A DNA stretch of 64,000 nucleotides from NCBI RefSeq assembly GCF_016862635.1, contig NZ_BONI01000005.1, forward strand, positions 1 through 64,000, given 5' to 3'. The position numbers and the translations under genes were made by a program. Positions within the stretch are counted from its first letter, which is position 1; the number at the start of each line of letters is the position of its first letter. The notes beneath the pieces were generated by a model. That model saw nothing but the letters and a program-made list of their open reading frames with translations, did not search any database and was not told the origin of the DNA. Shown one piece after another: positions 1 to 64,000 of the stretch. This DNA is from Catellatospora coxensis (GTDB taxonomy: Bacteria; Actinomycetota; Actinomycetes; Mycobacteriales; Micromonosporaceae).

Positions 1-210
1 AAACGCCTGCTGTCGGGGGCCGGCGTCCAGCTCGGCCTCACCGCGCCACAGCCGCAACGGTCCGAGAATCTGCAGACGCGGGGAGTCAAGGCCAGGCAGA
101 GATGTAACGGGCTTGTCGACGGTATGTGTCGCGCGACGGCGTCCGTGTTCAGGGTGGATCCGGTCGACCGTGTCCTCCGTGCTCGGGGCCGATCGGATGA
201 TCATGGACAT
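1..210 (-). CDS. SARP/AfsR-type transcriptional regulator, N-terminal fragment (runs off left edge)
   Basis: The complement of the first 210 bases is an open frame that enters the left edge. It ends with the typical start of a SARP/BTAD winged-helix regulator: LQILGPLRLWRGEAELDAG followed by PRQQAF. Members of this family bind DNA through an OmpR-like winged helix followed by a BTAD domain and usually activate secondary-metabolite or stress genes. ATG codons at 210 and 204 are both possible starts, neither with a clear Shine-Dalgarno, and the roughly 40 residues before the LQILGPL motif are poorly conserved in character, so the true start is uncertain. No stop is visible because the gene is cut. 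A second, complete member lies at 41557-44745. Confidence 0.7.
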   Translation of the reverse strand, partial: MSMIIRSAPSTEDTVDRIHPEHGRRRATHTVDKPVTSLPGLDSPRLQILGPLRLWRGEAELDAGPRQQAF

Positions 211-754
211 GGGTACGTCGTACCGCTCGCATCAGCGCATATGTCACCACGATCGTCGGTGTCGCTGAACAGGCCGATCATAAGCATCCCGATCTGGCCC
301 GACGTGAGGCCGTAGTGGAGAGATGTCCTGGCGGCAGTAAGTGACATGGCCATGCCAGCATGAAACCAAGATGGTCCAGGCCGGACAATGAAGGAAAATA
401 CGCAGAACTTCGGTGCAGGATCCGTACCCGCCAGGACGGCCCGTGTCGCCCGGGCCTCGACGCGAGCCGGCTGAGCGCGCCGAGCACAAGCGGCCGGCAA
501 CGTTCTGCGGGTCGTCGTCATGGTCCTGTCCTCACGTTCGTCTCCGACGGCGCTCGGTTGAACAACCTATGGACGGGCACTTGACGATCAGTGAACGGCC
601 GATTCACTCCGCAGAAAGTCGGGACTCGGCGTGCCGTTGAACCAGCGCGCCAAGGCCCGCCAGGGAAGGCTCTGGCCCGCGCACCCGCGCAGGCGAAACC
701 AGCCCCGACGACGCGGGAACCGCACCCACCCCACCCCGGGTGAGGCGTGGACGC
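211..754. other. Gene-poor intergenic stretch
   Basis: No open frame here has convincing codon bias or a recognisable protein; the short frames on both strands have mixed third positions. Base composition is less GC-rich than in the neighbours around 320-420. A 6-bp-arm inverted repeat (AGTGAA at 590-595, TTCACT at 603-608) lies just downstream of a TTGACG (581-586). The stretch probably holds the promoter of the leftward SARP gene. Confidence 0.5.
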
Positions 755-810
755 CCGAGAGGGGCGCTGTTTCACCACTCCAACGAGTGGTGAAACAGCG
801 CCCCTCTCGG
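755..810. terminator. Long perfect hairpin, probable bidirectional terminator
   Basis: A 26-bp perfect inverted repeat (755-780 with 785-810) flanks a 4-nt loop, CAAC. It lies about 50 bp past the stop codon of the leftward oxidoreductase gene. There is no long T-run, which is normal for high-GC actinomycete terminators. Confidence 0.75.
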
Positions 811-858
811 CATCAGCTCACCAACAGCCGCAATGACGACGTGAAGGTGCCCTCCCTC

Positions 859-1911
859 TCACGCAGCCCAGGGCATCGGGAGTGGGGGCGGGAAGGTGGA
901 GGTCACGTCGACGGGGGTGCCGGACTGCTGCGAGTGGGCGGCGGCGGTGAGGATGTCGACGATGTGGGCGGCGTGCTCGGCCGAGCAGCGGTGCGGGCGG
1001 CCCTCGTTCATCGCGGCGACGAACTCGGCGATGCCGCGGCCCCACGGGATGCCCCGATAGGGGTCGCCGAGCAGCGGGACCGGCTCCGGGGGCAGGCCGG
1101 CGCGGATCTCGGAGTCGAAGTCGGTCCAGTCGGCGATGTGGATGGAGCCGCGTTCGCCGTGCAGCTCGATGCCGGACTGGCGGGTGCCCGCGCCGACGTA
1201 GAAGTTGGCGGTCAGGCGTACCGTCGCGCCGCCGGCCAGTTCCAGGACGACGACGGAGAAGTCGGGGGCCTGCGGGGAGAACATCTCGCCGGACAGGGTG
1301 ACGCGGTCCGGTTTGAGGATCGTGCCGTACGCCCACACCCGGCGCGCGGGGCCGAGCATCGCGGTCAGCGCCGTCAGGGAGTAGACGCCCACGTCGAACA
1401 GCGGCCCGGCCCGGTACGGCCCCTGCGGGGCGGGGTGCCAGGTCTCGATCCGGTCGTGGTTGACCTCGGCGTACACCAGCTTGATCGGGCCGACGGCGTC
1501 GTCACGGACCAGCTTCCACGCGGTCTGGATCGCCTCACCGAGGTACGTGAACGGCGCGCAGCCCAGCCGCAGCCCCCGCGCGGCCGCCTCCTCGATCAGC
1601 GCCCGTGCTTCCGCGGCCGTCGGCGCGAGCGGCTTCTCGCTGAACACGTGCTTGCCCGCGCGCAGCGCCGCGGTGGTGACCGGAACGTGCGCCGACAGCG
1701 GGGTCAGGTTCACCACCATGTCGACCTTGTCGTCGGCGAGCAGCTCGTCGAGGCTGCCGTAGATCGGCAGGTCGTGGGCGGCCCCGAACGCCGCCGACTG
1801 CGCCGGGTCGTTGTCGTAACCGCCGAGCACCTCGATGCCGGGGTAGGTGCGCAGGTCGGTGAGGTAGCCGGCGGCGATGTTGCCCGTGCCGACGATGCCG
1901 ATGCTGGTCAA
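859..1911 (-). CDS. Gfo/Idh/MocA-family NAD(P)-dependent oxidoreductase
   Basis: Predicted 350-residue cytoplasmic dehydrogenase. The N-terminus carries the Rossmann motif GTGNIA (residues 8-13), and an EKP motif at 92-94 is the family's catalytic-lysine signature; the C-terminal half is the alpha/beta GFO_IDH_MocA_C substrate domain. Family members oxidise or reduce sugars, inositols and sugar acids. The start is taken as the TTG at 1911, because it overlaps the stop of the upstream dehydratase gene (TTGA) and places the Rossmann strand at the very N-terminus; a longer ATG start at 1956 would add an unlikely arginine-rich leader. Coupling to a ManD/RspA-like dehydratase suggests both act on the same sugar acid or its keto product. 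The exact substrate cannot be read from the sequence. Confidence 0.88.
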   Translation of the reverse strand: MTSIGIVGTGNIAAGYLTDLRTYPGIEVLGGYDNDPAQSAAFGAAHDLPIYGSLDELLADDKVDMVVNLTPLSAHVPVTTAALRAGKHVFSEKPLAPTAAEARALIEEAAARGLRLGCAPFTYLGEAIQTAWKLVRDDAVGPIKLVYAEVNHDRIETWHPAPQGPYRAGPLFDVGVYSLTALTAMLGPARRVWAYGTILKPDRVTLSGEMFSPQAPDFSVVVLELAGGATVRLTANFYVGAGTRQSGIELHGERGSIHIADWTDFDSEIRAGLPPEPVPLLGDPYRGIPWGRGIAEFVAAMNEGRPHRCSAEHAAHIVDILTAAAHSQQSGTPVDVTSTFPPPLPMPWAA

Positions 1912-3200
1912 GGCGCCTCGATTCCGCCGTCGGGCCGGCGTACCCGGGCCGACCATCGTTCGTGCAGGTGGGTGACGGCCGGGTACTTCGCCGCCGCCTT
2001 CTCGTCGACCTCGATGCCCCAGCCGGGGGCGTCGTTCGGGTACAGGTAGCCGCCGCGCGGGTCGAGCGTGCCGGGGAACACCTCACGCACCGGGTCCGGC
2101 CACAGGTGGCCCTCCTGGATCGAGAACGCCGGGCTGCTCACGTCCAGGGCCACGTTGCAGGCCGCGCCGATCGGCGACACGTCCGCGGGCGCGTGCCAGG
2201 CCGTGCCGACACCGGTCAGCTCGCACAGCGCGACCAGCTTGCGGGCCGGGGTCAGGCCGCCGATCGCCGAGATGTGCAGCCGCAGCAGGTCCACCCCGCC
2301 CCCGGCGACCAGCCGGGCCGCGTCGGCGACCGAGGCGACCTGCTCGCCGACCGCGATCGGCATCGGCGCGGCGGCGCGCAGCTCGGGCAGGCGGTCGTAC
2401 AGCTCCAGCGGGATCGGGTCCTCCAGGAAGAACAGCCGGTACGGCTCCAGCGCGCGGGCCAGCGCCACGGCCTGCTTCACGGTGAGCCGGTGGTGCACGT
2501 CGTGCATCAGGTTCGGCTTCTCCCCCAGCACCTCCCGGGCCGCGGCGAACAGCTTCGGGGTGTCGCGCAGGTACTGCTGCACGTCCCAGCCGTCCGGGTA
2601 CGGCGCGTCCGGGTAGCCGCCCGGGGTGCCCGGCGCGCCGTAGGTGCCCAGGCCGGGTCCGCCGGACTGCAGGCGCACGTGCCGGTAGCCGGAGTCGAGG
2701 ATCTCCTGCGCGTGCTCCAGGGTCTGCTCGATCGTCGCGCCCGCGGCGTGCAGGTAGGTGTCGGCGGCGGCCCGCACCCGGCCGCCGAGCAGCTCGTACA
2801 CCGGCATCCCGGCGCGCTTGCCGGCGATGTCCCACAGCGCCTGGTCCACGCCCGACAGGGCGCTGTTGAGCACCGGGCCGCCCCGCCAGTACGACGACAG
2901 GTGCACCATGCGGGTGATGTCCTCGATGTCGGCCGGGTGCCGGCCGATCAGCATCGGGCCGACGTGCTCGTCGACGGCCGCCACGACGGCGTGGAAGCGC
3001 TGCGTGAACGTGGCGCAGCCGTAGCCGTGCAGGCCCGGGTCGTTGGTGTCGACGCGGACGACGACCAGGGGCAGGCCCTCGGGGGCGGTGACGATGGCGC
3101 GTACGCCGGTGATCCGCAGGCCGTCCCGCGCCGCCCACGGCGCCTGCGTCTCCGCCATCACGGCCGGCGGGCCGGAGTCCGCCGCTTGCTGCTGTGACAT
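1908..3200 (-). CDS. Enolase-superfamily sugar-acid dehydratase (ManD/RspA-like)
   Basis: A 430-residue member of the mandelate-racemase/enolase superfamily. The DVHHRL motif gives D234 and H236; FLEDP gives E260; VGEQ gives E286; and WHAPADVSPIG supplies H336 and D340. This is the pattern of D-mannonate dehydratase/RspA proteins, which remove water from an aldonic acid using Mg2+. The usual GEVF is GEQV here, so specificity may differ from true mannonate dehydratase. The ATG at 3200 is preceded by AAGGAC about 7 nt upstream. The gene is translationally coupled to the downstream oxidoreductase, forming a two-gene sugar-acid operon read leftward. Confidence 0.88.
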   Translation of the reverse strand: MSQQQAADSGPPAVMAETQAPWAARDGLRITGVRAIVTAPEGLPLVVVRVDTNDPGLHGYGCATFTQRFHAVVAAVDEHVGPMLIGRHPADIEDITRMVHLSSYWRGGPVLNSALSGVDQALWDIAGKRAGMPVYELLGGRVRAAADTYLHAAGATIEQTLEHAQEILDSGYRHVRLQSGGPGLGTYGAPGTPGGYPDAPYPDGWDVQQYLRDTPKLFAAAREVLGEKPNLMHDVHHRLTVKQAVALARALEPYRLFFLEDPIPLELYDRLPELRAAAPMPIAVGEQVASVADAARLVAGGGVDLLRLHISAIGGLTPARKLVALCELTGVGTAWHAPADVSPIGAACNVALDVSSPAFSIQEGHLWPDPVREVFPGTLDPRGGYLYPNDAPGWGIEVDEKAAAKYPAVTHLHERWSARVRRPDGGIEAP

Positions 3201-3483
3201 GACTGTCCTTCAGGTGCGTCAGAGGCCGGAGACGCGAGCGGACGCCGTCCGGCGGGGATCATCGCGACCCTACCCGCAGCAGGGCTTTTCGCAAGATCCG
3301 GTCCACGGACGGGGACAGCGCGCGTCGGCTCGGCGTAATCACCCGTTCGAGTCGAACAGCAGGTCTCGATTCAGCTCGACCCACCGACCTCGTGGCCAAA
3401 CTGACTTAGTCAATGGAGAATGGCCGGTGAAGGGCACGCCGGGCGGACGAAGCGCCCGGCGGCTGACATGGGGAGGATGAAGG
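3201..3483. promoter_or_regulatory. Divergent intergenic region with two short palindromes
   Basis: This 283-bp spacer separates the leftward dehydratase operon from the rightward coiled-coil gene. It holds two perfect odd-length palindromes: GTTCGAGTCGAAC at 3345-3357 and TGACTTAGTCA at 3402-3412. Either could be a regulator site; the binding proteins are unknown. A strong Shine-Dalgarno (GGGGAGG) lies just before the rightward GTG start. Confidence 0.45.
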
Positions 3484-3957
3484 GTGAACCGTACGCACGA
3501 GCAACGCCTGACCGCCCTCGAGAGCGAGGCGTTCCGCAACAACACCACGCGGTCCCCGGAGTCGACGGACGAGGTGGCGCTGCTCCGCGGCGCAGTCAAC
3601 GAACTCTCCGCCGACCTGCGTGAACACCGCCAGGACACCAAGGAGCAGTTCGCCGCGGTGAACAGCCGTTTGGACGGCATCGACCAGCGGCTAGACCGCG
3701 TGGACCAGCGGTTCGACGGCCTCGACCAGCGGCTAGACGCCGTGGACCAGCGGTTCGACGGCCTCGACCAGCGGCTAGACCGCGTGGACCAGCGGTTCGA
3801 CGGCCTCGACCAGCGGCTAGACCGCATGGATCAACGGTTCGACGGCATGGATCAGCGGTTCGACGGCATCGACGGGGTGCTGCGCGAAATCCTGACCATC
3901 GTCCGGCCCGCAGCGGACGCGACGGTTCCGGCACAGGTTGCCGGAGTGGCCGGCTGA
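3484..3957 (+). CDS. Coiled-coil heptad-repeat protein of unknown function
   Basis: A 157-residue cytoplasmic protein with no signal peptide or membrane segment. Residues 63-132 are ten near-perfect heptads alternating LDRVDQR-type and FDGLDQR-type units, hydrophobic at positions a and d, so a long parallel coiled coil is expected. Residues 1-62 also look helical and charged, and the C-terminus is short and hydrophobic. Similar DQR-heptad proteins are common in actinomycetes and phages, but no molecular role is established. The GTG start is chosen for its Shine-Dalgarno (GGAGG about 10 nt upstream). The gene stands alone between two unrelated transcription units. Confidence 0.75.
   Translation: MNRTHEQRLTALESEAFRNNTTRSPESTDEVALLRGAVNELSADLREHRQDTKEQFAAVNSRLDGIDQRLDRVDQRFDGLDQRLDAVDQRFDGLDQRLDRVDQRFDGLDQRLDRMDQRFDGMDQRFDGIDGVLREILTIVRPAADATVPAQVAGVAG
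3670..3879 (+). repeat. In-gene tandem repeat, 42-bp unit (two heptads)
   Basis: The coding DNA repeats with a 42-bp period, each unit encoding one L-type and one F-type heptad. The units are nearly identical at the DNA level, down to the rare CTA leucine codon in CGGCTAGAC. Such identity indicates recent unit duplication, so copy number may vary between strains. Confidence 0.75.
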
Positions 3958-4045
3958 TCACCCGTCGGTCGCGGACCTCCCGGCTCGCTTCGGGAGGTCC
4001 GCGACCGAGCGCGCCGACGGGCGTACGCCTACAGCATCCGAGCGG

Positions 4046-4254
4046 TAGCCTGCATCGCCATGGGACGGTTGCCAGACGAGCCACGACTGCCGTCGATGTC
4101 TCCGGTGCCCGCCGCAGAGCGCAACGACTACCAGGGCAGTCGCGCGCTCACCGCCGTCAAGGCGCTGGCGGTCGCGACGCTGCTGGGCGTCATCGGGTAC
4201 GTCGTGTTCATGTTCGTGGCGCTCAGCGGCCTTTTGAAGAAGTGGGTCGGTTGA
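4046..4254 (+). CDS. Small single-pass membrane protein (CDS 4060-4254, with its -10 box)
   Basis: The coding part is 64 residues from the ATG at 4060. The first 32 residues are polar; about residues 33-55 form one hydrophobic transmembrane helix, followed by a short KKW tail. No Shine-Dalgarno is seen, but TAGCCT at 4046-4051 sits 8 nt before the ATG, as expected for a leaderless mRNA. The stop overlaps the ATG of the SET-domain gene (TGATG), so the two are probably co-translated. The function is unknown; a membrane-bound partner of the SET protein is only a guess from the overlap. Confidence 0.6.
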
Positions 4255-4787
4255 TGCCTGCCGCCTCTCCGCCGCAGCCCACGCCAGATTGCTGGCTGCA
4301 CCCCGGTGTCGAGGTCGGCGCGTCCCCGATCTCCGGCAAGGGCCTGTTCGCGCGCACCGCCCTGCCGGCCGGGACCGTCGTGTCCCGGCTGGGTGGACAC
4401 CTCGTGACCTGGGCGCAGCTACGAGACCTGTTCGCGCAGGCTGCCCGCGAGGGCTGCTATGTCGACACCGTCAGCGTCACCGACGACCTTCATCTCGTGC
4501 TGCCGCCACGCCGGCCCAACGGGTACGGCAACCACAGCTGCGACCCGAACCTGTGGTGGGTCGACGCGTACGCCCTCGCAGCCCGGCGCGACATCGCTCC
4601 CGGCGAGGAAGTCACCAACGACTACGGCACCAGCACGGCCGCCGCGGAGTTCCGCATGGACTGCGCCTGCGGTTCCACCCGCTGCCGGGGCACGGTCACC
4701 GGCCGCGACTGGCAGCTTCCGGAACTGCGGGAACGCTACGGCGATCACTGGATCCCGCTGCTGCTCGACCGCATCCGCGAGGCTTGA
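4254..4787 (+). CDS. SET-domain protein (putative lysine methyltransferase)
   Basis: A 177-residue protein with the landmarks of a SET domain. SGKGLFA (27-33) is the SAM-binding entry motif; NHSCDPN (93-99) and GEEVTNDYG (117-125) form the knot and catalytic tyrosine region; CAC-GSTRC (137-144) is a post-SET-like cysteine cluster that would bind zinc with a cysteine from the core. SET enzymes methylate protein lysines using S-adenosylmethionine. Most are eukaryotic; bacterial members are scattered and few have known substrates. The ATG at 4254 overlaps the upstream stop; an in-frame GTG at 4242 is the alternative. Cytoplasmic; the target is unknown. Confidence 0.85.
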   Translation: MPAASPPQPTPDCWLHPGVEVGASPISGKGLFARTALPAGTVVSRLGGHLVTWAQLRDLFAQAAREGCYVDTVSVTDDLHLVLPPRRPNGYGNHSCDPNLWWVDAYALAARRDIAPGEEVTNDYGTSTAAAEFRMDCACGSTRCRGTVTGRDWQLPELRERYGDHWIPLLLDRIREA

Positions 4788-4848
4788 CGAGGCGTGCTGC
4801 GGCGGCGAGGTGCGCGCGACCGCGCACCCGGCCTGTATAAAGACCCGC

Positions 4849-5415
4849 ATGGCGGCTGGATCGAGTGGGCGAGCGGGCCGGTGGGCGATCCCGCTGTGGG
4901 CATGGTGGAGCGGTGTGGCCGTATTCGCCTTCGCACCCGTGATGCTGCTGGCGACCTCCGGGCACCGCAGCGCCGTGTTCCTCACCCTCGTGAGCCTCGG
5001 CTACGCGGTGGGACTCGGCCGCGCGCTGCAGCGCCGCAGCGCCGAGCGCGAGCGGACCGTGCCTACCGCGCCGGGGTCGGTGCCGAGCTGGTCGCTGCTG
5101 AAGGTCGAGGCCGTCGAGCTCATCGAGGACGACTGGCCCGGCATGGTACGGGTGCGGCTGGTCGACGCGGACGGCAGAGCCGCCACCTTCGTCGACAAGA
5201 TCCCGATCTTCTTCGAGGAGTGGAGCGCCGCGACGGTGCTGCCCGCACCGGGCCATCTCCGGTGCTGGGTGCGCGGCCCCGTTCGCGACGGCGGCGGGCA
5301 CCGACTTCTCGTGTCCACGGAGGTGGACTACGTGACGAGCGAGGACGGCCGCACCGAGTTCCGGGTCCGGCCGGATCAGGTCGAGGCGCCCTACGGCGTC
5401 TGGGCACGGTCGTGA
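4849..5415 (+). CDS. Membrane protein with a C-terminal cytosolic domain
   Basis: A 188-residue protein. About residues 12-55 contain two hydrophobic segments, followed by a basic patch (RALQRRSAER) and a soluble, mostly beta-strand domain with no family I recognise. The start is the ATG at 4849, placed 7 nt after a perfect TATAAA (4836-4841), consistent with a leaderless transcript; the longer open frame upstream overlaps the SET gene and is not used. The gene follows the SET gene by about 60 bp in the same direction but probably has its own promoter. A stop-proximal hairpin was not clear. Confidence 0.65.
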   Translation: MAAGSSGRAGRWAIPLWAWWSGVAVFAFAPVMLLATSGHRSAVFLTLVSLGYAVGLGRALQRRSAERERTVPTAPGSVPSWSLLKVEAVELIEDDWPGMVRVRLVDADGRAATFVDKIPIFFEEWSAATVLPAPGHLRCWVRGPVRDGGGHRLLVSTEVDYVTSEDGRTEFRVRPDQVEAPYGVWARS

Positions 5416-5504
5416 GCGGGCGCGACGGACAGCGCGGCGCATGAAGAGTCCCCGGCCGCCGGTGGCCACCGCCGACGACCGAGGACTGCGACGGTGCGCG
5501 ACGA

Positions 5505-6137
5505 TCAGCAGCTGGCGAGCATGCTGTTGAGGGCGGACTTCTCGGCGCTGTCGACGGTGAGGTTGTAGTACCACTTCACCTGGATCCAGGAGCGGGCGTA
5601 CGTGCAGCGGAACGACGACAGCGGCGGTTGCCACTCGGCCGGGTCCTTGTCGCCCTTGGCCTGGTTGACGTTGTCGGTGACGGCCCACAGCTCGGGCCCG
5701 CCGAGGTCGTTGGCGTAGGTCTGGCGCTGCGCGGTCGTCCACGCCCACGCGCCCGACGCCCACGCCTCGGCCAGCGGGACCATGTGGTCGATGTCGACGT
5801 CGGACGCGGCGGTCCAGGTCGCTCCGTCGAACGGGCTGTACCACGAGCCGGAGGTCGCGGCGCAGCTGCTGTTGACCACGACGCCGACACCGTCGCGCTT
5901 GAGGACCTGCTCGCGGGTGTTGCAGGCGCCGGTGATGGTGATCCAGTGCGGGAACAGGTCCCGGTTGTACGTGGAGCCGTGGGACTCGGCGGCGACGGTG
6001 AGTGCCGCGAGGCGGCTCACGGCCGTGCTGTAGGAGGGGATGTTGGGCGGGGTGGCGTGGGCCGGGGTCGCGGTGAGGGTGAGCGACATGGCCAGGGCGG
6101 CCGCGGTGGCGGCCACCGCTTTCAGGACACGGGACAT
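5505..6137 (-). CDS. Secreted HNH-family nuclease (DUF1524/GmrSD-type HNH)
   Basis: A 210-residue precursor with an N-terminal signal peptide (about residues 1-29, cut near AHA-TPP). The mature part contains DIDHMVPLAEAW (115-126) and NQAKGDKDPAEW (158-169), the paired His-metal motifs of secreted actinobacterial HNH endonucleases. Cysteines at about 72 and 92 and near the C-terminus may form disulphides. Such enzymes are thought to degrade extracellular DNA for nutrients or during colony development. The ATG at 6137 is preferred over an upstream extension because it begins the signal peptide. It stands alone, divergent from the ArsR operon. Confidence 0.88.
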   Translation of the reverse strand: MSRVLKAVAATAAALAMSLTLTATPAHATPPNIPSYSTAVSRLAALTVAAESHGSTYNRDLFPHWITITGACNTREQVLKRDGVGVVVNSSCAATSGSWYSPFDGATWTAASDVDIDHMVPLAEAWASGAWAWTTAQRQTYANDLGGPELWAVTDNVNQAKGDKDPAEWQPPLSSFRCTYARSWIQVKWYYNLTVDSAEKSALNSMLASC

Positions 6138-6309
6138 TGGAGGGTCTCCCGACTGTCCGCCGCCGCGGCCGGATGGGGGTTCCGGACTGGGGTCACGATT
6201 GCGGACGGATGGACCATCGCAGATGGACGCCCGGAGATCCAGACCGGATCTCCACGACGGCATGAATTTCTTGCGAAACACCGCCGACGGACGTCACCGC
6301 CGCGCGATG

Positions 6310-6355
6310 GGAAGGGCACCTTCTTATACGCGGAGCGATAAGAAGGTGCCCTTCC
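6310..6355. repeat. AAGGGCACCTTC-type hairpin in a divergent promoter region
   Basis: An 18-bp perfect inverted repeat (6310-6327 with 6338-6355) around a 10-nt loop. The core is the same as in the terminator at 15146-15187. Unlike that one, it lies between two divergent gene starts, not after a stop codon. It could end an unannotated transcript, insulate the two promoters, or be a dispersed element. Confidence 0.7.
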
Positions 6356-6379
6356 TTGCCCTCGACGTGTCGGGAGAAG

Positions 6380-6409
6380 TTGACATGTCGGGGATCTCCG
6401 ACGTATTGT
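6380..6409 (+). promoter_or_regulatory. Promoter of the ArsR-SRPBCC operon
   Basis: A perfect -35 (TTGACA, 6380-6385), an 18-nt spacer and a -10 (TATTGT, 6404-6409) end 8 nt before the GTG of the ArsR gene. Transcription starting at or within a few bases of the GTG would give a leaderless mRNA. Confidence 0.75.
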
Positions 6410-6417
6410 TGCCGACT

Positions 6418-6729
6418 GTGACCACTGACGTGTTCAGCGCATTGGCCAATCCGGTACGCCGGCAACTGCTCGACTCGTTGCGCGAGGGCCCGCGCGCAGC
6501 GGGCGAGCTCGCCGGGCAGTTCTCGCTCAGCCGGCCCGCGGTCTCGGAGCACCTGCAGGTGCTGCGTGGGGCGGGACTGGTGCGCGAGGAGCCGCGCGGC
6601 CGCCACCGGTACTACCACCTGCAACCACAACCCCTGGCCGAGGTCGGGCAGTGGCTGCATCCCTACGAACACTTCTGGCGCGAGCGGCTCAGGTCGCTGC
6701 GCGACGTACTCGACGAGGAACTCTCATGA
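6418..6729 (+). CDS. ArsR-family winged-helix regulator
   Basis: A 103-residue repressor-like protein. The winged-helix DNA-binding core covers about residues 5-85, with recognition helix around LSRPAVSEHLQVLRGAGLV and the wing at EPRGRHRYYHL. It lacks the CxC metal-binding motif of true metal sensors, so it belongs to the metal-independent group that commonly pairs with SRPBCC genes. The GTG at 6418 is used because it matches the family N-terminus and the promoter geometry; an upstream in-frame ATG at 6385 falls inside the promoter. The stop overlaps the next start (ATGA). It probably autoregulates the pair. Confidence 0.9.
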   Translation: MTTDVFSALANPVRRQLLDSLREGPRAAGELAGQFSLSRPAVSEHLQVLRGAGLVREEPRGRHRYYHLQPQPLAEVGQWLHPYEHFWRERLRSLRDVLDEELS

Positions 6730-7130
6730 CCGATTTTGCCGTGATCCGCTGCGACCAGTTCATCAGCCACCCGCCCGCGCGGGTGTGGCAGGCGCTGACC
6801 GACCCCGAGCTGCACGCCAAGTGGTGGGCGGCCGGCGACGTGCGGCCCGTCGTCGGCCACCGCTTCACCCTGGACATGGGCAACTGGGGTGAACAGCCCT
6901 GCGAGGTGCTCGCTGTCGAACCGGAGAAGCTGCTGAGCTACAGCTTCGCCACCGGTTCGCTGGACAACACCATCACCTTCCGCCTGGAGCCCGAGGGCAC
7001 CGGCACCCGCCTGTTCTTCGAGCAGGCAGGCCTGGACCTCGACTCCCCGCTCGGCCGCACCGCCTACGAGGGCATGTCCCGCGGCTGGCCCGGCCTGCTC
7101 CGCCGCATCGAATCCGCCCTCGCCTCCTGA
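6726..7130 (+). CDS. SRPBCC (AHSA1/START-like) domain protein
   Basis: A 134-residue single-domain protein of the AHSA1/START fold: PPARVWQALTDPELHAKWW near the N-terminus, then alternating strands and a final amphipathic helix. The fold binds hydrophobic ligands in a deep cavity; bacterial members coupled to ArsR regulators are widespread but mostly uncharacterised. The ATG overlaps the stop of the ArsR gene, so the proteins are made together. The ligand and enzymatic activity, if any, are unknown. Confidence 0.88.
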   Translation: MTDFAVIRCDQFISHPPARVWQALTDPELHAKWWAAGDVRPVVGHRFTLDMGNWGEQPCEVLAVEPEKLLSYSFATGSLDNTITFRLEPEGTGTRLFFEQAGLDLDSPLGRTAYEGMSRGWPGLLRRIESALAS

Positions 7131-7140
7131 CACCCCACCC

Positions 7141-7211
7141 CTGCCGCAACTCTTAAAGAGTCGCGCCTTCCGGACAGTCCGCAGGCCACGAGTCTTTAAG
7201 AGTTGCGGCAG
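7141..7211. repeat. Dispersed long palindrome, copy 1
   Basis: Arms of 23 nt (7141-7163 and 7189-7211) pair with two mismatches; they contain CGCAACTCTTA and its complement. The element lies between convergent genes and may act as a two-way terminator. A close relative is found at 27829-27895, sharing the outer arms, an internal GCGCCTTC and the right half CGAGTCTTTAAGAGTTGCGG. Confidence 0.75.
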
Positions 7212-7221
7212 AAGGGGGCGG

Positions 7222-8088
7222 TCAGGCCTCGCAGTTGGTGGGGGTTTCGGTGTTGGCGCAGATGTCGATGCCGGGGCCGGCGTCGGCGGAGTCGGTGCCG
7301 ACGCCGCCGTTGACCAGGTCGGTGAAGGCCAGGTCGCCGGCCGCGGTCAGCTTGTCGTTGCCGGTCTTGGCGTCGGCGTGGACGGTGTCGTCGCCGGGGC
7401 CGGCGTTGATGGTGTCGCGCCAGCCGGTGCCGGCGACCGTGCCGGCCGTGGTGACGGTGTCGAAGTTGCCGTAGATCGTGTCGTTGTCGTCGCCGCCGGA
7501 CAGGTTGTTGCCGGCCGCCTCGACGCCGAGCGCGCCGGCCACGTCGATGGTGAGGTTGCGGGCATCGCCGTAGACGGTGTCCGCGCCGGGGCCGCCGAAG
7601 ACGCCGTCGGCGGCGAACGCCGCGCCGGTGGCCAGCGCGGTCACGGACACGTCGATCGCGTCGCCGTACAGGGTGTCGGCGCCGTCGCCGCCGTACAGGT
7701 AGTCGTTCCAGCCGACGCCGCCGACGACCGTGGGGAACTCGGCCGCGCCGAAGTCGCCGACGACGATGTCGTCGCCCGGCCCGGCGAAAACGGTGTCGTT
7801 GCCGCCGGCCGCGGCCGCGTCGAGCGCGGCGGACTCGCCGTACACGGTGTCGTTGCCCTCACCGGCGCAGATGACGTCGTTGCCGCCGAGGCCGCTGATC
7901 GTGTCGTCGCCGGCCAGCGCCAGGATCACGTCGTCGCCGGGTGTGCCGACGATGACGTCGGCCTCGGCGGTGCCCAGGTGGGTGACCGGCTTCTCGTTGC
8001 ACAGCGCCACGGCGTGCGCGGGGGCCTGCACGGCGGCGAGGCTCAGGGCCGCGACGGCCACGGCGAGGGCGGTGCGCGCGATACGCAT
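7222..8088 (-). CDS. Secreted RTX-like calcium-binding repeat protein
   Basis: A 288-residue precursor with a signal peptide (about 1-28, cut near AHA-VAL). The mature protein is almost wholly made of GGxGxDxhx-type nonapeptides, for example GLGGNDVI and GGPGADTVYG, the repeats that wind into Ca2+-binding beta-rolls in haemolysin-type proteins. No catalytic domain or type I secretion signal is seen, and the signal peptide implies Sec export. A C-terminal cysteine pair (CANTETPTNC) may close a loop. The ATG at 8088 has GGAGG about 7 nt upstream. The role is probably structural or adhesive at the cell surface; no partner gene is adjacent. Confidence 0.85.
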   Translation of the reverse strand: MRIARTALAVAVAALSLAAVQAPAHAVALCNEKPVTHLGTAEADVIVGTPGDDVILALAGDDTISGLGGNDVICAGEGNDTVYGESAALDAAAAGGNDTVFAGPGDDIVVGDFGAAEFPTVVGGVGWNDYLYGGDGADTLYGDAIDVSVTALATGAAFAADGVFGGPGADTVYGDARNLTIDVAGALGVEAAGNNLSGGDDNDTIYGNFDTVTTAGTVAGTGWRDTINAGPGDDTVHADAKTGNDKLTAAGDLAFTDLVNGGVGTDSADAGPGIDICANTETPTNCEA

Positions 8089-8275
8089 GGACGGTGCCTC
8101 CAGGTGTGTGCGGACGTACGCTCCCGGCGCAGTCGGGACACCACCCTGATGGCGGCACACACTGCCCGGGGCAATCCGAGATCAAATGCTATGACCGAAC
8201 AAATGGGGCACCGTGGAACCACGCCGATCATGTCCTTGATCTGCGACTTCGATGCGACCTGGCATGATGCCCGGC

Positions 8276-8746
8276 ATGACCGCCCCTGTCACCCCGGTTC
8301 CCGTCCGTCTCGCCCCCGTCGACGCCGCCAACTGGCGGGCCGTCACCGCGCTCACCGTCGCCGAGTCGCAGTCGGACTGGGTCGCCGCCCCCGCGTACTA
8401 CCTGGCGCTGTGCCACTACGGCGAGGCCGGCTGGCGGCCGCTGGCGGTGCTGGACACCGACGGCGACGTCGTCGGCTTCCTCATGTGGACGGTCGACCCC
8501 GCCGACGGGGCGGCCTGGCTCGGCGGGATCATCATCGACGCGGCGCGGCAGGGCCGCGGGTATGGCAGCGCCGCGGTGCGTGCCGCGATCGCGCTGCTGG
8601 CGGCCGAGCACGCGATCACCGACTTCGCGCTGTCGTACGAGCCGGCCAACACCGCGGCCCGGCGCTGCTACGCGGGCATAGGTTTCGCCGAGACCGGCGA
8701 GGTCGAGGACAGCGAAGTCGTGGCGCGGCTGCACGTCGCGGGCTGA
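8276..8746 (+). CDS. GNAT-family N-acetyltransferase
   Basis: A 156-residue single-domain acetyltransferase. Central strands around VVGFLMWTVD are followed by the acetyl-CoA pyrophosphate loop QGRGYGSAAV, and FALSYEPANTAARRCYAGIGF is the usual C-terminal NxxAxxFY-like segment. The fold transfers acetyl from acetyl-CoA to an amine; sequence resemblance is to spermidine/diamine acetyltransferases but the substrate is uncertain. Several ATGs cluster at the start (8252, 8264, 8267, 8276). The last is preferred because it begins at the first beta-strand region and CATGAT lies 7 nt upstream. Confidence 0.85.
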   Translation: MTAPVTPVPVRLAPVDAANWRAVTALTVAESQSDWVAAPAYYLALCHYGEAGWRPLAVLDTDGDVVGFLMWTVDPADGAAWLGGIIIDAARQGRGYGSAAVRAAIALLAAEHAITDFALSYEPANTAARRCYAGIGFAETGEVEDSEVVARLHVAG

Positions 8747-8773
8747 CGGGCGGCGGCGCCCCGGTCCGGGTGC

Positions 8774-9720
8774 TAGCGTGGCCCGCCATGGCGCACTCGA
8801 TGCCCGCACCGCCCGTCGTCGCCGACGCCGACCTCGACGCCTGGTGCCGGCGCTGGCTCGGTTCCGGGGTCGACCAGACGCTGTTCACCGTCACCCACCT
8901 GTCCGCCGTCGTCGGGGTGCGGCTCAAGGACGACCGTGAGGTGGTGGTGAAGGTGCGCCCGGCCGCGCCCCGGCTGGCCGTGTGCACAGCCGTGCAGCAG
9001 GCGCTGTGGCACGCGGGCTTCCCGTGCCCCCGGCCGCTGCTCGGCCCCGTGCCGTTCGGCGGATACGCGGCCCACGCCGAGGTCCTCGTCCCCGGCGGTG
9101 AGGTCCTGCCCGTCGGCGGCGACGCGGTCGAGCGGTACGCGGCGCTGCTGGCCGACCTGGTCCGGCGCGCGCCCCGGCCGCAGGTGGCGGGCGTGCTCGC
9201 GCCGCATCCGCCGTGGACGGCCTGGGATCACGAGTACGGCGGGGTGTGGCCGCCGCCCGACGACCGCGACGCCGACCTCAACGCCCAGCCCGACAGCGCC
9301 TGGCTCGACGACGTCGCCCACCGGGTCCAGCAGCGGCTGCGCGCCCTGCCGGCCGGTCCGACGGTCATCGGGCACGGCGACTTCTACGCCGAGAACCTGC
9401 GCTGGCGCGACGGGCAGCCGTGGGCGGTCCACGACTGGGACAGCCTGATCAGCGCACCGGAGGCGGTCGTGGTGGGGCTGGCCGCCGCGGTCTGGCCGAT
9501 CGGGGTGGTGCAGCGGCCCGCCACGGTCGCCGAGTCGGCGGCCTTCGTCGAGGCATACCAGCAGGCTTCGGGCCACCGGTGGAGCGCCGAGCAGGTGCAG
9601 GCGAGCTGGGCGGCCGGGCTGTGGGTCGACGCGTTCGACGCGAAGAAGCTGGCTCTGGACGGCACGGTGTGGCTGACCCCCGAGCACGCCGAGCAGCGCC
9701 TGGCCCTGGCCGGGGGCTGA
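8774..9720 (+). CDS. APH/choline-kinase-like phosphotransferase (CDS 8788-9720, with its -10 box)
   Basis: The coding part is 310 residues from the ATG at 8788. It has the protein-kinase-like fold of aminoglycoside phosphotransferases: VVVKVRP carries the ATP-binding lysine, HGDFYAENLRW the catalytic Brenner-type loop, and HDWDS the metal-binding aspartate. Such proteins phosphorylate small hydroxyl compounds or antibiotics; resistance cannot be assumed. TAGCGT at 8774-8779 ends 8 nt before the ATG, predicting a leaderless mRNA. A very long open frame upstream is an overlap artefact of the RTX gene. It is the first of three diverged APH-like genes in the window. Confidence 0.85.
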
Positions 9721-9767
9721 ACCCGCCCCGCCTCGCGACGCCGGCGGGTGTCGGCGATGCTGTGGGT

Positions 9768-10607
9768 GTGGAGTACGTGTCCAGAGTGCCGCGACCGCCG
9801 CTGGACGGGCTGATCGACGACCTCTACTACCTGGCGGGCGCGCCGCCGTACGCCCGGCTGACGCTGCCGCCGATGCCGGGAGCGCTGCTGATCGTCAACC
9901 TCGGGCCGCCGTTCCGCATCCGCGCCGGAGCCGACATCGAGACGGCCGAGTACCCCGACGGCTGCGTGATCACCACGCCCACCCGCGCGTTCGAGTTCGG
10001 CTACCCGCCCCGGACCCGGTCCGTCGGTGCGCACGTCAAGCCGTGGGGGCTGGCGCCGTTCCTGCCGATGCCCGCGGCCGAGCTGTGCGACCGGCCGGTG
10101 ACGGTGGAGCAGGTCTGGGGCCGGCCCGCCGTCGCCGAGCTGCGAGACCGGCTGGCCACGGCGGCCGGGCCGCACGAGATGCTGACGCTGCTCGAGGAGG
10201 AGCTGACGCGGCGGCTGTGCGAGACCGCCGGGCTGGGGCTGGTCCGCCATACGAGCAGCGTCATCGCGGCGGCCGGCGGGGCGGTGGCCATCGGCGACCT
10301 GAGCGCGGCCGCCGGTGTCAGCAGCACTCACCTGGCGCAGCGGTTCAAGGAGCTCGTCGGCGTCACGCCGAAGCGGCTGGCCCGCACCCAGCGCTTCACC
10401 GCCGCCATGCTCGCGATCGACTTCGCCGGACCGATCGACTGGGGCGAGCTCGCCAATGGCGCGGGCTACTTCGACCAGGCCCACTTCGGCCACGAGTTCC
10501 GGGCGTTCACCGGGCTCACACCGACCCGGTACGCCGAGGTCCGGCGGCGGTTCCTGCGCGAACATCCCGGCAGCGCGCTGGACGGCTGGCCGCTGCCGGC
10601 CGATTGA
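9768..10607 (+). CDS. AraC-family transcriptional regulator
   Basis: A 279-residue regulator. The N-terminal 150 residues are a cupin-like sensor of the DUF6597 type seen in actinobacterial AraC proteins, and residues about 165-265 hold two helix-turn-helix motifs. The second ends with the signature GYFDQAHFGHEFRAFTGLTP. The GTG at 9768 begins the conserved region; a longer frame overlaps the preceding kinase gene. The next gene, a DHFR-like protein, follows by about 70 bp in the same direction and has its own Shine-Dalgarno. The effector is unknown. Confidence 0.88.
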   Translation: MEYVSRVPRPPLDGLIDDLYYLAGAPPYARLTLPPMPGALLIVNLGPPFRIRAGADIETAEYPDGCVITTPTRAFEFGYPPRTRSVGAHVKPWGLAPFLPMPAAELCDRPVTVEQVWGRPAVAELRDRLATAAGPHEMLTLLEEELTRRLCETAGLGLVRHTSSVIAAAGGAVAIGDLSAAAGVSSTHLAQRFKELVGVTPKRLARTQRFTAAMLAIDFAGPIDWGELANGAGYFDQAHFGHEFRAFTGLTPTRYAEVRRRFLREHPGSALDGWPLPAD

Positions 10608-10675
10608 TTTCTTACAAGACCCGCAGCTCACGACGCGCTAATTTGAGGGCGACCCCGAAAGCAGAGGAGAGCCCC

Positions 10676-11257
10676 GTGGGCAAGGTGGTCATGTACAGCT
10701 CGGTGTCGGTGGACGGCTTCATCGCCGACGACGACGACCAGCCCGGACCGCTGTTCGACTGGCTGTCCGCCGGTGACGTCCCGCTGGACGACAGCGGCGT
10801 GCTGAAGGTGTCGCAGACGTCCTACGACCACACCCGGCCGTACTGGAACCAGATCGGGGTGACGGTCGCCGGCCGCCACGTCTTCGACATGACCGACGGC
10901 TGGGACGGCAAGCCGCCGGGCGGGATCGACCACGTGGTCGTCGTGACGCACCGGCCCGCGCCCGAGGGCTGGGACCCCGAGGCGCCGTTCCATTTCGTCG
11001 ACGGCGTCGAGGCGGCCATGGCCAAGGCGCAGGAGCTCGCCGGTGACCGCCTGGTCGAGGTCGCCGCGGGCGACGTCGGCGGCCAGGTGCTCGCCGCGGG
11101 CCTGGTCGACGAGGTGCGCATGGACGTCGTGCCCGTCGTGTTCGGGTCCGGCAAGCGCTTCTTCGGGTCGGTCCACGCCCAGCACCTGCTGGAGGATCCC
11201 GACGTGGTGATCCAGGGCGGGCGGGTGCTTCACCTGCGCTACCGGGTACGCCGTTGA
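10676..11257 (+). CDS. Dihydrofolate-reductase-like (RibD C-terminal) protein
   Basis: A 193-residue NADPH-binding reductase-fold protein of the RibD_C family. Typical features are the opening MYSSVSVDGFIAD, the central GRHVFDM strand and turn, and the C-terminal DEVRMDVVPVVFGSGKRFF. Stand-alone members are very common in actinomycetes and rarely characterised; most are not true folate enzymes. The GTG at 10676 has GAGGAGA about 8 nt upstream. Its stop overlaps the TTG start of the following P-loop gene. Confidence 0.88.
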   Translation: MGKVVMYSSVSVDGFIADDDDQPGPLFDWLSAGDVPLDDSGVLKVSQTSYDHTRPYWNQIGVTVAGRHVFDMTDGWDGKPPGGIDHVVVVTHRPAPEGWDPEAPFHFVDGVEAAMAKAQELAGDRLVEVAAGDVGGQVLAAGLVDEVRMDVVPVVFGSGKRFFGSVHAQHLLEDPDVVIQGGRVLHLRYRVRR

Positions 11258-11823
11258 GCGAGCAGGCGCAGCCCACGATCCTGGTCGTGATCAGGGGGAA
11301 CTCCGGTTCGGGCAAGTCGTCGGTCGCGAGGGCGGTGCGGCTGGCGTACGGCCGCGGCTGCGCCCTGGTCGAGCAGGACCACCTGCGCCGCATCATCCTG
11401 CGCGAGCGCGATGACCCCGGCGGCCTGGCCCCGGCGTTCATCGACCACACGGTGCGCTTCCTGCTCGGCAACGGCTACCACGTGGTCCTCGAAGGCATCC
11501 TGCTCGAACGCAAGTACGGGGCGATAGTGCGCGCGCTGCTGGCCGAGCACCGCGGGCCCAGTTCGGTGTTCTACCTCGACATCCCGCTCGAGGAGACGCT
11601 GCGCCGCCACGCCACCCGCCCCCAGGCGACCGAGTTCACCCCCGACCAGATGCGCGGCTGGTACACCGAACGCGACGTGCTCGGCGTCGACGGCGAGCAC
11701 GTCATCGGGCCGGAGTCGGCGTTCGCCGACACCGTCGCGCTGATCGCCGCCCGGTCCGGGCTGGCGTCCGCATCGCCCGGCCCGGACTCCGAACCCGCTG
11801 TGCCACCGGCCCGGCGGCAATAA
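11254..11823 (+). CDS. P-loop kinase (AAA/zeta-toxin-like nucleotide kinase)
   Basis: A 189-residue P-loop NTPase with Walker A GNSGSGKSS (15-23), an acidic strand EQDHLRR, and the lid-like segment HATRPQATEFTPDQMRGWY. The layout resembles small kinases of the chloramphenicol-phosphotransferase/zeta-toxin group, which phosphorylate small molecules. No antitoxin is adjacent, so a toxin role is not supported. The start is a TTG overlapping the preceding stop (TTGA). The C-terminal 20 residues are proline-rich and probably disordered. Confidence 0.82.
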   Translation: MSEQAQPTILVVIRGNSGSGKSSVARAVRLAYGRGCALVEQDHLRRIILRERDDPGGLAPAFIDHTVRFLLGNGYHVVLEGILLERKYGAIVRALLAEHRGPSSVFYLDIPLEETLRRHATRPQATEFTPDQMRGWYTERDVLGVDGEHVIGPESAFADTVALIAARSGLASASPGPDSEPAVPPARRQ

Positions 11824-11856
11824 TGACGTTGCGCCCGGCTGCCCGAGATCAGCAGG

Positions 11857-12792
11857 ATGGCCGCCATGCCGATGCTCGAAGCGACGGTGGCGTCCGCCGT
11901 CGCCGAACTGCTGTCGCTGACCGGCGAGGACGACGAGGACCGCAGGTGGGAGCTGGTCAGCTGGTTGCACGGATACGGTGGCCGCCCGGCGCTGGACGCC
12001 GCCACGCGCCTGTCCGGGCACACGGAGCCGTCGCACCGGCAGGCTGCCGCCGACATCGTCAGTCAGCTCGCCGCTGGGCCGCGCCGGCCGGCAAGCGAGG
12101 GCCCGTACCGTGACGAGGCGCTGGCACTGCTGCTGAGCATGGTCGAGCACGAGCAGGACCCGCAGGTGCTCGGCTCGATCACCACCGGCTTCGGGCACAT
12201 CGGCGACGAGCGGTGCCTGGAACACCTGGCCAGGCTGCACGTTCATCCCGACGCGACGGTCCGCTTCGGGGTCACGTACGCACTGGTCGGGAGGCCGGAG
12301 CCGGAAGCCCTGGACCTGCTGATCACGCTGTCGGCCGACAGCGATCCCGACGTGCGCGACTGGGCCACGTTCGGGCTGGGCCGGCAGACCGAGCAGGACT
12401 TCCCGCGGCTGCGGGACGCGCTGGCCGCCCGGCTGAACGACGACGACCCCGACACGCTCGCCGAAGCCGTCGTCGGCCTGTCGCTGCGCGGCGACACCCG
12501 GGCCATGCCGGCGCTGCTGGCCGCGCTGGAACTCCCGCCCGTGCGCCACGGCGTCGACCTGACCGCCGAGGCGCTGTACGCGATGGCCGCCGCGACGGCC
12601 GACCCCCGGCTGCACCGGCACCTGATCGCCGACCGGGACGCCCGGCTGCGGCGTGCACCGGACGAGGAGGTGCCACCGGAGCGGCATGCGGCCGTGGTCA
12701 TCGAGCGGCTGCTGCGTGCACCGGGCGAACAGCTGCCGGAGGAACTGCTGGCGGCGCTGGCCCGCTATCCCGCCGACGGCGAGCCGGGCTGA
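11857..12792 (+). CDS. HEAT-repeat protein
   Basis: A 311-residue helical-repeat protein. From about residue 85 to 240 it shows HEAT-type helices, for example DPQVLGSITTGFGHIGDERCLEHL and DATVRFGVTYALVGRPEPEALDLL, spaced every 30 or so residues. Such solenoids bind other proteins; no catalytic residues are visible. Start choice among in-frame ATGs at 11857, 11866 and 11872 is uncertain. It ends one base before the stop of the oppositely oriented hemC-like gene. Confidence 0.8.
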   Translation: MAAMPMLEATVASAVAELLSLTGEDDEDRRWELVSWLHGYGGRPALDAATRLSGHTEPSHRQAAADIVSQLAAGPRRPASEGPYRDEALALLLSMVEHEQDPQVLGSITTGFGHIGDERCLEHLARLHVHPDATVRFGVTYALVGRPEPEALDLLITLSADSDPDVRDWATFGLGRQTEQDFPRLRDALAARLNDDDPDTLAEAVVGLSLRGDTRAMPALLAALELPPVRHGVDLTAEALYAMAAATADPRLHRHLIADRDARLRRAPDEEVPPERHAAVVIERLLRAPGEQLPEELLAALARYPADGEPG

Positions 12793-12793
12793 G

Positions 12794-13717
12794 TCAGCGC
12801 AGGTAGGGGTCGAGCAGTTTGCGCGCGCCGAGGGCCAGCAGCTCGTCGGCGGCCTGGCGGCCCAGCGCGGGCGCGGCGGTGCGGTCGCCCGCGACGACGG
12901 TGCTCAGCGTCCGGTCGCCTTCCGGCGCGTACACCGCGGCGCGCAGGGTGACCGTGTCCCGGTCGAGGGTCGCGTGCCCGCTGACGGCGCTGTCGCAGCT
13001 CGCCCCGAACCGGTGCAGCAGTGCCCGCTCGGCCAGGCTCACATCCCGGCTGTCCGGGTCGTCCAACGCCATGACCAGGCTGTACGCCTCACCTGACGTC
13101 CGGGTGGCGACGACGATCGTGCCCGCGCCGACGGCCGGGCCCATCAGCTCGGCGGGCAGCACCTGCGTGATGCGGTGCTCCTGGCCGAGGCGGCGCAGGC
13201 CGCACGCGGCGACCACGATCGCGTCGACGTCGCCGGAGTCCAGGCGAGCGATGCGGCTGTCGACGTTGCCGCGGATCGGCTTGACCCGCAGGTCGGGGCG
13301 GGCCCGCAGCAGCTGCGCCTGGCGGCGTGCCGCGCTGGTGCCGACGACCGCGTCGCGGGCGAGCTGGTCCAGCCGCAGGCCGCCGCGGCTGATCAGCGCG
13401 TCCCAGGGCTCGTCGCGGGGCAGGTAGGCCGCGACGCAGACGCCCTCGGGCAGCGCGACGTCGCCGGGGATGTCCTTGAGGCAGTGCACCGCCAGGTCGA
13501 TGTCCCCGGCCTGCAGCAGCGCGTCGATCTCGCTGGTGAACGCGCCCTTGCCGCCCGCCGTGGCGAGGCTGCCGGTCCAGCGGTCGCCGTGGGTGGACAC
13601 GGGCACGATCCGCACCGCGAGGTCCGCGTGCGCGGACTCCAGCTCGCGGGCGACGTGGCGGGCCTGCGCCAGGGCCATGGTGCTGCCCCGGGTGCCGAGG
13701 CGGACGGTCGTCGTCAC
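12794..13717 (-). CDS. hemC: Hydroxymethylbilane synthase (porphobilinogen deaminase), divergent paralogue
   Basis: A 307-residue member of the porphobilinogen-deaminase family, which joins four porphobilinogens into the tetrapyrrole precursor. Conserved parts include GTRGSTMALAQA, the catalytic Asp (D82 in HCLKDIPGD), RRQ (131-133), PIRGNVDSRIARL, and the cofactor-attaching cysteine (C241 in FGASCDSAV). Departures are notable: HCLKD in place of HSxKD, GTSAARRQ in place of GTSSLRRQ, and PAVGAGTIVVATR where PxxGQGxxxxE is usual. It has no hem neighbours. It may be a second copy beside a normal hem-cluster gene; activity is plausible but unproven. The GTG at 13717 matches the family N-terminus. 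Confidence 0.85.
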   Translation of the reverse strand: MTTTVRLGTRGSTMALAQARHVARELESAHADLAVRIVPVSTHGDRWTGSLATAGGKGAFTSEIDALLQAGDIDLAVHCLKDIPGDVALPEGVCVAAYLPRDEPWDALISRGGLRLDQLARDAVVGTSAARRQAQLLRARPDLRVKPIRGNVDSRIARLDSGDVDAIVVAACGLRRLGQEHRITQVLPAELMGPAVGAGTIVVATRTSGEAYSLVMALDDPDSRDVSLAERALLHRFGASCDSAVSGHATLDRDTVTLRAAVYAPEGDRTLSTVVAGDRTAAPALGRQAADELLALGARKLLDPYLR

Positions 13718-13879
13718 CTGAGGAACCCTACGGCCAGGCGACATGAACAGGCCGTGAAGCGATCCAGGCGTGTCGTGCGGAAGCTTTTCTTCAGGATGAA
13801 CGACGGCATTGACGTACTTCTGCGGGCGTGATCTGATCTCGCGAACCGTTCTCACATTCCACTTCGGAGAGGAAGCTCA

Positions 13880-15130
13880 GTGCTGAGACTTCGCAAGGCG
13901 TTGGCGGGCACCGCGGCCGTCGCGCTCGGCTGGGCCGCGTTCGCCGTCGCCGCCGCCCCTGCCACGGCCGCCCTGCCCACGGCTGCCGTCGCTGTCGGCG
14001 ACAGCTTCATCAGCGGCGAGGGCGCGGGCGCGTACACGTCCGTCGTCGACGTCAACGGGGTCGCCCAGGGCTTCCCCGGCTGGTCGGCGCCGAACCCCAA
14101 CGCCTACTTCTGCCACCGTTCGGCCAACGCGTCGCTGAACAAGGCCGCCCTGTCGGGCATCAACGCCCGGTTCAACCTGGCCTGCTCGGGCGGCCAGCCG
14201 TACGACATCGCCAACGCCTCCAACACCCGCACCAGCGGCCGGCAGGTCGCCGCGCAGCTCGACCAGCTGCGGGCGGTGGCGCAGACCCACGACATCGACC
14301 TGGTGCTGGTCGGCCTCGGCTCCAACAACAGCTCGTTCACCTTCGGCGACGTGGCGACGCTGTGCGCCAACCGGTTCATCGCCGACGCGTGGACCGGCTG
14401 GTGGGAGTTCTGGGCCTACCTCAACGGGCCGGTGCCGCAGGAGCCGTGCACCGACGCCGACCTGGCCAGCGCCGCCGAGGTCGCCGCGGCCACCACGGAG
14501 ACCACCAACGCGCTGCGCCAGCTGATCACGACGCTGAACCAGGTCGACGCCGACGGCCAGCACCGCATCGTGTTCCAGGACTACACGAACCCGCTGCCGA
14601 CCGACGTCTACAGCTCGTTCATCGAGCAGGACGGCCGCGAGGACGACCGGGACAAGTTCCGCGACCTGGGCGCCGAGCGCTACGCCGCGGGCTGCCCGAT
14701 CCACCGCGCCAGCCTCGCCCCCGGCCACCGCTTCTCGGCCAACCTCGGCAACGTCGTGCGCAACTCCCACGCCAACCTGTCCGCCGAGTTCCCCGGCCAG
14801 GACCTGGTCTACCTCAACGTGCAACGGGCCTTCGACGGCGCACGCCTGTGCGAGAACGGCAACAGCCCGACCGGCGCGCTGGCCACCCCGGTGCGCGTGA
14901 TGGACGGCCCGACCGGCACGCACATCACCAGCCTGTCCGGATACGACAAGATCGCCATCCAGCGCATGGCCAACGCCTGCGTGACCTACTTCCAGACCTG
15001 CCAGGAGTCCTGGCACCCGAACGCGGCCGGCCACGCCGTCCTCGGCCAGTGCCTCGCCGCCGCGGCCACCACCGCCAACCGTTCGATCGCCTGCATCCGC
15101 AACGCCAACGGCACCCTCACCTTCCAGTGA
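13880..15130 (+). CDS. Secreted SGNH/GDSL hydrolase
   Basis: A 416-residue precursor with a signal peptide (about 1-31). The block I motif VGDSFISGEGAG gives the nucleophile S42; LVGLGSNNSSF is the block III Asn region; and ESWHPNAAGH supplies the catalytic Asp/His area in modified form (SWHPN). Many cysteines in pairs suggest disulphides. The family hydrolyses esters of lipids or polysaccharide acetyl groups; this longer actinobacterial type has no established substrate. The GTG start has GAGAGGAAG upstream. The gene is monocistronic and followed by a strong hairpin. Confidence 0.85.
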   Translation: MLRLRKALAGTAAVALGWAAFAVAAAPATAALPTAAVAVGDSFISGEGAGAYTSVVDVNGVAQGFPGWSAPNPNAYFCHRSANASLNKAALSGINARFNLACSGGQPYDIANASNTRTSGRQVAAQLDQLRAVAQTHDIDLVLVGLGSNNSSFTFGDVATLCANRFIADAWTGWWEFWAYLNGPVPQEPCTDADLASAAEVAAATTETTNALRQLITTLNQVDADGQHRIVFQDYTNPLPTDVYSSFIEQDGREDDRDKFRDLGAERYAAGCPIHRASLAPGHRFSANLGNVVRNSHANLSAEFPGQDLVYLNVQRAFDGARLCENGNSPTGALATPVRVMDGPTGTHITSLSGYDKIAIQRMANACVTYFQTCQESWHPNAAGHAVLGQCLAAAATTANRSIACIRNANGTLTFQ

Positions 15131-15145
15131 CGACCTGACCAAAGC

Positions 15146-15187
15146 AAGGGCACCTTCACATCGCTCCGCGATGTAGAAGGTGCCCTT
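15146..15187. terminator. AAGGGCACCTTC-type hairpin terminator
   Basis: Arms 15146-15164 and 15168-15187 pair along 19 bp with a single bulged base and a 3-nt loop; CTTAACA follows. It lies between convergent genes and fits a terminator for the hydrolase and possibly for both. Confidence 0.8.
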
Positions 15188-15223
15188 CTTAACACCAGCG
15201 GGACGTGGGCGCAGGTCACAGGC

Positions 15224-16105
15224 TCAGGGAAACAGCCACGCCATCGCGGCGACACCCCGGTCCAGGTAGCCGGCCCGGCCGGTGTCCACGCCGTAGGCCA
15301 GGTCCTCGAAGACACTGCACCGGGCGTAGAAGACCGCACGTTCGGCGAGCGCCTCGGCGCCGGCCGGATACCGGCCCAGCGCCGCCCGCAGCGCCACCGG
15401 GCCGAGATCGCGGTGCAGCAGCCCGAAGTCGTACGCCGGATCCACGAGCGCGGCGTCGCTCCAGTCGATGACCCCGGTGACCGTCCAGCCGGCCGGGTCC
15501 ACGAGCACGTGCTCGATGCCCAGGTCGTTGTGCGAGAACACGAGATCGTGCCCCCGCTCGGGTGGCGGTGAGTCGAAGAACTCCGCCACCGCGCGGCGGT
15601 GCGCCGGCGGGACGTGCTCGGCGACCCCCTCGTGCAGCTCGGCGGCCTCGCGAAGCCACTCGGCGGGCGGCTGGTCGTCGACGTCCACCAGCCCGCTCCA
15701 CCGCTCGACCGGCTGGGCGTGCAGCGCGGCGATCCATTCCCCGAGCGTCGCCGCGATCTCCGCGCCGTGCTCCGAGCAGCCCGGCCCAGACAGCTCGGAC
15801 AGCGGCACGCCGGGCAGCTTGGCGTAGGCCAGGCAGCCCAGCTCAGCGGCGGCGAACACCGGTTCGGGCACGGGCAGCGGACTGACCCGGGCCACCGCCG
15901 ACAGCAGCCGGGCCTCGTGCCCGATCAGCTCCGCCCGCCGCACCGGATCGGGCTCCCTGCTGAACCGCACCACGAGCGCGCCGTCGACCTCGTACGCCAC
16001 GTTCTCCAGGCCCGCGCCCAGCTCGACCACGGCGCCGATCCGACGACCGGGCAGGTGGACGGCCAGCACATCACGGACGTCGGCGATGGAGGGTCGGCTC
16101 GACAT
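15224..16105 (-). CDS. APH-family phosphotransferase, second copy
   Basis: A 293-residue APH/kinase-fold protein. LVVRFSR provides the ATP lysine region; FSHNDLGIEHVLVD is the catalytic loop; GVIDWSDAALVDPAYDFG carries the metal-binding Asp. It resembles the broad phosphotransferase APH group, which includes macrolide and homoserine-type kinases, but the substrate is unknown. The ATG at 16105 is preceded by TAGGGT ending 5 nt before it, suggesting a very short or absent leader. It is in a convergent arrangement with the SGNH hydrolase. Confidence 0.87.
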   Translation of the reverse strand: MSSRPSIADVRDVLAVHLPGRRIGAVVELGAGLENVAYEVDGALVVRFSREPDPVRRAELIGHEARLLSAVARVSPLPVPEPVFAAAELGCLAYAKLPGVPLSELSGPGCSEHGAEIAATLGEWIAALHAQPVERWSGLVDVDDQPPAEWLREAAELHEGVAEHVPPAHRRAVAEFFDSPPPERGHDLVFSHNDLGIEHVLVDPAGWTVTGVIDWSDAALVDPAYDFGLLHRDLGPVALRAALGRYPAGAEALAERAVFYARCSVFEDLAYGVDTGRAGYLDRGVAAMAWLFP

Positions 16106-16130
16106 CCCTCACCCTAACCGCCGGCATCGC

Positions 16131-16553
16131 CTACGGCGCGGCCGCCAGCGCCGTACGCAGGTCGCCGACCACCGCGAGCGCGTCGGCGGCATCACCGGTC
16201 TCCTCCCACAGCTCCCGCCACTCCGAGTCGTCGCCGACGACCCGGTCCAGAGCCCGCACCGCCAGCGCCGCGACATCCTCGGGAACGACCAGGGCCTCCC
16301 CTTCGACCAGGAAATCCGGCGCGTACGCCGAGGTCAGCGCTTCCGCTCCGGGCCGCTGGGACACGATGACCGCGGCCGCCGCGACGGCGCGGACCCCCAA
16401 CCGGTCGTCGAGGAATCCCACGTGATCCGCCACCTCCGCCAGCGTCTGCCGGATGATCCCGAGCCGCTCGGCAGGGTCGGCGTCGTTCAGGCCGCCGCAC
16501 CAGTCGGCGGCGCTGTCGTTGTCGAACGGACCCGAGTCCCAGGTGCCCACCAT
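16131..16553 (-). CDS. DUF4259 protein
   Basis: A 140-residue cytoplasmic helical protein. The opening GTWDSGPFDNDSAADW is the hallmark of DUF4259, a family of unknown function common in actinomycetes and often near toxin or polymorphic loci. The ATG at 16553 has a GGAGG just upstream and begins the motif; an upstream extension to 16673 would overlap the divergent amidohydrolase gene. It reads leftward, and a 113-bp spacer separates its start from that gene, so the two share a promoter region. Confidence 0.87.
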   Translation of the reverse strand: MVGTWDSGPFDNDSAADWCGGLNDADPAERLGIIRQTLAEVADHVGFLDDRLGVRAVAAAAVIVSQRPGAEALTSAYAPDFLVEGEALVVPEDVAALAVRALDRVVGDDSEWRELWEETGDAADALAVVGDLRTALAAAP

Positions 16554-16666
16554 TACCTCCTCCGCAGGGCGCAGCGGGACCGTACCGGCCGCATGCGACA
16601 ACTCCCCGGCCGCGTGTCCGACCCGTTCGGCAGCGCGGGCCAGGCCTGGGCCGCGAGACTCGACAG

Positions 16667-17962
16667 ATGGCACATGATGAGGTGACGGAGTTCCGCGACG
16701 TCCGGGTCTTCGACGGAGTCAACCCGGCACTGTCCCCGCCCACCACCGTCACCGTCACCGGCGGCCTCATCACCGGCGTCGGCGGGCAGCCCGACGACCA
16801 GCCCGACGGGCGCAGGATCGTCGACGGCGGCGGCCGGGTGCTGATGCCCGGCCTCATCGACGCACACTGGCACGCCATGATGGCCGCCGTGCCGCTGCCG
16901 GTCCTGGCCACCGCCGATCCCGCCTACCTGCAACTGGTCGCCGCCCGCGAAGCCGAGCGGACCCTGCTGCGCGGGTTCACCACCGTACGCGACGCGGGCG
17001 GGCCGGTGTTCGCCCTCAAACGCGCCATCGACGAAGGCATCGTCCTCGGCCCGCGCATCTACCCGAGTGGCGCGTTCATCAGCCAGACCGCCGGGCACGG
17101 CGACTTCCGCTCCCTGCTGGAGGTGCCCCGCGAGCCGGGCGCGCCGCTGAGCATGGTCGAGCGCACCGGCACCGCCGCCATCGCCGACGGCGTCGACGCG
17201 GTGCTGCGGGCGACCCGCGAGCAGCTGATGCGCGGCGCGAGCCAGATCAAGGTGATGGCCGGCGGCGGCGTCGCGTCGCCGTACGACCCGATCGACGTCA
17301 CCCAGTACACGTTCGCGGAGCTGGCCGCCGCGGTCGAAGCGGCCGGGCACTGGGGCACCTACGTCATGGTGCACGCCTACACCCCCGCCTCGGTGCAGCA
17401 GGCGGTCCGGGCCGGGGTGCGCTGCGTCGAGCACGGGCACCTGCTCGACGACGAGACCGCCGCGCTGATGGCCGAACGCGGCGTGTGGTGGTCGATGCAG
17501 CCGTTCCTCGACGACGCCGACGCCGTCCCGATCACCGACCCGGGCGGACGGGAGAAGCAGCTCGCGGTCACCGACGGCACCGAGACCGCGTACCAGCTGG
17601 CCCGCAAGCACGGCGTGCGCCTGGCCTGGGGCACCGACACCCTGTTCGACGCCCGGCTGGCCACCCGCCAGGGCGCGCAGCTGGCCAAACTCGGCCGCTG
17701 GTTCTCCCCGGCCGAGGTGCTGCGCATGGCGACGTCGGACAACGCCGCGCTGCTGGCCCTGTCCGGCCCGCGCAACCCCTACCCGGCGCCGCTCGGCGTG
17801 GTGCAGCCCGGGGCGTACGCGGACCTGCTGCTCGTCGACGGCGACCCGCTGACCGACCTGGACGTGCTCGCCGACCCCGGCAACCTACGAATGATCATGA
17901 AGGACGGGGTGTCGATCCGCGACACCCTGACCCGACACACTGCCCGCGATCGAGCCGGATGA
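16667..17962 (+). CDS. Metal-dependent amidohydrolase (imidazolonepropionase/prolidase-like)
   Basis: A 431-residue TIM-barrel amidohydrolase. Visible ligands are H67 and H69 (DAHWH), K195 as the likely carboxylated lysine (QIKVMAGGG), H236 (MVHAY), H256 (CVEHGH) and D324 (WGTD), which match the binuclear Xaa-Pro dipeptidase-like subgroup. These enzymes hydrolyse dipeptides, lactams or other amides in the cytoplasm. The start is the ATG at 16667; a second ATG lies three codons on. It is unrelated by function to the downstream molybdate genes, which begin about 185 bp later with their own Shine-Dalgarno. Confidence 0.87.
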   Translation: MAHDEVTEFRDVRVFDGVNPALSPPTTVTVTGGLITGVGGQPDDQPDGRRIVDGGGRVLMPGLIDAHWHAMMAAVPLPVLATADPAYLQLVAAREAERTLLRGFTTVRDAGGPVFALKRAIDEGIVLGPRIYPSGAFISQTAGHGDFRSLLEVPREPGAPLSMVERTGTAAIADGVDAVLRATREQLMRGASQIKVMAGGGVASPYDPIDVTQYTFAELAAAVEAAGHWGTYVMVHAYTPASVQQAVRAGVRCVEHGHLLDDETAALMAERGVWWSMQPFLDDADAVPITDPGGREKQLAVTDGTETAYQLARKHGVRLAWGTDTLFDARLATRQGAQLAKLGRWFSPAEVLRMATSDNAALLALSGPRNPYPAPLGVVQPGAYADLLLVDGDPLTDLDVLADPGNLRMIMKDGVSIRDTLTRHTARDRAG

Positions 17963-18147
17963 TCATCATCGGTGAAGGGTGCCGACACATGACTCACGGG
18001 CACGTCCGCGCGCAGATGCGATGCTTATGGCGGCCTGGCCGACCGCATGAGCGAATCTTCCAAGCCTTCTCCCTTGCAGGTGCGAGAAGTAGGGTGGATC
18101 CGGCAGCCCACGCCGTACCGGGCTGGCGCACCCAGGGGAGGAAACAA

Positions 18148-18930
18148 ATGGGCAGCACAGGCATCCGCGCGGCGCTGGCCGCGCTCGCGCTGGCCGCGAC
18201 CATGACCGTCACCGCGTGCGGCGGCGGGCAGGACCCGGCCCCGGCGGCCGGCGGCGTCTCCGGCGACGTGACCGTGTTCGCGGCCGCCTCGCTCACCGAG
18301 GCGTTCACGAAGATCGGCAAGGACTTCGAGGCGGCAAACCCCGGCACGAAGGTGACGTTCAACTTCGCGGGCAGCTCCGCGCTGGCCACCCAGATCACCC
18401 AGGGCGCGCCCGCCGACGTGTTCGCCGCCGCCAGCCCGGCCACCATGAAGACCGTCGTCGACGCCGGCGACGCGGCCGGCACCCCGATCGTGTTCGTCAA
18501 GAACCAGCTCGTCATCGCGGTCCCGAAAGGCAACCCGAAAGGCATCGCCACCCTGGAGAACCTCAGCAGACCCGACCTGAAGGTCGCGCTGTGCGCCGAG
18601 CAGGTCCCGTGCGGGGCGGCCGCGAAGAAGGCCCTCGACACCGCCGGGGTCAAGGTCACCCCGGTCACCCTCGAACAGGACGTCAAGGCCGCGCTGTCCA
18701 AGGTGAAGCTCGGCGAGGTCGACGCCGCGCTCGTCTACCGCACCGACACCAAGGCCGCCGCCGACGTGGACGGCGTCGAGTTCCCGGAGTCCGCGACCGC
18801 GATCAACGGCTACCCCGTCGTCGCCCTCAAGAACGCCCCCAACCAGGCCGGCGCCGACGCGTTCCTCGCCTACCTGCGATCCGAGCCCGCGAAGGCCGTG
18901 CTGACCGCGGCCGGGTTCCAGGCTCCGTAA
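18148..18930 (+). CDS. modA: Molybdate ABC transporter substrate-binding lipoprotein ModA
   Basis: A 260-residue lipoprotein: signal peptide with lipobox ending at C24 (TACGG), then the two-lobed periplasmic-binding fold. FAAASLTEAF, FNFAGSSALATQI, GAPADVFAAAS and LVYRTDT are the strands and loops that hold molybdate or tungstate in ModA. It captures the oxyanion outside the membrane and hands it to ModB. The ATG at 18148 follows AGGGGAGG by 7 nt. The stop is 9 nt before the ModB start, so the genes form an operon; a -10-like TAATCT overlaps the ModA stop. Confidence 0.93.
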   Translation: MGSTGIRAALAALALAATMTVTACGGGQDPAPAAGGVSGDVTVFAAASLTEAFTKIGKDFEAANPGTKVTFNFAGSSALATQITQGAPADVFAAASPATMKTVVDAGDAAGTPIVFVKNQLVIAVPKGNPKGIATLENLSRPDLKVALCAEQVPCGAAAKKALDTAGVKVTPVTLEQDVKAALSKVKLGEVDAALVYRTDTKAAADVDGVEFPESATAINGYPVVALKNAPNQAGADAFLAYLRSEPAKAVLTAAGFQAP

Positions 18931-18939
18931 TCTGAGCCC

Positions 18940-19776
18940 ATGGCCGTCGACCACACCCAGCCCCCCGGCGCGGTGACCCCACCGCGCCGGCACGGCCGGC
19001 GGCGCATCCCCGTGTTCCTGTTCCTGCCCGCCGGGCTCGGGCTGGCGTTCCTGGTGCTGCCGCTGGTCGCGCTGCTGCTGCGCACGCCGTGGGGGGAACT
19101 GACCCAGCACCTGGCCGAGCCCGCGATCCTCGCCGCGCTGCGGCTGTCGCTGCTCACCGCGTCCCTGGCCACGGTCTGCTGCATCCTGCTCGGCGTGCCG
19201 CTGGCCTGGCTGCTCGCCCGGGTCGAGTTCCCCGGGCGGCGGCTCGCGCGCGCGCTGATCACGGTGCCGCTGGTGCTGCCACCCGTGGTCGGCGGCGTCG
19301 CGCTGCTGCTGCTGTTCGGCCGCCGCGGCCTGATCGGATCCTGGCTGGACGAGACGTTCGGGTTCACCCTGCCGTTCACCACCGCCGGGGTCGTCGTCGC
19401 CGAGGCGTTCGTGGCGATGCCGTTCCTGGTCATCGCGGTGGAAGGCGCGCTGCGCGGCGCGGACACCCGCTACGAGGAGGCCGCGGCGACGCTGGGCGCG
19501 GGCCGCTGGACCACCTTCCGGCGGGTCACCCTGCCGCTGGTCGCGCCGGGCATCGCCGCCGGCGCGGTGCTCTGCTGGGCGCGGGCGCTGGGCGAGTTCG
19601 GCGCGACGATCACGTTCGCCGGCAACTTCCCGGGGCGTACGCAGACCATGCCCCTGGCCGTCTACCTGGCGCTGGAGACCGACCTCGAAGCGGCGATCGT
19701 ACTCAGCCTGATCCTGCTCATCGTCTCGGTGACCATCCTGGCGAGCCTGCGCGACCGCTGGATCAGCAGCCCCTGA
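18940..19776 (+). CDS. modB: Molybdate ABC transporter permease ModB
   Basis: A 278-residue inner-membrane permease with about six transmembrane segments from residue 24 onward and the cytosolic EAA loop EEAAATLGAGRW (179-190) that contacts the ATPase. It forms the channel for molybdate delivered by ModA. No ModC ATPase gene follows; the next gene is on the other strand, so the ATPase must be elsewhere or shared. The start is the ATG at 18940, close behind the modA stop, and TAATCT (18928-18933) could also give a leaderless modB transcript. Confidence 0.93.
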   Translation: MAVDHTQPPGAVTPPRRHGRRRIPVFLFLPAGLGLAFLVLPLVALLLRTPWGELTQHLAEPAILAALRLSLLTASLATVCCILLGVPLAWLLARVEFPGRRLARALITVPLVLPPVVGGVALLLLFGRRGLIGSWLDETFGFTLPFTTAGVVVAEAFVAMPFLVIAVEGALRGADTRYEEAAATLGAGRWTTFRRVTLPLVAPGIAAGAVLCWARALGEFGATITFAGNFPGRTQTMPLAVYLALETDLEAAIVLSLILLIVSVTILASLRDRWISSP

Positions 19777-19781
19777 CCGGC

Positions 19782-20195
19782 TCAGCCGCCACTGCGCTCC
19801 AGGTCACCGGACGCCGGGCGGGCCTGGTCGAGCCCGTCCGCGTCCTCGCGCAGCGGCCGCCACGTCTGCGGCGCCAGCCGGGCGCTCGCGCGCCTGCTGC
19901 GGGACCGGCCCGCCAGCCCGAGCCCGATGCCGAGCAGCACCAGCGCCGCGACCACGCACAGCACGGCCGCCCACAGCGGCATGACCGCGGCCAGCCCGAG
20001 CACACCCGCCACCACCAGCGCCGGCAGCACCCAGATCAGCAGCAGCCCGGCGGTGCCCAGCCGCCCCTGCCCGGTGCCCTGATCGTCACGCAGCCAGGTC
20101 CGCGCGAGGGCGGACTCGGCGCGGGACAGGCTGGCCAGCTGCTCTGCTGCCGGGCTCGGATCCTGCGGCGTCGGCGGGCGGCGCGTCTCGGACAT
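19782..20195 (-). CDS. Two-pass membrane protein
   Basis: A 137-residue protein. Residues 1-45 are polar, two hydrophobic helices span about 48-72 and 75-97, and the C-terminal 40 residues are basic then acidic. No family is recognised. The ATG at 20195 has GGAGGTG upstream. It converges on modB with only five bases between the stops. Confidence 0.65.
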   Translation of the reverse strand: MSETRRPPTPQDPSPAAEQLASLSRAESALARTWLRDDQGTGQGRLGTAGLLLIWVLPALVVAGVLGLAAVMPLWAAVLCVVAALVLLGIGLGLAGRSRSRRASARLAPQTWRPLREDADGLDQARPASGDLERSGG

Positions 20196-20345
20196 CAGTT
20201 CACCTCCACCTGTCTACCTTCTGCCCTGAACCCAGTGTGCCGAATCATTTCCGGCGGCCTGCCCCATGATCTTCACCCGCCCGTGTGAACAAGCGGTGAA
20301 AGAATGGGGCGACCCGGCCACATGATCGGTGCGGCGCGGCCGTAC

Positions 20346-21189
20346 TAGGCTGGCTCGTATGCAGATCGCGGCGCGGGGCCTGGTGTTCGACGTCCAAGCG
20401 GGCGGCCCGGAGGACGGGCCGGTGGCGCTGCTGCTGCACGGCTTCCCGCAGCACTCGGGCGAGTGGGAGCTGGTCGCGGCCCGCCTGCACGACGCCGGCA
20501 TCCGCACCTACGCGTTCGACCAGCGCGGCTACTCCCCCGGCGCGCGCCCGTCCGCGGTCGCCGACTACGCCATGGGCGAATGCGTCGCCGACGCGCTCGG
20601 GGTGCTCGACGCGCTGGGCGTCGAGCACGCGCACGTGGTCGGCCACGACTGGGGCGCCGTGGTGGCCTGGCACCTGGCCGCCGAGCACGCCGACCGGGTG
20701 CCCACCCTCACGGCGATCTCCGTGCCGCACCCGGTGGCGTTCGCCAGGACCATCGCCACCGACCCCGACCAGCAGCAGCGCTCGGCCTACATCGGACTGT
20801 TCCAGCAGGAGGGCAAGGCCGAGGACCTGCTGCTCGAGGACGAGGGCCGGCGGCTGCGGGAGATCTTCACCGGGGTGCCCGCCGAGCGGATCGAGCGCTT
20901 CGTCACCCCGATGCTGGACCGGGCCCGCCTCACCGGCGGCCTCAACTGGTACCGGGCCCTGACCCTCGGCGCGGGCTTCGCCCCGGCCGGCAAGGTCGCG
21001 GTGCCGACCACGTTCCTGTGGAGCGACGGTGACTGGGCGATCGGCCCCAAGGCCGCCGAGAGCTGCGCCGCGTACGTCACCGGCGACTACCGGTTCGTCA
21101 ACCTGCCCGGGGTCAGCCACTGGATCCCGGACGAGGCCCCTGACGACACCGCCCGCGAGATCCTGGCCCGCATCACCGGGCAAGCCTGA
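20346..21189 (+). CDS. Alpha/beta hydrolase, epoxide-hydrolase-like (CDS 20359-21189, with its -10 box)
   Basis: The coding part is 276 residues from the ATG at 20359. HGFPQHSGEW forms the oxyanion area, GHDWGA places an aspartate nucleophile at D97, WSDGD (223/225) offers the acid and VSHW the histidine (H254). An Asp nucleophile with HGFP is the pattern of soluble epoxide hydrolases and haloalkane dehalogenases. The substrate is unknown. TAGGCT (20346-20351) ends 7 nt before the ATG, predicting a leaderless mRNA. TrpF begins 12 nt after the stop, so the genes are probably co-transcribed. Confidence 0.87.
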
Positions 21190-21201
21190 GCGGAGGCACC
21201 C

Positions 21202-21801
21202 GTGTTCGTGAAGATCTGCGGCCTGTCCACCGCCGAGACCGTCGCCACCGCCGTCGGGTCCGGCGCGGACGCGGTCGGGTTCGTGCTGACCCGCAGCCCC
21301 CGCCAGGTAACCCCGGACACCGCCCGGCGGCTGGCCGGCGCGGTCCCGCCGCACGTGCTCACCGTCGCCGTCGTCGCCGGGACGGACATCGCGACCGTAC
21401 GGGAGCTGGTCCGCGACACCGGCCTGCGGGCGCTGCAACTGCACGGCGACTACACCCGGGAAGACTTCGCCGCGGTCGCCGACCTCGGCCTGACCCTGAT
21501 CCGGGCGGTCAGCTACGACGCCCCCGACCTGCGGATCGGTGCGTACGGCGAGGACCTGCTGCTGGTCGACGCGACCGAACCCGGCTCGGGCGGCGCCTGG
21601 GACTACGCGCTGCTGCGCGAACGCGGCCTCGGCGACGGCTGGATCCTCGCCGGCGGGCTGGGCGTCGGCACCGTCACCGACGCGATCCGGCTGTCCGGGG
21701 CGGGCGGCGTGGACGTGTCCAGCGGCGTCGAATCCGCGCGCGGCGTCAAGAGCGAGACCCTGATCAGGGAGTTCATCGCCGCCGCGCGAAAGGCGGGCTG
21801 A
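21202..21801 (+). CDS. trpF: Phosphoribosylanthranilate isomerase-like protein (TrpF)
   Basis: A 199-residue (beta/alpha)8 protein. It begins FVKICGLS with the catalytic cysteine (C6), keeps LQLHGD, LVDATEPGSGGAWDY around the catalytic Asp, LAGGLGVGTV, and the phosphate-binding GVDVSSGVESARGVK. TrpF isomerises phosphoribosylanthranilate in tryptophan synthesis. The GGxGxxFDW loop of classical TrpF is shortened, and no trp genes are near. Many actinomycetes use PriA for this step, so this copy may be redundant or specialised. The GTG start follows GCGGAGG. Confidence 0.85.
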   Translation: MFVKICGLSTAETVATAVGSGADAVGFVLTRSPRQVTPDTARRLAGAVPPHVLTVAVVAGTDIATVRELVRDTGLRALQLHGDYTREDFAAVADLGLTLIRAVSYDAPDLRIGAYGEDLLLVDATEPGSGGAWDYALLRERGLGDGWILAGGLGVGTVTDAIRLSGAGGVDVSSGVESARGVKSETLIREFIAAARKAG

Positions 21802-21807
21802 GCACGG

Positions 21808-22101
21808 ATGGCGCTGGGCCCGGAGGACGAGCGCAGGCTCGCGGAGCTGGCCGAGCAGACCCGCGCCGCCGACCCGCACTTCGCGCTCGGGCTCGGCGCG
21901 GGTGACCCCCACCCGCCGGCCGAGTACCGCAGACCCCGGCGGACCGGGCTGCGCGTCGTGCTGGCCCTGACCGGGTTCGCGCTGGCCGTGTTCCTGTTCG
22001 CGACGGGAGCCCCGGGCGGCGGGTTCCTCGCTGCGGTCGGCGCGGTGCTGGCGCTGGCCACGGTCGGCGACTTCGCCGGCAGCGGCGACCGGCCGGACTA
22101 A
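21808..22101 (+). CDS. DUF3040-like small membrane protein
   Basis: A 97-residue protein. The N-terminal third (PEDERRLAELAEQTRAADP) matches the helical start of DUF3040 proteins, and about residues 48-86 contain two hydrophobic helices. The family has no known function. It starts 6 nt after the trpF stop and overlaps the convergent glycosidase gene by four bases. It is probably the third gene of the epoxide-hydrolase/trpF operon. Confidence 0.72.
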   Translation: MALGPEDERRLAELAEQTRAADPHFALGLGAGDPHPPAEYRRPRRTGLRVVLALTGFALAVFLFATGAPGGGFLAAVGAVLALATVGDFAGSGDRPD

Positions 22102-23138
22102 CCCGCCGCGCGGTAGGCGCGGCCGGCCGCCGTGGGGCTGTCGCCGTCGCGGTACAGCGCGGTGCCCTGGTGGCCCTCGGTCGGCCACGGCAGCGCGAAC
22201 CAGGCGTAGCGCTCCACGTACGACAGGCTCTGCATCATCTTCGTCGAGCCGGTGACGAACGCGGCCTGCTGCGCGTCGCTCGGATACACCGCCCCGCCCG
22301 CGGCCCACTTGATCAGCGCGTACTCGGTCACCCAGATCGGCATCCGGTAGCGCTGGTACACGGCCTGCAGGTAGTTCCTCAGGTGCCCGACGGCGGCCGA
22401 GGAGAAGTCCGCGCCGTACCAGTGCAGGGTGATGAAGTCGACCCGGTAGCCGCGCGACCTGGCCCCGGCCATGAACCGGTCGAGCCAGCCGCCGGCCTTG
22501 TCCGCGCCGACCGCGACCGCGGGGCTGCCCAGCCGCAGCCCCGTCGCCTGCAGCCGAGGCCACAGGTCCAGGGCGCGCTCGACGGTCATGTTGGCCTGGC
22601 TGGCGAAGTCGGGCTCGTTGAAGCCCAGCAGCACCTTGCCGTTCTGCTTGGCGCGGGCCAGTTCGCTGTCGGTCACCGACTTCTCGCCCCAGATCATCGG
22701 CACGAACGCGGCGCTGGTGCCCGCGTCCTTGCTCGGGGTGCTCGACCAGTTGTAGTACCAGCTCGCCCGCACATCGGTCAGCGCGGCCTTGAGGCCGCCG
22801 AAGTTCCAGACGCTGACGCCCTTCTTCGCCGACGTCTTCGCGGGCCCGCCCGACGTGGTCTTCGGACTCGGCAACACCGACGGCTTCGGCGCCGTGGACG
22901 CGCTCGCCGACGGCCCGGCCGAAGCCGAACCGGACACCGCCGGATCGGGCACACCCTGCGTCGCGCCGACGAACTCCCCCGGACCGGCCGCCGAGGCACC
23001 CGGATCGCCGCCCCAGAGCCGAACCGCCGCGTACGAGCCTCCGATCAGGACCGCGACCGCCAGCGCCACCGCCAGCCACAGTCTCCGGCGGTCGCGCCGT
23101 ACGTGCCTGCCGGGCAACCGCTGCGAGGTCTCGTCCAC
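22098..23138 (-). CDS. Membrane-anchored GH128-like glycosidase
   Basis: A 346-residue protein with a basic N-terminus, one transmembrane anchor (about 20-41), a Ser/Pro/Thr-rich linker (50-104) and a C-terminal TIM-barrel of the Glyco_hydro_cc/Asl1 type. LLGFNEPDF places the acid-base at E175, and IWVTEYAL the nucleophile at E272; HWYG is also conserved. GH128 enzymes cleave beta-1,3-glucans. The GTG at 23138 is chosen because TAAGGT on the same strand ends 8 nt upstream (leaderless) and the upstream frame lacks coding character. It would act on the outer face of the membrane. Confidence 0.82.
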   Translation of the reverse strand: MDETSQRLPGRHVRRDRRRLWLAVALAVAVLIGGSYAAVRLWGGDPGASAAGPGEFVGATQGVPDPAVSGSASAGPSASASTAPKPSVLPSPKTTSGGPAKTSAKKGVSVWNFGGLKAALTDVRASWYYNWSSTPSKDAGTSAAFVPMIWGEKSVTDSELARAKQNGKVLLGFNEPDFASQANMTVERALDLWPRLQATGLRLGSPAVAVGADKAGGWLDRFMAGARSRGYRVDFITLHWYGADFSSAAVGHLRNYLQAVYQRYRMPIWVTEYALIKWAAGGAVYPSDAQQAAFVTGSTKMMQSLSYVERYAWFALPWPTEGHQGTALYRDGDSPTAAGRAYRAAG

Positions 23139-23174
23139 GAGCCGACACCTTAGCCGCAGTGGATGAACGCGGCA

Positions 23175-23219
23175 CGCGAGGGCACCGACCGCTCCCATGG
23201 AACGGCCGGTGCCCTCGCG
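23175..23219. terminator. GAGGGCACCG-type hairpin terminator
   Basis: Arms 23175-23190 and 23204-23219 pair over 16 bp with one mismatch. The element lies downstream of the leftward FAD-monooxygenase gene and upstream of the GH128-like gene. The core resembles the AAGGGCACCTTC hairpins elsewhere in the window. Confidence 0.7.
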
Positions 23220-23287
23220 CACCACCTCTACGGTGTCCTAGGCAGCTGGGTCGATGCTGCCCTGCCGCAAGCCTGCCGCGCAGGCCG

Positions 23288-24499
23288 TCACACCGTGACG
23301 GGGGCCTGCCAGTCGATCGGGTGGATGAACTGCCAGGCCATCTTCTCCGGCTTGGCCAGCAGCTTCATCGCGGTCGGCAGCAGCGCGTCGCGCAGCACCC
23401 GGGCCACCGGGCCCGCGGCCTTGTTGCTGTTGGTACGCGCCGCCGCGGCGATGATGCGCTCGACCCGCTCCCGGCGCAGCCGCTCGTACGCGCCGAACGC
23501 CTGCTCGGCGGGCAGGTCGCGCAGGCAGCGGGCCAGCTGCACCGCGCTCTCCGCGGCCAGCGACGCGCCCTGGCCCGACGACGGCGACGTGGCGTGCGCG
23601 GCGTCGCCGATCAGCACCATGCGGCCGCGGTGCCAGTTCGGCACGCGCGGGATGTCCTCCATGCCGCCGACCGCGACGAACTGCGACAGGTCGGCGGTGC
23701 GCAGGATGTCGAGCACCGGCAGGCGGTCGTCGGCGAACGCCGCGGTCAGCACCCGCAGCCACTCCTGCGGGCTGGTCCGGTTGGCCTCCGACCACGACAT
23801 CGGCTCCGGGTGCGGCAGGTTGGCGAACCAGCCGCAGCTGCCGTCGGCGTACACCTGGTAGCCGAAGAACGCCCGCTTGCCGAACATCATGTGCATCGCG
23901 TCGCCGGTGCTCGGCAGGCCGGTGCCGGTCGACAGGCAGCCGAAGCCGAGCAGGCCGGTGTAGCGCGGCTTCGGCGCTCCCGGGTCGATCAGCGTACGCA
24001 CCGTGGAACGGATGCCGTCCGCGCCGATCAGGACGTCCGCCTCGGCGGTGGTGCCGTCGGCGAAGTGGGCCCGCACACCGGCCGGCGCGGCCGGCGAGCC
24101 CAGATGCTCGGCGGACACCAGGCGCTTGCCGTGCTCGACGGCGATGCCGCGGCGGGCCGCCTCGCCGTAGAGGGCGCGGTAGAGGTCGGGCCGCATCACG
24201 AACTGCTGCGGCTCCAGCCCGGCCGGGCCGCCGAACGAGGCCAGCCGCTTGCCGGTCCAGCTGTGCATCACGATGCTCGACATCGGCACGCCGATCGCCC
24301 GTACGGCCTCGTCGGCACCGATCACCTTCAGCGCGGCCAGGCCGTTGGGCGCGATGCTCAGGCCGCCGCCGACGTTCTCGGCGGTGCTGCCGTACGCCTC
24401 GTACACGCGCGCTTCGATGCCCGCCTGCCGCAGGGCCATCGCGGCCACCGGACCGGCGATGCCGCCGCCCACGACCAGCGCGGTCTTCACCTTCGTCAT
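23288..24499 (-). CDS. FAD-dependent monooxygenase (PHBH class A)
   Basis: A 403-residue flavoprotein hydroxylase. GGGIAG (11-16) is the FAD Rossmann motif, GADGIRS the DG motif for FAD/NADPH, and GDAAHATSPSSGQGA near residue 295 the GD motif binding FAD ribitol. The C-terminal tail is hydrophobic and may contact membranes or the substrate pocket. Such enzymes hydroxylate aromatics or inactivate polyketide drugs such as tetracyclines; which applies here is unknown. It lies 190 bp downstream of a PadR gene on the same strand, which likely controls it. Confidence 0.9.
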   Translation of the reverse strand: MTKVKTALVVGGGIAGPVAAMALRQAGIEARVYEAYGSTAENVGGGLSIAPNGLAALKVIGADEAVRAIGVPMSSIVMHSWTGKRLASFGGPAGLEPQQFVMRPDLYRALYGEAARRGIAVEHGKRLVSAEHLGSPAAPAGVRAHFADGTTAEADVLIGADGIRSTVRTLIDPGAPKPRYTGLLGFGCLSTGTGLPSTGDAMHMMFGKRAFFGYQVYADGSCGWFANLPHPEPMSWSEANRTSPQEWLRVLTAAFADDRLPVLDILRTADLSQFVAVGGMEDIPRVPNWHRGRMVLIGDAAHATSPSSGQGASLAAESAVQLARCLRDLPAEQAFGAYERLRRERVERIIAAAARTNSNKAAGPVARVLRDALLPTAMKLLAKPEKMAWQFIHPIDWQAPVTV

Positions 24500-24689
24500 G
24501 ACTGTCTCTCCCCAGGGTCAGCCGGCCGGTCGCTCGACCGGCGCGGGTTCGGCGCGCACCGAACCGGCAGGGGACGCCCGGCTATCCTTGCGGTTGCCAC
24601 CTCTCGTGGCCGGGCCCCTGCGGTGCGGTGCGAGGGTTGAGGTCTCCGGCGGGGTGTTGGCGCACGCCGCCGGGGACCGTCTCACGGGG
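24500..24689. other. Spacer between PadR and FAD-monooxygenase genes
   Basis: The spacer contains two GC-rich inverted repeats: GCCGG with CCGGC around 24522-24544, and GGTTCGG/CCGAACC around 24546-24565. They may form an attenuator or terminator between the two leftward genes. No open frame is convincing. Confidence 0.4.
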
Positions 24690-25337
24690 TCACTGCGGGT
24701 GCAGGCCCCTCTCCATCAGCTCGGCGAGCTCCGGCGGCACGATCCCGGTCTCGCTGAACGCCTGCCAGTCGGCCAGGCCCGGGAACGTGCCCGAGGTCAG
24801 CTCGCCGAGCAGCCCGCGCACGAAACCGATCTCGGCTTCGGCCACGGCCAGCTCGTACTCCTCCTCGATCAGGAACAGCCGCGGCACCTCGCGGGCGGCC
24901 TCGGCCAGCGCCGAGCGGCGCGCGGCGAGCGCCTTGTCCAGCGCGATGAGCCGCTGCGACAGCAGGTCGGCCGCCTCGCGGGGCGACAGCACCGCCATCA
25001 CGGACAGCGCGGCGGTGAATCGTGACTGCTCCTGCTCGGGGGTGGACAGCAGCTCGCGTACCCAGTCGGTCAGCTCGGCCCGGCCCGCCTCGGTGATGCG
25101 GTAGACGGTCCGCTCGGGGCGGCCGCCCTGGCGCAGGCTCTCGGCGGCCTCGATCAGGCCGTGCTTCTCCAGGTTCTGCACGACCGTGTAGAGCGAACCC
25201 CACTTGATCTTCATGTTCTGGTCCTTGCCGTGCTCGCGCAGGACCGAGGCCATCTGGTACGGGTGCATGGGCTGCTGCACCAGCGCCGACAGCACGGCCA
25301 GTGCCATCAGATTGCCGACCTTGCGTCGTTTCGCCAC
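24690..25337 (-). CDS. PadR-family transcriptional regulator
   Basis: A 215-residue regulator. Residues 1-88 form the winged helix (LMALAVLSALVQQPMHPYQM and KWGSLYTVVQNLEKHGLI, with the wing at GRPERTVYRIT), and about 95-185 the helical Vir_act_alpha_C dimerisation domain. PadR proteins repress genes for phenolic or drug detoxification and release DNA on ligand binding. The GTG at 25337 fits the family start (MAKRRKVGNLMALAVL). A TATACT -10 and a perfect palindrome lie upstream and are shared with the divergent SDR gene. Confidence 0.9.
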   Translation of the reverse strand: MAKRRKVGNLMALAVLSALVQQPMHPYQMASVLREHGKDQNMKIKWGSLYTVVQNLEKHGLIEAAESLRQGGRPERTVYRITEAGRAELTDWVRELLSTPEQEQSRFTAALSVMAVLSPREAADLLSQRLIALDKALAARRSALAEAAREVPRLFLIEEEYELAVAEAEIGFVRGLLGELTSGTFPGLADWQAFSETGIVPPELAELMERGLHPQ

Positions 25338-25371
25338 GCCTGCCGCCCACCCTTCTTACTCTGCTCTTGAT

Positions 25372-25389
25372 TACTCGTTCACGAGTATA
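25372..25389. promoter_or_regulatory. Probable PadR operator overlapping a -10 box
   Basis: A perfect palindrome with 7-bp arms and a TC centre, TACTCGT/ACGAGTA (25372-25387). On the minus strand TATACT (25389 down to 25384) is a consensus -10 for the PadR gene and overlaps the palindrome. On the plus strand the SDR promoter lies 35 bp downstream. Autoregulation of PadR is the simplest reading. Confidence 0.6.
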
Positions 25390-25422
25390 CGCATCCGAGC
25401 AAGTCCCGCACCACCCACCCGT

Positions 25423-26401
25423 TAACCTGCCGGGTATGCGACTGCTCCTGCTGGGCGGCACCCGCTTCCTCGGCCGCGCGCTCGGACACGACGCCGCCGC
25501 CCGCGGCTGGCAGGTCACGGCGTTCCACCGCGGCGTGACGGGCACGCCACCGCACGGGGTCACCTCGGTGCACGGCGACCGGACCGTGCCGACCGAGCTG
25601 GCTGCGCTCGCCCGCAGCGGCTGGGACGTCGTGGTGGACACCTGGGACGGCCCGCCCGAAGCCGTCGCCGCGGCCGCGGCCGTCCTGGCACCCGGCAGCG
25701 GCCGGTACGTCTTCGTGTCGAGCCGCTCGGTCTACCGCGACCTGTCGACGGACGGCCTCACGGAGGACTCCCCGCTGACGCCCACCGAGGGATCGTCCTT
25801 CGGCGCGGTCAAGGCCGCGGCAGAGCAGGCGGTGCGCGCCGCGTTCGGCGATCGCGCCCTGGTCGCCCGGCCCGGCCTGGTCCTCGGCCCGCACGAGCAG
25901 CCCGAACGGCTCGTCTGGTGGCTGCGGCGGCTCGCCCGCGGCGGCGACGTGCCGGTTCCCGGACCGCCGGACCTGGGGCTGCAGTACATCGACGTGCGGG
26001 ACCTGGCGGGCTGGCTGCTCGACGCCGCGCGGGCCGACCTCGGCGGCACGTTCAACGTCGTCAGCCGGCCGGGCCACACCACGATGGGCGCGCTGCTGGC
26101 GGCGTGCGCCGAGGCGGCGGGCTCCGACGCCCGGCCGCGCTGGGTGCCGCCGGCCGTGTTCTCGGCGGCCGGCGTTCAGCCATGGTCCGAGCTGCCGATC
26201 TGGGTGCCGGCGGGCCACGGCGTACGCGGCCTGCACGAGACCGACGCCGCACGTGCGCACGCGGCCGGGCTGCGCTGCCGCCCTGTGACGCAGACCGTCG
26301 CCGCCACCTGGGCCTGGCTGGCCTCGCTCCCCGGTCCCCTGCCCGCCGACGGCCTCGGCCCGTCCCGGGAGGCGGTGCTGCTGCGCGACTTCGGCGCATG
26401 A
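25423..26401 (+). CDS. Atypical NAD-dependent epimerase/dehydratase (CDS 25436-26401, with its -10 box)
   Basis: The coding part is 321 residues from the ATG at 25436. GGTRFLG (7-13) is the nucleotide-binding turn of an extended SDR. SSRSVY is the usual strand, but the catalytic YxxxK is changed to FxxxK (F122, K126 in SSFGAVKAAAE), so normal SDR chemistry should be lost or altered. YIDVRDLAGW and the C-terminal region are typical of reductase-like actinobacterial members. TAACCT (25423-25428) ends 7 nt before the ATG, indicating a leaderless mRNA. It is divergent from PadR and may share its control. Confidence 0.82.
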
Positions 26402-26453
26402 CGTCAGGCGCGTGGCCGATCCGGGTTGCGCGCGCAGGCCATCATGACCGGGC

Positions 26454-26957
26454 ATGAGCATCGGGGAGCTCCCTACCGCACCGTCGCCGGCCGCCCGCTG
26501 CGTCCGCGCCCTGGGGTGCGGAATCGTCGGCGCGCTCCTGGCCGCGCTCCTGACCTTCCTGGCCTGGCCATTGCTCGACGTGGCCGACTGGCCCGGCACC
26601 GGCATGGACTCTGTGGTGCCGCTGATCGCCGGCTTCCTGGTGCTCGGCACGCTGCTGACCTGGGGACTGCTGCGCTGGGCGAAGGTGCGCCCCGCCTGGG
26701 CGGTCGCCGCGCTCGGGCTGGCACTGTTCCTGGTCAACCGGCTCGCCGAGGGCATGGTCACCGTGATCGTCGGCGTCAGCCCGGTGCGCGTGCCGGCGCT
26801 GTCGTTCCTGCTGGACAGCATCGGCGGCCTGCTCGTGCACCTCGGCCTGAGCTGCGTGGCCGCGGCCGCGCTGAGCGACCGCCGTCTGAGTGCCGGTGCG
26901 AAGACCGCCGCCGTGTTGGCCTGCCTGCTGACAGCAGTGCTCGCCGCGCTCGTCTGA
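26454..26957 (+). CDS. Multi-pass membrane protein
   Basis: A 167-residue hydrophobic protein with about five predicted membrane helices (near residues 20-40, 52-75, 80-98, 112-130 and 145-165). No conserved polar motif was recognised. It starts about 50 bp after the SDR gene on the same strand. The ATG at 26454 is the first with consistent coding bias. Confidence 0.65.
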   Translation: MSIGELPTAPSPAARCVRALGCGIVGALLAALLTFLAWPLLDVADWPGTGMDSVVPLIAGFLVLGTLLTWGLLRWAKVRPAWAVAALGLALFLVNRLAEGMVTVIVGVSPVRVPALSFLLDSIGGLLVHLGLSCVAAAALSDRRLSAGAKTAAVLACLLTAVLAALV

Positions 26958-27019
26958 GCGATCACGGCGCTCGGCCGGGCCACCGCTCGGTCAGGCCGCC
27001 GCTCGGGACGGCGCGGTCC

Positions 27020-27769
27020 TCAGGCGAGCGCGGCGGCCCAGACGGGGACGTGGGCGTCGAGGTAGTCGGCGGTGTCGCGCCAGTACGGGCCGTCCTCGGC
27101 GAAGATCCGTGCCCAGGGCTGCCGGTTCTCCCGGAACCCGGTCTCCAGCAGGTGGTACATGGCCCGCGCCCGGTGGCCGAGCAGCACGGCCAGTTCGGGG
27201 CCGAACGCCGGGTCGAGGCCGTAGCCGCCGGTGTAGGCGCGCAGCCGGGCGGCCGACTCGGCCGGGTCGCGGCGCGGGCTCATCCCGGCCATGCTCTGCG
27301 CCGCGTAGGCCAGGTCCCACAGGCGCGAACTCGGCGCCACGTTGTCCCAGTCGATCAGCACCCAGCCGCGGTCGGCGCGGACCAGGTTCCACGGCGAGAC
27401 GTCGTTGTGGCAGATCAGCTCGGCGCGGTCGGGCGGAATCGGCGACTCCCACCGGGTCGCGGACGGCGCGACGAAGCTCACGGCGGCGTCGTGCAGGGCG
27501 CGCTGCATCCGGCCGATCTCGGCGAGCTCCACCAGGGTGTACGTCCCGGTCGCGTCGCCCATCTCGCCGGGCACGTACTCCAGCACCTGGCGGCCCTGCT
27601 CGTCCCGGCCGAGCGGCCGGGGCGCCCCGGTGAACCCGGCCTCGCGCAGGTGCTCCAGGAACGCGTCCACGCCCTCGGTCCACGGCCCGGCAGGCCGCCG
27701 CACCGTCGCCCCGACCCGCACGACGCCTGAGGTCACATTCCCGACCAGCGCCTCTTCACCCTCGACCAC
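27020..27769 (-). CDS. APH-family phosphotransferase, third copy
   Basis: A 249-residue kinase-fold protein. The catalytic loop is ICHNDVSPWNLV and the metal Asp lies in VLIDWDNVAPSSRLWDLAY. The N-terminal lobe is short, with the VLEYVPGEM hinge. This type resembles hypothetical APH proteins whose targets are unknown. The start is uncertain: GTG at 27769 follows GAGGAT and is preferred over a TTG at 27805. It is monocistronic, and its upstream spacer holds a copy of the dispersed palindrome. Confidence 0.8.
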   Translation of the reverse strand: MVEGEEALVGNVTSGVVRVGATVRRPAGPWTEGVDAFLEHLREAGFTGAPRPLGRDEQGRQVLEYVPGEMGDATGTYTLVELAEIGRMQRALHDAAVSFVAPSATRWESPIPPDRAELICHNDVSPWNLVRADRGWVLIDWDNVAPSSRLWDLAYAAQSMAGMSPRRDPAESAARLRAYTGGYGLDPAFGPELAVLLGHRARAMYHLLETGFRENRQPWARIFAEDGPYWRDTADYLDAHVPVWAAALA

Positions 27770-27828
27770 CCGATGATCCTCAACGCCTCCGCCCACCCAC
27801 CGCAACCGGATACCCGCCCCAGCCGGGT

Positions 27829-27895
27829 CGCAACTCTTACGGACTTGCGCCTTCGCCAGGAATCTGAAGGCGCGAGTCTTTAAGAGTTGCGGCAG
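27829..27895. repeat. Dispersed long palindrome, copy 2
   Basis: Outer arms CGCAACTCTTA (27829-27839) and its complement (27881-27891), with a perfect inner stem GCGCCTTC (27847-27854)/GAAGGCGC (27866-27873). It resembles the element at 7141-7211 in both outer arms and internal sequence. Its position after the glycosyltransferase stop fits a terminator. Confidence 0.75.
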
Positions 27896-27907
27896 GTGGG
27901 GGGTGGG

Positions 27908-29452
27908 TCAGCGGCGGCGGGTGAGGCGGGCCATGATGCGGCCGGGGGTCATCGGGACGACGGAGAGCATGAGGCGGCCGGAGGGGTCCTTGGCGGGGGT
28001 GACGGCGTACATGCGCAGGCCGCGCCGCCAGATCACCGGGCGGGGCAGGCGCAGGCCGGCGGCGCGCAGCGGGGCGGAGCCCTCCTGGCCGCGGGCGTGC
28101 ACCCGCACCCGCACCGAGCGGCGCTGACCGGTGACGGAGCTGGCGCGCACGACGTCGGCGACGCGGAACTCGGCCTGCACGACGGTCGCCGGACGGTGCT
28201 CGGTGACCTGGACCGCCGCGGTCAGGTCCTCGGCGTACACGGCGATCTCGCCGTACGAGGCGAGGTCGGGCAGCGGGCTGCGGGCGGTGACGGCGAGCAC
28301 GGTCGCGCCGTCGGCGGTGCGCCGCCACACCGCCTGGGTGGCGTCGAGTTTCGCGGCCCAGCCGGCGGCGTGCGCGGTGACCTCGAAGACCTCGTCCGGC
28401 AGCGACGAGCCGGGGGTGCGGAAGCCCGGGTAGGCGGCGTACCAGCGGTCGCCTTCGACGACGATGCGGGCGATGCCCTGCTCCACGTCCTGGCGGATCA
28501 CGGCGAGCAGGTCGTCGACGGTGCCGGCCTGGGCGACGGCGATGCGCAGCCGGGTCTCGACCTCCAGCTCCGCGCCGGTCTCGGCGGTCAGGTACTTGTC
28601 GGCGAGCTCGCGTACGCACTCGTGCACCGCCTGCTGCACGGACCGGTCCACGGTGCGCAGGTCGTCGCGCAGGATCACGGCGACCTCGAGCGCGAACAGC
28701 CGGGACAGCACGGCGTCGCGGTCCTTGCCGGCCGGCATCAGCCCGGCGGTGAACTCGGTCAGCCGCCGCAGGCAGTAGAGCCGGTCGGCGGCCTTGCTGA
28801 GGTGGGTGACGTTCTGCTCGTTGAGCCGGCGGACTGCGAAGTAGCAGTCGTAGTCGGCGACGACCGAGATCCGCGACGCCCGGAAGCAGGCTTCCAGCGT
28901 GAACGGGAAGTCGCTGCCGATCGGCATGTCCTCGAAGTAGCGGATGCCGTGCCGCTCGATCAGGTCCCGGGAGAACAGCTTGATGTTGGCCAGCGACCAG
29001 GGCAGCCCCGAGCCGGCGAAGCTGATCTCCGCCTCGTTGCGGGCGAAGACCTGCTGGTAGATGAAGCGGCTGTTGACGCCGACGGTCTTGCCGAGCACGA
29101 CCTCGGAGCCGTACCGGTCGGCGGCGTCGACCAGCCGCTCCAGGGCCTCCGGGCCGAGGTAGTCGTCGGCCCCGACGAAGAAGACGAACCGGCCGGTCGC
29201 CAGCCGCAGGCCGTGGTTGCACGGGCTGGCCGGGCCGCCGGAGTTGGGCTGGCGGATCACCTTCACCGAGGGGTATCGCTCGGCGAAGCGGGCCAGCTCA
29301 GCCGGGCTGCCGTCGGTGGAGCCGTCGTCGACCGCGATGATCTCCATGCGGTCCTGGCCGATGGTCTGGTTGACCAGGGAATTCAGGCAGCGGCGCAGGT
29401 CAGGCATCGTGTTGTACACCGGCACGATGACACTGACGTCGACTGCGGTCAC
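27908..29452 (-). CDS. Family 2 glycosyltransferase with C-terminal extension
   Basis: A 514-residue protein. The first 230 residues are a GT-A domain: VSVIVPVYNT, AVDDGSTDGS, and FVGADDYL with the metal-binding D-x-D-like acidic motif. The C-terminal half is a mostly beta domain of the kind found in actinobacterial teichoic-acid or exopolysaccharide transferases. It would move a sugar from a nucleotide donor to a cell-surface polymer. The GTG at 29452 is used because GGAGG precedes it by 7 nt; the ATG at 29476 lacks one. It is divergent from a GT4 gene, suggesting shared glycan work. Confidence 0.85.
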   Translation of the reverse strand: MTAVDVSVIVPVYNTMPDLRRCLNSLVNQTIGQDRMEIIAVDDGSTDGSPAELARFAERYPSVKVIRQPNSGGPASPCNHGLRLATGRFVFFVGADDYLGPEALERLVDAADRYGSEVVLGKTVGVNSRFIYQQVFARNEAEISFAGSGLPWSLANIKLFSRDLIERHGIRYFEDMPIGSDFPFTLEACFRASRISVVADYDCYFAVRRLNEQNVTHLSKAADRLYCLRRLTEFTAGLMPAGKDRDAVLSRLFALEVAVILRDDLRTVDRSVQQAVHECVRELADKYLTAETGAELEVETRLRIAVAQAGTVDDLLAVIRQDVEQGIARIVVEGDRWYAAYPGFRTPGSSLPDEVFEVTAHAAGWAAKLDATQAVWRRTADGATVLAVTARSPLPDLASYGEIAVYAEDLTAAVQVTEHRPATVVQAEFRVADVVRASSVTGQRRSVRVRVHARGQEGSAPLRAAGLRLPRPVIWRRGLRMYAVTPAKDPSGRLMLSVVPMTPGRIMARLTRRR

Positions 29453-29627
29453 TGCGGGGCCTCCGGCGCTCGGCATGTGCGGGGGTCAGCGTGGAGACAC
29501 CCGGGTGCGGCTTGCTGGCGACTACGGTAACAATAGGCCGGCAGCGCGCGTAGATCAGGAGCGGAGCCCTGCTCCGGCAGGCCGGCTTGAGGCGCGCCCC
29601 GTGCAGGCAACTGAAGAAGGGCGGACC

Positions 29628-30950
29628 ATGGGAGTCGAACGTCGCGAGGGCGGCCGGGGACGTGTCGTCATGCTGGTCGACAACGCGGTCAACGGCGACT
29701 CACGGGTCCAGAAGACCGCCCGCTCCGCGGCCGAGGCCGGCTGGGACACGACCCTGCTCGGGCTGTCCCCCGACCACGAGGCCCGCGAGTGGATGATCGG
29801 CGGCGCGCGGGTGCGCCTGCTGCCGGGCAGTGCACGCGCCCGGGGCGCGGCGGGCGGGCTGCGGCGGCGCTGGCAGGAGCTGCCGCCCTCGGTGCGCCGG
29901 GTGCGCCGCCCCGCCGACTGGGTGATCACCCGGTACTGGATGCAGCGCATGGGCGACCGCGCGTGGCGCAAGCTGGAGCCCGGCCTGATCGGCTTCGACA
30001 ACAAGTTCGGGCCGGTCATCGACGAGCTGCAGCCCGACATCATCCACGCGCACGACTTCCGCATGATCGGGGTCGGCGCGCGGGCCGCGGCCCGCGCCCG
30101 CCACCACGGCCGCGACGTCAAGCTGATCTGGGACGCGCACGAGTACCTGCCGGGCGTGCGCCCCTGGCGCGACAACTACCGCTGGCAGCCCGCGCACCTG
30201 GCCTACGAGCGCGAGTATGCCCGGTACGCCGACAAGGTCATCACGGTCTCCGACGAGCTGGCGCGGATGCTGCAGCACGACCACAAGCTCGCCGAGCTGC
30301 CCGCGGTGGTGCTGAACGCCCCCGACATGTCGGCCGGCGGCGAGCCGCCCGAGGTGAGCCTGCGGGAGCGCTGCGGCATCGGCCCGGACGTGCCGCTGCT
30401 GGTGTACAGCGGTGCGGCGGCTCCGGCCCGGGGGCTCGGGGTCATGGTCGAGGCGCTGCCGACGCTGCCCGGCGTGCACATGGCCATGGTGATCAATTCG
30501 CCGTCCGGCGAGTACGCGACGGGCCTGATCGCCCGCGCCGCGGAGCTGGGGGTGGCCGACCGGCTGCACGTCACCGACTACGTGCCCGCGGCCCAGGTGG
30601 CGAACTTCCTGGCCGGGGCGACCGCCGGGGTGATCCCGATCCGGCACTTCGTCAACCACGAGATCTCGCTGATCACCAAGTTCTTCGAGTACTCCCACGC
30701 CCGCCTGCCGATCATCGCCAGCGACGTGCGCACCATGGCCGCGACGATCCGCGGCTCCGGGCAGGGCGAGGTGTTCCGCGCCGACGACGTGGCCGACTTC
30801 GTACGCGCGGCGCAGCAGGTGCTCGCCGACCCGGAGCGCTACCGCGCCGCGTACGACAAGCCGGGCCTGCTCGACAGCTGGACCTGGGCCGCGCAGGCCG
30901 AGGTCCTCGACGACGTCTACTCGAGCCTGCTGCCGGTCGCACCGCGCTGA
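29628..30950 (+). CDS. Family 4 (GT-B) glycosyltransferase
   Basis: A 440-residue GT-B enzyme. The N-terminal acceptor lobe has VVMLVDNAVNGDSRVQKTA and IIHAHDF; the C-terminal donor lobe has LLVYSGAAAPARGLGVMVEAL and the region ITKFFEYSHARLPIIASDV, which holds the usual phosphate and nucleotide contacts. It is predicted to be cytoplasmic or membrane-associated, adding a sugar to a surface glycan or lipid carrier. The ATG at 29628 follows AAGGGCGG. A 175-bp region separates it from the divergent GT2 gene. Confidence 0.87.
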   Translation: MGVERREGGRGRVVMLVDNAVNGDSRVQKTARSAAEAGWDTTLLGLSPDHEAREWMIGGARVRLLPGSARARGAAGGLRRRWQELPPSVRRVRRPADWVITRYWMQRMGDRAWRKLEPGLIGFDNKFGPVIDELQPDIIHAHDFRMIGVGARAAARARHHGRDVKLIWDAHEYLPGVRPWRDNYRWQPAHLAYEREYARYADKVITVSDELARMLQHDHKLAELPAVVLNAPDMSAGGEPPEVSLRERCGIGPDVPLLVYSGAAAPARGLGVMVEALPTLPGVHMAMVINSPSGEYATGLIARAAELGVADRLHVTDYVPAAQVANFLAGATAGVIPIRHFVNHEISLITKFFEYSHARLPIIASDVRTMAATIRGSGQGEVFRADDVADFVRAAQQVLADPERYRAAYDKPGLLDSWTWAAQAEVLDDVYSSLLPVAPR

Positions 30951-30994
30951 CCCGAGGCTGCCGTCACGCCTCGCGGCAAAAGGCGCCGGAGTTT

Positions 30995-31042
30995 GCGGCT
31001 ACATCTTCTTTGATGTGGGCACATCGAAGAAGATGTAGCCGC
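30995..31042. terminator. Bidirectional hairpin terminator
   Basis: Arms 30995-31017 and 31020-31042 pair over 23 bp with one wobble pair; the true loop is probably four or more bases. It sits between the convergent GT4 and amidohydrolase genes. Confidence 0.78.
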
Positions 31043-31056
31043 TCGACGGAAGGTCC

Positions 31057-31929
31057 TCAGTTCTCGCCGATGTACCAGCGGGTGGCCGTGCCGTGCCACA
31101 GGTCGTCGAGTTCGTGCGGGGCGAGGTCGGCGAACACCTCGGTGTAGCAGTCGTAGAGGGTGCCGAAGCCGCTGCGCAGCCGCTCGATCGGCAGGTCCGA
31201 GCCGAGCATGCAGCGCTGCGGCCCGAACGCGTCGAGCGCCGCCAGCAGCCAGGGACGCACCCGGTCGACGGTCCAGTCGCCGAAGACCGTGCCCAGGGCG
31301 TCGATCCGGGTGGCCGTGTTCGGGGCCGACGCCACGGCCTTGAGGCGGGCGGCGTGCTCGCGTTGCCCTACCGCGCTCAGGTCGCCGGGCCAGCCGAAGT
31401 GGTCGAGCACGATGCTGACCTGCGGCAGCGCGCGGGCGATCCGCAGCACCTGGTCGAGCTGCTCGCCGCCGGCCTCGACGGTGAGGGTGAGGCCGTGCCC
31501 GGCCAGCAGGCCGAGGTGCCGGGTCACCTGCTCGTCGTCGGCCGCGGCGGTGCCACCCAGGGCGGCGACCAGCCGGATCCGGACCCCGGCGGCACGCTCC
31601 AGCTCGGCGAAGCTGCGGACGAACGCGGGCCAGCCGGCCGACGCCGGGTCGGCGAGCGTGACCAGCCACAGCTCGAAGTCCTGGCCCTCGGCCTGGCGCT
31701 GGGCCCAGGCGGCGGCGTGCAGCGGGTCGGCCGCGCCCGCGTCGGACCAGACGCCGCCGCGCACCGGGTGATCGGAGGTCTCCCGCCGGTAGTCGGCCAG
31801 CGTGTAGACGTCGGGCAGCGAGCTGTAGTCGCCGAGCATGTCGCGGACCAGGGTGCGGTCGGAGAGCCAGAACACCGGGTCGTCGCGCTGGTCCCAGAGG
31901 TGGACGTTGCAGTCCAGGATCTGCCGCAC
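31057..31929 (-). CDS. Amidohydrolase family 2 enzyme
   Basis: A 290-residue TIM-barrel protein of the Amidohydro_2 group, which includes lactonases and decarboxylases. The first strand ILDCNVHLWD keeps H10; IVLDHFGWP supplies another His, and MLGSDLPIER the final Asp. The family often opens sugar lactones, so a role with sugar acids is possible. The GTG at 31929 is chosen because TACCTT on the same strand ends 6 nt upstream (leaderless); longer frames extend into the ThuA promoter. It is divergent from the ThuA/GSDH gene. Confidence 0.8.
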   Translation of the reverse strand: MRQILDCNVHLWDQRDDPVFWLSDRTLVRDMLGDYSSLPDVYTLADYRRETSDHPVRGGVWSDAGAADPLHAAAWAQRQAEGQDFELWLVTLADPASAGWPAFVRSFAELERAAGVRIRLVAALGGTAAADDEQVTRHLGLLAGHGLTLTVEAGGEQLDQVLRIARALPQVSIVLDHFGWPGDLSAVGQREHAARLKAVASAPNTATRIDALGTVFGDWTVDRVRPWLLAALDAFGPQRCMLGSDLPIERLRSGFGTLYDCYTEVFADLAPHELDDLWHGTATRWYIGEN

Positions 31930-32003
31930 CGGCCGAAGGTATCGGGCGAAGGCCCGCGACCGGGGCTGACACGCGCGGCGCCTCCAGGATCTCGACATGG
32001 CAC

Positions 32004-32055
32004 GTGCAAATTTTGCGGTACGCGTTGACAGCATCAGCGCCATGGGTGCAAATTT
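32004..32055 (+). promoter_or_regulatory. Promoter with paired GTGCAAATTT sites upstream of the ThuA/GSDH gene
   Basis: Two direct repeats GTGCAAATTT (32004-32013 and 32046-32055) are exactly 42 bp apart, four helical turns. A perfect TTGACA (-35) lies between them at 32025-32030, and the second site overlaps the expected -10 (CAAATT, 32049-32054, 18-nt spacer). The run of A/T stands out in GC-rich DNA. A sugar-responsive repressor or activator is likely but unidentified. Confidence 0.6.
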
Positions 32056-32176
32056 GTGACTGCCTCGAAACATCGGGGCAATGCAAGCGCCGCAACGGTT
32101 CCGCCGCACCGCTCCCCTCCGGGGCCGCTCACCCGAGCCAGGGGTTTCCGTCCGTCCCCCGACGAGGAGACTCTTC

Positions 32177-35100
32177 ATGCCCCTCGCGTCACCGTCCCTG
32201 CATCCGCCCCTGGCCAGGCTGCTGCGCCTGCTGGCCGTCGCCGTGCTCGCCGCGGCCGTGGGCCTGCTCGCGCTGCCGCAGCGCGCCGACGCGGCCCCGT
32301 TCTCGGTGCTGGTCTTCTCCAAGACCGCCGGGTTCCGCCACGACTCGATCCCGACCGGCGTCACCGCCATCCGCAACCTCGGCACCGCGAACGGCTTCAC
32401 CGTCGACGCGACCGAGGACGCCACCGCGTTCAACGACGCCAACCTCGCCAAGTACGCCACCGTGGTGTTCCTGTCCACCACCGGCGACGTGCTCGACGCG
32501 ACCCAGCAGGCCGCGTTCGAGCGCTACATCCGGGCGGGCGGCGGCTTCGCGGGCGTGCACGCCGCGGCCGACACCGAGTACGGCTGGGCCTGGTACGGCA
32601 GCCTGGTCGGCGCGTACTTCTCCAGCCACCCGGCCGAGCAGACCGCCACCGTCAAGGTCGAGGACCCGGCGCACCCGTCGACGGCGGGCCTGCCGCCGCT
32701 GTGGTCGCGGTTCGACGAGTGGTACTCGTTCCAGACGAACCCCCGGACGAACGCGCACGTGCTGGCGAGCCTCGACGAGCGCAGCTACGCCCCGGGCGGC
32801 TCGGCGATGGGCGCGGACCACCCGGTCGCCTGGTGCAAGCCGTACGACGGCGGCCGGTCCTGGTACACGGCGCTCGGGCACACCGCGGCGGCGTACAGCG
32901 ACACGAACTTCCTCAACCACCTGCTCGGCGGCATCCGCACGGCCGCGGGCCAGGTCGCCGGCGACTGCACCGCGACCAGCACCGCGAGCTTCCAGAAGGT
33001 GAGCCTGGACAGCAACACCAGCAACCCGATGGAACTCGACGTCGCCGCCGACGGCCGGGTCTTCTACATCGAGCGCGACGGCCGCGTGCAGATCATCAAG
33101 CCGAGCACCGGCACCACGGTGACCGCGCTGACCCTGCCGGTGTTCACCGGCAACGAGGACGGCCTGCTCGGCATGCGCCTGGACCCCGGGTTCGCGAGCA
33201 ACGGCTTCGTCTACCTGTACTACTCCCCCACCACCGGCACGGCCCGAAACCAGCTCTCGCGGTTCACGGTCTCCGGGGACACGATCAGCACGGCGACCGA
33301 GAAGGTGCTGCTGCAGGTCAACACGCAGCGCAACACCTGCTGCCACGCGGGCGGCTCGATGACCTTCGACGCGGCCGGCAACCTCTACCTGGCCACCGGC
33401 GACAACACCAACCCGTTCGAGTCGAACGGGTTCGCGCCGCTGGACGAGCGGGCCGGCCGGTCGGACTTCGACTCGCAGAAGAGCTCCGGCAACACCAACG
33501 ACCTGCGCGGAAAGGTCCTGCGGATCAGGCCGCAGGCCGACGGGACGTACACGGTCCCGAGCGGCAACCTGTTCGCGCCGGGCACGGCGCTGACCCGTCC
33601 CGAGATCTACGCGATGGGCTTCCGCAACCCGTTCCGGATCGGCACCGACCCGGCGACCAACACGCTGTACGTCGCCGACTACGGCCCCGACGCGGGCGCG
33701 ACCGACCCGAATCGGGGCCCCGAGGGCACCGTGGAGTGGAACATCGTCGGGCAGGCCGGCAACTACGGCTGGCCGTACTGCATCGGCGCCAACTACGCCT
33801 ACAACGACTACACGTTCCCGTCCGGGCCGTCGGGCGCGAAGCACAACTGCGCCGCGCCGGTGAACAACTCGCCGAACAACACCGGCCTGACGAACCTGCC
33901 GCCCGCCCAGCCCGCCACGGTCGACTACGACTACGGCGGCAACCCGCTGTTCCCGGAGATCGGCGGCGGCGGCGCGCCGATGGGCGGGCCGGTGTACCGC
34001 TACAACGCGGCGTCGACGTCGGACCGCAAGTGGCCGCAGTACTTCGACGGCAAGGCCATCTTCGGCGAGTGGAACCAGAACAAGCTGTACACGATGCAGG
34101 TCACCGCGAACGGCAGGTCGCTGGTCGACATCAACCAGCTGTTCGGCTCGATGAGCTTCTTGCGGCCGATGGACCTGGAGTTCGGGCCGGACGGGGCGAT
34201 GTACCTGATCGAGTGGGGCACCGGCTTCGGCGGCAACAACGCCGACTCGGGCGTCTACCGGATCGACTACATCGCCGGGGACCAGAACCCGATCGCGGTC
34301 GCCGCGGGCAACCCGACCTCGGGCGGCGTGCCGCTGACCGTGCAGTTCTCCAGCGCGGGCTCGCGTGACCCGGCCGGGCAGCCGATCACGTACGCGTGGA
34401 CGTTCGGCGACGGCGGCACCTCGACCGCGGCCAACCCGTCGCACACGTACACGGCGGCGGGTAACTACAACGCGCAGCTCACCGTACGCGACCCGGGCGG
34501 GCGTACCGCCGTGGCGAACGTGCCGATCACCGTGGGCAACACCGCGCCGACGGTGACGCTGACCGCCCCGGCCGACGGCGGCTTCTTCGCCTGGGGCGAC
34601 CAGGTGCGCTTCACCGTCACGGTGACCGACCCCGAGGACGGCACGATCGACTGCTCCCGGGTCAACGTGCAGTACTACCTGGGTCACGACGCGCACGCGC
34701 ACCCGCTGCAGGGGTACACCGGGTGCACCGGGGTGATCCAGACCTCGATGGGCACCGGCCACGGCGACGACGCGGACATCTTCGCCGTGATCGAGGCCGG
34801 CTACACCGACCTGGGCGGGGGCGGCGCCGCGCCGCAGACCGGCCGGGCCACCGTCAAGCTGCAGCCCAAGCACAAGCAGGCCGAGTTCTTCAACAGCACC
34901 GGCCGCGCCCCGGGCGCGATCGGCGGCGGCGACCCGGGCGTGCAGCGGGAGACGACCACGGACACCGCGGGCGGCTTCCAGAACATCGGCTTCATCGAGG
35001 ACGGCGACTACTGGTCGTACACCCCGGTGAACCTGCGCAACATCACCTCGGCCCGCTTCCGGGTCGCCTCGCCCGGCTCCGGCGGCCGCATCGAGGTGCG

Positions 35101-37105
35101 CACCGGCGCGCCGAACGGCACCCTGCTCGGCACCGCCACCTTCGGCGGCACCGGCGGCTGGCAGACCTTCACCGACGTCACGGCGACCCTGTCCGCGAGC
35201 ACCACCACCGCCCCGCTGTACCTGGTCGCGAAGAACCCGGCCGGCGACACCGGCCAGGGTTCGATCTTCAACGTGAACTGGGTCGACTTCCTCGGCCAGG
35301 GCGTCGCCGACGGGTCGCAGCTGCAGATCACGCCGGGCAGCCTGGCCTTCGGCTCGGCGAACGTCGGCACCACCACGGCGGCGCAGACCGTCACGGTCAG
35401 CAACCCGGGCACGGCGGCGGCGAGCATCGGCTCGGTCACCGTCTCCGGCCAGTACACCCAGACGAGCACCTGCGGCAGCTCGCTGGCCGCCGGGGCGTCC
35501 TGCACGATGAGCGTGCGCTTCGCGCCCACCGCGGCCGGGGCCCAGAACGGCACGCTGTCGGTGCCGAACTCGACCACCGCGTCACCGCTGACCGTGTCGC
35601 TGACCGGCACCGGGGTCAGCGCCACCACCAACCTCGCCATCGGCGCGGCGATGTCGGCGAGCAGCAGCAACGGCGGCTTCCCCGCCTCGGCCGCCAACGA
35701 CGACAACACCGGCAGCTACTGGGAGTCCAACAACAACGCCTTCCCGCAGTGGCTGCAGGCCGACCTGGGCAGCGCCAAGCAGGTCAGCTCGGTGACGCTC
35801 AAGCTGCCGCCGCCGTCGGCGTGGGGCGCCCGCACCCAGACGCTGTCGATCTCGGGCAGCACCGACGGGACGAACTTCAGCACGCTGAAGGCGTCGGCGG
35901 GCTACCTGTTCGACCCTGCCGCCGGCAACACCGCCACCGCGACGTTCACCACGGCGTCCGTCCGCTACCTGCGGGTGACCATCACCGCGAACACGGGCTG
36001 GCCCGCCAGCCAGGTCGCCGAGCTGCAGATCTTCGGCGGCGGCAGCCCGCCCGGCTCGGCGACGCTGGCCGCGAACCCCACCTCGGTCGCCTTCGGCAGC
36101 CAGAACGTGGGCACGACCAGCGGCGGCTCCACGGTGACGATCACCAACACGGGCACCGCCGCGGCGAGCATCTCGGCGGTGTCCGCGTCGAGCCAGTTCG
36201 CCGCGAGCGGCTGTACGGGCACCCTGAACGCGGGGGCGTCCTGCACGGTGACGGTCACCTTCAGCCCGACCTCGGCCGGAGCGAAGACCGGCACGCTGAC
36301 AGTGGCCAGCAACGCGAGCAACCCGTCGCTGACGGTCAACCTGACCGGCACCGGCACCACCGTGCAGACCCCGGCCACGCTCTCGGCCAACCCGGCGAGC
36401 ATCGCGTACCCGAACACGAACGTCGGCAGCACGGTGACCCGTACGACGCAGATCAGCAACACCGGCGGCACCACCGCCTCGATCTCGTCGGTGACGGTGT
36501 CGGGGACCGGGTTCAGCCTGTCGGCCAACGGCTGCGGGTCGGCCCTGGCTCCCGGGGCGAACTGCACGGTCACGGTGGCGTTCGCGCCCACCTCGGCGGG
36601 CGGCAAGACCGGCACGCTGACCGTGGCGAGCAGCGCGTCGAACCCGAGTCTGGCGGTCGGGCTGACCGGCACCGGCACCACGGTGACCAGCTCCAACCTG
36701 GCGCTGGGCAAGCCGGTGACCGCCGGGCACGTGCAGAACTACGTGCCGGGCAACGCGGTCGACGGCGACGCCAACTCGTACTGGGAGAGCCCGAACAACG
36801 CGTTCCCGCAGTCCATCACGGTGGATCTGGGCGGCAGCGCGTCGCTCAGCTCGATCGTGCTGAAGCTGCCGTCGGCGTGGGGTGCGCGCACCCAGACGCT
36901 GTCGGTGCTGGGCAGCACCAACGGGTCGACGTTCACCACGATCGTGGGATCGGCGGCGTACCAGTTCACCCCGTCGGGCAACACGGTGACGATCACCCTG
37001 CCCGCGAACACCACCGCCCGCCACGTCCGGCTGACCTTCACCGCCAACACCGGCTGGCCGGCCGCGCAACTGTCGGATTTCCAGGTCATCGGCGCTCCGG
37101 CGTGA
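32177..37105 (+). CDS. Secreted ThuA / PQQ-type sugar dehydrogenase / PKD / CBM / F5/8C multi-domain protein
   Basis: A 1642-residue exported protein. Domains by approximate residue: signal peptide 1-40; ThuA-like glutamine-amidotransferase fold 41-255; GSDH-like beta-propeller 271-690 (NEDGLLGMRLDPGF, NTCCHAGGSMTF, DLRGKVLRI, GFRNPFR); PKD 701-786 (AWTFGDGG); CBM6-like module 898-1041; choice-of-anchor-D 1049-1148; F5/8 type C 1150-1291; two more anchor-D 1293-1501; F5/8 type C 1504-1642. GSDH domains oxidise aldoses; ThuA domains are tied to keto-sugar metabolism; the rest bind glycans. Together they suggest a wall- or polymer-bound extracellular sugar oxidase. The ATG at 32177 follows GAGGAGA. 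It is monocistronic with a strong terminator. Confidence 0.9.
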   Translation: MPLASPSLHPPLARLLRLLAVAVLAAAVGLLALPQRADAAPFSVLVFSKTAGFRHDSIPTGVTAIRNLGTANGFTVDATEDATAFNDANLAKYATVVFLSTTGDVLDATQQAAFERYIRAGGGFAGVHAAADTEYGWAWYGSLVGAYFSSHPAEQTATVKVEDPAHPSTAGLPPLWSRFDEWYSFQTNPRTNAHVLASLDERSYAPGGSAMGADHPVAWCKPYDGGRSWYTALGHTAAAYSDTNFLNHLLGGIRTAAGQVAGDCTATSTASFQKVSLDSNTSNPMELDVAADGRVFYIERDGRVQIIKPSTGTTVTALTLPVFTGNEDGLLGMRLDPGFASNGFVYLYYSPTTGTARNQLSRFTVSGDTISTATEKVLLQVNTQRNTCCHAGGSMTFDAAGNLYLATGDNTNPFESNGFAPLDERAGRSDFDSQKSSGNTNDLRGKVLRIRPQADGTYTVPSGNLFAPGTALTRPEIYAMGFRNPFRIGTDPATNTLYVADYGPDAGATDPNRGPEGTVEWNIVGQAGNYGWPYCIGANYAYNDYTFPSGPSGAKHNCAAPVNNSPNNTGLTNLPPAQPATVDYDYGGNPLFPEIGGGGAPMGGPVYRYNAASTSDRKWPQYFDGKAIFGEWNQNKLYTMQVTANGRSLVDINQLFGSMSFLRPMDLEFGPDGAMYLIEWGTGFGGNNADSGVYRIDYIAGDQNPIAVAAGNPTSGGVPLTVQFSSAGSRDPAGQPITYAWTFGDGGTSTAANPSHTYTAAGNYNAQLTVRDPGGRTAVANVPITVGNTAPTVTLTAPADGGFFAWGDQVRFTVTVTDPEDGTIDCSRVNVQYYLGHDAHAHPLQGYTGCTGVIQTSMGTGHGDDADIFAVIEAGYTDLGGGGAAPQTGRATVKLQPKHKQAEFFNSTGRAPGAIGGGDPGVQRETTTDTAGGFQNIGFIEDGDYWSYTPVNLRNITSARFRVASPGSGGRIEVRTGAPNGTLLGTATFGGTGGWQTFTDVTATLSASTTTAPLYLVAKNPAGDTGQGSIFNVNWVDFLGQGVADGSQLQITPGSLAFGSANVGTTTAAQTVTVSNPGTAAASIGSVTVSGQYTQTSTCGSSLAAGASCTMSVRFAPTAAGAQNGTLSVPNSTTASPLTVSLTGTGVSATTNLAIGAAMSASSSNGGFPASAANDDNTGSYWESNNNAFPQWLQADLGSAKQVSSVTLKLPPPSAWGARTQTLSISGSTDGTNFSTLKASAGYLFDPAAGNTATATFTTASVRYLRVTITANTGWPASQVAELQIFGGGSPPGSATLAANPTSVAFGSQNVGTTSGGSTVTITNTGTAAASISAVSASSQFAASGCTGTLNAGASCTVTVTFSPTSAGAKTGTLTVASNASNPSLTVNLTGTGTTVQTPATLSANPASIAYPNTNVGSTVTRTTQISNTGGTTASISSVTVSGTGFSLSANGCGSALAPGANCTVTVAFAPTSAGGKTGTLTVASSASNPSLAVGLTGTGTTVTSSNLALGKPVTAGHVQNYVPGNAVDGDANSYWESPNNAFPQSITVDLGGSASLSSIVLKLPSAWGARTQTLSVLGSTNGSTFTTIVGSAAYQFTPSGNTVTITLPANTTARHVRLTFTANTGWPAAQLSDFQVIGAPA

Positions 37106-37131
37106 CGGCGGCCTGACGGCCACCAGCGAGA

Positions 37132-37179
37132 AAGCCGGTCCCCGGCGCGCCATCGCACGGCGCGCCGGGGACCGGCCTT
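37132..37179 (+). terminator. Terminator of the ThuA/GSDH gene
   Basis: Arms of about 20 bp (37132-37151 and 37159-37179) pair with one mismatch around a 7-nt loop, followed by TTGTGTG. It lies just after the stop codon. Confidence 0.8.
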
Positions 37180-37244
37180 GTGTGACATGGTCTCCCCGAT
37201 ACGCTCGATACGCTCGGCAGATCGACGCGGCTAGGAGACCAATA

Positions 37245-37985
37245 GTGATCCGCTGGACGTACGCCTTCATCGATCGGCCCGCCGAACAGTTCACCGAGGC
37301 GGCGTCGTTCTGGTCGCGGGTCACCGGCACGCACCTGACCGCCCGGCGCGGGGAGCACGCCGAGTTCGCGACGCTGCTGCCGATCGGCGCGGACGCCTGT
37401 GTGAAGGTCCAGGCCGTGAACGAGGGCGGTGGCGCGCACCTCGACTTCAGCGTCGACGACCCGGCGGCGCTGGCCGCGCGCGCGGTGGCACTCGGCGCGA
37501 CCCACGTCGCCGACCTCGGCTACCAGGTGCTGCGCTCGCCGGGCGGGATGCTGTTCTGCGCGGTGCCTTGGCACGACGAGTTCCGCCGCCCGATGGCACA
37601 CGCGACGCCCGACGGCGCGCTCAGCCGCCTCGACCAGGTGTGCATCGACGTCGGCCCGGACGCCTATGACGCCGAGGTCGCCTTCTGGGGCGAGCTGACC
37701 GGCTGGGAGTCCTCGTTCGGTTCGCGGCCGGAGTTCCACGTCGTGACCCCGCCGGCCGAGCTGCCGGTGCGCATCCTGCTGCAGCGGCTCCAGCAGGACC
37801 GGCCGACGTCCGCGCACCTGGATCTGGCCTGCTCGGACATCGACGGGGTGCGGGCCTGGCACGAGAAGTGCGGGGCGACCCACGTGGCCGACGGCGCGCG
37901 CTGGGTCGTCATGCGTGACCCGGCCGGGGGCGTCTACTGCCTGACCGCGCGTGACCCGAAGACCGGCGGCCTGCCTGCCAGGTGA
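37245..37985 (+). CDS. Two-domain VOC (glyoxalase/bleomycin-resistance-like) protein
   Basis: A 246-residue protein with two VOC folds (about 1-115 and 125-235). Each has the paired beta-alpha-beta-beta-beta pattern; AHLDFSVDDP and AHLDLACSDI mark equivalent strands. The family includes metal enzymes and drug-binding proteins. The GTG at 37245 has GGAGA upstream. It follows the ThuA terminator and precedes the HelD gene but is separate from both. Confidence 0.85.
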   Translation: MIRWTYAFIDRPAEQFTEAASFWSRVTGTHLTARRGEHAEFATLLPIGADACVKVQAVNEGGGAHLDFSVDDPAALAARAVALGATHVADLGYQVLRSPGGMLFCAVPWHDEFRRPMAHATPDGALSRLDQVCIDVGPDAYDAEVAFWGELTGWESSFGSRPEFHVVTPPAELPVRILLQRLQQDRPTSAHLDLACSDIDGVRAWHEKCGATHVADGARWVVMRDPAGGVYCLTARDPKTGGLPAR

Positions 37986-38054
37986 TCACCCGGCTGCGCG
38001 GCGGCGGGCCGGTGCGGTATCTTTGGCGATTCGAGCACAAAAAAGAACGGCACG

Positions 38055-38084
38055 CTGAAGCGTCCGTTCGGGCTTCAGTATAGA
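38055..38084 (+). promoter_or_regulatory. Inverted repeat and -10 before the HelD-like gene
   Basis: CTGAAGC (38055-38061) and GCTTCAG (38072-38078) form 7-bp arms around a 10-nt centre. TATAGA (38079-38084) follows directly and could be the -10, with CTGAAG as a weak -35 at an 18-nt spacer. The repeat would thus cover the core promoter. It does not match the rifamycin-associated element in the form I know it. Confidence 0.5.
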
Positions 38085-38100
38085 CACGGAGGAGCCGGGT

Positions 38101-40419
38101 TTGTCAAGCGACGTCGCCGACGAGATTCACCGCGAGCAGGAGTACGTCACCGAGCTCTACCGCCGGCTCGACGGCCTGCGGGATCAGGCCGAACGCCGGC
38201 TCTCGCAGGCACTGCTGCAGACAGGCGGCACACAGCAGGAGCGCTCGCAGCGTGAGTCGACGGTCGCCCTGTACACCGACCAGCGGGCCTCGCTCGGCGC
38301 GGTCGAGAGCGGGCTCTGCTTCGGCCGGCTCGACCTGGTCGAGGAGGGCGCCCGCTACATCGGGCGCATCGGCATCTTCGACGAGTCCGCCGAGTACGAG
38401 CCGCTGCTGGTCGACTGGCGCGCCCCCGCGTCGCGGGCGTTCTACCTGGCCACGGCCGCCTCGCCGCAGGGCGTGCGGAGGCGGCGGCACATCCGCACCG
38501 CCGAGCGCACCGTGACGGCGCTCGACGACGAGGTGCTCGACCTGGCCGACGCCGCCGCGGCCACACCCCACCACGAGGGCCTGACCAGCGAGGCCGCGCT
38601 GTTCGCGGCGATGGACGCGGGCCGCACCGGCCGCATGCGCGACATCGTCGAGACCATCCAGGCCGAGCAGGACCACATCATCCGGGCCGGGCTGAACGGC
38701 ATCATGGTCGTCCAGGGCGGGCCGGGCACCGGCAAGACCGCCGTCGCGCTGCACCGCGCCGCGTACCTGCTGTACACGTACCGCCAGGAGCTGTCGACCC
38801 GGGCGGTGCTGGTCGTCGGCCCGAACACGACGTTCCTGAAGTACATCTCGCAGGTGCTGCCGTCGCTGGCCGAGACCGGCGTGGTGCTGCGCACCGTCGG
38901 CGGGCTGTTCCCCGGGGTCGACGCCGCCGGCGTGGAGCCCGACGAGACCGCCGAGGTCAAGGGCCGCGCGGTGATGGCCGAGGTGCTGGCCGAGGCGGTA
39001 CGCGACCGGCAGCGGCTGCCCGACGAGACCGTCGAGGTCGAGTTCGACGCCGAGCCGCTCGTGCTCGACCGGGCCGCCTGCGAGGCCGCCCGCGACGTGG
39101 CCCGGCGCAGCGGCAAGCCGCACAACCTGGCCCGGCCGCTGTTCGACGTCGAGATCATCCATGCGCTGTCGCAGCAGCTCGCCGACCGGATCGGCACCGA
39201 CCCGTACGCCGACGACCCGCTCGGCGGCGACGACGCCCCCGGCGACCCGCAGCTGCTGGACGAGGCCGACCTCGCCGAGCTGCGCCGGGAGCTGCAGGCC
39301 GACCCGAAGGTGCAGACCGTGCTGGACTGGCTGTGGCCGGTGCTGACCCCGCAGCGGCTGCTGTCCGACCTGTACGCGAGCGAGGCCCGCATCGCCACCG
39401 CCGCGCCGATGCTCACCGAGGCCGAGCAGGCCCTGCTGCGGCGCAGCCGCGGCGCCGGGTGGACCCCGGCCGACGCGCCGCTGCTCGACGAGGCCGCCGA
39501 GCTGCTCGGCGAGGACGACCGCGACAGCGAGGAGCTGGCCGAGCGGCGGCGGCGGCAGCGGCTGGCGTACGCCGAGGGCGCGCTGGAGATCCTGCACGGC
39601 TCCCGCTCCATCGACCTCGAGGACGAGATCGATCCGGAGATCCTGACCGCCGCCGACGTGCTCGGCGCGCTGGAACTCGGCGAACGGCAGGCCGACGAGC
39701 GGCGGCTGACCGCAGCCGAGCGGGCCGCCGCCGACCGTCGCTGGGCGTTCGGGCACGTCATCGTCGACGAAGCGCAGGAGCTGTCGCCGATGGCCTGGCG
39801 GCTGCTGATGCGCCGGTGCCCGAGCCGGTCGATGACGGTCGTCGGGGACGTCGCGCAGACCGGCGACCCGGCCGGCACCTCCTCCTGGGACCAGGTGCTG
39901 CAGCCGTACGTCGCCGACCGGTGGCGGCTGACCCAGCTGACCGTCAACTACCGCACGCCCGCCGAGATCATGGACCTGGCCGGGCAGGTGCTCAAGTCGA
40001 TCGACCCGGCGCTGGAGCCGCCGCGCTCGGTGCGCCACACCGGGCAGGCCCCGCAGCTGGCCGAGGTCGGCCCGCAGGAGCTGGCGGCGCGGCTGGCCGA
40101 CGAGGTGCGCCGCGAGGTCGCCGCGCTCGGCGACGGCACGCTCGGCGTGCTGGTGCCCAGCGGGCGGATCGACGAGCTGGGCGCGGTGGTCACCGCGGCG
40201 GCGCCGCAGGCGCGGGTCGGGCAGCAGACCGAGCTGACCGACCAGGTGGTGGTGCTGACCGTGCGCCAGGCCAAGGGGCTGGAGTTCGACGCGGTCGTCA
40301 TCGCCGACCCGGGCGCGATCGTGGCCGAGTCCCCGCGCGGGCACAGCGACCTGTACGTGGCGCTGACCCGCCCCACCCAGCGCCTGACCGTGCTGCACCA
40401 CGGCGACCTGTCGTTCTGA
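38101..40419 (+). CDS. HelD-type superfamily 1 helicase-like ATPase (RNA polymerase recycling)
   Basis: A 772-residue UvrD/Rep-like ATPase. The N-terminal coiled arm (EQEYVTELYRRLDGLRDQAE) and the insert between helicase lobes are typical of HelD, which pulls RNA polymerase off DNA. Walker A is GGPGTGKT (206-213), and Walker B VIVDEAQE, with later motifs VVGDVAQTGD, NYRTPAE and LYVALTRPTQRL. In several actinobacteria the homologue HelR protects polymerase from rifamycins. The TTG at 38101 has GGAGGAG about 8 nt upstream. Resistance here is only an inference. Confidence 0.9.
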   Translation: MSSDVADEIHREQEYVTELYRRLDGLRDQAERRLSQALLQTGGTQQERSQRESTVALYTDQRASLGAVESGLCFGRLDLVEEGARYIGRIGIFDESAEYEPLLVDWRAPASRAFYLATAASPQGVRRRRHIRTAERTVTALDDEVLDLADAAAATPHHEGLTSEAALFAAMDAGRTGRMRDIVETIQAEQDHIIRAGLNGIMVVQGGPGTGKTAVALHRAAYLLYTYRQELSTRAVLVVGPNTTFLKYISQVLPSLAETGVVLRTVGGLFPGVDAAGVEPDETAEVKGRAVMAEVLAEAVRDRQRLPDETVEVEFDAEPLVLDRAACEAARDVARRSGKPHNLARPLFDVEIIHALSQQLADRIGTDPYADDPLGGDDAPGDPQLLDEADLAELRRELQADPKVQTVLDWLWPVLTPQRLLSDLYASEARIATAAPMLTEAEQALLRRSRGAGWTPADAPLLDEAAELLGEDDRDSEELAERRRRQRLAYAEGALEILHGSRSIDLEDEIDPEILTAADVLGALELGERQADERRLTAAERAAADRRWAFGHVIVDEAQELSPMAWRLLMRRCPSRSMTVVGDVAQTGDPAGTSSWDQVLQPYVADRWRLTQLTVNYRTPAEIMDLAGQVLKSIDPALEPPRSVRHTGQAPQLAEVGPQELAARLADEVRREVAALGDGTLGVLVPSGRIDELGAVVTAAAPQARVGQQTELTDQVVVLTVRQAKGLEFDAVVIADPGAIVAESPRGHSDLYVALTRPTQRLTVLHHGDLSF

Positions 40420-40515
40420 TCCCGGCGGTGTCCGGGCCGCTCGTCGCGGCGGCCCGGACACCGCCCAGGGTGCACGGATGAGTGAGAAAGGTCGATGTGG
40501 ACGGTCCGGCGGCCG

Positions 40516-40944
40516 TAGACTGCGCCGGTGGGACCGCGCCTCGTCGCCCTGCTGCTCGCCGCCGCACTGGCCGTGGCGGGCTGCGGCGCGCCCGTGAACC
40601 AGGCCCCGGTGCCGCGCCCCGCGCCGCGGACCGTCACGGTCCGGCTGGAGCTGGCCATGGACGCCACCGGGGCGCAGCGCGCCGGGGTGGAGTCGTGGCT
40701 GCGCGGCAGGCCGGAGGTCGCCGCGTTCGTGTTCGAGAGCCGGGAGCAGGCGCTGGCCAGGTTCCGGGAGGCCTATCGCGACTCCGGCGAGCTGGTCGGC
40801 TCGATCAGCGCCGCGGACCTGCCCGAGTCGTTCACGGTCACGCTCGCGGCCGACGCGGACGCCGACGGCTTCGTGGCGGCCGCGCAGCCGCTGGAAGGCC
40901 TCGACCACGTCGTACGGGACCAGGACGAGCCCCCGCCGGACTGA
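40516..40944 (+). CDS. Lipoprotein with an FtsX extracellular domain (CDS 40528-40944, with its -10 box)
   Basis: The coding part is 138 residues from the GTG at 40528. A lipobox ends at C19 (LAVAGCG), and residues about 36-130 resemble the extracellular domain of FtsX: VTVRLELAMDATGAQRAGVE, then VFESREQALARF, and LPESFTVTL. In FtsX that domain lies between membrane helices and activates peptidoglycan hydrolases; here it is alone on a lipid anchor. TAGACT (40516-40521) ends 6 nt before the GTG, predicting a leaderless mRNA. No FtsE or full FtsX is near. Confidence 0.82.
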
Positions 40945-41080
40945 GCCGCGATCATCCGCCATCCGGCGGAGGCGTCGCGCCCGGACACACCCCGCCGGGT
41001 GGCCGATGCGCGCCGGGGCGCAGCTCTGCCACGCTTCCCTCACCCGCGGCACAGGTCCGCGGCCGACGTGGAGGTCACCA

Positions 41081-41353
41081 ATGGCGGAGTCGCCGTCTGT
41101 CCTGGCCAAGGTCGCCCGGGTGCTCGGTGTCCTGGCGCAGGTCGTGCTGCTGCCGTACTACCTGGCCAGCGGACTGGTCGCACCGCTGTGGGCGGTGATC
41201 GTCCTGGTCGCGGTCTGGGCCGCGCTGCTGGCGCTCGCGATCCGGTGGTGGCGCACCAGCCCGTTCCTGGTGCTGCTGGTCCCGGTCATCGCGGTGGCCG
41301 TGTGGTTCGCGGCGATCAGCGCCGGTGAGGCCTGGCTCGGCTGGACCGCCTGA
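41081..41353 (+). CDS. Small membrane protein
   Basis: A 90-residue protein with two or three hydrophobic helices (about 12-33, 36-56, 62-82). No motif recognised. The ATG at 41081 has GTGGAGG about 6 nt upstream; an in-frame upstream start at 41006 would add a non-hydrophobic, unlikely leader. Confidence 0.68.
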   Translation: MAESPSVLAKVARVLGVLAQVVLLPYYLASGLVAPLWAVIVLVAVWAALLALAIRWWRTSPFLVLLVPVIAVAVWFAAISAGEAWLGWTA

Positions 41354-41556
41354 ACCGCGCCGCCACGGGCCGGCAGCGCTGCGGGCGGGACCCGGCGGGC
41401 GCGGGCACACACCTCCGACAGATCCGGCGTTCCTTTCCACAACCGACGTCATCGCGACAGACCGGAGCCGATGCGGCGATGCTTTGCCAACCTGGTGGCG
41501 ACGTGACGGACGCACCGCGCCCGAGGTGACGGCGTCACGGCGGAAGGGAGTCGGCC
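41354..41556 (+). promoter_or_regulatory. Upstream region of the AfsR-like gene
   Basis: The region carries a 13-bp palindrome, GTGACGGCGTCAC (41526-41538), just before the Shine-Dalgarno (GGAAGGGAG), and related GTGAC/GTCAT half-sites further upstream. A bound protein there would block translation initiation or early elongation; the regulator is unknown. Confidence 0.4.
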
Positions 41557-44500
41557 ATGAACGCCACCGGCGCCCGCCCGGCGGCCGCGCCCACGCTCGC
41601 GCGGGCCACCGGGGTGCGCATCCTCGGGCCCATCGAGGCGGCGGGTCTCGATGGGCCCGCCGCGCTCTCCGGCGCACGCCAGCGGGTGCTGCTCGCGGTG
41701 CTGGCCGTGCACGCGGGCACCGTCGTGCACCAGTCCCGCCTCATCGACGCGCTCTGGGGCTGGGACCCGCCCCGCACCGCGGTCAAGACCCTGCACAGCC
41801 ACATCGCCCGGGTGCGCCAGGCGCTGGACGCCTGCGCCCTGCCCGCGGCCCTGCACACCCGCCACGCCGGGTACGTGCTCGACATCCCCGCCACCGAGGT
41901 CGACGCCCACCTGTTCGAGTCCCGGGTGGCCGCCGCGCGCCGCCACCTGGGTGCCGACGCCCCCGAGTCCGCGGTTCGTGAGCTGCGCGAAGGGCTGGCC
42001 CTGTGGCGCGGCGACGCGCTGGCCGACGGGGAGCCCACCGGCTGGGCGGCCGCCGAGGCGGACCGGCTCAACGAGGTGCGGCTGTGCGCCGAGGAGGACC
42101 TGTGGGAGGCGGAGCTGCGGTTGGGCGGCCACCGCGGCGCCCTCGGCGAGCTGGACCGGCTGCTGGTGACGCACCCGCACCGCGAACGCCTGGTCGGGCT
42201 GTCCATGCTGGCCCTGTACCGGTGCGGGCGGCCGGCCGAGGCCCTGGACGCGTACCGGCGGCTGCGCGCCCGCCTCGCCGACGAGCTCGGCACCGACCCC
42301 GGCCCCGACCTGCAACGGCTGCACACCGCGATCCTCCGCGAGGACCCGGCACTGGACCTGGTCGCGGGCCCGGCCGCCGAAGCCGGGCCGCCCACGGCGT
42401 TCGCGAACACCGCCAAGGCTGATCCGCGCCCGGCCGCGCTCGCGGATTCGGCCCCACCACCAGCCATGCCGAGTGGACCAGCGGGGATCGCGCCGGAGCC
42501 GGCGAGCCCCGAACCCGTGCCCGCCGAGCTGCCCGCGCCGCCGGGGCACTTCACCGGCCGCGACGACGAGCTGTCCGCCCTGGACCGGCTGCTGGAGCAG
42601 GAGGGGCCGCAGCCGCGGATCGCGTTCGTGGCGGGTCCGGGCGGCATGGGCAAGACCGCGCTCGCCGTCCGGTGGGCGCACACCGTCGTGCACCGCTTCC
42701 CCGACGGCCAGCTGTACGTCGACCTCGGCGGCCACGACCCGGCCGGCGCGCTGCCGCCCGCGCAGGCGCTGGCGCAGGTGCTGGCCAGCCTCGGGGTGCC
42801 CGCAGGCCGCATCCCCGCCGACCCGGCCGCCCGCTCGGCGCTGTACCGCACGCTGCTGAGCGAGCGCCGCATGCTGGTGGTGCTCGACAACGCGGCCGGG
42901 CCGGACCAGGTGCTGCCGCTGGTGCCGCCGACCGCGGCGAGCCTGCTGCTGGTGACCAGCCGCAGCCGGCCGACCGCGCTGGCCGTGCACCACGCGGTGC
43001 ACGCGGTGGCGCTGGACGCCCTCGACCGGCACGCGGCGGTGGCGCTGCTGGCCCAGGTGCTCGGCCGGGCCAGGGTGGACCGCGAGCCCGCCGCCGCGGC
43101 CGAGCTGGCCGAGCTGTGCGGCGGCATGCCGCTCGCGCTGCGGATCGCCGCCGCGAAGCTCGCCGCCCGGCCCGGCCGGGAACTGGCCGAGCTGGCCGCG
43201 GAGCTGGTCTGCGACGACCGGCTCGACGAGCTGGCGGTGCCCGGCGACAGCCGCACGGTGCGCACCGTGTTCGGTTCGGCGTACCGGGCGCTGCCCGCCC
43301 CGGCGGCGCGGCTGTTCCGGCTGCTGGGCCTGCACCCGGGCGCCACGTGCACCGGGCACCTGGCCGCCGCGGCGGCGGACCTGTCCCTGCCCGCAGCCCG
43401 GCGGGTGCTGGCGGAGCTGGCGTCCGCGCACCTGGTCGCGGAGGTGGCCCCGGACCGCTACCGCTTCCACGACCTGCTGCGCCTGTACGCCCGGGAGTGC
43501 GCGGCCGCCGACGAGACCACGGCCGCGCGCGACGAGGCCCTCGCCCGGATCGTCGACTGGCACCTGGCCGTCGCCGACGCCGCGAACCGGCTCGTCGACC
43601 CGGGCCGGGACCGGGTCCGGGCCGCGCCCGCGTTCCCGCCCGCGCAGCTGCCGTTCACCGACGACCCGGTCGCCGCGCTGGCCTTCCTTGACGGCGAGCG
43701 GGCCGGCATGCAGGCCGTCGTGCGGCACGCCGCCGAGCACGGGCCCGAGACCGCCGCCTGGCAGCTGACGTACCTGCTGACCGGCTTCTTCGACTCGCGC
43801 GGGCACTGGGCGGAGCGGGTCGAGCTGTGCCGCTGGGGTGTCGCCGCCGCGGCCCGCTGCGGCGATCCCGGCGCGGAAGGGCTGATGCGCAGCGGGCTGG
43901 GCGTGGCCCTGATCATGACGCGGCGTTTCGACGAGGCGCTGGACGTGCTGCAGTCGGCGCTGGCGCTGACCCGGCGCTCGGGCGACGCGCGCGGCGAGGG
44001 GCACGTGCACAACAACATCGCGGTGGCCCACGCCGGGCTGCGCCGCCACGACGCGGCCGTGGAGGCGTACCAGCAGGCGCTGGCCCTGCACACGGCGAGC
44101 GGCAACGCGCTCGGGGTGGCGCTGGGCCTCAACAACATCGGCGACGCGTACGTCCGGATGGGACGCGCCGAGTTGAGCCTGGAGTACCTGGACCGGGCCC
44201 TGCCCGCCGCCCGCGAGCTGGGCAACGCCCGGCTGGAGGCGGCGGCGCTGAGCGGCCTCGGGCAGGCCCACGCGGCCCTGGGCGACTTCGACGCCGCGCT
44301 GGACCGGCTGCGCCAGGCCCTGTCGGTGCGCCGGCACCGGGGCGACCGCCGCCACGAGGCCGACACCCGCAACACCATCGGCGTGACGCACCTGCGCCGC
44401 GGCGACCACCACGCGGCGCTGGACGAGTTCGGCCGGGCGCTGGAACTCAGCCGCGAGATCGCCGACCGGCACCTGGAGGCGGGTGCGCTGGCCAACCTCG

Positions 44501-44745
44501 GCCGCACCCACCTGGAGCGCGACGACCTCGTCGCCGCGGCCGGCTACCTGCGCCTCGCGCAGGCGCTGCGGGCCCGCGCACCCGACCACTTCGAGGCCGC
44601 CTGCATCGCCCGCGACCTCGGCGAGCTGGCCCGCCGCGGCGGCGACCCGGCCGAGGCCCGTACGCAGTGGCAGCTGGCCGTGGACCTCTACCGCAAGGCC
44701 AACGCGCCCGCCGAAGCAGACGCGCTGGCCGGCATCCTCGGCTGA
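41557..44745 (+). CDS. AfsR/SARP-family regulator with NB-ARC and TPR domains
   Basis: A 1062-residue regulator. Winged helix about 20-105 (VRILGPIEA, SRLIDALWG, VKTLHSHIARVRQAL), BTAD about 110-255, a linker, an NB-ARC ATPase with Walker A GPGGMGKTAL near 355-366 and LVVLDNA for Walker B, and a C-terminal array of TPR repeats from about 768 to 1055. AfsR-like proteins integrate signals through ATP binding and TPR contacts and activate secondary-metabolite or developmental genes. The ATG at 41557 follows GGAAGGGAG. The downstream gene is on the opposite strand, so targets are not obvious here. Confidence 0.92.
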   Translation: MNATGARPAAAPTLARATGVRILGPIEAAGLDGPAALSGARQRVLLAVLAVHAGTVVHQSRLIDALWGWDPPRTAVKTLHSHIARVRQALDACALPAALHTRHAGYVLDIPATEVDAHLFESRVAAARRHLGADAPESAVRELREGLALWRGDALADGEPTGWAAAEADRLNEVRLCAEEDLWEAELRLGGHRGALGELDRLLVTHPHRERLVGLSMLALYRCGRPAEALDAYRRLRARLADELGTDPGPDLQRLHTAILREDPALDLVAGPAAEAGPPTAFANTAKADPRPAALADSAPPPAMPSGPAGIAPEPASPEPVPAELPAPPGHFTGRDDELSALDRLLEQEGPQPRIAFVAGPGGMGKTALAVRWAHTVVHRFPDGQLYVDLGGHDPAGALPPAQALAQVLASLGVPAGRIPADPAARSALYRTLLSERRMLVVLDNAAGPDQVLPLVPPTAASLLLVTSRSRPTALAVHHAVHAVALDALDRHAAVALLAQVLGRARVDREPAAAAELAELCGGMPLALRIAAAKLAARPGRELAELAAELVCDDRLDELAVPGDSRTVRTVFGSAYRALPAPAARLFRLLGLHPGATCTGHLAAAAADLSLPAARRVLAELASAHLVAEVAPDRYRFHDLLRLYARECAAADETTAARDEALARIVDWHLAVADAANRLVDPGRDRVRAAPAFPPAQLPFTDDPVAALAFLDGERAGMQAVVRHAAEHGPETAAWQLTYLLTGFFDSRGHWAERVELCRWGVAAAARCGDPGAEGLMRSGLGVALIMTRRFDEALDVLQSALALTRRSGDARGEGHVHNNIAVAHAGLRRHDAAVEAYQQALALHTASGNALGVALGLNNIGDAYVRMGRAELSLEYLDRALPAARELGNARLEAAALSGLGQAHAALGDFDAALDRLRQALSVRRHRGDRRHEADTRNTIGVTHLRRGDHHAALDEFGRALELSREIADRHLEAGALANLGRTHLERDDLVAAAGYLRLAQALRARAPDHFEAACIARDLGELARRGGDPAEARTQWQLAVDLYRKANAPAEADALAGILG

Positions 44746-44748
44746 CCG

Positions 44749-45180
44749 CTAATGCGCGGTGGGGTCCTGGACGACCACGGTCGCGGTGGCCAGCACCCGC
44801 CCGTCGCGATCGACGAACTCGACCGTGAACGTCTCGTCGCGTTCCCGTACCGCGTCACCGGCCACGAACACGCCCAGCTGGGTGACGCCGTTCGTCGTCA
44901 GCGGCAGCTCCGCCGAGGGCACCGCGACGAAGTCGCCCGGGGCGGCCGCGGTCCCGTCGGCGGTGCGGTAGTTCACCACCGTGCCCCTGGCGGGTGTGCC
45001 CTGCACCTGGACCTTGACGGCGCACCACTCCTTCTCCCAGCAGATCGCGTCGAGGGGCTTCGCCAGGCAGTCCGTCCCGCAGAACAGGTTGCCGGCGGCG
45101 GACGCGGGCTGCGGCAGCAGCACGACGGTCGCGAGGAGAGCCAGGGCCGAGACGCTGAGCCAACGCAGGAAACGAGTCAT
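44749..45180 (-). CDS. Secreted Calx-beta domain protein
   Basis: A 143-residue precursor with a signal peptide (about 1-29, cut near ASA-AGN). Four cysteines occur early in the mature protein (FCGTDC, CWEKEWC). The C-terminal 80 residues match a Calx-beta fold: VVNYRTADGTAAAPGDF and ERDETFTVEF. Calx-beta domains bind Ca2+ and mediate adhesion. It lies 85 bp downstream of the M4 protease on the same strand and may be co-transcribed. The start at the ATG 45180 begins the signal peptide. Confidence 0.82.
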   Translation of the reverse strand: MTRFLRWLSVSALALLATVVLLPQPASAAGNLFCGTDCLAKPLDAICWEKEWCAVKVQVQGTPARGTVVNYRTADGTAAAPGDFVAVPSAELPLTTNGVTQLGVFVAGDAVRERDETFTVEFVDRDGRVLATATVVVQDPTAH

Positions 45181-45265
45181 GGCCCGCACGGTAGGCAGGC
45201 CGGGTTGTGGAAAGGTTGTGTGCCTGGCCACCGGCCCTGCGACCGGCGGCCAGGCACGTTCGCGG

Positions 45266-47167
45266 TCAGTAGAGCAGGCTCCAGCCGCGCAGGTGGCTCT
45301 GCTCGCCCTTGACGACGTCCTCGACGACCAGCGCCCACTCGCCGACCTCGGCGACCCCGCCGAGGCGCACCTGGTACACCTCGGTCAGGTCGGCGGCCCG
45401 GTCGTCGGCGTCGGCGGCCTTGAGCAGGTAGGACCGGCCGGCCGGGGAGACCAGCTCCAGGCGCAGGTCACCGCGGCGCGGGTGGGTGAGGTTGACGGCG
45501 ACCTCGACGGTCTCCAGGGTGCCCTTCTCCTGCACCTTGGTCCACCACTTGATCGGGCCCGGGTCCAGGAACGGCGGCTGCGGCCACTCCTCCCAGACCA
45601 GGTTCCACTTCGGGATGCATTGCTTCCACGGGTAGCTGTAGGTGCCGACGCCGACCGCCGCCCACGCCATCGCCACGGTCCGGTACGTGCTGCCGCACCT
45701 GCCGTACAGCTCCGCCGTCGCGGCCAGCGTGTCGGCCCGCGCCTGCGCGAACGTCTCGTTGCTGGTGAAGTAGTTCGTCAGCGCGTGGTACCAGATCTGG
45801 GTGGCCCGGTCCCGGCCGACGCCGACGACCGACGAGCCGTCGCAGGTCGGGCTCGTGCCGTACGGCGTCACCCCGCTGCCCTCGGCGGCCAGGAAGAAGA
45901 AGTGGTTGGTGACCCCCGAGGACAGGTGCGGGTCGAGGTTGCCGACCCCGTTGTACCAGCAGTCCTTCGAGATCCCGTCCAGCGACGGCTGGTACATGTA
46001 GCGCAGCGGGTCGCCGGTGCCCCAGATGTCGAACTCCTCGCCGATCAGGTAGTCCGGCGTGTCCGCGGCGTTGTTCGCGTAGAACTCGGCCATCGCGCCC
46101 AGGATGTCGCTGGTGCCCTCGTTGAGCCCGCCGGACTCCCCCGAGTACGTCAGGTTGCCCGGCACCGAGGACTGGGTCAGGCCGTGCGACATCTCGTGGC
46201 CGACGACGTCCAGCGACACCAGCGGCCGCAGTCCGTTGCTGCCGTCGCCGTAGCGCACGACCTTCTGCGTCGAGCTCCAGCTCGCGTTGACCCAGTTGGT
46301 GTCCCGGTGCACCTGCGAGGTGATGCCGACGCCGTCACCGAACACGCCGTGCCGACCCAGCACGTTCAGGTAGAAGTCCCAGGTGTTGGCCGAGCCGTAG
46401 TGCACGTCCACGGCCGCGGTCTGGTTGGTCGCCGGGTTGCCGTCGCCCCAGACGTTGTTCATGTCGGTGAACGTCACGCACGGCCCCGCGACCGTGTGCT
46501 GCATGTCGCAGGTCCGCGAGTTGCCACGCAGCGGGTCGACCATCCGGTAGTCGTTGATCCCCTGCGAGGTGCTCAGCGACACCTGGCCGCTGTACACGCT
46601 GTGCCCGGTGCCGATGACCGTGTGGTCCAGCGGGTTGACCCGCAGCACGCGGGGCTCGACCGCGTCGACGAGCGCGTCGGCCTCGCCGGCCGCCGCCGTC
46701 ACCGGCACCCGCCACGCCAGCCTGGCCGCGCCGCCGATCGCGTCGACGACCAGCTGCGGCGTGCCGACCTCGGTCGCCCGCAGCGCCTCGCGGGCCGTGC
46801 TCGCGGCCTGGGCGGCAGTGACCCGGGGGTCGGTGGCCACGGCGACCGGCCGGTCCTGCGACACGGAGAAGCCGTCGAGGGCGCCGTCGGGCGCCAGGTG
46901 CACCACGAAGTCGCCGCCGACCACGGGCAGGCCCTGAAACAGCCGGGTGAACCGGACGTGGGCGAAACCGGTCCGGGTGACCGTGGCCCGCCACACCTCG
47001 TAGCGGTCACCGCCGGCGGCCCGTACCGCCTCCGGGTTGAGCCTGATCAGCTCCTGTGCGCGCGCTATCGCCGTCTCCTCCGGCGAGGCGGCCTGCGCGG
47101 GCGCGGCCAGTGCGACCGCGCTGCCGCACAGCAGCACCGCCGCGAGCGCCACGGATATCCGTCTCAT
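45266..47167 (-). CDS. Secreted M4 (thermolysin-type) metalloprotease with P/Homo B domain
   Basis: A 633-residue prepro-enzyme. Signal peptide 1-26; FTP/PepSY propeptide to about 190; catalytic domain with HEMSH (324-328) giving the zinc histidines, the downstream NEGTSDILGAMAE Glu ligand, and SGVTNHFFFLAAEG for the catalytic histidine region; C-terminal P/Homo B domain from about 540 (VEVAVNLTHPRRGDLRLELVSP). It would be secreted, self-processed and degrade extracellular protein. The ATG at 47167 follows GGAAGG. Confidence 0.93.
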   Translation of the reverse strand: MRRISVALAAVLLCGSAVALAAPAQAASPEETAIARAQELIRLNPEAVRAAGGDRYEVWRATVTRTGFAHVRFTRLFQGLPVVGGDFVVHLAPDGALDGFSVSQDRPVAVATDPRVTAAQAASTAREALRATEVGTPQLVVDAIGGAARLAWRVPVTAAAGEADALVDAVEPRVLRVNPLDHTVIGTGHSVYSGQVSLSTSQGINDYRMVDPLRGNSRTCDMQHTVAGPCVTFTDMNNVWGDGNPATNQTAAVDVHYGSANTWDFYLNVLGRHGVFGDGVGITSQVHRDTNWVNASWSSTQKVVRYGDGSNGLRPLVSLDVVGHEMSHGLTQSSVPGNLTYSGESGGLNEGTSDILGAMAEFYANNAADTPDYLIGEEFDIWGTGDPLRYMYQPSLDGISKDCWYNGVGNLDPHLSSGVTNHFFFLAAEGSGVTPYGTSPTCDGSSVVGVGRDRATQIWYHALTNYFTSNETFAQARADTLAATAELYGRCGSTYRTVAMAWAAVGVGTYSYPWKQCIPKWNLVWEEWPQPPFLDPGPIKWWTKVQEKGTLETVEVAVNLTHPRRGDLRLELVSPAGRSYLLKAADADDRAADLTEVYQVRLGGVAEVGEWALVVEDVVKGEQSHLRGWSLLY

Positions 47168-47323
47168 GACGACCTTCCCTTCCCTGTCAGCCAGTGGTGA
47201 CAGGGGTACGGGGGAACGGCTGTCACGCGGTTGTGGCAGGGTTGTGGCGCAGGTCGGCCGTGGTGCAGGAAGCTGCAGCGATCAGGGGTTACCCGGGGGC
47301 GGGGCGGCTGGCATGATCTCGCC

Positions 47324-47761
47324 ATGACCGAGGCAAGCGACTCCGACCAGTACGGCCACGTCCGGCTCACCGCGACCGAGCCCGACGGCCAGCTCATCAC
47401 CGAGGTGCTGCCCGCCAAGGCGCTGCCGGGCGGGCTGGTGGAGCTGGTCGGCAGCCCCGGCCTGGTGACCGGCGCGGCCGCCGGCGACGTGCTGACCCTG
47501 ACGTCGGGCGGCTTCCACGTCGTGCGGCGCGGCCCGAACGACAGCGTGCAGGTGTACGCCGACCCGCCGCTCGACGAGCACGCGATGGCGTGGCTGGCAA
47601 AGGCCTTCGAGTCGGTCGGCGGTTACGTCGAGGCCCCGCCGCAGCGACAGTTCGCCGTCGCCACGGTCCCGACCGTGGCGGGCCGCGACGCCGTCGAGGC
47701 GATCATGTCAGAGGCCGGCGAGCACATCCCCGGCATGGAATGGCAGTTCGGCACGGCCTGA
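47324..47761 (+). CDS. DUF4265-like protein
   Basis: A 145-residue cytoplasmic protein with a small beta-barrel-like N-terminal half (EVLPAKALPGG, AAGDVLTLTSGGFHVVRR) and a ferredoxin-like C-terminal half (GGYVEAPPQRQFAVATVP). The layout resembles DUF4265, but the assignment is tentative. CATGAT (47312-47317) ends 6 nt before the ATG at 47324. It is monocistronic, convergent with the DapA-like gene, and followed by a hairpin. Confidence 0.65.
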   Translation: MTEASDSDQYGHVRLTATEPDGQLITEVLPAKALPGGLVELVGSPGLVTGAAAGDVLTLTSGGFHVVRRGPNDSVQVYADPPLDEHAMAWLAKAFESVGGYVEAPPQRQFAVATVPTVAGRDAVEAIMSEAGEHIPGMEWQFGTA

Positions 47762-47787
47762 CCGAGGCGCCGCACCGAACCGGTTCC

Positions 47788-47808
47788 TGCAGTTTCCGCG
47801 AAACTGCA
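47788..47808. terminator. Short hairpin terminator
   Basis: TGCAGTTTC/GAAACTGCA is a perfect 9-bp stem with a 3-nt loop (47788-47808), lying between convergent genes. Confidence 0.65.
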
Positions 47809-47826
47809 ACGTGGTGATCGTCCGGG

Positions 47827-48708
47827 TCAGCCGCCGACCTCGGCGAGCTGCTTGAGCGCCGCGGCGGTGCTGTCGGGGTGGGCGTCGAGCAGCGGCAGGC
47901 GTACGCCCGGGGTCGGGATGCGGCCCTGGGCATGCAGCGCGGCCTTGACGACCGTGGGGTTGGGCTCGGCGAACAGCGCCTTGGACAGCGGCGCGAGCCG
48001 GTGGCCGAGCGCGCGGGCGCGGATCGCGTCACCGGACTGCCACAGCCGGATCAGCTCCGCGAACTGCGCGGTCGCCAGGTGCGCCGAGGACAGGATGCCG
48101 CCGTGCGCGCCGAGCGCCAGCAGCGGCGAGACGAACGTGTCGTCGCCGCCGAGCACCGCGAACCCTGCCGGCGGGTCCGCCATCAGCGCGACGGTGTCCT
48201 CGTTGATGCCGCCCCCGGCGTACTTGACCCCGGCGACGTTCGGGATCCCGGCCAGCCGGCGCAGGCCGCCCGCGGTCAGGTACTGCCCGGTGCGGTACGG
48301 GATGTCGTAGACGACCAGCGGCACCGGGCTCGCCGCCGCCAGCCGGGTGAAGTGGGCGACCACGCCGTCCTCGCCGGGGCGTACGAACGGCGGCACCACG
48401 GTCAGCGCCGCGACCGCCTCGGGTGTCGCGGCCAGTTCCGCGAGGGCTTCGGCGGTGGCCGCGCCGACGATCAGCGGGGCTGAGCGCTCCCGGCAGACCC
48501 GGGCGACGGTCGCCACGACCGCCTGCTTCTCGGTCTCGGTGAGGGAGCCGGGCTCGCCGGTGGTGCCGAGCGCGACGAGGCCGGTCGCGCCGTCGTCCAG
48601 GACCTGGTGGGCGAGCCGCTCCAGCGCGTCGAGGGCGACCGTGCCGTCGGCGGCGAACGGCGTGATCAGCGGAAGGTACAGGCCGTGCAGTGTCGTCATG
48701 CCCTTCAT
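47827..48708 (-). CDS. DapA/NAL-family aldolase (dihydrodipicolinate-synthase-like)
   Basis: A 293-residue TIM-barrel Schiff-base aldolase. GTTGEP (48-53) contacts the alpha-keto acid; YDIPYRTG holds the catalytic Tyr (Y134 or Y138); GVKYAGG carries the Schiff-base lysine K162. The family includes lysine-pathway DapA, sialic-acid and keto-sugar-acid aldolases. No lysine genes are near and a divergent LysR regulator adjoins, so a catabolic aldolase is more likely than DapA proper. ATGs at 48708 and 48699 are both possible starts. Cytoplasmic. Confidence 0.87.
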   Translation of the reverse strand: MKGMTTLHGLYLPLITPFAADGTVALDALERLAHQVLDDGATGLVALGTTGEPGSLTETEKQAVVATVARVCRERSAPLIVGAATAEALAELAATPEAVAALTVVPPFVRPGEDGVVAHFTRLAAASPVPLVVYDIPYRTGQYLTAGGLRRLAGIPNVAGVKYAGGGINEDTVALMADPPAGFAVLGGDDTFVSPLLALGAHGGILSSAHLATAQFAELIRLWQSGDAIRARALGHRLAPLSKALFAEPNPTVVKAALHAQGRIPTPGVRLPLLDAHPDSTAAALKQLAEVGG

Positions 48709-48758
48709 GCTGCCGAAACCGTTCCGGAAGGACCAGTTCCGATTCGTGAGGTGACCCG

Positions 48759-49661
48759 TAAGCTGACCTGATGCTTGACGTCCGCAGGCTGCGCCTGCTG
48801 CGCGACCTCGCCCGGCTCGGCACCATCGCGGCGGTCGCCGAAGCCCACAGCTACTCCCCCTCGGCCGTGTCGCAGCAGCTCGCGGTGCTGCAACGGGAAG
48901 CCGGGGTGCCGCTGACCGAACGCACCGGCCGTGGCGTCACCCTCACCCCGGCCGGCGAAGCGCTGGTGCGGCACACCGAGACTGTGCTCGCGGCGCTGGA
49001 GGCGGCCGCGGCGACGCTGGCCGCCGCCCGCACCGGCCTGCACGGCACCGTCCGGATCGGCGCGTTTCCGACGGCGGTACGCACCCTGCTGCCCGCCGCA
49101 CTGGTCGCCCTCGCCCGCGACCATCCGGCGCTGGATCTCATGGTCACCGAGCTGGACCCGGTCGCGATGCCCGACGCGCTGCGCGAACGCCGCCTCGACG
49201 TGGCGCTGCTGCACGACTACGACCTCGCGCCGGTGGTGCCCGATCCGACCGTCGACTCCCTGCCGCTGCTCGACGAGACCGTGTACCTCGCGGTGCCCGA
49301 GGGCCTTCCCGTCGCCGACGACCCGGTGCACGCGGCGCGCGACGCCGACTGGATCGTGGGCACGCCGGGCACGCTGTGCCACACCGTGGCGATGCGCATC
49401 TGCCAGGCCGCGGGGTATCAGCTGCGGGCCCGGCACCACGCCGACGACTTCACGGCCGTGCTCGCGCTGGTCGCAGCCGGGCTCGGCGTGGCGCTGGTGC
49501 CGCAACTCGGCGCGGTGCAGCCGCCGTCCGGGGTGCGGCTGGTGCCGCTGGAGTCGCGGCGGCGGACCAGGATCGCGTACCGGCGCGGTTCCGGTGACCA
49601 TCCGGCCGTGGCCGCGTGTGTCGCCGCCATCCGCACCGCCACCACGGGGTTCCTCACATAG
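48759..49661 (+). CDS. LysR-family regulator (CDS 48771-49661, with its -10 box)
   Basis: The coding part is 296 residues from the ATG at 48771. Residues 3-62 are the LysR helix-turn-helix (LRLLRDLARLGTIAAVAEAHSY then SAVSQQLAVLQREAG), followed by the two-lobed effector domain. TAAGCT (48759-48764) ends 6 nt before the ATG, predicting a leaderless mRNA. The start is 62 bp from that of the DapA-like gene on the other strand, the classic layout for a LysR regulator and its target; the spacer contains repeated GTTCCG half-sites and a TTCCGGAA palindrome near 48723-48730. Confidence 0.9.
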
Positions 49662-49667
49662 GAGGCG

Positions 49668-49731
49668 TGTCAAGAATTCTTGACATCACGTCGGGTCCGC
49701 CCTACCTTCGACATGTCAAGTTTTCTTTACA
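49668..49731 (+). promoter_or_regulatory. Strong promoter flanked by two operator-like palindromes
   Basis: Operator 1 is a perfect 18-bp palindrome, TGTCAAGAATTCTTGACA (49668-49685), whose right end doubles as a consensus -35 TTGACA (49680-49685). After a 17-nt spacer comes TACCTT (49703-49708) as -10. Operator 2, TGTCAAGTTTTCTTTACA (49714-49731), begins near the start site and matches operator 1 with three differences. The centres are 46 bp apart. This is the expected layout for tight repression of the DUF4386 gene. Confidence 0.78.
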
Positions 49732-49745
49732 TGGGAGGGTCCACG

Positions 49746-50450
49746 ATGCACCCGCTGACACGTACCGCCCGTCTGGCCGGGCTGTGCTACCTCGGCAACG
49801 CCATCACCGGCGTGCTCGGCTTCCTCGTCGTGCGCCGGCAGCTCTTCGCCGCCGGCGATCCTGACGCGACGCTGGCCAACCTGCTCGCGCACGAGTCGCT
49901 CGCCCGTGCGGGCGTCGCCCTGGAGCTGGGCATGGTCGTCACGCAGACCCTCGCCGCGGTCTGGTTCCACCGCCTGTTCCGCACGGTGGACTCCGCTGCC
50001 GCGCGCGGGATCGCCACCTTCGGCCTGGTCAACGCGGTCGTGGGCCTCATCAGCGCGGCGATGCTGGCCACCGCGGTCCAGGTGGCGGTCCACCCGGTCG
50101 GCGACGCCGCGGCCAACGTCCAGGTCCTGTACCTGGTCAGCGACAGCCTGTGGGGTGTCGGAGCGCTGTTCTTCGGCCTGTGGCTCATCCCCATGGGCTG
50201 GTGCGTGCTGCGCTCGGGCTGGATGCCCCGCGCGCTCGGCCGGCTCCTCATCGGCGGCGGAGCCGGGTACATGGTCAGCGCGTTCCTCCGATACCTCGCC
50301 CCGGACGCGCAGGCCGTCGCCGAGGCACTCGCCTATCCCGCGTCCATCGGCGAGTTCTGGATGGTCGGCTACCTGCTCATCCTCGGCGTACGCCGGCACG
50401 CGCTGAACGAGCCGACCGCCGTACGCACGCCGGCACCGGTGGCGGGCTGA
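49746..50450 (+). CDS. DUF4386 membrane protein
   Basis: A 234-residue protein with about six membrane helices and the DUF4386 opening (RTARLAGLCYLGNAITGV). The family is widespread in bacteria but has no known function; members are often linked to stress or drug-responsive regulators. The ATG at 49746 has GGGAGG about 7 nt upstream. The gene sits alone behind a promoter with two matching palindromes, so it is probably tightly controlled. The controlling regulator is not adjacent. Confidence 0.87.
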   Translation: MHPLTRTARLAGLCYLGNAITGVLGFLVVRRQLFAAGDPDATLANLLAHESLARAGVALELGMVVTQTLAAVWFHRLFRTVDSAAARGIATFGLVNAVVGLISAAMLATAVQVAVHPVGDAAANVQVLYLVSDSLWGVGALFFGLWLIPMGWCVLRSGWMPRALGRLLIGGGAGYMVSAFLRYLAPDAQAVAEALAYPASIGEFWMVGYLLILGVRRHALNEPTAVRTPAPVAG

Positions 50451-50456
50451 AGCGCT

Positions 50457-51740
50457 TCACACGACGACGACGGTGTGCGGGCCGCGCATGACCTCGATCG
50501 AGTAGTACGTCGGGCACAGCCGCGGCCGCCCGCCTTCCTCGACGACCTCGAAGAAGCGCAGCTCGCCGCGGCGGTGCGCCAGGTCCAGATGATCGAACAC
50601 GGTCACCACGACGAACTTGCCGTCCGCGTCGAAGGCGACCCCCTCGGGCCGCAGCCCGTCGAACAGCTCCTCACCGACGGTCTCCAGCCGCCCGCTCGCC
50701 GGATCGAAGGTCAGCAGGCTCAGCGAGCACTGCCGGTCCAGCCGCGGATCGCCCCAGGCCAGGTGGCTCAGCCGCAGATTCGAGGTGACCACGCGGCGGC
50801 CGTCGCGGCTGACGGCCAGACCGCCGGGATTGCGGCCCACGGCAGCCTCGCCGACCTTCTCCCCCGCCCCCGTCGCCGGATCGATCCGCAGCACCGACAC
50901 CCGTCCCTCGGCCGCGTCGTCACCGGCGTCGCCGCCCCAACGGAGGTCCGTGGTGAGGAAATGCCGCCCGTCGGGGGTGAACCGGCCCTCGAACGGGAAG
51001 CGCCCGGTCCCGATCGGCAACCCCAGCGGCTCGATCCACAGCTCCGGCGTACGGTGCGCGGCATACAACCGCACCTCGTCCCGCCACGGGAAACACGCCG
51101 CGAGCAGCTCGCCGCCGGGATGCCACTCCACGTAGGACGGCACGATCGGCTCGCCGTCCTCGCCCCGCGGCACGAGCACGAATGCGTCGCCGAACCCGTT
51201 CGGCCCGACCGGGATCAGCCGCAGCGACGGGTGCGGGTCGGGCCCGAGGATCGAGAACACGTCGCCGCCCGCGATGGCGAGCAGGCCGCCACGCGGATGC
51301 AGCGACACCGCCTGCGGCATGTGCCCGGCCGGGTAGGCGAACAGCAGCTCCGGCCTGGCCGCGTTCATGATGGCGTAGGCCCGCACCGTGCTACCGGCAT
51401 CCAGGTCGGTGAGCAGGTGCGCGTCCGGGCCGCGCTGCCCGAGCGTCTCGATGACGTACGCATGCGCGCCCTCGGCGTCGACGGCGAGCACGCTCGGCGG
51501 CGGGGTCACCGAGTTCGACGCGGCGATCGTGCCCATCCTCGGCGGTGTGCCGTCGAAGGCCAGCGGCAGCTCGATGACGGTGAGCGTGTCCTCCTGCCCC
51601 GGCTCGCGCGGACCGAGCCGGGCGTGCAGCGGCGCGGACGCGACCGCGTCGGCGTCACTGACCACCACGATGCGCCGCCCCTGGAACAGGCCGGACGCGG
51701 GCGGCCCCTGCAGCGGCTGGACGCCGGTGGACGTGCTCAT
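50457..51740 (-). CDS. Beta-propeller protein (YVTN/lactonase-like)
   Basis: A 427-residue cytoplasmic protein with no signal peptide. Repeated blades such as PQAVSLHPRGGLLAIAGG, GRFTPDGRHFLTTD and NPGGLAVSRDGRRVVTSN are typical of seven-bladed YVTN/lactonase propellers. No clear metal-lactonase residues could be assigned. The ATG at 51740 follows GAAGGAG. It is convergent with the DUF4386 gene, only 6 bp between the stops. Confidence 0.8.
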   Translation of the reverse strand: MSTSTGVQPLQGPPASGLFQGRRIVVVSDADAVASAPLHARLGPREPGQEDTLTVIELPLAFDGTPPRMGTIAASNSVTPPPSVLAVDAEGAHAYVIETLGQRGPDAHLLTDLDAGSTVRAYAIMNAARPELLFAYPAGHMPQAVSLHPRGGLLAIAGGDVFSILGPDPHPSLRLIPVGPNGFGDAFVLVPRGEDGEPIVPSYVEWHPGGELLAACFPWRDEVRLYAAHRTPELWIEPLGLPIGTGRFPFEGRFTPDGRHFLTTDLRWGGDAGDDAAEGRVSVLRIDPATGAGEKVGEAAVGRNPGGLAVSRDGRRVVTSNLRLSHLAWGDPRLDRQCSLSLLTFDPASGRLETVGEELFDGLRPEGVAFDADGKFVVVTVFDHLDLAHRRGELRFFEVVEEGGRPRLCPTYYSIEVMRGPHTVVVV

Positions 51741-51875
51741 CTGAGGCTCCTTCGGGCCAGGCAGCCTGCGCGTTCACCGACCAGGCTATGCCCGGCCGTG
51801 ACGCCCCGACCGGACGATCCTCGATCTCCACCGCTCCCGGCCCCCTCGGGACACCCCAGTCCCGGAAGCCACCGA

Positions 51876-52877
51876 TAGCCTCAAGCGATGTCTCAGCCCC
51901 CACCGGCCCTCGACCTCGTTCTCGCCCACGTCCTGGCGCATTGCGGCGGCGACCCCGATCGGGCGGCAGGCCACCTCGCACGGGCCGTCGCGCAGCAGCC
52001 GCATGCGGTCGAGCCGTACGAGGCGCTGGCCGAACTGCGCCAGTCCCACCCCGCACAGGCCGCCCGGTTCCTCGAAGCCGCCCCCTCGACAGGCGCCTAC
52101 GCGGCCAGCGCCTACGCGGCCTTCCTCGACGGCGACATGGACACCGCGGTGCTCTGGCTGGGTTCGGTCACCGGCCACGAGCCGCGCAACGCCTGGGCGG
52201 CCGCGCCGTGGTTCGCCGACGAGCGCTTCCTCGCGGCGGTGAGCGCCGACGCGCTGGGCGAGGCGGCGCTGCGCACCACGGACGGCGGGCACGACCTGGC
52301 CGCCGACGGCATGCGGGAGCGGTTCGCGCCCTGGTTCCACGCGATCGCGGTGGTGTCGGCGCGTGATCCGCGGCCCGAGGCGCTGGCCCGCATGGCGATC
52401 ATGCTGCGGGCGTGCGGCCTGACGGACGAGTCGTTCGCGCTCTGCGATCAGGCGGACGCGGTCGAGCGGGTCATGTTCACCGAGGTCGTCCGGGCGGGCA
52501 CCTGGCGCAGGCTCGGTGACCCCGAGCAGGCCAAGGCCGCGTTCGAACGGGCGCTCGGCCTGGACCCGGCGAACTGGTCGCTGTTTCTCGACATCGCCGA
52601 CCTGTGCGGCGAACAGGGCGACTTCGCCACGGCGGTGGAGTGGGCCGAGCGCGGCCTGGTCCACGAGCCGGCCGAGATCACGCTGCTGGCCGCCCGCGCG
52701 GCATACCGCACCAGACTCACCGGTTCGGCCACCGACCTGGCCGAACTGGTGGCACAGGCGAAGCTGATGCCGGAGTCCCCGTACCGGCAGGTGCTGATCG
52801 ATCACGCGTGCGCCGGTCCCGGACTGCCCGCCGAGCTCGTCGCCGCGGCGCGTAAGGCGCGGCCGCGGTCGGCTTAG
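51876..52877 (+). CDS. TPR-like protein (CDS 51888-52877, with its -10 box)
   Basis: The coding part is 329 residues from the ATG at 51888. It is helical throughout with tetratricopeptide-like segments, clearest around residues 195-270 (AGTWRRLGDPEQAKAAFERAL, then ADLCGEQGDFATAVEWAER). Such repeats bind partner proteins; no enzymatic domain is seen. TAGCCT (51876-51881) ends 6 nt before the ATG, predicting a leaderless mRNA. The phosphoesterase gene begins 10 bp after the stop. Confidence 0.78.
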
Positions 52878-53409
52878 GGTGTACGTCGTGCGGTTGGTGG
52901 TCATGGCGGACACGCATGTGCCGAAGCGGGCACGGGACCTGCCCGAGCCGCTGTGGGACGCGGTGGACGGCGCCGATGTCGTGGTGCACGCGGGCGACTG
53001 GGTCGACGTGCCGCTGCTCGACGCGCTGGAACAGCGGGCCAAGCGCCTGATCGCGGTGTACGGCAACAACGACGGCCCCGCCCTGCGTGCCCGGCTGCCG
53101 GAGACGGCCCGCGCCGAACTGGACGGCCTGCGCGTCGCGGTCGTGCACGAGACCGGCCCGGTGACCGGTCGCGAGCGGCGCTGCGCCGCCCTGTTCCCCG
53201 ACTGCGACGTGCTGTTCTTCGGCCACTCGCACATCCCGTGGGACAGCACCGCGCCCACCGGCCTGCGGCTGCTCAACCCGGGCTCGCCGACCGACCGCCG
53301 CCGCCAGCCGTACGCGACATTCCTCACCGCCGAGATCGCCGCCGGCCGGCTCGTCGACGCAGAACTGCATCGACTCGGCGGCGCAGGCGGCCAACCCGGG
53401 CGGCGCTGA
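52875..53409 (+). CDS. YfcE/MJ0936-type metallophosphoesterase (CDS 52888-53409, with its -10 box)
   Basis: The coding part is 173 residues from the GTG at 52888. The motif ladder is complete: ADTH (D8, H10), HAGDW, YGNND, and GHSH near residues 112-115, all ligands of the two-metal calcineurin-like site. These small enzymes hydrolyse phosphodiesters; their cellular substrates vary. TAGGGT (52875-52880, overlapping the upstream stop) ends 7 nt before the GTG; a GTG at 52879 would add three residues. Confidence 0.87.
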
Positions 53410-53490
53410 GCCACCCGCACGGCGTACCCAGGCGATTCTGTGCGTCCGGTGGTGCCGACCTGGTCGGCACGACATTCCCTGCCGAGCGAC

Positions 53491-53630
53491 TTTGCTCTGC
53501 ACCCATTTGCTTGCTCTGCACCCGAATACGCAACAGCGCGCGCACCTGTTGCGCCGATGGGTGCAGAGCAAGGCCATGGGTGCAGAGCAAGGTTTTGGGT
53601 GCAGAGCAAGGTTTTGGGTGCAGAGCAAAG
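53491..53630. repeat. 19-nt-period inverted repeat array
   Basis: Six copies of one 13-mer occur with strict 19-nt spacing: two as TTGCTCTGCACCC (53492, 53511) and four as its complement GGGTGCAGAGCAA (53559, 53578, 53597, 53616). The two groups face each other around a perfect inner stem, CGCAACAG/CTGTTGCG (53529-53536 with 53546-53553). Full repeat units after the centre read GGGTGCAGAGCAAGGTTTT. The array can fold into alternative long hairpins. It lies between convergent genes, so termination is possible, but the periodicity needs another explanation. Confidence 0.85.
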
Positions 53631-53682
53631 TCAATCGGTGGACATGCCTGACCTGCGCCGCCGGGCGACGATCAAGTCCCGG

Positions 53683-54093
53683 TCAGCCGGCCGTGTTGGA
53701 CCAGGACCGAGTGCTCAGGACCAGCCGGTAGCCGTCGGGATCCGCCACGGTGACGCCCCAGCGGTTCCAGTAGGGGCCCTGCGACACCCGGGTGCCCCCA
53801 GCCTCGGTCAGGCGACTCATCAGCGAGTCGTCGACGGGTCCGGCGAGATAAAGCACGAGCAGGTCCTCGGCGGTGGGCGAGGGCGGGGCCGCGAGGTCAT
53901 GGCCGGCGACGAGTTCCAGGTGCCAGGCCGCGTCGGGCCAGCCGAGCATCAGTATGTCGTGCTCGCCGGGTCCGTCGCCGGTCGCCCGGTAGAGGACGCG
54001 CAGGCCGAGGCCGTCGACATAGAAACGTTCTGCGGCGGCGAGGTCGCGGCAGGGGCGAGCCAGGCGCAGGTGGGCCCGGGGGTCGATGATCAT
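53683..54093 (-). CDS. VOC-family (glyoxalase-like) protein
   Basis: A 136-residue single VOC domain pair: DPRAHLRLARPCRDLAAAERFY at the start and GVTVADPDGYRLVLS at the end. The family covers glyoxalases, dioxygenases and antibiotic-binding proteins. The ATG at 54093 has GGAG about 6 nt upstream and begins the domain; an extension to 54153 is not supported. It is monocistronic. Confidence 0.84.
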   Translation of the reverse strand: MIIDPRAHLRLARPCRDLAAAERFYVDGLGLRVLYRATGDGPGEHDILMLGWPDAAWHLELVAGHDLAAPPSPTAEDLLVLYLAGPVDDSLMSRLTEAGGTRVSQGPYWNRWGVTVADPDGYRLVLSTRSWSNTAG

Positions 54094-54163
54094 CGCGGCT
54101 CCAGCGGGGTCGGTTTGCGCCGACCCTGCCTGCTCAAGTGCGCTTGAGGTCAAGAACGGCGGC

Positions 54164-55123
54164 TCAGTGCGGGATGGGGCGGCGGGCGCGCTTGCGGTCC
54201 AGGCCGTCGCGGTACTCCTCGATGGCCAGCGCCACCTCGGCGCGGGTGCGGGTGTGCTCCAGTCTCGGCAGGTAGTGCACGTGCCGGGCGAGGCCGTCGA
54301 GGTCGACGGTGAAGTACATCGCCATCAGCGGGTTGACGAACAGCTCGGTGCCCTCGGTGCGGGACAGGGTGTGCACGTCGCCGAAGTCGCCGCGTACCGC
54401 TGAGGCGACCTGGGTGTTGACGATGCTGGCCGACAGCGGCGTGGCGGCCGCGGCGTGCGCGACGGCGTCGCAGTAGGCGGCGGCCTCGGCGCTGCCCGGC
54501 GGGATGGAGAACGCGCCGAGGAACGCCCCCTCACGCTGCAGGGCGGCGAGGTTCTCCAGCACGTGGGCGTGGCAGATGCCGTGGTGGGAGTCGATGCCGA
54601 AGCCGAGGCTGACCACGAGCTTGGTCGGCACGGGCAGCCCGGCGACGGCGGCGAGGCTGGTCATGTCCTCCTCGGGGGTGCCGAGGCCGGCCTCGTCGCC
54701 GCGCATGAGGATGTCGGTGCCGCCGTCGGCGAGCACGACCGCGTCGATGCCGAGCAGGTCGATGAGCTTTCGGTAGGCCGAGCGCAGCGGGCGGACGCCG
54801 GTGCGTTCGAAGGCGTACACGACGGGGTCGTGGCCCTGGATGGCGAGCCAGCGGGCGAGGGTGCGTTCGGGGAAGTAGCGGTCGTTGCCGGCGCTGTCGG
54901 GGCGCACGGCGGCCAGGCCGGTGCGCACCCAGGAGGACAGGCTGAGCGCGCCCAGCTCGCTGACGGCGTAGCTGGCCAGGGTGACCTTGGTGCCGGCGTT
55001 GCGCAGGGCGAGCGCGAGGGGCAGTCCGGCGTACACGTCGAAGCCGCCGCCCGCGCCCGCGATGAGCACGTGTCTGGCGTCGCGCAGGCGCTGGGACAGC
55101 GGGGGTTCGAAGACGGCGGGCAT
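54164..55123 (-). CDS. DUF1152 protein
   Basis: A 319-residue cytoplasmic protein. LIAGAGGGFDVYAGLPLALAL near residue 20 is the nucleotide-binding-like start of DUF1152, and later blocks LADGGTDILMRGDE and LVVSLGFGIDSHHG are family hallmarks. The function is unknown; a Rossmann-like fold is likely. The ATG at 55123 is preceded on its strand by TACCGT ending 7 nt upstream, indicating a leaderless mRNA. It is divergent from the AI-2E-family exporter. Confidence 0.86.
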   Translation of the reverse strand: MPAVFEPPLSQRLRDARHVLIAGAGGGFDVYAGLPLALALRNAGTKVTLASYAVSELGALSLSSWVRTGLAAVRPDSAGNDRYFPERTLARWLAIQGHDPVVYAFERTGVRPLRSAYRKLIDLLGIDAVVLADGGTDILMRGDEAGLGTPEEDMTSLAAVAGLPVPTKLVVSLGFGIDSHHGICHAHVLENLAALQREGAFLGAFSIPPGSAEAAAYCDAVAHAAAATPLSASIVNTQVASAVRGDFGDVHTLSRTEGTELFVNPLMAMYFTVDLDGLARHVHYLPRLEHTRTRAEVALAIEEYRDGLDRKRARRPIPH

Positions 55124-55239
55124 GGCCGAGACGGTAGTGCCCTGGCGCGAGTCGGGGCACCCGCTTATTCGCATACCCGGGAAGCGGCAACATCCGTCAT
55201 CTAACATGAAAACGGATCAAAGGGATTAAGGCGGATCAG

Positions 55240-56337
55240 GTGGACGCGCTGCGGACAGTCGGGTCGAAGGCGTGGGCGATCGTCGGCATCGCCCTGGCCA
55301 CCGCTGTCTTCGTGTTCCTGATCATCCTGCTGAAACCGCTGGTCATCGCCCTGATCGGGGCACTGATCGTGTCGCTGGCGCTGTCCCCGGCCATCGAGGC
55401 GCTGGCGCGGCGCGGTCTGCGCCGCGGGCTCTGCGCCGCGCTCGGGATCCTGTTCCTGATCGCGCTCGGCGTCGGCGTGTTCTTCCTGGTCGTGACGGGC
55501 CTGGCCAGCCAGTGGGCCGAGCTGAGCGCGGCACTGGGCAAGGCGGTGCAGGATCTGCACGGGGTGCTCACCTCGCTGGGGGTGGCGGGCTCCAACGCGG
55601 AGTCGGCACGCGACTCGCTGTCCGATCACGGGTCGACGCTGCTGTCCGGGCTCCTGCCCGCGCTGGGCAACGTGGCCGGGACCACCGCCAGCGTCTTCAT
55701 CGGCACGTTCGTGTTCCTGTTCACCACGTTCTTCATGCTCAAGGACGGGCCGGCGATGGCGCGAGCGGCCGAGCCGTGGATACCGCTGGGGCGGCCGTGG
55801 ATGGACCAGGTCGGCCGGATCATCCGCGGGTACGTGGTCGGGTTGACGCTGCTCGGGGCGTTCAACGCGGCGGTGGTCGGGCTGGGCGCGCTGCTGCTGG
55901 GCGTGCCCCTGATCGCCACGCTTGTGATCATCACGCTGCTCGGCAACTACGTGCCGTACCTGGGCGCGTGGGTGGCCGGGGCGTACGCGGTGCTGATCGC
56001 GCTCGCGTCCGGCGGGGTGCAGACGGCGCTGCTCATGACGCTGGTGGTGTTCCTGGCCAACGGCACGCTGCAGACCATGCTCCAGCCGTTCGCGTACGGT
56101 GCCGCGCTGCGCATGCGCCCGCTGACGATCCTGCTGGCCACCGTCGTCGGCGGGCTGCTCGCCGGCATCCTCGGCGTCATGCTCGCCGCGCCCGCCGCCG
56201 CCATCATCCAGCACACGAGCGAGTTGCTGCGCTCCCGCCGAGAGGGCGGCGGGGCCGGCGCGGTCGAGGACGGCGGCCCCGACGGCGACGACGGGCCCGG
56301 CGATCTCGCGCGGCTGGTGGCCGACACGCCCGACTGA
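55240..56337 (+). CDS. AI-2E-family (TqsA-like) transporter
   Basis: A 365-residue membrane protein with about eight helices. It has the AI-2E family spacing: two N-terminal helices, a helical periplasmic-side stretch (SQWAELSAALGKAVQDLHG), then the core with GLTLLGAFNAAVVGLG and GNYVPYLGAWVAGA. Family members export autoinducer-2 or act as Na+/H+ antiporters. The C-terminal 40 residues are Gly/Asp-rich. The GTG at 55240 is used; its Shine-Dalgarno (GGCGGA) is weak. Confidence 0.87.
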   Translation: MDALRTVGSKAWAIVGIALATAVFVFLIILLKPLVIALIGALIVSLALSPAIEALARRGLRRGLCAALGILFLIALGVGVFFLVVTGLASQWAELSAALGKAVQDLHGVLTSLGVAGSNAESARDSLSDHGSTLLSGLLPALGNVAGTTASVFIGTFVFLFTTFFMLKDGPAMARAAEPWIPLGRPWMDQVGRIIRGYVVGLTLLGAFNAAVVGLGALLLGVPLIATLVIITLLGNYVPYLGAWVAGAYAVLIALASGGVQTALLMTLVVFLANGTLQTMLQPFAYGAALRMRPLTILLATVVGGLLAGILGVMLAAPAAAIIQHTSELLRSRREGGGAGAVEDGGPDGDDGPGDLARLVADTPD

Positions 56338-56374
56338 GGCGTTGCCGTGCCCCGCGTGAGATCGCCGGGACGGG

Positions 56375-58267
56375 TCAGTACGTCAGGCCGAAGCCGTACG
56401 GGAACAGCGGGGTCTTCTCGTCGCCGGTGTTGACGGGTTCCTGGGCGGCGGTCGCGGGCCAGGACATCGGCAGCTTGCCGGTCGGGGCGTACGCGCCGAA
56501 GAGCACGTCGGCGACGCCCGCGCCCTCGGTGCCCGGCAGCCACGCGGCGACCAGCCCCTGCACCTGCGGCAGCTGGGCGCTGACGTCCACGGGCCGCCCG
56601 GAGACCAGCACCACGACGACGGGCACGCCCGCCTTCCGTAGGGTGGCCAGCGTGTCGAGGTCGACCTTGTCGAGCTTGACCCCGTCGGGCCGGTCGCCCT
56701 CGTACTCGGCGTACGGCGTCTCGCCGATCACCGCGATGGCCACGTCGTAGCTCTTGTCGACCCCGGTGCCGTCGGCGCTGTAGGTGACCGTGCCGCCCGG
56801 CTCGACGGCCTCCTTGACGCCCTGCAGGATCGTGGTGCCGTCGGTGATCGGGCCGGAGCTGCCCTGCCAGGTCAGCGTCCAGCCGCCGGACTGGTTGCCG
56901 ATGTCGTCGGCGCTGCGCCCGGCGACGAACACCTTGCCGGTCTTCGGCTTCAGCGGCAGCACCCCGGAGTTCTTCAGCAGCACCTGCGACTGGCGTACGG
57001 CCTGGCGGGCGAGCTCCCGGTGCGCCGCCGAGCCGACCTTGTCGAACTGCGCGCGGTCGGCCATCGGGTGCTCGAACATGCCCAGCTCGAACTTCTTGGC
57101 CAGGATGCGCCGGTTGGCGTCGTCGATGCGCTCCATCGGCACGTTGCCCGCGTTGACCTCGTCGCGCAGCACCGCGATGAACTCGCGCCAGCGCTCGGGC
57201 ACCATGACCATGTCGATGCCCGCGTTGATCGCCGTGCTGACCTCGGCGGGCGTGAACGCGTCGCGTACGCCGTCGAGCTGGTCGATGGCGTTCCAGTCGG
57301 ACACCACGAAGCCGGTGAAGCCCAGCTCGCCCTTGAGCACCTCGGTGATCAGATAGCGGTGGCCGTGCAGCTTCTCGCCGTTGAACGAGCTGAACGAGAC
57401 CATCACCGAGCCGACCCCCGCCTTGACCGCGGCCTGGAACGGCGGCAGGTGGATCTTGCGCAGCTCCTCCTCGGGGATCCGGGCGTCGCCCTGGTCCTTG
57501 CCGTCCACGGTCCCGCCGTCGCCGACGTAGTGCTTGGCGGTGGCCAGCACCGAGTTCGGGCCGCCCAGCTTCTCGCCCTGCAGTCCGGTCACGATCGTGG
57601 TCATCGAGGAGGCGATCTCGGGGTCCTCGCCGAACGACTCGTACGTGCGGCCCCAGCGGGCGTCCCGGGCGACGCACAGGCACGGGGCGAAGTCCCAGTC
57701 CAGGCCGGTCGCGGTGACCTCGGTCGCGACGGCCTCGCCGATCCTGCGGACCAGCTGCGGGTCGCGGGTCGCGCCCAGACCGATGTTGTGCGGGAAGATC
57801 GTCGCCCCGTGCACGTTGTTGTGGCCGTGCACGGCGTCCACGCCGTAGATCATCGGGATGCGCAGGCGGGTGGCCAGGGCCTCGGTCTGGAAGCCGTCGT
57901 ACATGTCGGCCCAGCCCTGCGGCGTGTTGTCGCTCGGCACCGAGCCGCCGCCCGACAGCAGCGAGCCCAGGGCGTACGCCGTGACGTCGCCGCCGGTCAC
58001 CTCACGGCGCTCGGCCTGCGTCATCTGGCCGATCTTCTCGTCGAGGGTCATCCGGCCCAGCAGGTCGTCGACCCGCTCGGCGACCGGGCGGGACGCGTCC
58101 AGATAGGGCGCGTCGGGATCGTACGCCCCGGTGTCGGTGTCCCTGGTCAGCCAGTAGGCGGTGCCCGCGGCGGCCAGCAGGATCACCAGACCTGCGGCGA
58201 TCAGGCGGCCGCGGCGGCGGGACGGCTTCGGCGCGGCAGCCGGGGTGGCGGTTTCGATCGTGGTCAT
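56375..58267 (-). CDS. Membrane-anchored GH3 beta-glucosidase
   Basis: A 630-residue protein. A basic N-terminus and a hydrophobic segment (about 22-42) act as signal anchor, so the enzyme is outside the membrane. Residues about 65-395 form the GH3 barrel with LGRMTLDEKIGQMTQ, ATAKHYVGDGGT and the nucleophile D324 in VVSDWNA; residues about 415-630 are the second sandwich domain, which often supplies the acid-base. It releases glucose from beta-glucosides or oligomers. The ATG at 58267 has GGAAGG upstream. A TTGACA (58373 down to 58368 on this strand) 17 nt before TTGGCT may be its promoter. Confidence 0.92.
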   Translation of the reverse strand: MTTIETATPAAAPKPSRRRGRLIAAGLVILLAAAGTAYWLTRDTDTGAYDPDAPYLDASRPVAERVDDLLGRMTLDEKIGQMTQAERREVTGGDVTAYALGSLLSGGGSVPSDNTPQGWADMYDGFQTEALATRLRIPMIYGVDAVHGHNNVHGATIFPHNIGLGATRDPQLVRRIGEAVATEVTATGLDWDFAPCLCVARDARWGRTYESFGEDPEIASSMTTIVTGLQGEKLGGPNSVLATAKHYVGDGGTVDGKDQGDARIPEEELRKIHLPPFQAAVKAGVGSVMVSFSSFNGEKLHGHRYLITEVLKGELGFTGFVVSDWNAIDQLDGVRDAFTPAEVSTAINAGIDMVMVPERWREFIAVLRDEVNAGNVPMERIDDANRRILAKKFELGMFEHPMADRAQFDKVGSAAHRELARQAVRQSQVLLKNSGVLPLKPKTGKVFVAGRSADDIGNQSGGWTLTWQGSSGPITDGTTILQGVKEAVEPGGTVTYSADGTGVDKSYDVAIAVIGETPYAEYEGDRPDGVKLDKVDLDTLATLRKAGVPVVVVLVSGRPVDVSAQLPQVQGLVAAWLPGTEGAGVADVLFGAYAPTGKLPMSWPATAAQEPVNTGDEKTPLFPYGFGLTY

Positions 58268-58524
58268 GTCGCCTTCCAGAGGGGTCGCGGCGTGGCGTGG
58301 AGGTGCCGCCACGAGTGCCCCTCTTCGCGACGACGGCCTCCGACAGCCAACACTTCCCGCGTTTCGGTGTCAACGGATTGCTGGAACATAATGCAGTGCG
58401 GATGAAACAACGGCTGTAACACAGCTTCGCGTCCGTCCCCGGTGACGGCACCGCCGAACCTGCCCGCACAGGAGATACCTCCTGAGCCACCGCCGGGGAG
58501 GCTCCCCAGGCCGACGAAAACACA

Positions 58525-58553
58525 TCGACACACTTGTGCGGTGGTCCTAGCGT
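58525..58553 (+). promoter_or_regulatory. Promoter of a small orphan gene
   Basis: TCGACA (58525-58530), a 17-nt spacer and TAGCGT (58548-58553) form a near-consensus promoter that ends 7 nt before an ATG at 58561, the leaderless geometry seen repeatedly in this window. Confidence 0.65.
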
Positions 58554-58560
58554 TCGCAGC

Positions 58561-58794
58561 ATGACCCATCAGCATCCACCGGCCTTCCTCGCCGGCCCGG
58601 GAGGCGTCGCAGAGCCGCACGCCCCCGCCGGCAGCGAAGGCCGCCCCCGCGCCCTCAGCGCACCGAACGCGGAACACCTGGCGCCGCGGGGGCACCAGGT
58701 CAACCACCAGGCCGAGCAGTGGTGCCCCGACGCCGCCGCGGCTGCCTACGAGGCCACCCCGGCCGCGCTCCTTTGCCACACCCAGCGGCTCTGA
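58561..58794 (+). CDS. Small hypothetical protein (77 residues)
   Basis: The frame starts 7 nt after a good -10 and has high third-position GC (most codons end in G or C), which supports translation. The protein is Pro/Ala/His-rich, has no signal peptide or membrane helix, and carries two cysteines near its end (QWCPDAA and LLCHTQ). I recognise no family. It stands alone, divergent from the GH3 gene, and is followed by two hairpins. A regulatory RNA overlapping this frame is an alternative. Confidence 0.5.
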   Translation: MTHQHPPAFLAGPGGVAEPHAPAGSEGRPRALSAPNAEHLAPRGHQVNHQAEQWCPDAAAAAYEATPAALLCHTQRL

Positions 58795-58810
58795 TCCGGC
58801 GCGACCCGAA

Positions 58811-58837
58811 CACCGGGAACACGGGGCATTCCCGGTG
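58811..58837 (+). terminator. Hairpin after the small gene
   Basis: CACCGGGAA (58811-58819) and TTCCCGGTG (58829-58837) form a perfect 9-bp stem with a 9-nt loop, just past the stop codon of the 77-residue gene. Confidence 0.65.
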
Positions 58838-58860
58838 AGACCGCACCACAGCACCTGAGC

Positions 58861-58924
58861 TCGATGCCGCGCGAGCGACCGGACGGGCCGTGAACGGCCC
58901 GGCCCGCTGCTCGCGCGGCATCGA
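58861..58924. terminator. Large nested hairpin, probable terminator
   Basis: Outer arms 58861-58876 and 58909-58924 pair over 16 bp perfectly, with an inner GGGCCG (58885-58890)/CGGCCC (58895-58900) stem. The element lies 14 bp past the stop of the leftward gene. Confidence 0.75.
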
Positions 58925-58937
58925 CGCGTGCCGACCG

Positions 58938-60128
58938 TCAGAAAGCGCCGGCCTTCACCGAGATCGCCATGCGGCGGCCGGCGTACTCGGACACCGTCCA
59001 GAGCTCGTCGGTGTTGCTGCGGTAGGTGAAGTCCTCGGTGCCCACCGGCAGCGTGTCGTAGTGCATCACGACGCTGCCGCCGGGCGTCCAGGTCCCCAGG
59101 TCGCCGTCGTTGCTGTCGCCGTCGCTGGTGGACAGGAAATACTTGCCGTTGAGGCTCAGCGCGCCCTGCATCGAGGTCACGTCCACGCGGTAGGCCCAGC
59201 TCGCCGTGGCGTCCGTGGTCGAGCCGCTGTCGTGGACCAGCTCGCGGTCGGTGTAGTCGACGCCCCACCGGACCAGGCGGGTCCCGGTGCCCGGGTTGCC
59301 GTACTCCCCGACCAGGAAGCTGTCCGGGGCCGTGGTGCGGTCCAGGGAGAGGAACGAGAAGCGCAGGTCACCCGAGCCGACCTGGTCGTACGCCAGCGAC
59401 TGCGGCAGCACGTACTTGTAGCCGAAGGCCTGGTAGCTGCCGTCGGACTGGCGGCCGCACACGGCCGAGTTCGTGCTGGACACCTGCCACAGATGGTTCA
59501 GGTCGAAGACGCGCAGGCCCTTGCTGGTGTCGACGACGTAGAGGTGGTGGCCGTACCAGGCGATGCCGCCCGCGTGGATGACGACGGGGCGGTAGCTGTG
59601 CACGCCGCCGGAGGTGTACGGCTCGACGAGCAGCACGTGCCGGTACACCGGGGCGAGCGGGTCGGTGCGGTTGACGAAGCTGACCCGGACGCCCTTCTGG
59701 CCGTCGACGCCGGTGGAGTACCAGGAGACGAGCACGGCCTTGCGGTCCTCGTAGACCCCGGCGTCGAGCGCGTCGGAGCTGGTGGTGATGCCCTGCGGGA
59801 TCCACTCGGCGGTGTTGTCGTCGCCGCTTTCGAAGTGGAAGCCGGCGGCGAAGTTGGTGACCAGGCCCGCGCCCTCGCTCGCGGTGATCCGCGTGGCGGT
59901 GCGGTTGCCGTCGTCGAGGACGTGCTGGACGCTGACGTTGGCCAGGGCGGCGTCCAGCCCGGCGATCGCGGTGGCGTACGAGCCGGCGCGGCGGCGCAGC
60001 TTGAACGCGGTCCGGTCGATCGCGGCGGGCGCGGCGGCGGCCGGGCTCGCGCCGATCAGGGCACCGGTCGCGCCGAGGGCGGGGATGGCGATCAGTCCGG
60101 TCAGGAGGGATCTGCGGTGAATCGACAT
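58938..60128 (-). CDS. Tat-exported propeller-like secreted protein
   Basis: A 396-residue precursor. The N-terminus has a twin-arginine signal (HRRSLLTGL) with an Ala-rich cleavage region near residue 33. The mature protein is beta-rich with repeated Trp/Tyr/Gly strands (GIAWYGHHLYVVDTSKGLRVFD, then FSFLSLDRTTAPDSFLVGEYG), suggesting a beta-propeller. No catalytic motif was recognised. A hairpin lies between its start and the next gene upstream. Confidence 0.78.
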   Translation of the reverse strand: MSIHRRSLLTGLIAIPALGATGALIGASPAAAAPAAIDRTAFKLRRRAGSYATAIAGLDAALANVSVQHVLDDGNRTATRITASEGAGLVTNFAAGFHFESGDDNTAEWIPQGITTSSDALDAGVYEDRKAVLVSWYSTGVDGQKGVRVSFVNRTDPLAPVYRHVLLVEPYTSGGVHSYRPVVIHAGGIAWYGHHLYVVDTSKGLRVFDLNHLWQVSSTNSAVCGRQSDGSYQAFGYKYVLPQSLAYDQVGSGDLRFSFLSLDRTTAPDSFLVGEYGNPGTGTRLVRWGVDYTDRELVHDSGSTTDATASWAYRVDVTSMQGALSLNGKYFLSTSDGDSNDGDLGTWTPGGSVVMHYDTLPVGTEDFTYRSNTDELWTVSEYAGRRMAISVKAGAF

Positions 60129-60149
60129 CCGGTCACCTTAATCGAAGTG

Positions 60150-60190
60150 AAGGGAACCTTCACCACGTAGATCGCGGCGAAGGTTCCCTT
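60150..60190. terminator. AAGGGAACCTTC-type hairpin
   Basis: Arms AAGGGAACCTTC (60150-60161) and GAAGGTTCCCTT (60179-60190) form a perfect 12-bp stem. It follows the stop of the leftward phosphoesterase gene. It is a variant of the AAGGGCACCTTC family with C-to-A and G-to-T changes that preserve pairing. Confidence 0.75.
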
Positions 60191-60197
60191 CGTCGAC

Positions 60198-61598
60198 TCA
60201 GTGGCAGGAGGCGGTGCCGGAGTCGTTGTAGGTCTTGCCGGACTGGGGGACGAACTGCCAGTCGTAGCTGTTGGCGTGCAGGGTGAACTTGAGCACGCCC
60301 CAGGTGTCGCTGTTGCGGGCCTGGCTGTTCGGCTGGATCGTGCCGAAGCCGTAGAAGCCCGCGCCGCCCATGCCGGCGACGAAGGAGCGAATGCCGCGGG
60401 AGCTGTCGGCCGCGCCGCTGGGGTTCATCGGGGCGAAGCGCTCGTACTGGTGGTTGTGGCCCCAGACGACGACGTCGGCGTCGTAGTCGTACAGCGCCTG
60501 GTAGAGCGGGCGGGTCGAGGTGGACGGGGCGTGGTTGGCGCCCGAGGTGAACAGCGGGTGGTGCCAGTACGCGATCGTGCACGGCTTGGTGCTGGCGGCC
60601 AGGTCGCTGCGCAGCCAGGTCTCCTGGGCCGAGCCCGCCGACATGCTGATGTTGGAGTTCAGCGAGACGACGTGCCAGTTGCCCAGGTCGTAGGAGTAGT
60701 AGCCGCGGCCCGACGGGCCGGCGACCGTGCCGAAGTAGTTGTAGTAACCGGTCGCGCCCGAGGTGTTGTAGTCGTGGTTGCCGGGCGCGGGGCGGGTGCG
60801 CGCCTTGTGGCGGCCCCAGGTCGGGTTGTAGTAGGAGTTGAACTCCGACGCGGTGCCGTTGGTGTAGACGTTGTCGCCGGTCGTGAAGACCGTGCCGGAG
60901 ATGCCGTCGAGCAGCGCGGCGGTGGCGGTGTCGCCCGAGCCGGAGTCGGCGATGTCACCCGCGCCGACCAGCACCGGGTCACCCGACGGCGGCGGCGTGG
61001 ACGGGCTCGGCGACGGCGTGGTGCCGGTGGTGACGACGAGTTGCGGCGAGTCCGCGCCGGTCTCGCGGGTGTCGTAGTACGCGCCGTCGCTGCTGGTCGA
61101 GCTGGCGCCGATGCTGAACGTGCCGTTGCCGGTGACGAGCGAGGTCACGTCGACCTCGTACCAGCCGTTGGCGACGACCGAGCCGAGGCTGCCCAGCGAC
61201 ACCCCGTCGAGGGCGGGCTTGTTGTTCCACGTCGTGCCGGTCTCCGACCACGACGTGTTCGACATGGCGCGGAACGCGCCGCCGTTGGCGCTGCCGTCGT
61301 TGCCGCTGATGTGCCGCAGCCGCAGCTTCGCGCCGGTCACCGTGCCACTGACGCCGCTGACCGTGAAGCGCAGGAACATCTGGCGCTGCGGCGAGCTGTC
61401 GACGGTGATCTGCGTCGAGGTGCCGTAGTTGGTCGACGCCGTGTCGGCCTGCACGTACGTGTCGGCGACCGGGGTGAACGTGGACGTCGCGGCGGCGGCG
61501 GTCTGCGCCGACACCGTCAGCACCGTCGCGACCGTGGCGGCGGTCAGCACGAACGCCGTGCCCGCCGTCACGGCCACGCGGCCTCTGCGGATTCCCAT
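60198..61598 (-). CDS. Secreted DNRLRE / calcineurin-like phosphoesterase
   Basis: A 466-residue exported protein. Signal peptide 1-37; a DNRLRE-type beta-sandwich about 38-190 (ADTYVQADTASTNYGTST opens it); a Ser/Pro/Thr linker; and a metallophosphoesterase domain from about 208 with VGAGDIADSG, TTGDNVY, PGNHDY, YWHHPLF and WGHNHQYER. It would hydrolyse phosphate esters outside the cell. The ATG at 61598 has AAGGGC upstream and begins the signal peptide. The divergent MFS gene starts 330 bp away. Confidence 0.9.
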   Translation of the reverse strand: MGIRRGRVAVTAGTAFVLTAATVATVLTVSAQTAAAATSTFTPVADTYVQADTASTNYGTSTQITVDSSPQRQMFLRFTVSGVSGTVTGAKLRLRHISGNDGSANGGAFRAMSNTSWSETGTTWNNKPALDGVSLGSLGSVVANGWYEVDVTSLVTGNGTFSIGASSTSSDGAYYDTRETGADSPQLVVTTGTTPSPSPSTPPPSGDPVLVGAGDIADSGSGDTATAALLDGISGTVFTTGDNVYTNGTASEFNSYYNPTWGRHKARTRPAPGNHDYNTSGATGYYNYFGTVAGPSGRGYYSYDLGNWHVVSLNSNISMSAGSAQETWLRSDLAASTKPCTIAYWHHPLFTSGANHAPSTSTRPLYQALYDYDADVVVWGHNHQYERFAPMNPSGAADSSRGIRSFVAGMGGAGFYGFGTIQPNSQARNSDTWGVLKFTLHANSYDWQFVPQSGKTYNDSGTASCH

Positions 61599-61927
61599 GA
61601 CAAGAGCCCTTCTGGGGGTGTACGGCCGCGCGATCGGCGCGGCCGTGCGAGGAATGTAGGGAGGCCCGGGAACGGCCGGCACACGTTCGGGTGAACGGCG
61701 TGGGTGAGTCGGATGAGCGTCCACAGCCGACCGGTCGCTGTGACACCGTCTGTTCATCGGAAGCACGCCACGTGGTGGTGTGCGCGAGGGCCCTGCGTAC
61801 CGCGGGCGGCTCAGGATGTGCCCGACGCGGGGTGGCCGCGGCGTGCCGTTATGACGGCGCCCGCCGGACGGTCCGGGTCGGATCGACCGTCGTCGCGGAC
61901 GCCGTGCCGCGGGAGGAGCGTTACCGC
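61599..61927. promoter_or_regulatory. Divergent promoter region with a 10-bp hairpin
   Basis: The 329-bp spacer contains a perfect 10-bp inverted repeat, ACGGCCGCGC/GCGCGGCCGT (61622-61631 and 61637-61646), with a 5-nt loop, close to the phosphoesterase start. No coding frame is convincing, although an in-frame extension of the MFS gene reaches 61691. Confidence 0.5.
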
Positions 61928-63241
61928 GTGTACCTGTCCACCGTCACCAGTCCGGCCGCCACACCCCCGGCGCAGGGAGCCGGCAAACGCCGCTTCGCCA
62001 AGGTCGGCGCGAACGTGTTCGCGCTGGGCACGGTCAGCCTGATCACCGACGTGTCGTCCGAGATGGTCACCGCGGTGCTGCCGCTGTACCTGGTGCTCGG
62101 GCTGCAGCTCAGCCCGCTCGCGTACGGCATGATCGACGGGATCTACACCGGAGCGACCGCGCTGCTGCGCCTGGTCGGCGGGTACGTCGCCGACCGGACC
62201 CGCCGCCGCAAGGCCGTCGCCGGGCTGGGCTACGGCCTGTCCGCCGTGGCCAAGCTCGCGCTGCTGGCCGCGGGACGGTCGGTCCCCGCGATCGGGCTGG
62301 TCATCGCCGCCGACCGCACCGGCAAGGGCCTGCGCGCCGCACCCCGCGACGCGATGATCACGCTGTCCACGCCGCCGGAGGCGCTGGGCCGGGCGTTCGG
62401 CGTGCACCGCGCCATGGACAGTGTCGGGGCGTTCCTCGGCCCGCTGGTCGCGCTCGGGGTGCTGGCGCTGGCCGCGAACTCGTTCGACGCCGTGTTCGTG
62501 GTCAGCTTCTGCGTCGCCGCGCTGGGCGTGATGGTGCTGGTGCTGTTCGTCCGCGACCGCCGGGAGGCCGTGCCCGCCACGGCGAAGGTGTCGCTGCGCG
62601 AGGCCGCGTCGCTGCTGCGCGACGCCCCGGTGCGGCGGCTGGTGCTGGCCGCCTGCCTGCTGGGCCTGGCCACCATCGGCGACGGCTTCGTCTACCTGCT
62701 GCTGCAGCGCCGCGAGGAGCTGAGCACGGTGTGGTTCCCGCTGCTGGCCGCCGGGACCAGCCTCGGCTACCTGCTGCTGGCCGCCCCGCTGGGCGTGCTC
62801 GCCGACCGGGTCGGCCGGCTGCCGGTGATGCTCGGCGGCTACGTCGCGCTGACGGCGGCGTACCTGCTGCTGTTCGGGCCGCTGGGCGGCATGCCGCTGC
62901 TGGTGGTGACGCTGGGCCTGTACGGACTGTTCTACGCCGCGACCGACGGCGTCCTGATGGCGCTGGCCGGGCCGGTGCTGCCCGACCGGCTGCGCACCAC
63001 CGGTATCGCGCTGATCCAGACCGGCCAGGCCCTGGCGTACCTGCTCTCCTCGGTCCTGTTCGGACTCGCCTGGCAGACCTGGGGACCGGCCGCCGCGTCC
63101 CGGGTCGCCGCGCTCGCGGTGGTGCTCGCCGTCGCCGCGACCCTGCTGCTGCTCCGCCCCCGCGCCGGCGTCGCGACCGGGGCGCCGCCGGGCGATACGG
63201 CGGGCGCCGACCACCCGAGCCACGAGGAGCGGACCGTCTGA
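61928..63241 (+). CDS. MFS-family exporter
   Basis: A 437-residue membrane protein with about twelve helices. LRLVGGYVADRTRRRKAVAGLG is the loop 2-3 motif A, and ADRTGKGLRAAPRDAMI the region found in this MFS_1 group; PLGVLADRVGRLPVM repeats motif A in the second half. It resembles actinobacterial drug or metabolite exporters. The GTG at 61928 is preferred (GGGAGGAG upstream) over an unbiased extension. The stop overlaps the next ATG (TGATG), so the downstream propeller protein is co-translated. Confidence 0.85.
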   Translation: MYLSTVTSPAATPPAQGAGKRRFAKVGANVFALGTVSLITDVSSEMVTAVLPLYLVLGLQLSPLAYGMIDGIYTGATALLRLVGGYVADRTRRRKAVAGLGYGLSAVAKLALLAAGRSVPAIGLVIAADRTGKGLRAAPRDAMITLSTPPEALGRAFGVHRAMDSVGAFLGPLVALGVLALAANSFDAVFVVSFCVAALGVMVLVLFVRDRREAVPATAKVSLREAASLLRDAPVRRLVLAACLLGLATIGDGFVYLLLQRREELSTVWFPLLAAGTSLGYLLLAAPLGVLADRVGRLPVMLGGYVALTAAYLLLFGPLGGMPLLVVTLGLYGLFYAATDGVLMALAGPVLPDRLRTTGIALIQTGQALAYLLSSVLFGLAWQTWGPAAASRVAALAVVLAVAATLLLLRPRAGVATGAPPGDTAGADHPSHEERTV

Positions 63242-64000
63242 TGGCCGAGCTCACCACCCGCGCCCGGGTCACCGTCGCCGCGGCCGTCACCGTGCTGCTG
63301 GCCGCCGTCGCCGTCGGCTACATCCGGTTCGCCAAGGACGAGGCCGCCGCGGTCGAGGCCGCCCCGCCCGGCTCGGTCACCCTCGACCCCGGGCCGCGGC
63401 TGCTGGTCGTCAGCGACCGGCACGCCGCCACCGTGTCCCGCGACGACCCGTCCGGCACGCGCCAGGTGTCCGGGGTGGAGTGCGTGCGCGTCTACGCAGC
63501 CGCGGGCACCGGCGTGTGCATCCAGCCCGACACGGCCTGGTCGTACCAGCTGGTGGTGCTGGACCGCGAGCTGCGGCCGACCCGCTCGTTCGCGGTGCCG
63601 GGGCTGCCCAACCGGGCGCGGGTGTCGACCAGCGGGCGGATGGTCGCCTGGACCACCTTCGTCGGCGGCGACTCCTACAGCAGCGGCGGCTTCTCCACCC
63701 GCACCGGCATCCTGGACACCCGGGACGGCACGCTGGTCACGACGCTGGAGGAGTTCGCGGTGACCCGCGAGGGCAAGGCGTACCGCAACGCCGACGTCAA
63801 CTTCTGGGGCGTCACGTTCACCGCCGACGACAACGCCTTCTACGCGACCATGTCCACCGGCGGCAAGCGCTACCTGGTCAGCGGCGACTTCGCGGCCCGG
63901 ACGGTACGCACGGTCGCCGAGAACGTGGAGTGCCCGTCGCTGTCGCCGGACGGCAAGCGGATCGCGTTCAAGCAGGCGGTCGGCGGCGACCCGCAGCGCG
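63241..64000 (+). CDS. Membrane-anchored beta-propeller (TolB-like) protein, truncated by window end
   Basis: The frame starts with the ATG overlapping the MFS stop and stays open to the edge, giving at least 253 residues. About residues 10-29 form a transmembrane anchor; the rest is beta-rich with TolB/WD40-like strands (ARVSTSGRMVAWTTF, then LSPDGKRIAFKQ). It is thus predicted to face outside. Tight coupling to an exporter suggests a joint function. No stop is visible. Confidence 0.82.
   Translation, partial: MAELTTRARVTVAAAVTVLLAAVAVGYIRFAKDEAAAVEAAPPGSVTLDPGPRLLVVSDRHAATVSRDDPSGTRQVSGVECVRVYAAAGTGVCIQPDTAWSYQLVVLDRELRPTRSFAVPGLPNRARVSTSGRMVAWTTFVGGDSYSSGGFSTRTGILDTRDGTLVTTLEEFAVTREGKAYRNADVNFWGVTFTADDNAFYATMSTGGKRYLVSGDFAARTVRTVAENVECPSLSPDGKRIAFKQAVGGDPQR

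Follow-up and report, generated by a model that had tools for sequence, protein, structure and literature searches.

An inverted 19-nt array behind two Catellatospora coxensis genes as a probable copy of a REP-like extragenic palindrome family of the Micromonosporaceae

What kind of element sets six copies of one 13-mer, TTGCTCTGCACCC, in opposing orientations and at a strict 19-nt period between two bacterial genes? The array lies in a 64,000-nt stretch of Catellatospora coxensis (NZ_BONI01000005.1, positions 1 to 64,000; hereafter the window), for which the first-pass annotation had proposed unit duplication and possibly a protein-binding lattice, a structured RNA or a mobile palindrome. We consider it likely, at a probability of roughly 70%, that the array represents a single member of a REP-like group of extragenic palindromes in the Micromonosporaceae, a transcribed 3′-end hairpin that is tolerated behind stop codons and is gained and lost like REP-type repeats. 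The architecture described earlier was located exactly in the window (Table 1), with two 13-mers on the forward strand opposite four on the reverse, same-arm neighbours exactly 19 nt apart and a perfect 8-bp stem (CGCAACAG/CTGTTGCG) within the 35 nt separating the two arms. The spacer is indeed convergent, enclosed by a phosphoesterase gene on the forward strand and a YycE-like, glyoxalase-superfamily gene on the reverse. At two or fewer mismatches, no further copy of TTGCTCTGCACCC occurs elsewhere in the 64-kb window. Because 2 of 100 shuffles also reached six matches at this tolerance, the significance of the array lies in the exactness and order of its sites rather than in a loose count. 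Elsewhere in the window, positions 3673-3873 hold a 21/42-bp tandem repeat with a score of 309 at period 42.

Table 1. Features of the array and its flanking genes (positions in the window).
Feature	Position	Strand	Remark
Left-arm copies of TTGCTCTGCACCC	53492-53504, 53511-53523	+	exact
Right-arm copies of TTGCTCTGCACCC	53559-53571, 53578-53590, 53597-53609, 53616-53628	-	exact
Left arm	53492-53523	+	TTGCTCTGCACCC, ATTTGC, TTGCTCTGCACCC
Left linker	53505-53510	+	ATTTGC; outward on the - strand GCAAAT, "A type"
Inner stem, left half	53529-53536	+	CGCAACAG; family-conserved part GCAAC
Terminal loop of inner stem	53537-53545		9 nt, locus-specific sequence
Inner stem, right half	53546-53553	+	CTGTTGCG; family-conserved part GTTGC
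Right arm	53559-53628	-	four 13-mers; linkers GGCCAT, GGTTTT, GGTTTT
Outer closing bases, left	53488-53491		GACT; can pair with AGTC at 53629-53632
Outer closing bases, right	53629-53632		AGTC
Calcineurin-like phosphoesterase gene (PF12850)	52879-53409	+	array begins about 83 nt past its stop
YycE-like / glyoxalase superfamily gene (PF22658, PF22659)	53683-54153	-	stop about 55 nt from array

The C. coxensis assembly that carries the window (G000; 9.35 Mb, 222 contigs) contains 43 exact 13-mers, all of them within 12 clusters in which same-arm neighbours are always 19 nt apart, against no match for a reversed control pattern. Five of 11 Catellatospora genomes contain the two-unit pattern in its exact form, and a scan of an 84,980-species collection returned 33 stretches, all from Catellatospora, the named relatives that carry it being Catellatospora sichuanensis, C. 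tritici and C. paridis. When up to three mismatches were allowed, it was found in 6 of 300 Micromonosporaceae genomes, again all Catellatospora, against a single control match in one of the 300. As far as searched, the two-unit form is found only in Catellatospora, and the result named earlier as support, many intergenic arrays with the identical 19-nt period, was obtained. All pair-bearing clusters were fetched as loci (12 from G000, the window included, 3 from G002, 1 from G004, 12 from G005 and 19 from G009). In the first four of these genomes the 13-mers, among those listed, are exact except for two in one locus (L074), with one change each, a conservation that is partly ascertained since the loci were found via exact 13-mers; the flanks of orthologous pairs among the same four genomes are 83-96% identical. 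Contiguous 19-nt runs in G009 extend up to nine units. In addition to the 19-nt period, two loci of that genome (L089, L104) have a higher order of tandem repetition, in blocks of 55 and 57 bp that each contain two 13-mers and the inner region.

The Catellatospora two-unit array elaborates a simpler palindrome, TTGCTCTGC...GCAGAGCAA, whose ends enclose an inner GCAAC/GTTGC-type stem. Of 61 family genomes, 20 matched a looser half-site, GTTGCG-N5-GGGTGCAGAGCAA with 2 mismatches allowed, but only a few had high counts; the control gave one or two matches in several of the 61. Loci read in five genomes (18, 13, 7, 13 and 7 stretches from G060, G001, G051, G027 and G031, among the matches listed) share a layout in which each arm has a single core, GCT-TTGCTCTGC-NNNN-...-GCAAC or GCACC-loop-GTTGC or GGTGC-...-NNNN-GCAGAGCAA-AGC, and are mostly 49-78 bp long, with one of 99 bp. 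Of 200 Micromonosporaceae genomes, 63, spread over 15 of 44 genera, match the pattern TTGCTCTGC-N28-58-GCAGAGCAA. Two or more matches occur in 48 genomes and 10 genera, the other 15 of the 63 positive genomes have a single match, and the maximum is 45 per genome; the control matched once each in 7 of the 200. In a class-wide draw of 394 genomes the palindrome appeared in three, namely two of three family members and one of 391 others (G373), with the control found in one genome. As far as these 200 family genomes and the 394-genome draw reach, the family is found in the Micromonosporaceae. The repeats of the G373 genome, from another family of the class, look different: they contain TTGCTCTGCTGCACATGGGGTGCAGA, in which related words are arranged otherwise. 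At G094:C1:1607107-1607328, three consecutive palindromes start 79 bp apart, like a BIME-type cluster. A second palindrome family, GGAAGGGCACCTTCTT-loop-AGAAGGTGCCCTTCC, has a copy at positions 6310-6355 of the window and is present in 10 of 11 Catellatospora genomes, with up to 47 forward matches in one; a further copy lies in a G010 spacer orthologous to one (L066) where G000 has a 13-mer element.

The alternative of a structured nucleic acid held up when the two arms were compared. Because the cores are fixed by the search pattern, the pairing count was limited to the next 15 positions inside the core. Across 120 palindromes from 12 genomes (matches in the fetched stretches together with those from G013 and from places in the 200-genome scan, among the matches listed), 1601 of 1800 positions pair with G-T counted, against a mean of 1249 and a maximum of 1299 in 1000 shuffles of right arms over all palindromes, and against a mean of 1526 and a maximum of 1559 when arms were shuffled within genomes; this permutation test, like the others here, treats as independent elements that share ancestry. 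Genome by genome, pairing exceeded the shuffled mean in 9 of 12, equalled it in G059 and fell below it in G031 and G051 (P(<=) 0.014 for the latter), and covariation was significant in four (G094, G114, G079 and G001). Four-base blocks beside the core change together, as ACCC/GGGT, TGCC/GGCA, TTCC/GGAA, TTAC/GTAA, ATCC/GGAT and GCAC/GTGC. On the outer side of the core, the five adjoining bases also covary in the G000-G005 group (73 of 85 pair, P 0.0005), with no clear covariation of the same bases in five other groups. Folded as RNA, the window element reaches -104.8 kcal/mol on the + strand (z -8.6) and -96.5 on the - strand (z -7.7), values that 0 of 200 shuffles attained on either strand; folded as DNA it reaches -52 (z -9.0). 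A search of Rfam 15 gave eight matches up to E 1, none reaching the gathering score, of which seven were microRNA precursors, themselves long hairpins, and one was uup.

Orthologous spots show the element in different states. At the window spot it is present in G000, G004 and G005 and absent from G002 and G010, where the gene pair is still adjacent; at the L063 spot it is present in G000 and G005 and absent from G002 and G010; and at the L066 spot it is present in G000 and absent from G002, G003 and G010. Unit number differs as well, which upholds the proposal of unit duplication. The window spot has 2+4 units in G000 and 2+2 in G004 and G005, L067 has two where its orthologue L083 has three, L064 has four where L086 has two, and the 2+2 element L077 corresponds to L103, whose arms have ten sites and two. 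Arms that have expanded mostly repeat one and the same linker. Exactly one arm exceeds two units in 13 of 16 two-arm G009 elements (P 0.013, a count that admits stray two-mismatch sites) and in 4 of 18 from G000-G005 (P 0.83), so that expansion of one arm only is suggestive. Half-elements on their own are common. The L063-orthologous spacer of G010 (L255) contains a different long hairpin, GTGATCGGCGCTTG...CAAGCGCCGATCAC; because G000 and G005 have the element there, different hairpins fill the same 3′ spacer across species.

The genomic position of the family marks it as a feature of gene 3′ ends. Of 105 elements, 49 lie between convergent, 46 between codirectional and 5 between divergent genes, and the remainder either overlap a predicted gene (3) or lack a neighbour on one side (2), as classed by a codon-usage gene caller whose errors include orthologues placed in different classes (L063 and L079) and a missed helix-turn-helix gene (L204). 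All spacers longer than 60 bp in the same stretches, those of the elements included, divide into 75 convergent, 180 codirectional and 109 divergent. An earlier positional-GC caller, which had given 46 convergent and 8 divergent of the 105, was replaced because it missed the right-hand gene of the window. In total 102 of the 105 elements lie outside predicted genes, the element starts at a median of 63 nt beyond the stop codon (145 gene 3′ ends), and in 30 of the 46 codirectional copies the distance to the stop upstream is shorter than that to the start downstream. At five loci, L062, L078 and L094 in Catellatospora and L204 and L234 in another genus, the element lies beside one shared flank. 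The L062 element is upstream of a helix-turn-helix gene, and TTATCCACAG, which we take to be DnaA-box-like, lies near the element in L062 and L204.

These positions raise the possibility of a dedicated bidirectional intrinsic terminator, a hairpin without a U-tail that is selected at gene ends rather than spreading as a repeat. The elements lie just past stop codons and are enriched in convergent spacers, a GC-rich hairpin follows the stop, and the fold is very stable on both strands. In 32 of 131 stop-to-element gaps there are fewer than 30 nt, leaving no room for another hairpin, and inspection of the L063 spot by eye showed a plain GC hairpin alone in G002, this hairpin together with the element in G005, and in G000 the element with no recognisable copy of the hairpin. 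However, a T-tract is absent (a mean of 1.1 T in the 10 nt following the element, with no match to a terminator pattern), codirectional spacers account for 46 of the 105 copies, and the near-invariant sequence core goes beyond structure in a way that is unexpected for a plain terminator. A separate hairpin of -20 kcal/mol or better lies between stop and element in 60 of 99 cases, about as often as in length-matched controls (51 of 99), and because such hairpins occur there the element is usually not the sole terminator candidate. We regard a dedicated terminator as possible but unlikely.

Turnover at orthologous spots would also be expected of a MITE whose inverted ends are recognised by a transposase acting in trans, with the 13-mers as its binding sites. 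Transposon ends can carry repeated binding sites, and the opposition of A-type to T-type linkers in 14 of 17 two-arm elements resembles distinct left and right ends. Against this, no clean target-site duplication was evident by eye at three empty/filled loci, no larger element with these ends is apparent among the coordinates of the 12 clusters in the fragmented C. coxensis assembly, and lone halves are common. The window stretch had no match among plasmids or phages, and the two-unit pattern none among IMG/VR viral contigs. Such an origin appears distinctly improbable. The idea of a mobile palindrome is supported in part: presence and absence at orthologous spots show an interspersed palindrome that turns over, while movement itself is only inferred, because neither a transposase nor a target-site duplication nor a sharp boundary was found.

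An unexpected feature of the Catellatospora form lies in its linkers. In 14 of 17 two-arm elements from G000, G002, G004 and G005, linker positions 4-5 read AA on one arm and TT on the other, and because fully paired arms would show identical outward-read linkers, the arms do not pair throughout. At linker positions 2-5 of this first group, reshuffling of the arms predicts 27.3 pairs among 68 positions, but only 7 are able to form; when each orthologous set is represented by a single element (11 of the 17), the linker centres pair at 5 of 44 positions against 17.5 expected (P 0.0007). The G009 elements, which have different and GC-richer linkers, pair at 8 of 52 against 17.1 expected (P 0.004), a test of 13 of the 16 two-arm elements that excluded one with arms too far apart and two with a linkerless arm. 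In the G000-G005 group, linker positions 1 and 6 hardly vary and are thus uninformative on pairing. The window fold shows 13-bp helices interrupted by 4 x 4 internal loops and, the 4-nt linker centres being unpaired, the stem therefore consists of 13-bp helices joined via such loops. Positions 15-18, which belong to the inner N4 region and not to linkers, show no significant pairing deficit in any of nine genomes whose palindromes have a single core in each arm, and in one such genome (G001) this region shows an excess; a weaker deficit is seen in the inner N4 region of the Catellatospora two-unit elements (20 of 68 against 29.5, P 0.012). Since the nine one-core genomes lack a deficit, we restrict the claim of an enforced mismatch to the linkers of Catellatospora. 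Descent from one unlike-armed element could explain part of the G000-G005 mismatch pattern, and less easily that of G009.

It is known that attC sites and REP hairpins are single-stranded hairpins recognised in one orientation by an enzyme. By analogy, the array might be a modular segmented palindrome in which selection keeps the 4-nt linker centres non-complementary, where the A-type and T-type mismatches would make the two folded strands distinguishable, and the single-stranded hairpin could then be recognised in one orientation by a recombination or transposition enzyme, without a Y1 transposase. We hold this bolder reading to be improbable. The likelier explanation for the loops is that long perfect palindromes are not tolerated. 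In E. coli, SbcCD does not target an 85-bp interrupted palindrome during replication, while its expression together with a 246-bp palindrome is lethal in a recA mutant (PMC3315005); we infer the intolerance from these two observations.

A protein-binding lattice was one possibility named by the first-pass annotation. In this reading a DNA-binding protein would occupy sites at a 19-bp period and, at the ends of genes, serve as a roadblock or organise the chromosome. It would account for the exact period, for 13-mers that are near-perfect while linkers vary, and for the existence of single half-arrays. However, single half-arrays between codirectional genes have no consistent orientation toward the preceding stop (L065, L070 and L088 against L064 and L092, orthologues counted once), and covariation of the arms points to pairing. 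In 34 two-arm elements the contiguous 19-nt run of the shorter arm never exceeds two units, and the other genera read have one core per arm, so that a lattice is not the common feature of the family; we regard this suggestion as very improbable. Tandem Repeats Finder reports the right arm as an ordinary 3.8-copy array, yet a chance local tandem duplication with no family behind it is refuted by the genome-wide copies (12 clusters, 5 of 11 Catellatospora genomes, 63 of 200 family genomes) and has a negligible likelihood.

Returning to the REP-like palindrome, we propose the following course of events. In one set of Catellatospora genomes an arm as a rule comprises two head-to-tail 19-nt units, each a 13-nt core with a 6-nt linker, and mostly one arm has gained further units, presumably by tandem duplication. 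A transcript from either flanking gene is predicted to fold into a hairpin of 13-bp helices split by 4-nt internal loops, and such a 3′-end hairpin behind the stop could protect the 3′ terminus of the mRNA and act as a second safeguard of termination. As with other REP-type repeats, individual spots would acquire and lose the element, possibly through a mobilising enzyme. The most likely reason for the persistence of the internal loops is that a palindrome longer than about 100 bp, if paired throughout, would be cleaved or deleted when the chromosome replicates. The family thereby offers a natural series, the same palindrome being short and perfect in some genomes and long and regularly interrupted in others, which makes testable how much perfect palindrome chromosomes tolerate and how repeats evolve around that limit. 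It also serves as a caution for the spacers of actinomycetes, where a repeat that looks like an array of binding sites may instead form the stem of a hairpin. The palindromic repeat described here belongs to a whole bacterial family, and no published description of it was found among the best-ranked matches in the open-licence literature; a term search of the main text of RepRanger (PMC12306157) found no mention of Micromonospora.

Among known systems, MITEs resemble the Micromonosporaceae palindrome in being small and non-coding, with inverted arms and presence/absence between related genomes, but differ in that neither a target-site duplication (three loci, by eye) nor a parent element (coordinates of the 12 C. 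coxensis clusters) was found for it. Like intrinsic (Rho-independent) terminators, the element is a strong hairpin on both strands shortly past stop codons; unlike them, it has no T-tract, its near-invariant core is common to many unrelated loci, and other hairpins often precede it. Uptake sequences (DUS/USS) likewise place a short core in inverted pairs behind genes, where it doubles as a terminator, and they reach thousands of copies (PMC1852404, cited in PMC2267715, is a reference for such sequences). In contrast, the Micromonosporaceae element has tens of copies and a long spaced stem.

Comparison with REPs requires a narrower name. A candidate mobiliser, RAYT/Y1, was ruled out by the distribution of PF01797 across 14 genomes. 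The domain is present in six (G000, G002, G003, G005, G006 and G060) and absent from the copy-rich G001, G009, G013, G027, G031 and G051, and G003 has three PF01797 genes and none of the TTGCTCTGC-N28-58-GCAGAGCAA palindromes. By eye, the 60-nt outer profiles of six groups contain no GTAG or CGTC tag, and the consensus at the element boundary is T or CT preceding TTGCTCTGC. REPs usually exceed 100 copies per genome, compared with 12 clusters here and at most 45 matches per genome for one exact pattern. As the tag, the Y1 transposase and the copy number all fail, we call the family REP-like and not a tagged, RAYT-linked REP. It is also longer, mostly 49-78 bp and more in Catellatospora against 20-40 bp for REPs, with a Catellatospora stem composed of 19-nt tandem units. 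REPs are described as small extragenic palindromes that lie mostly between convergent and unidirectional genes (PMC3733652, PMC2817692). As set out there for REPs, REPINs and BIMEs, the Micromonosporaceae repeats are interspersed, extragenic and palindromic, often forming opposed pairs, and like REPs they lie behind genes and are rare in divergent spacers (49/46/5 of 105).
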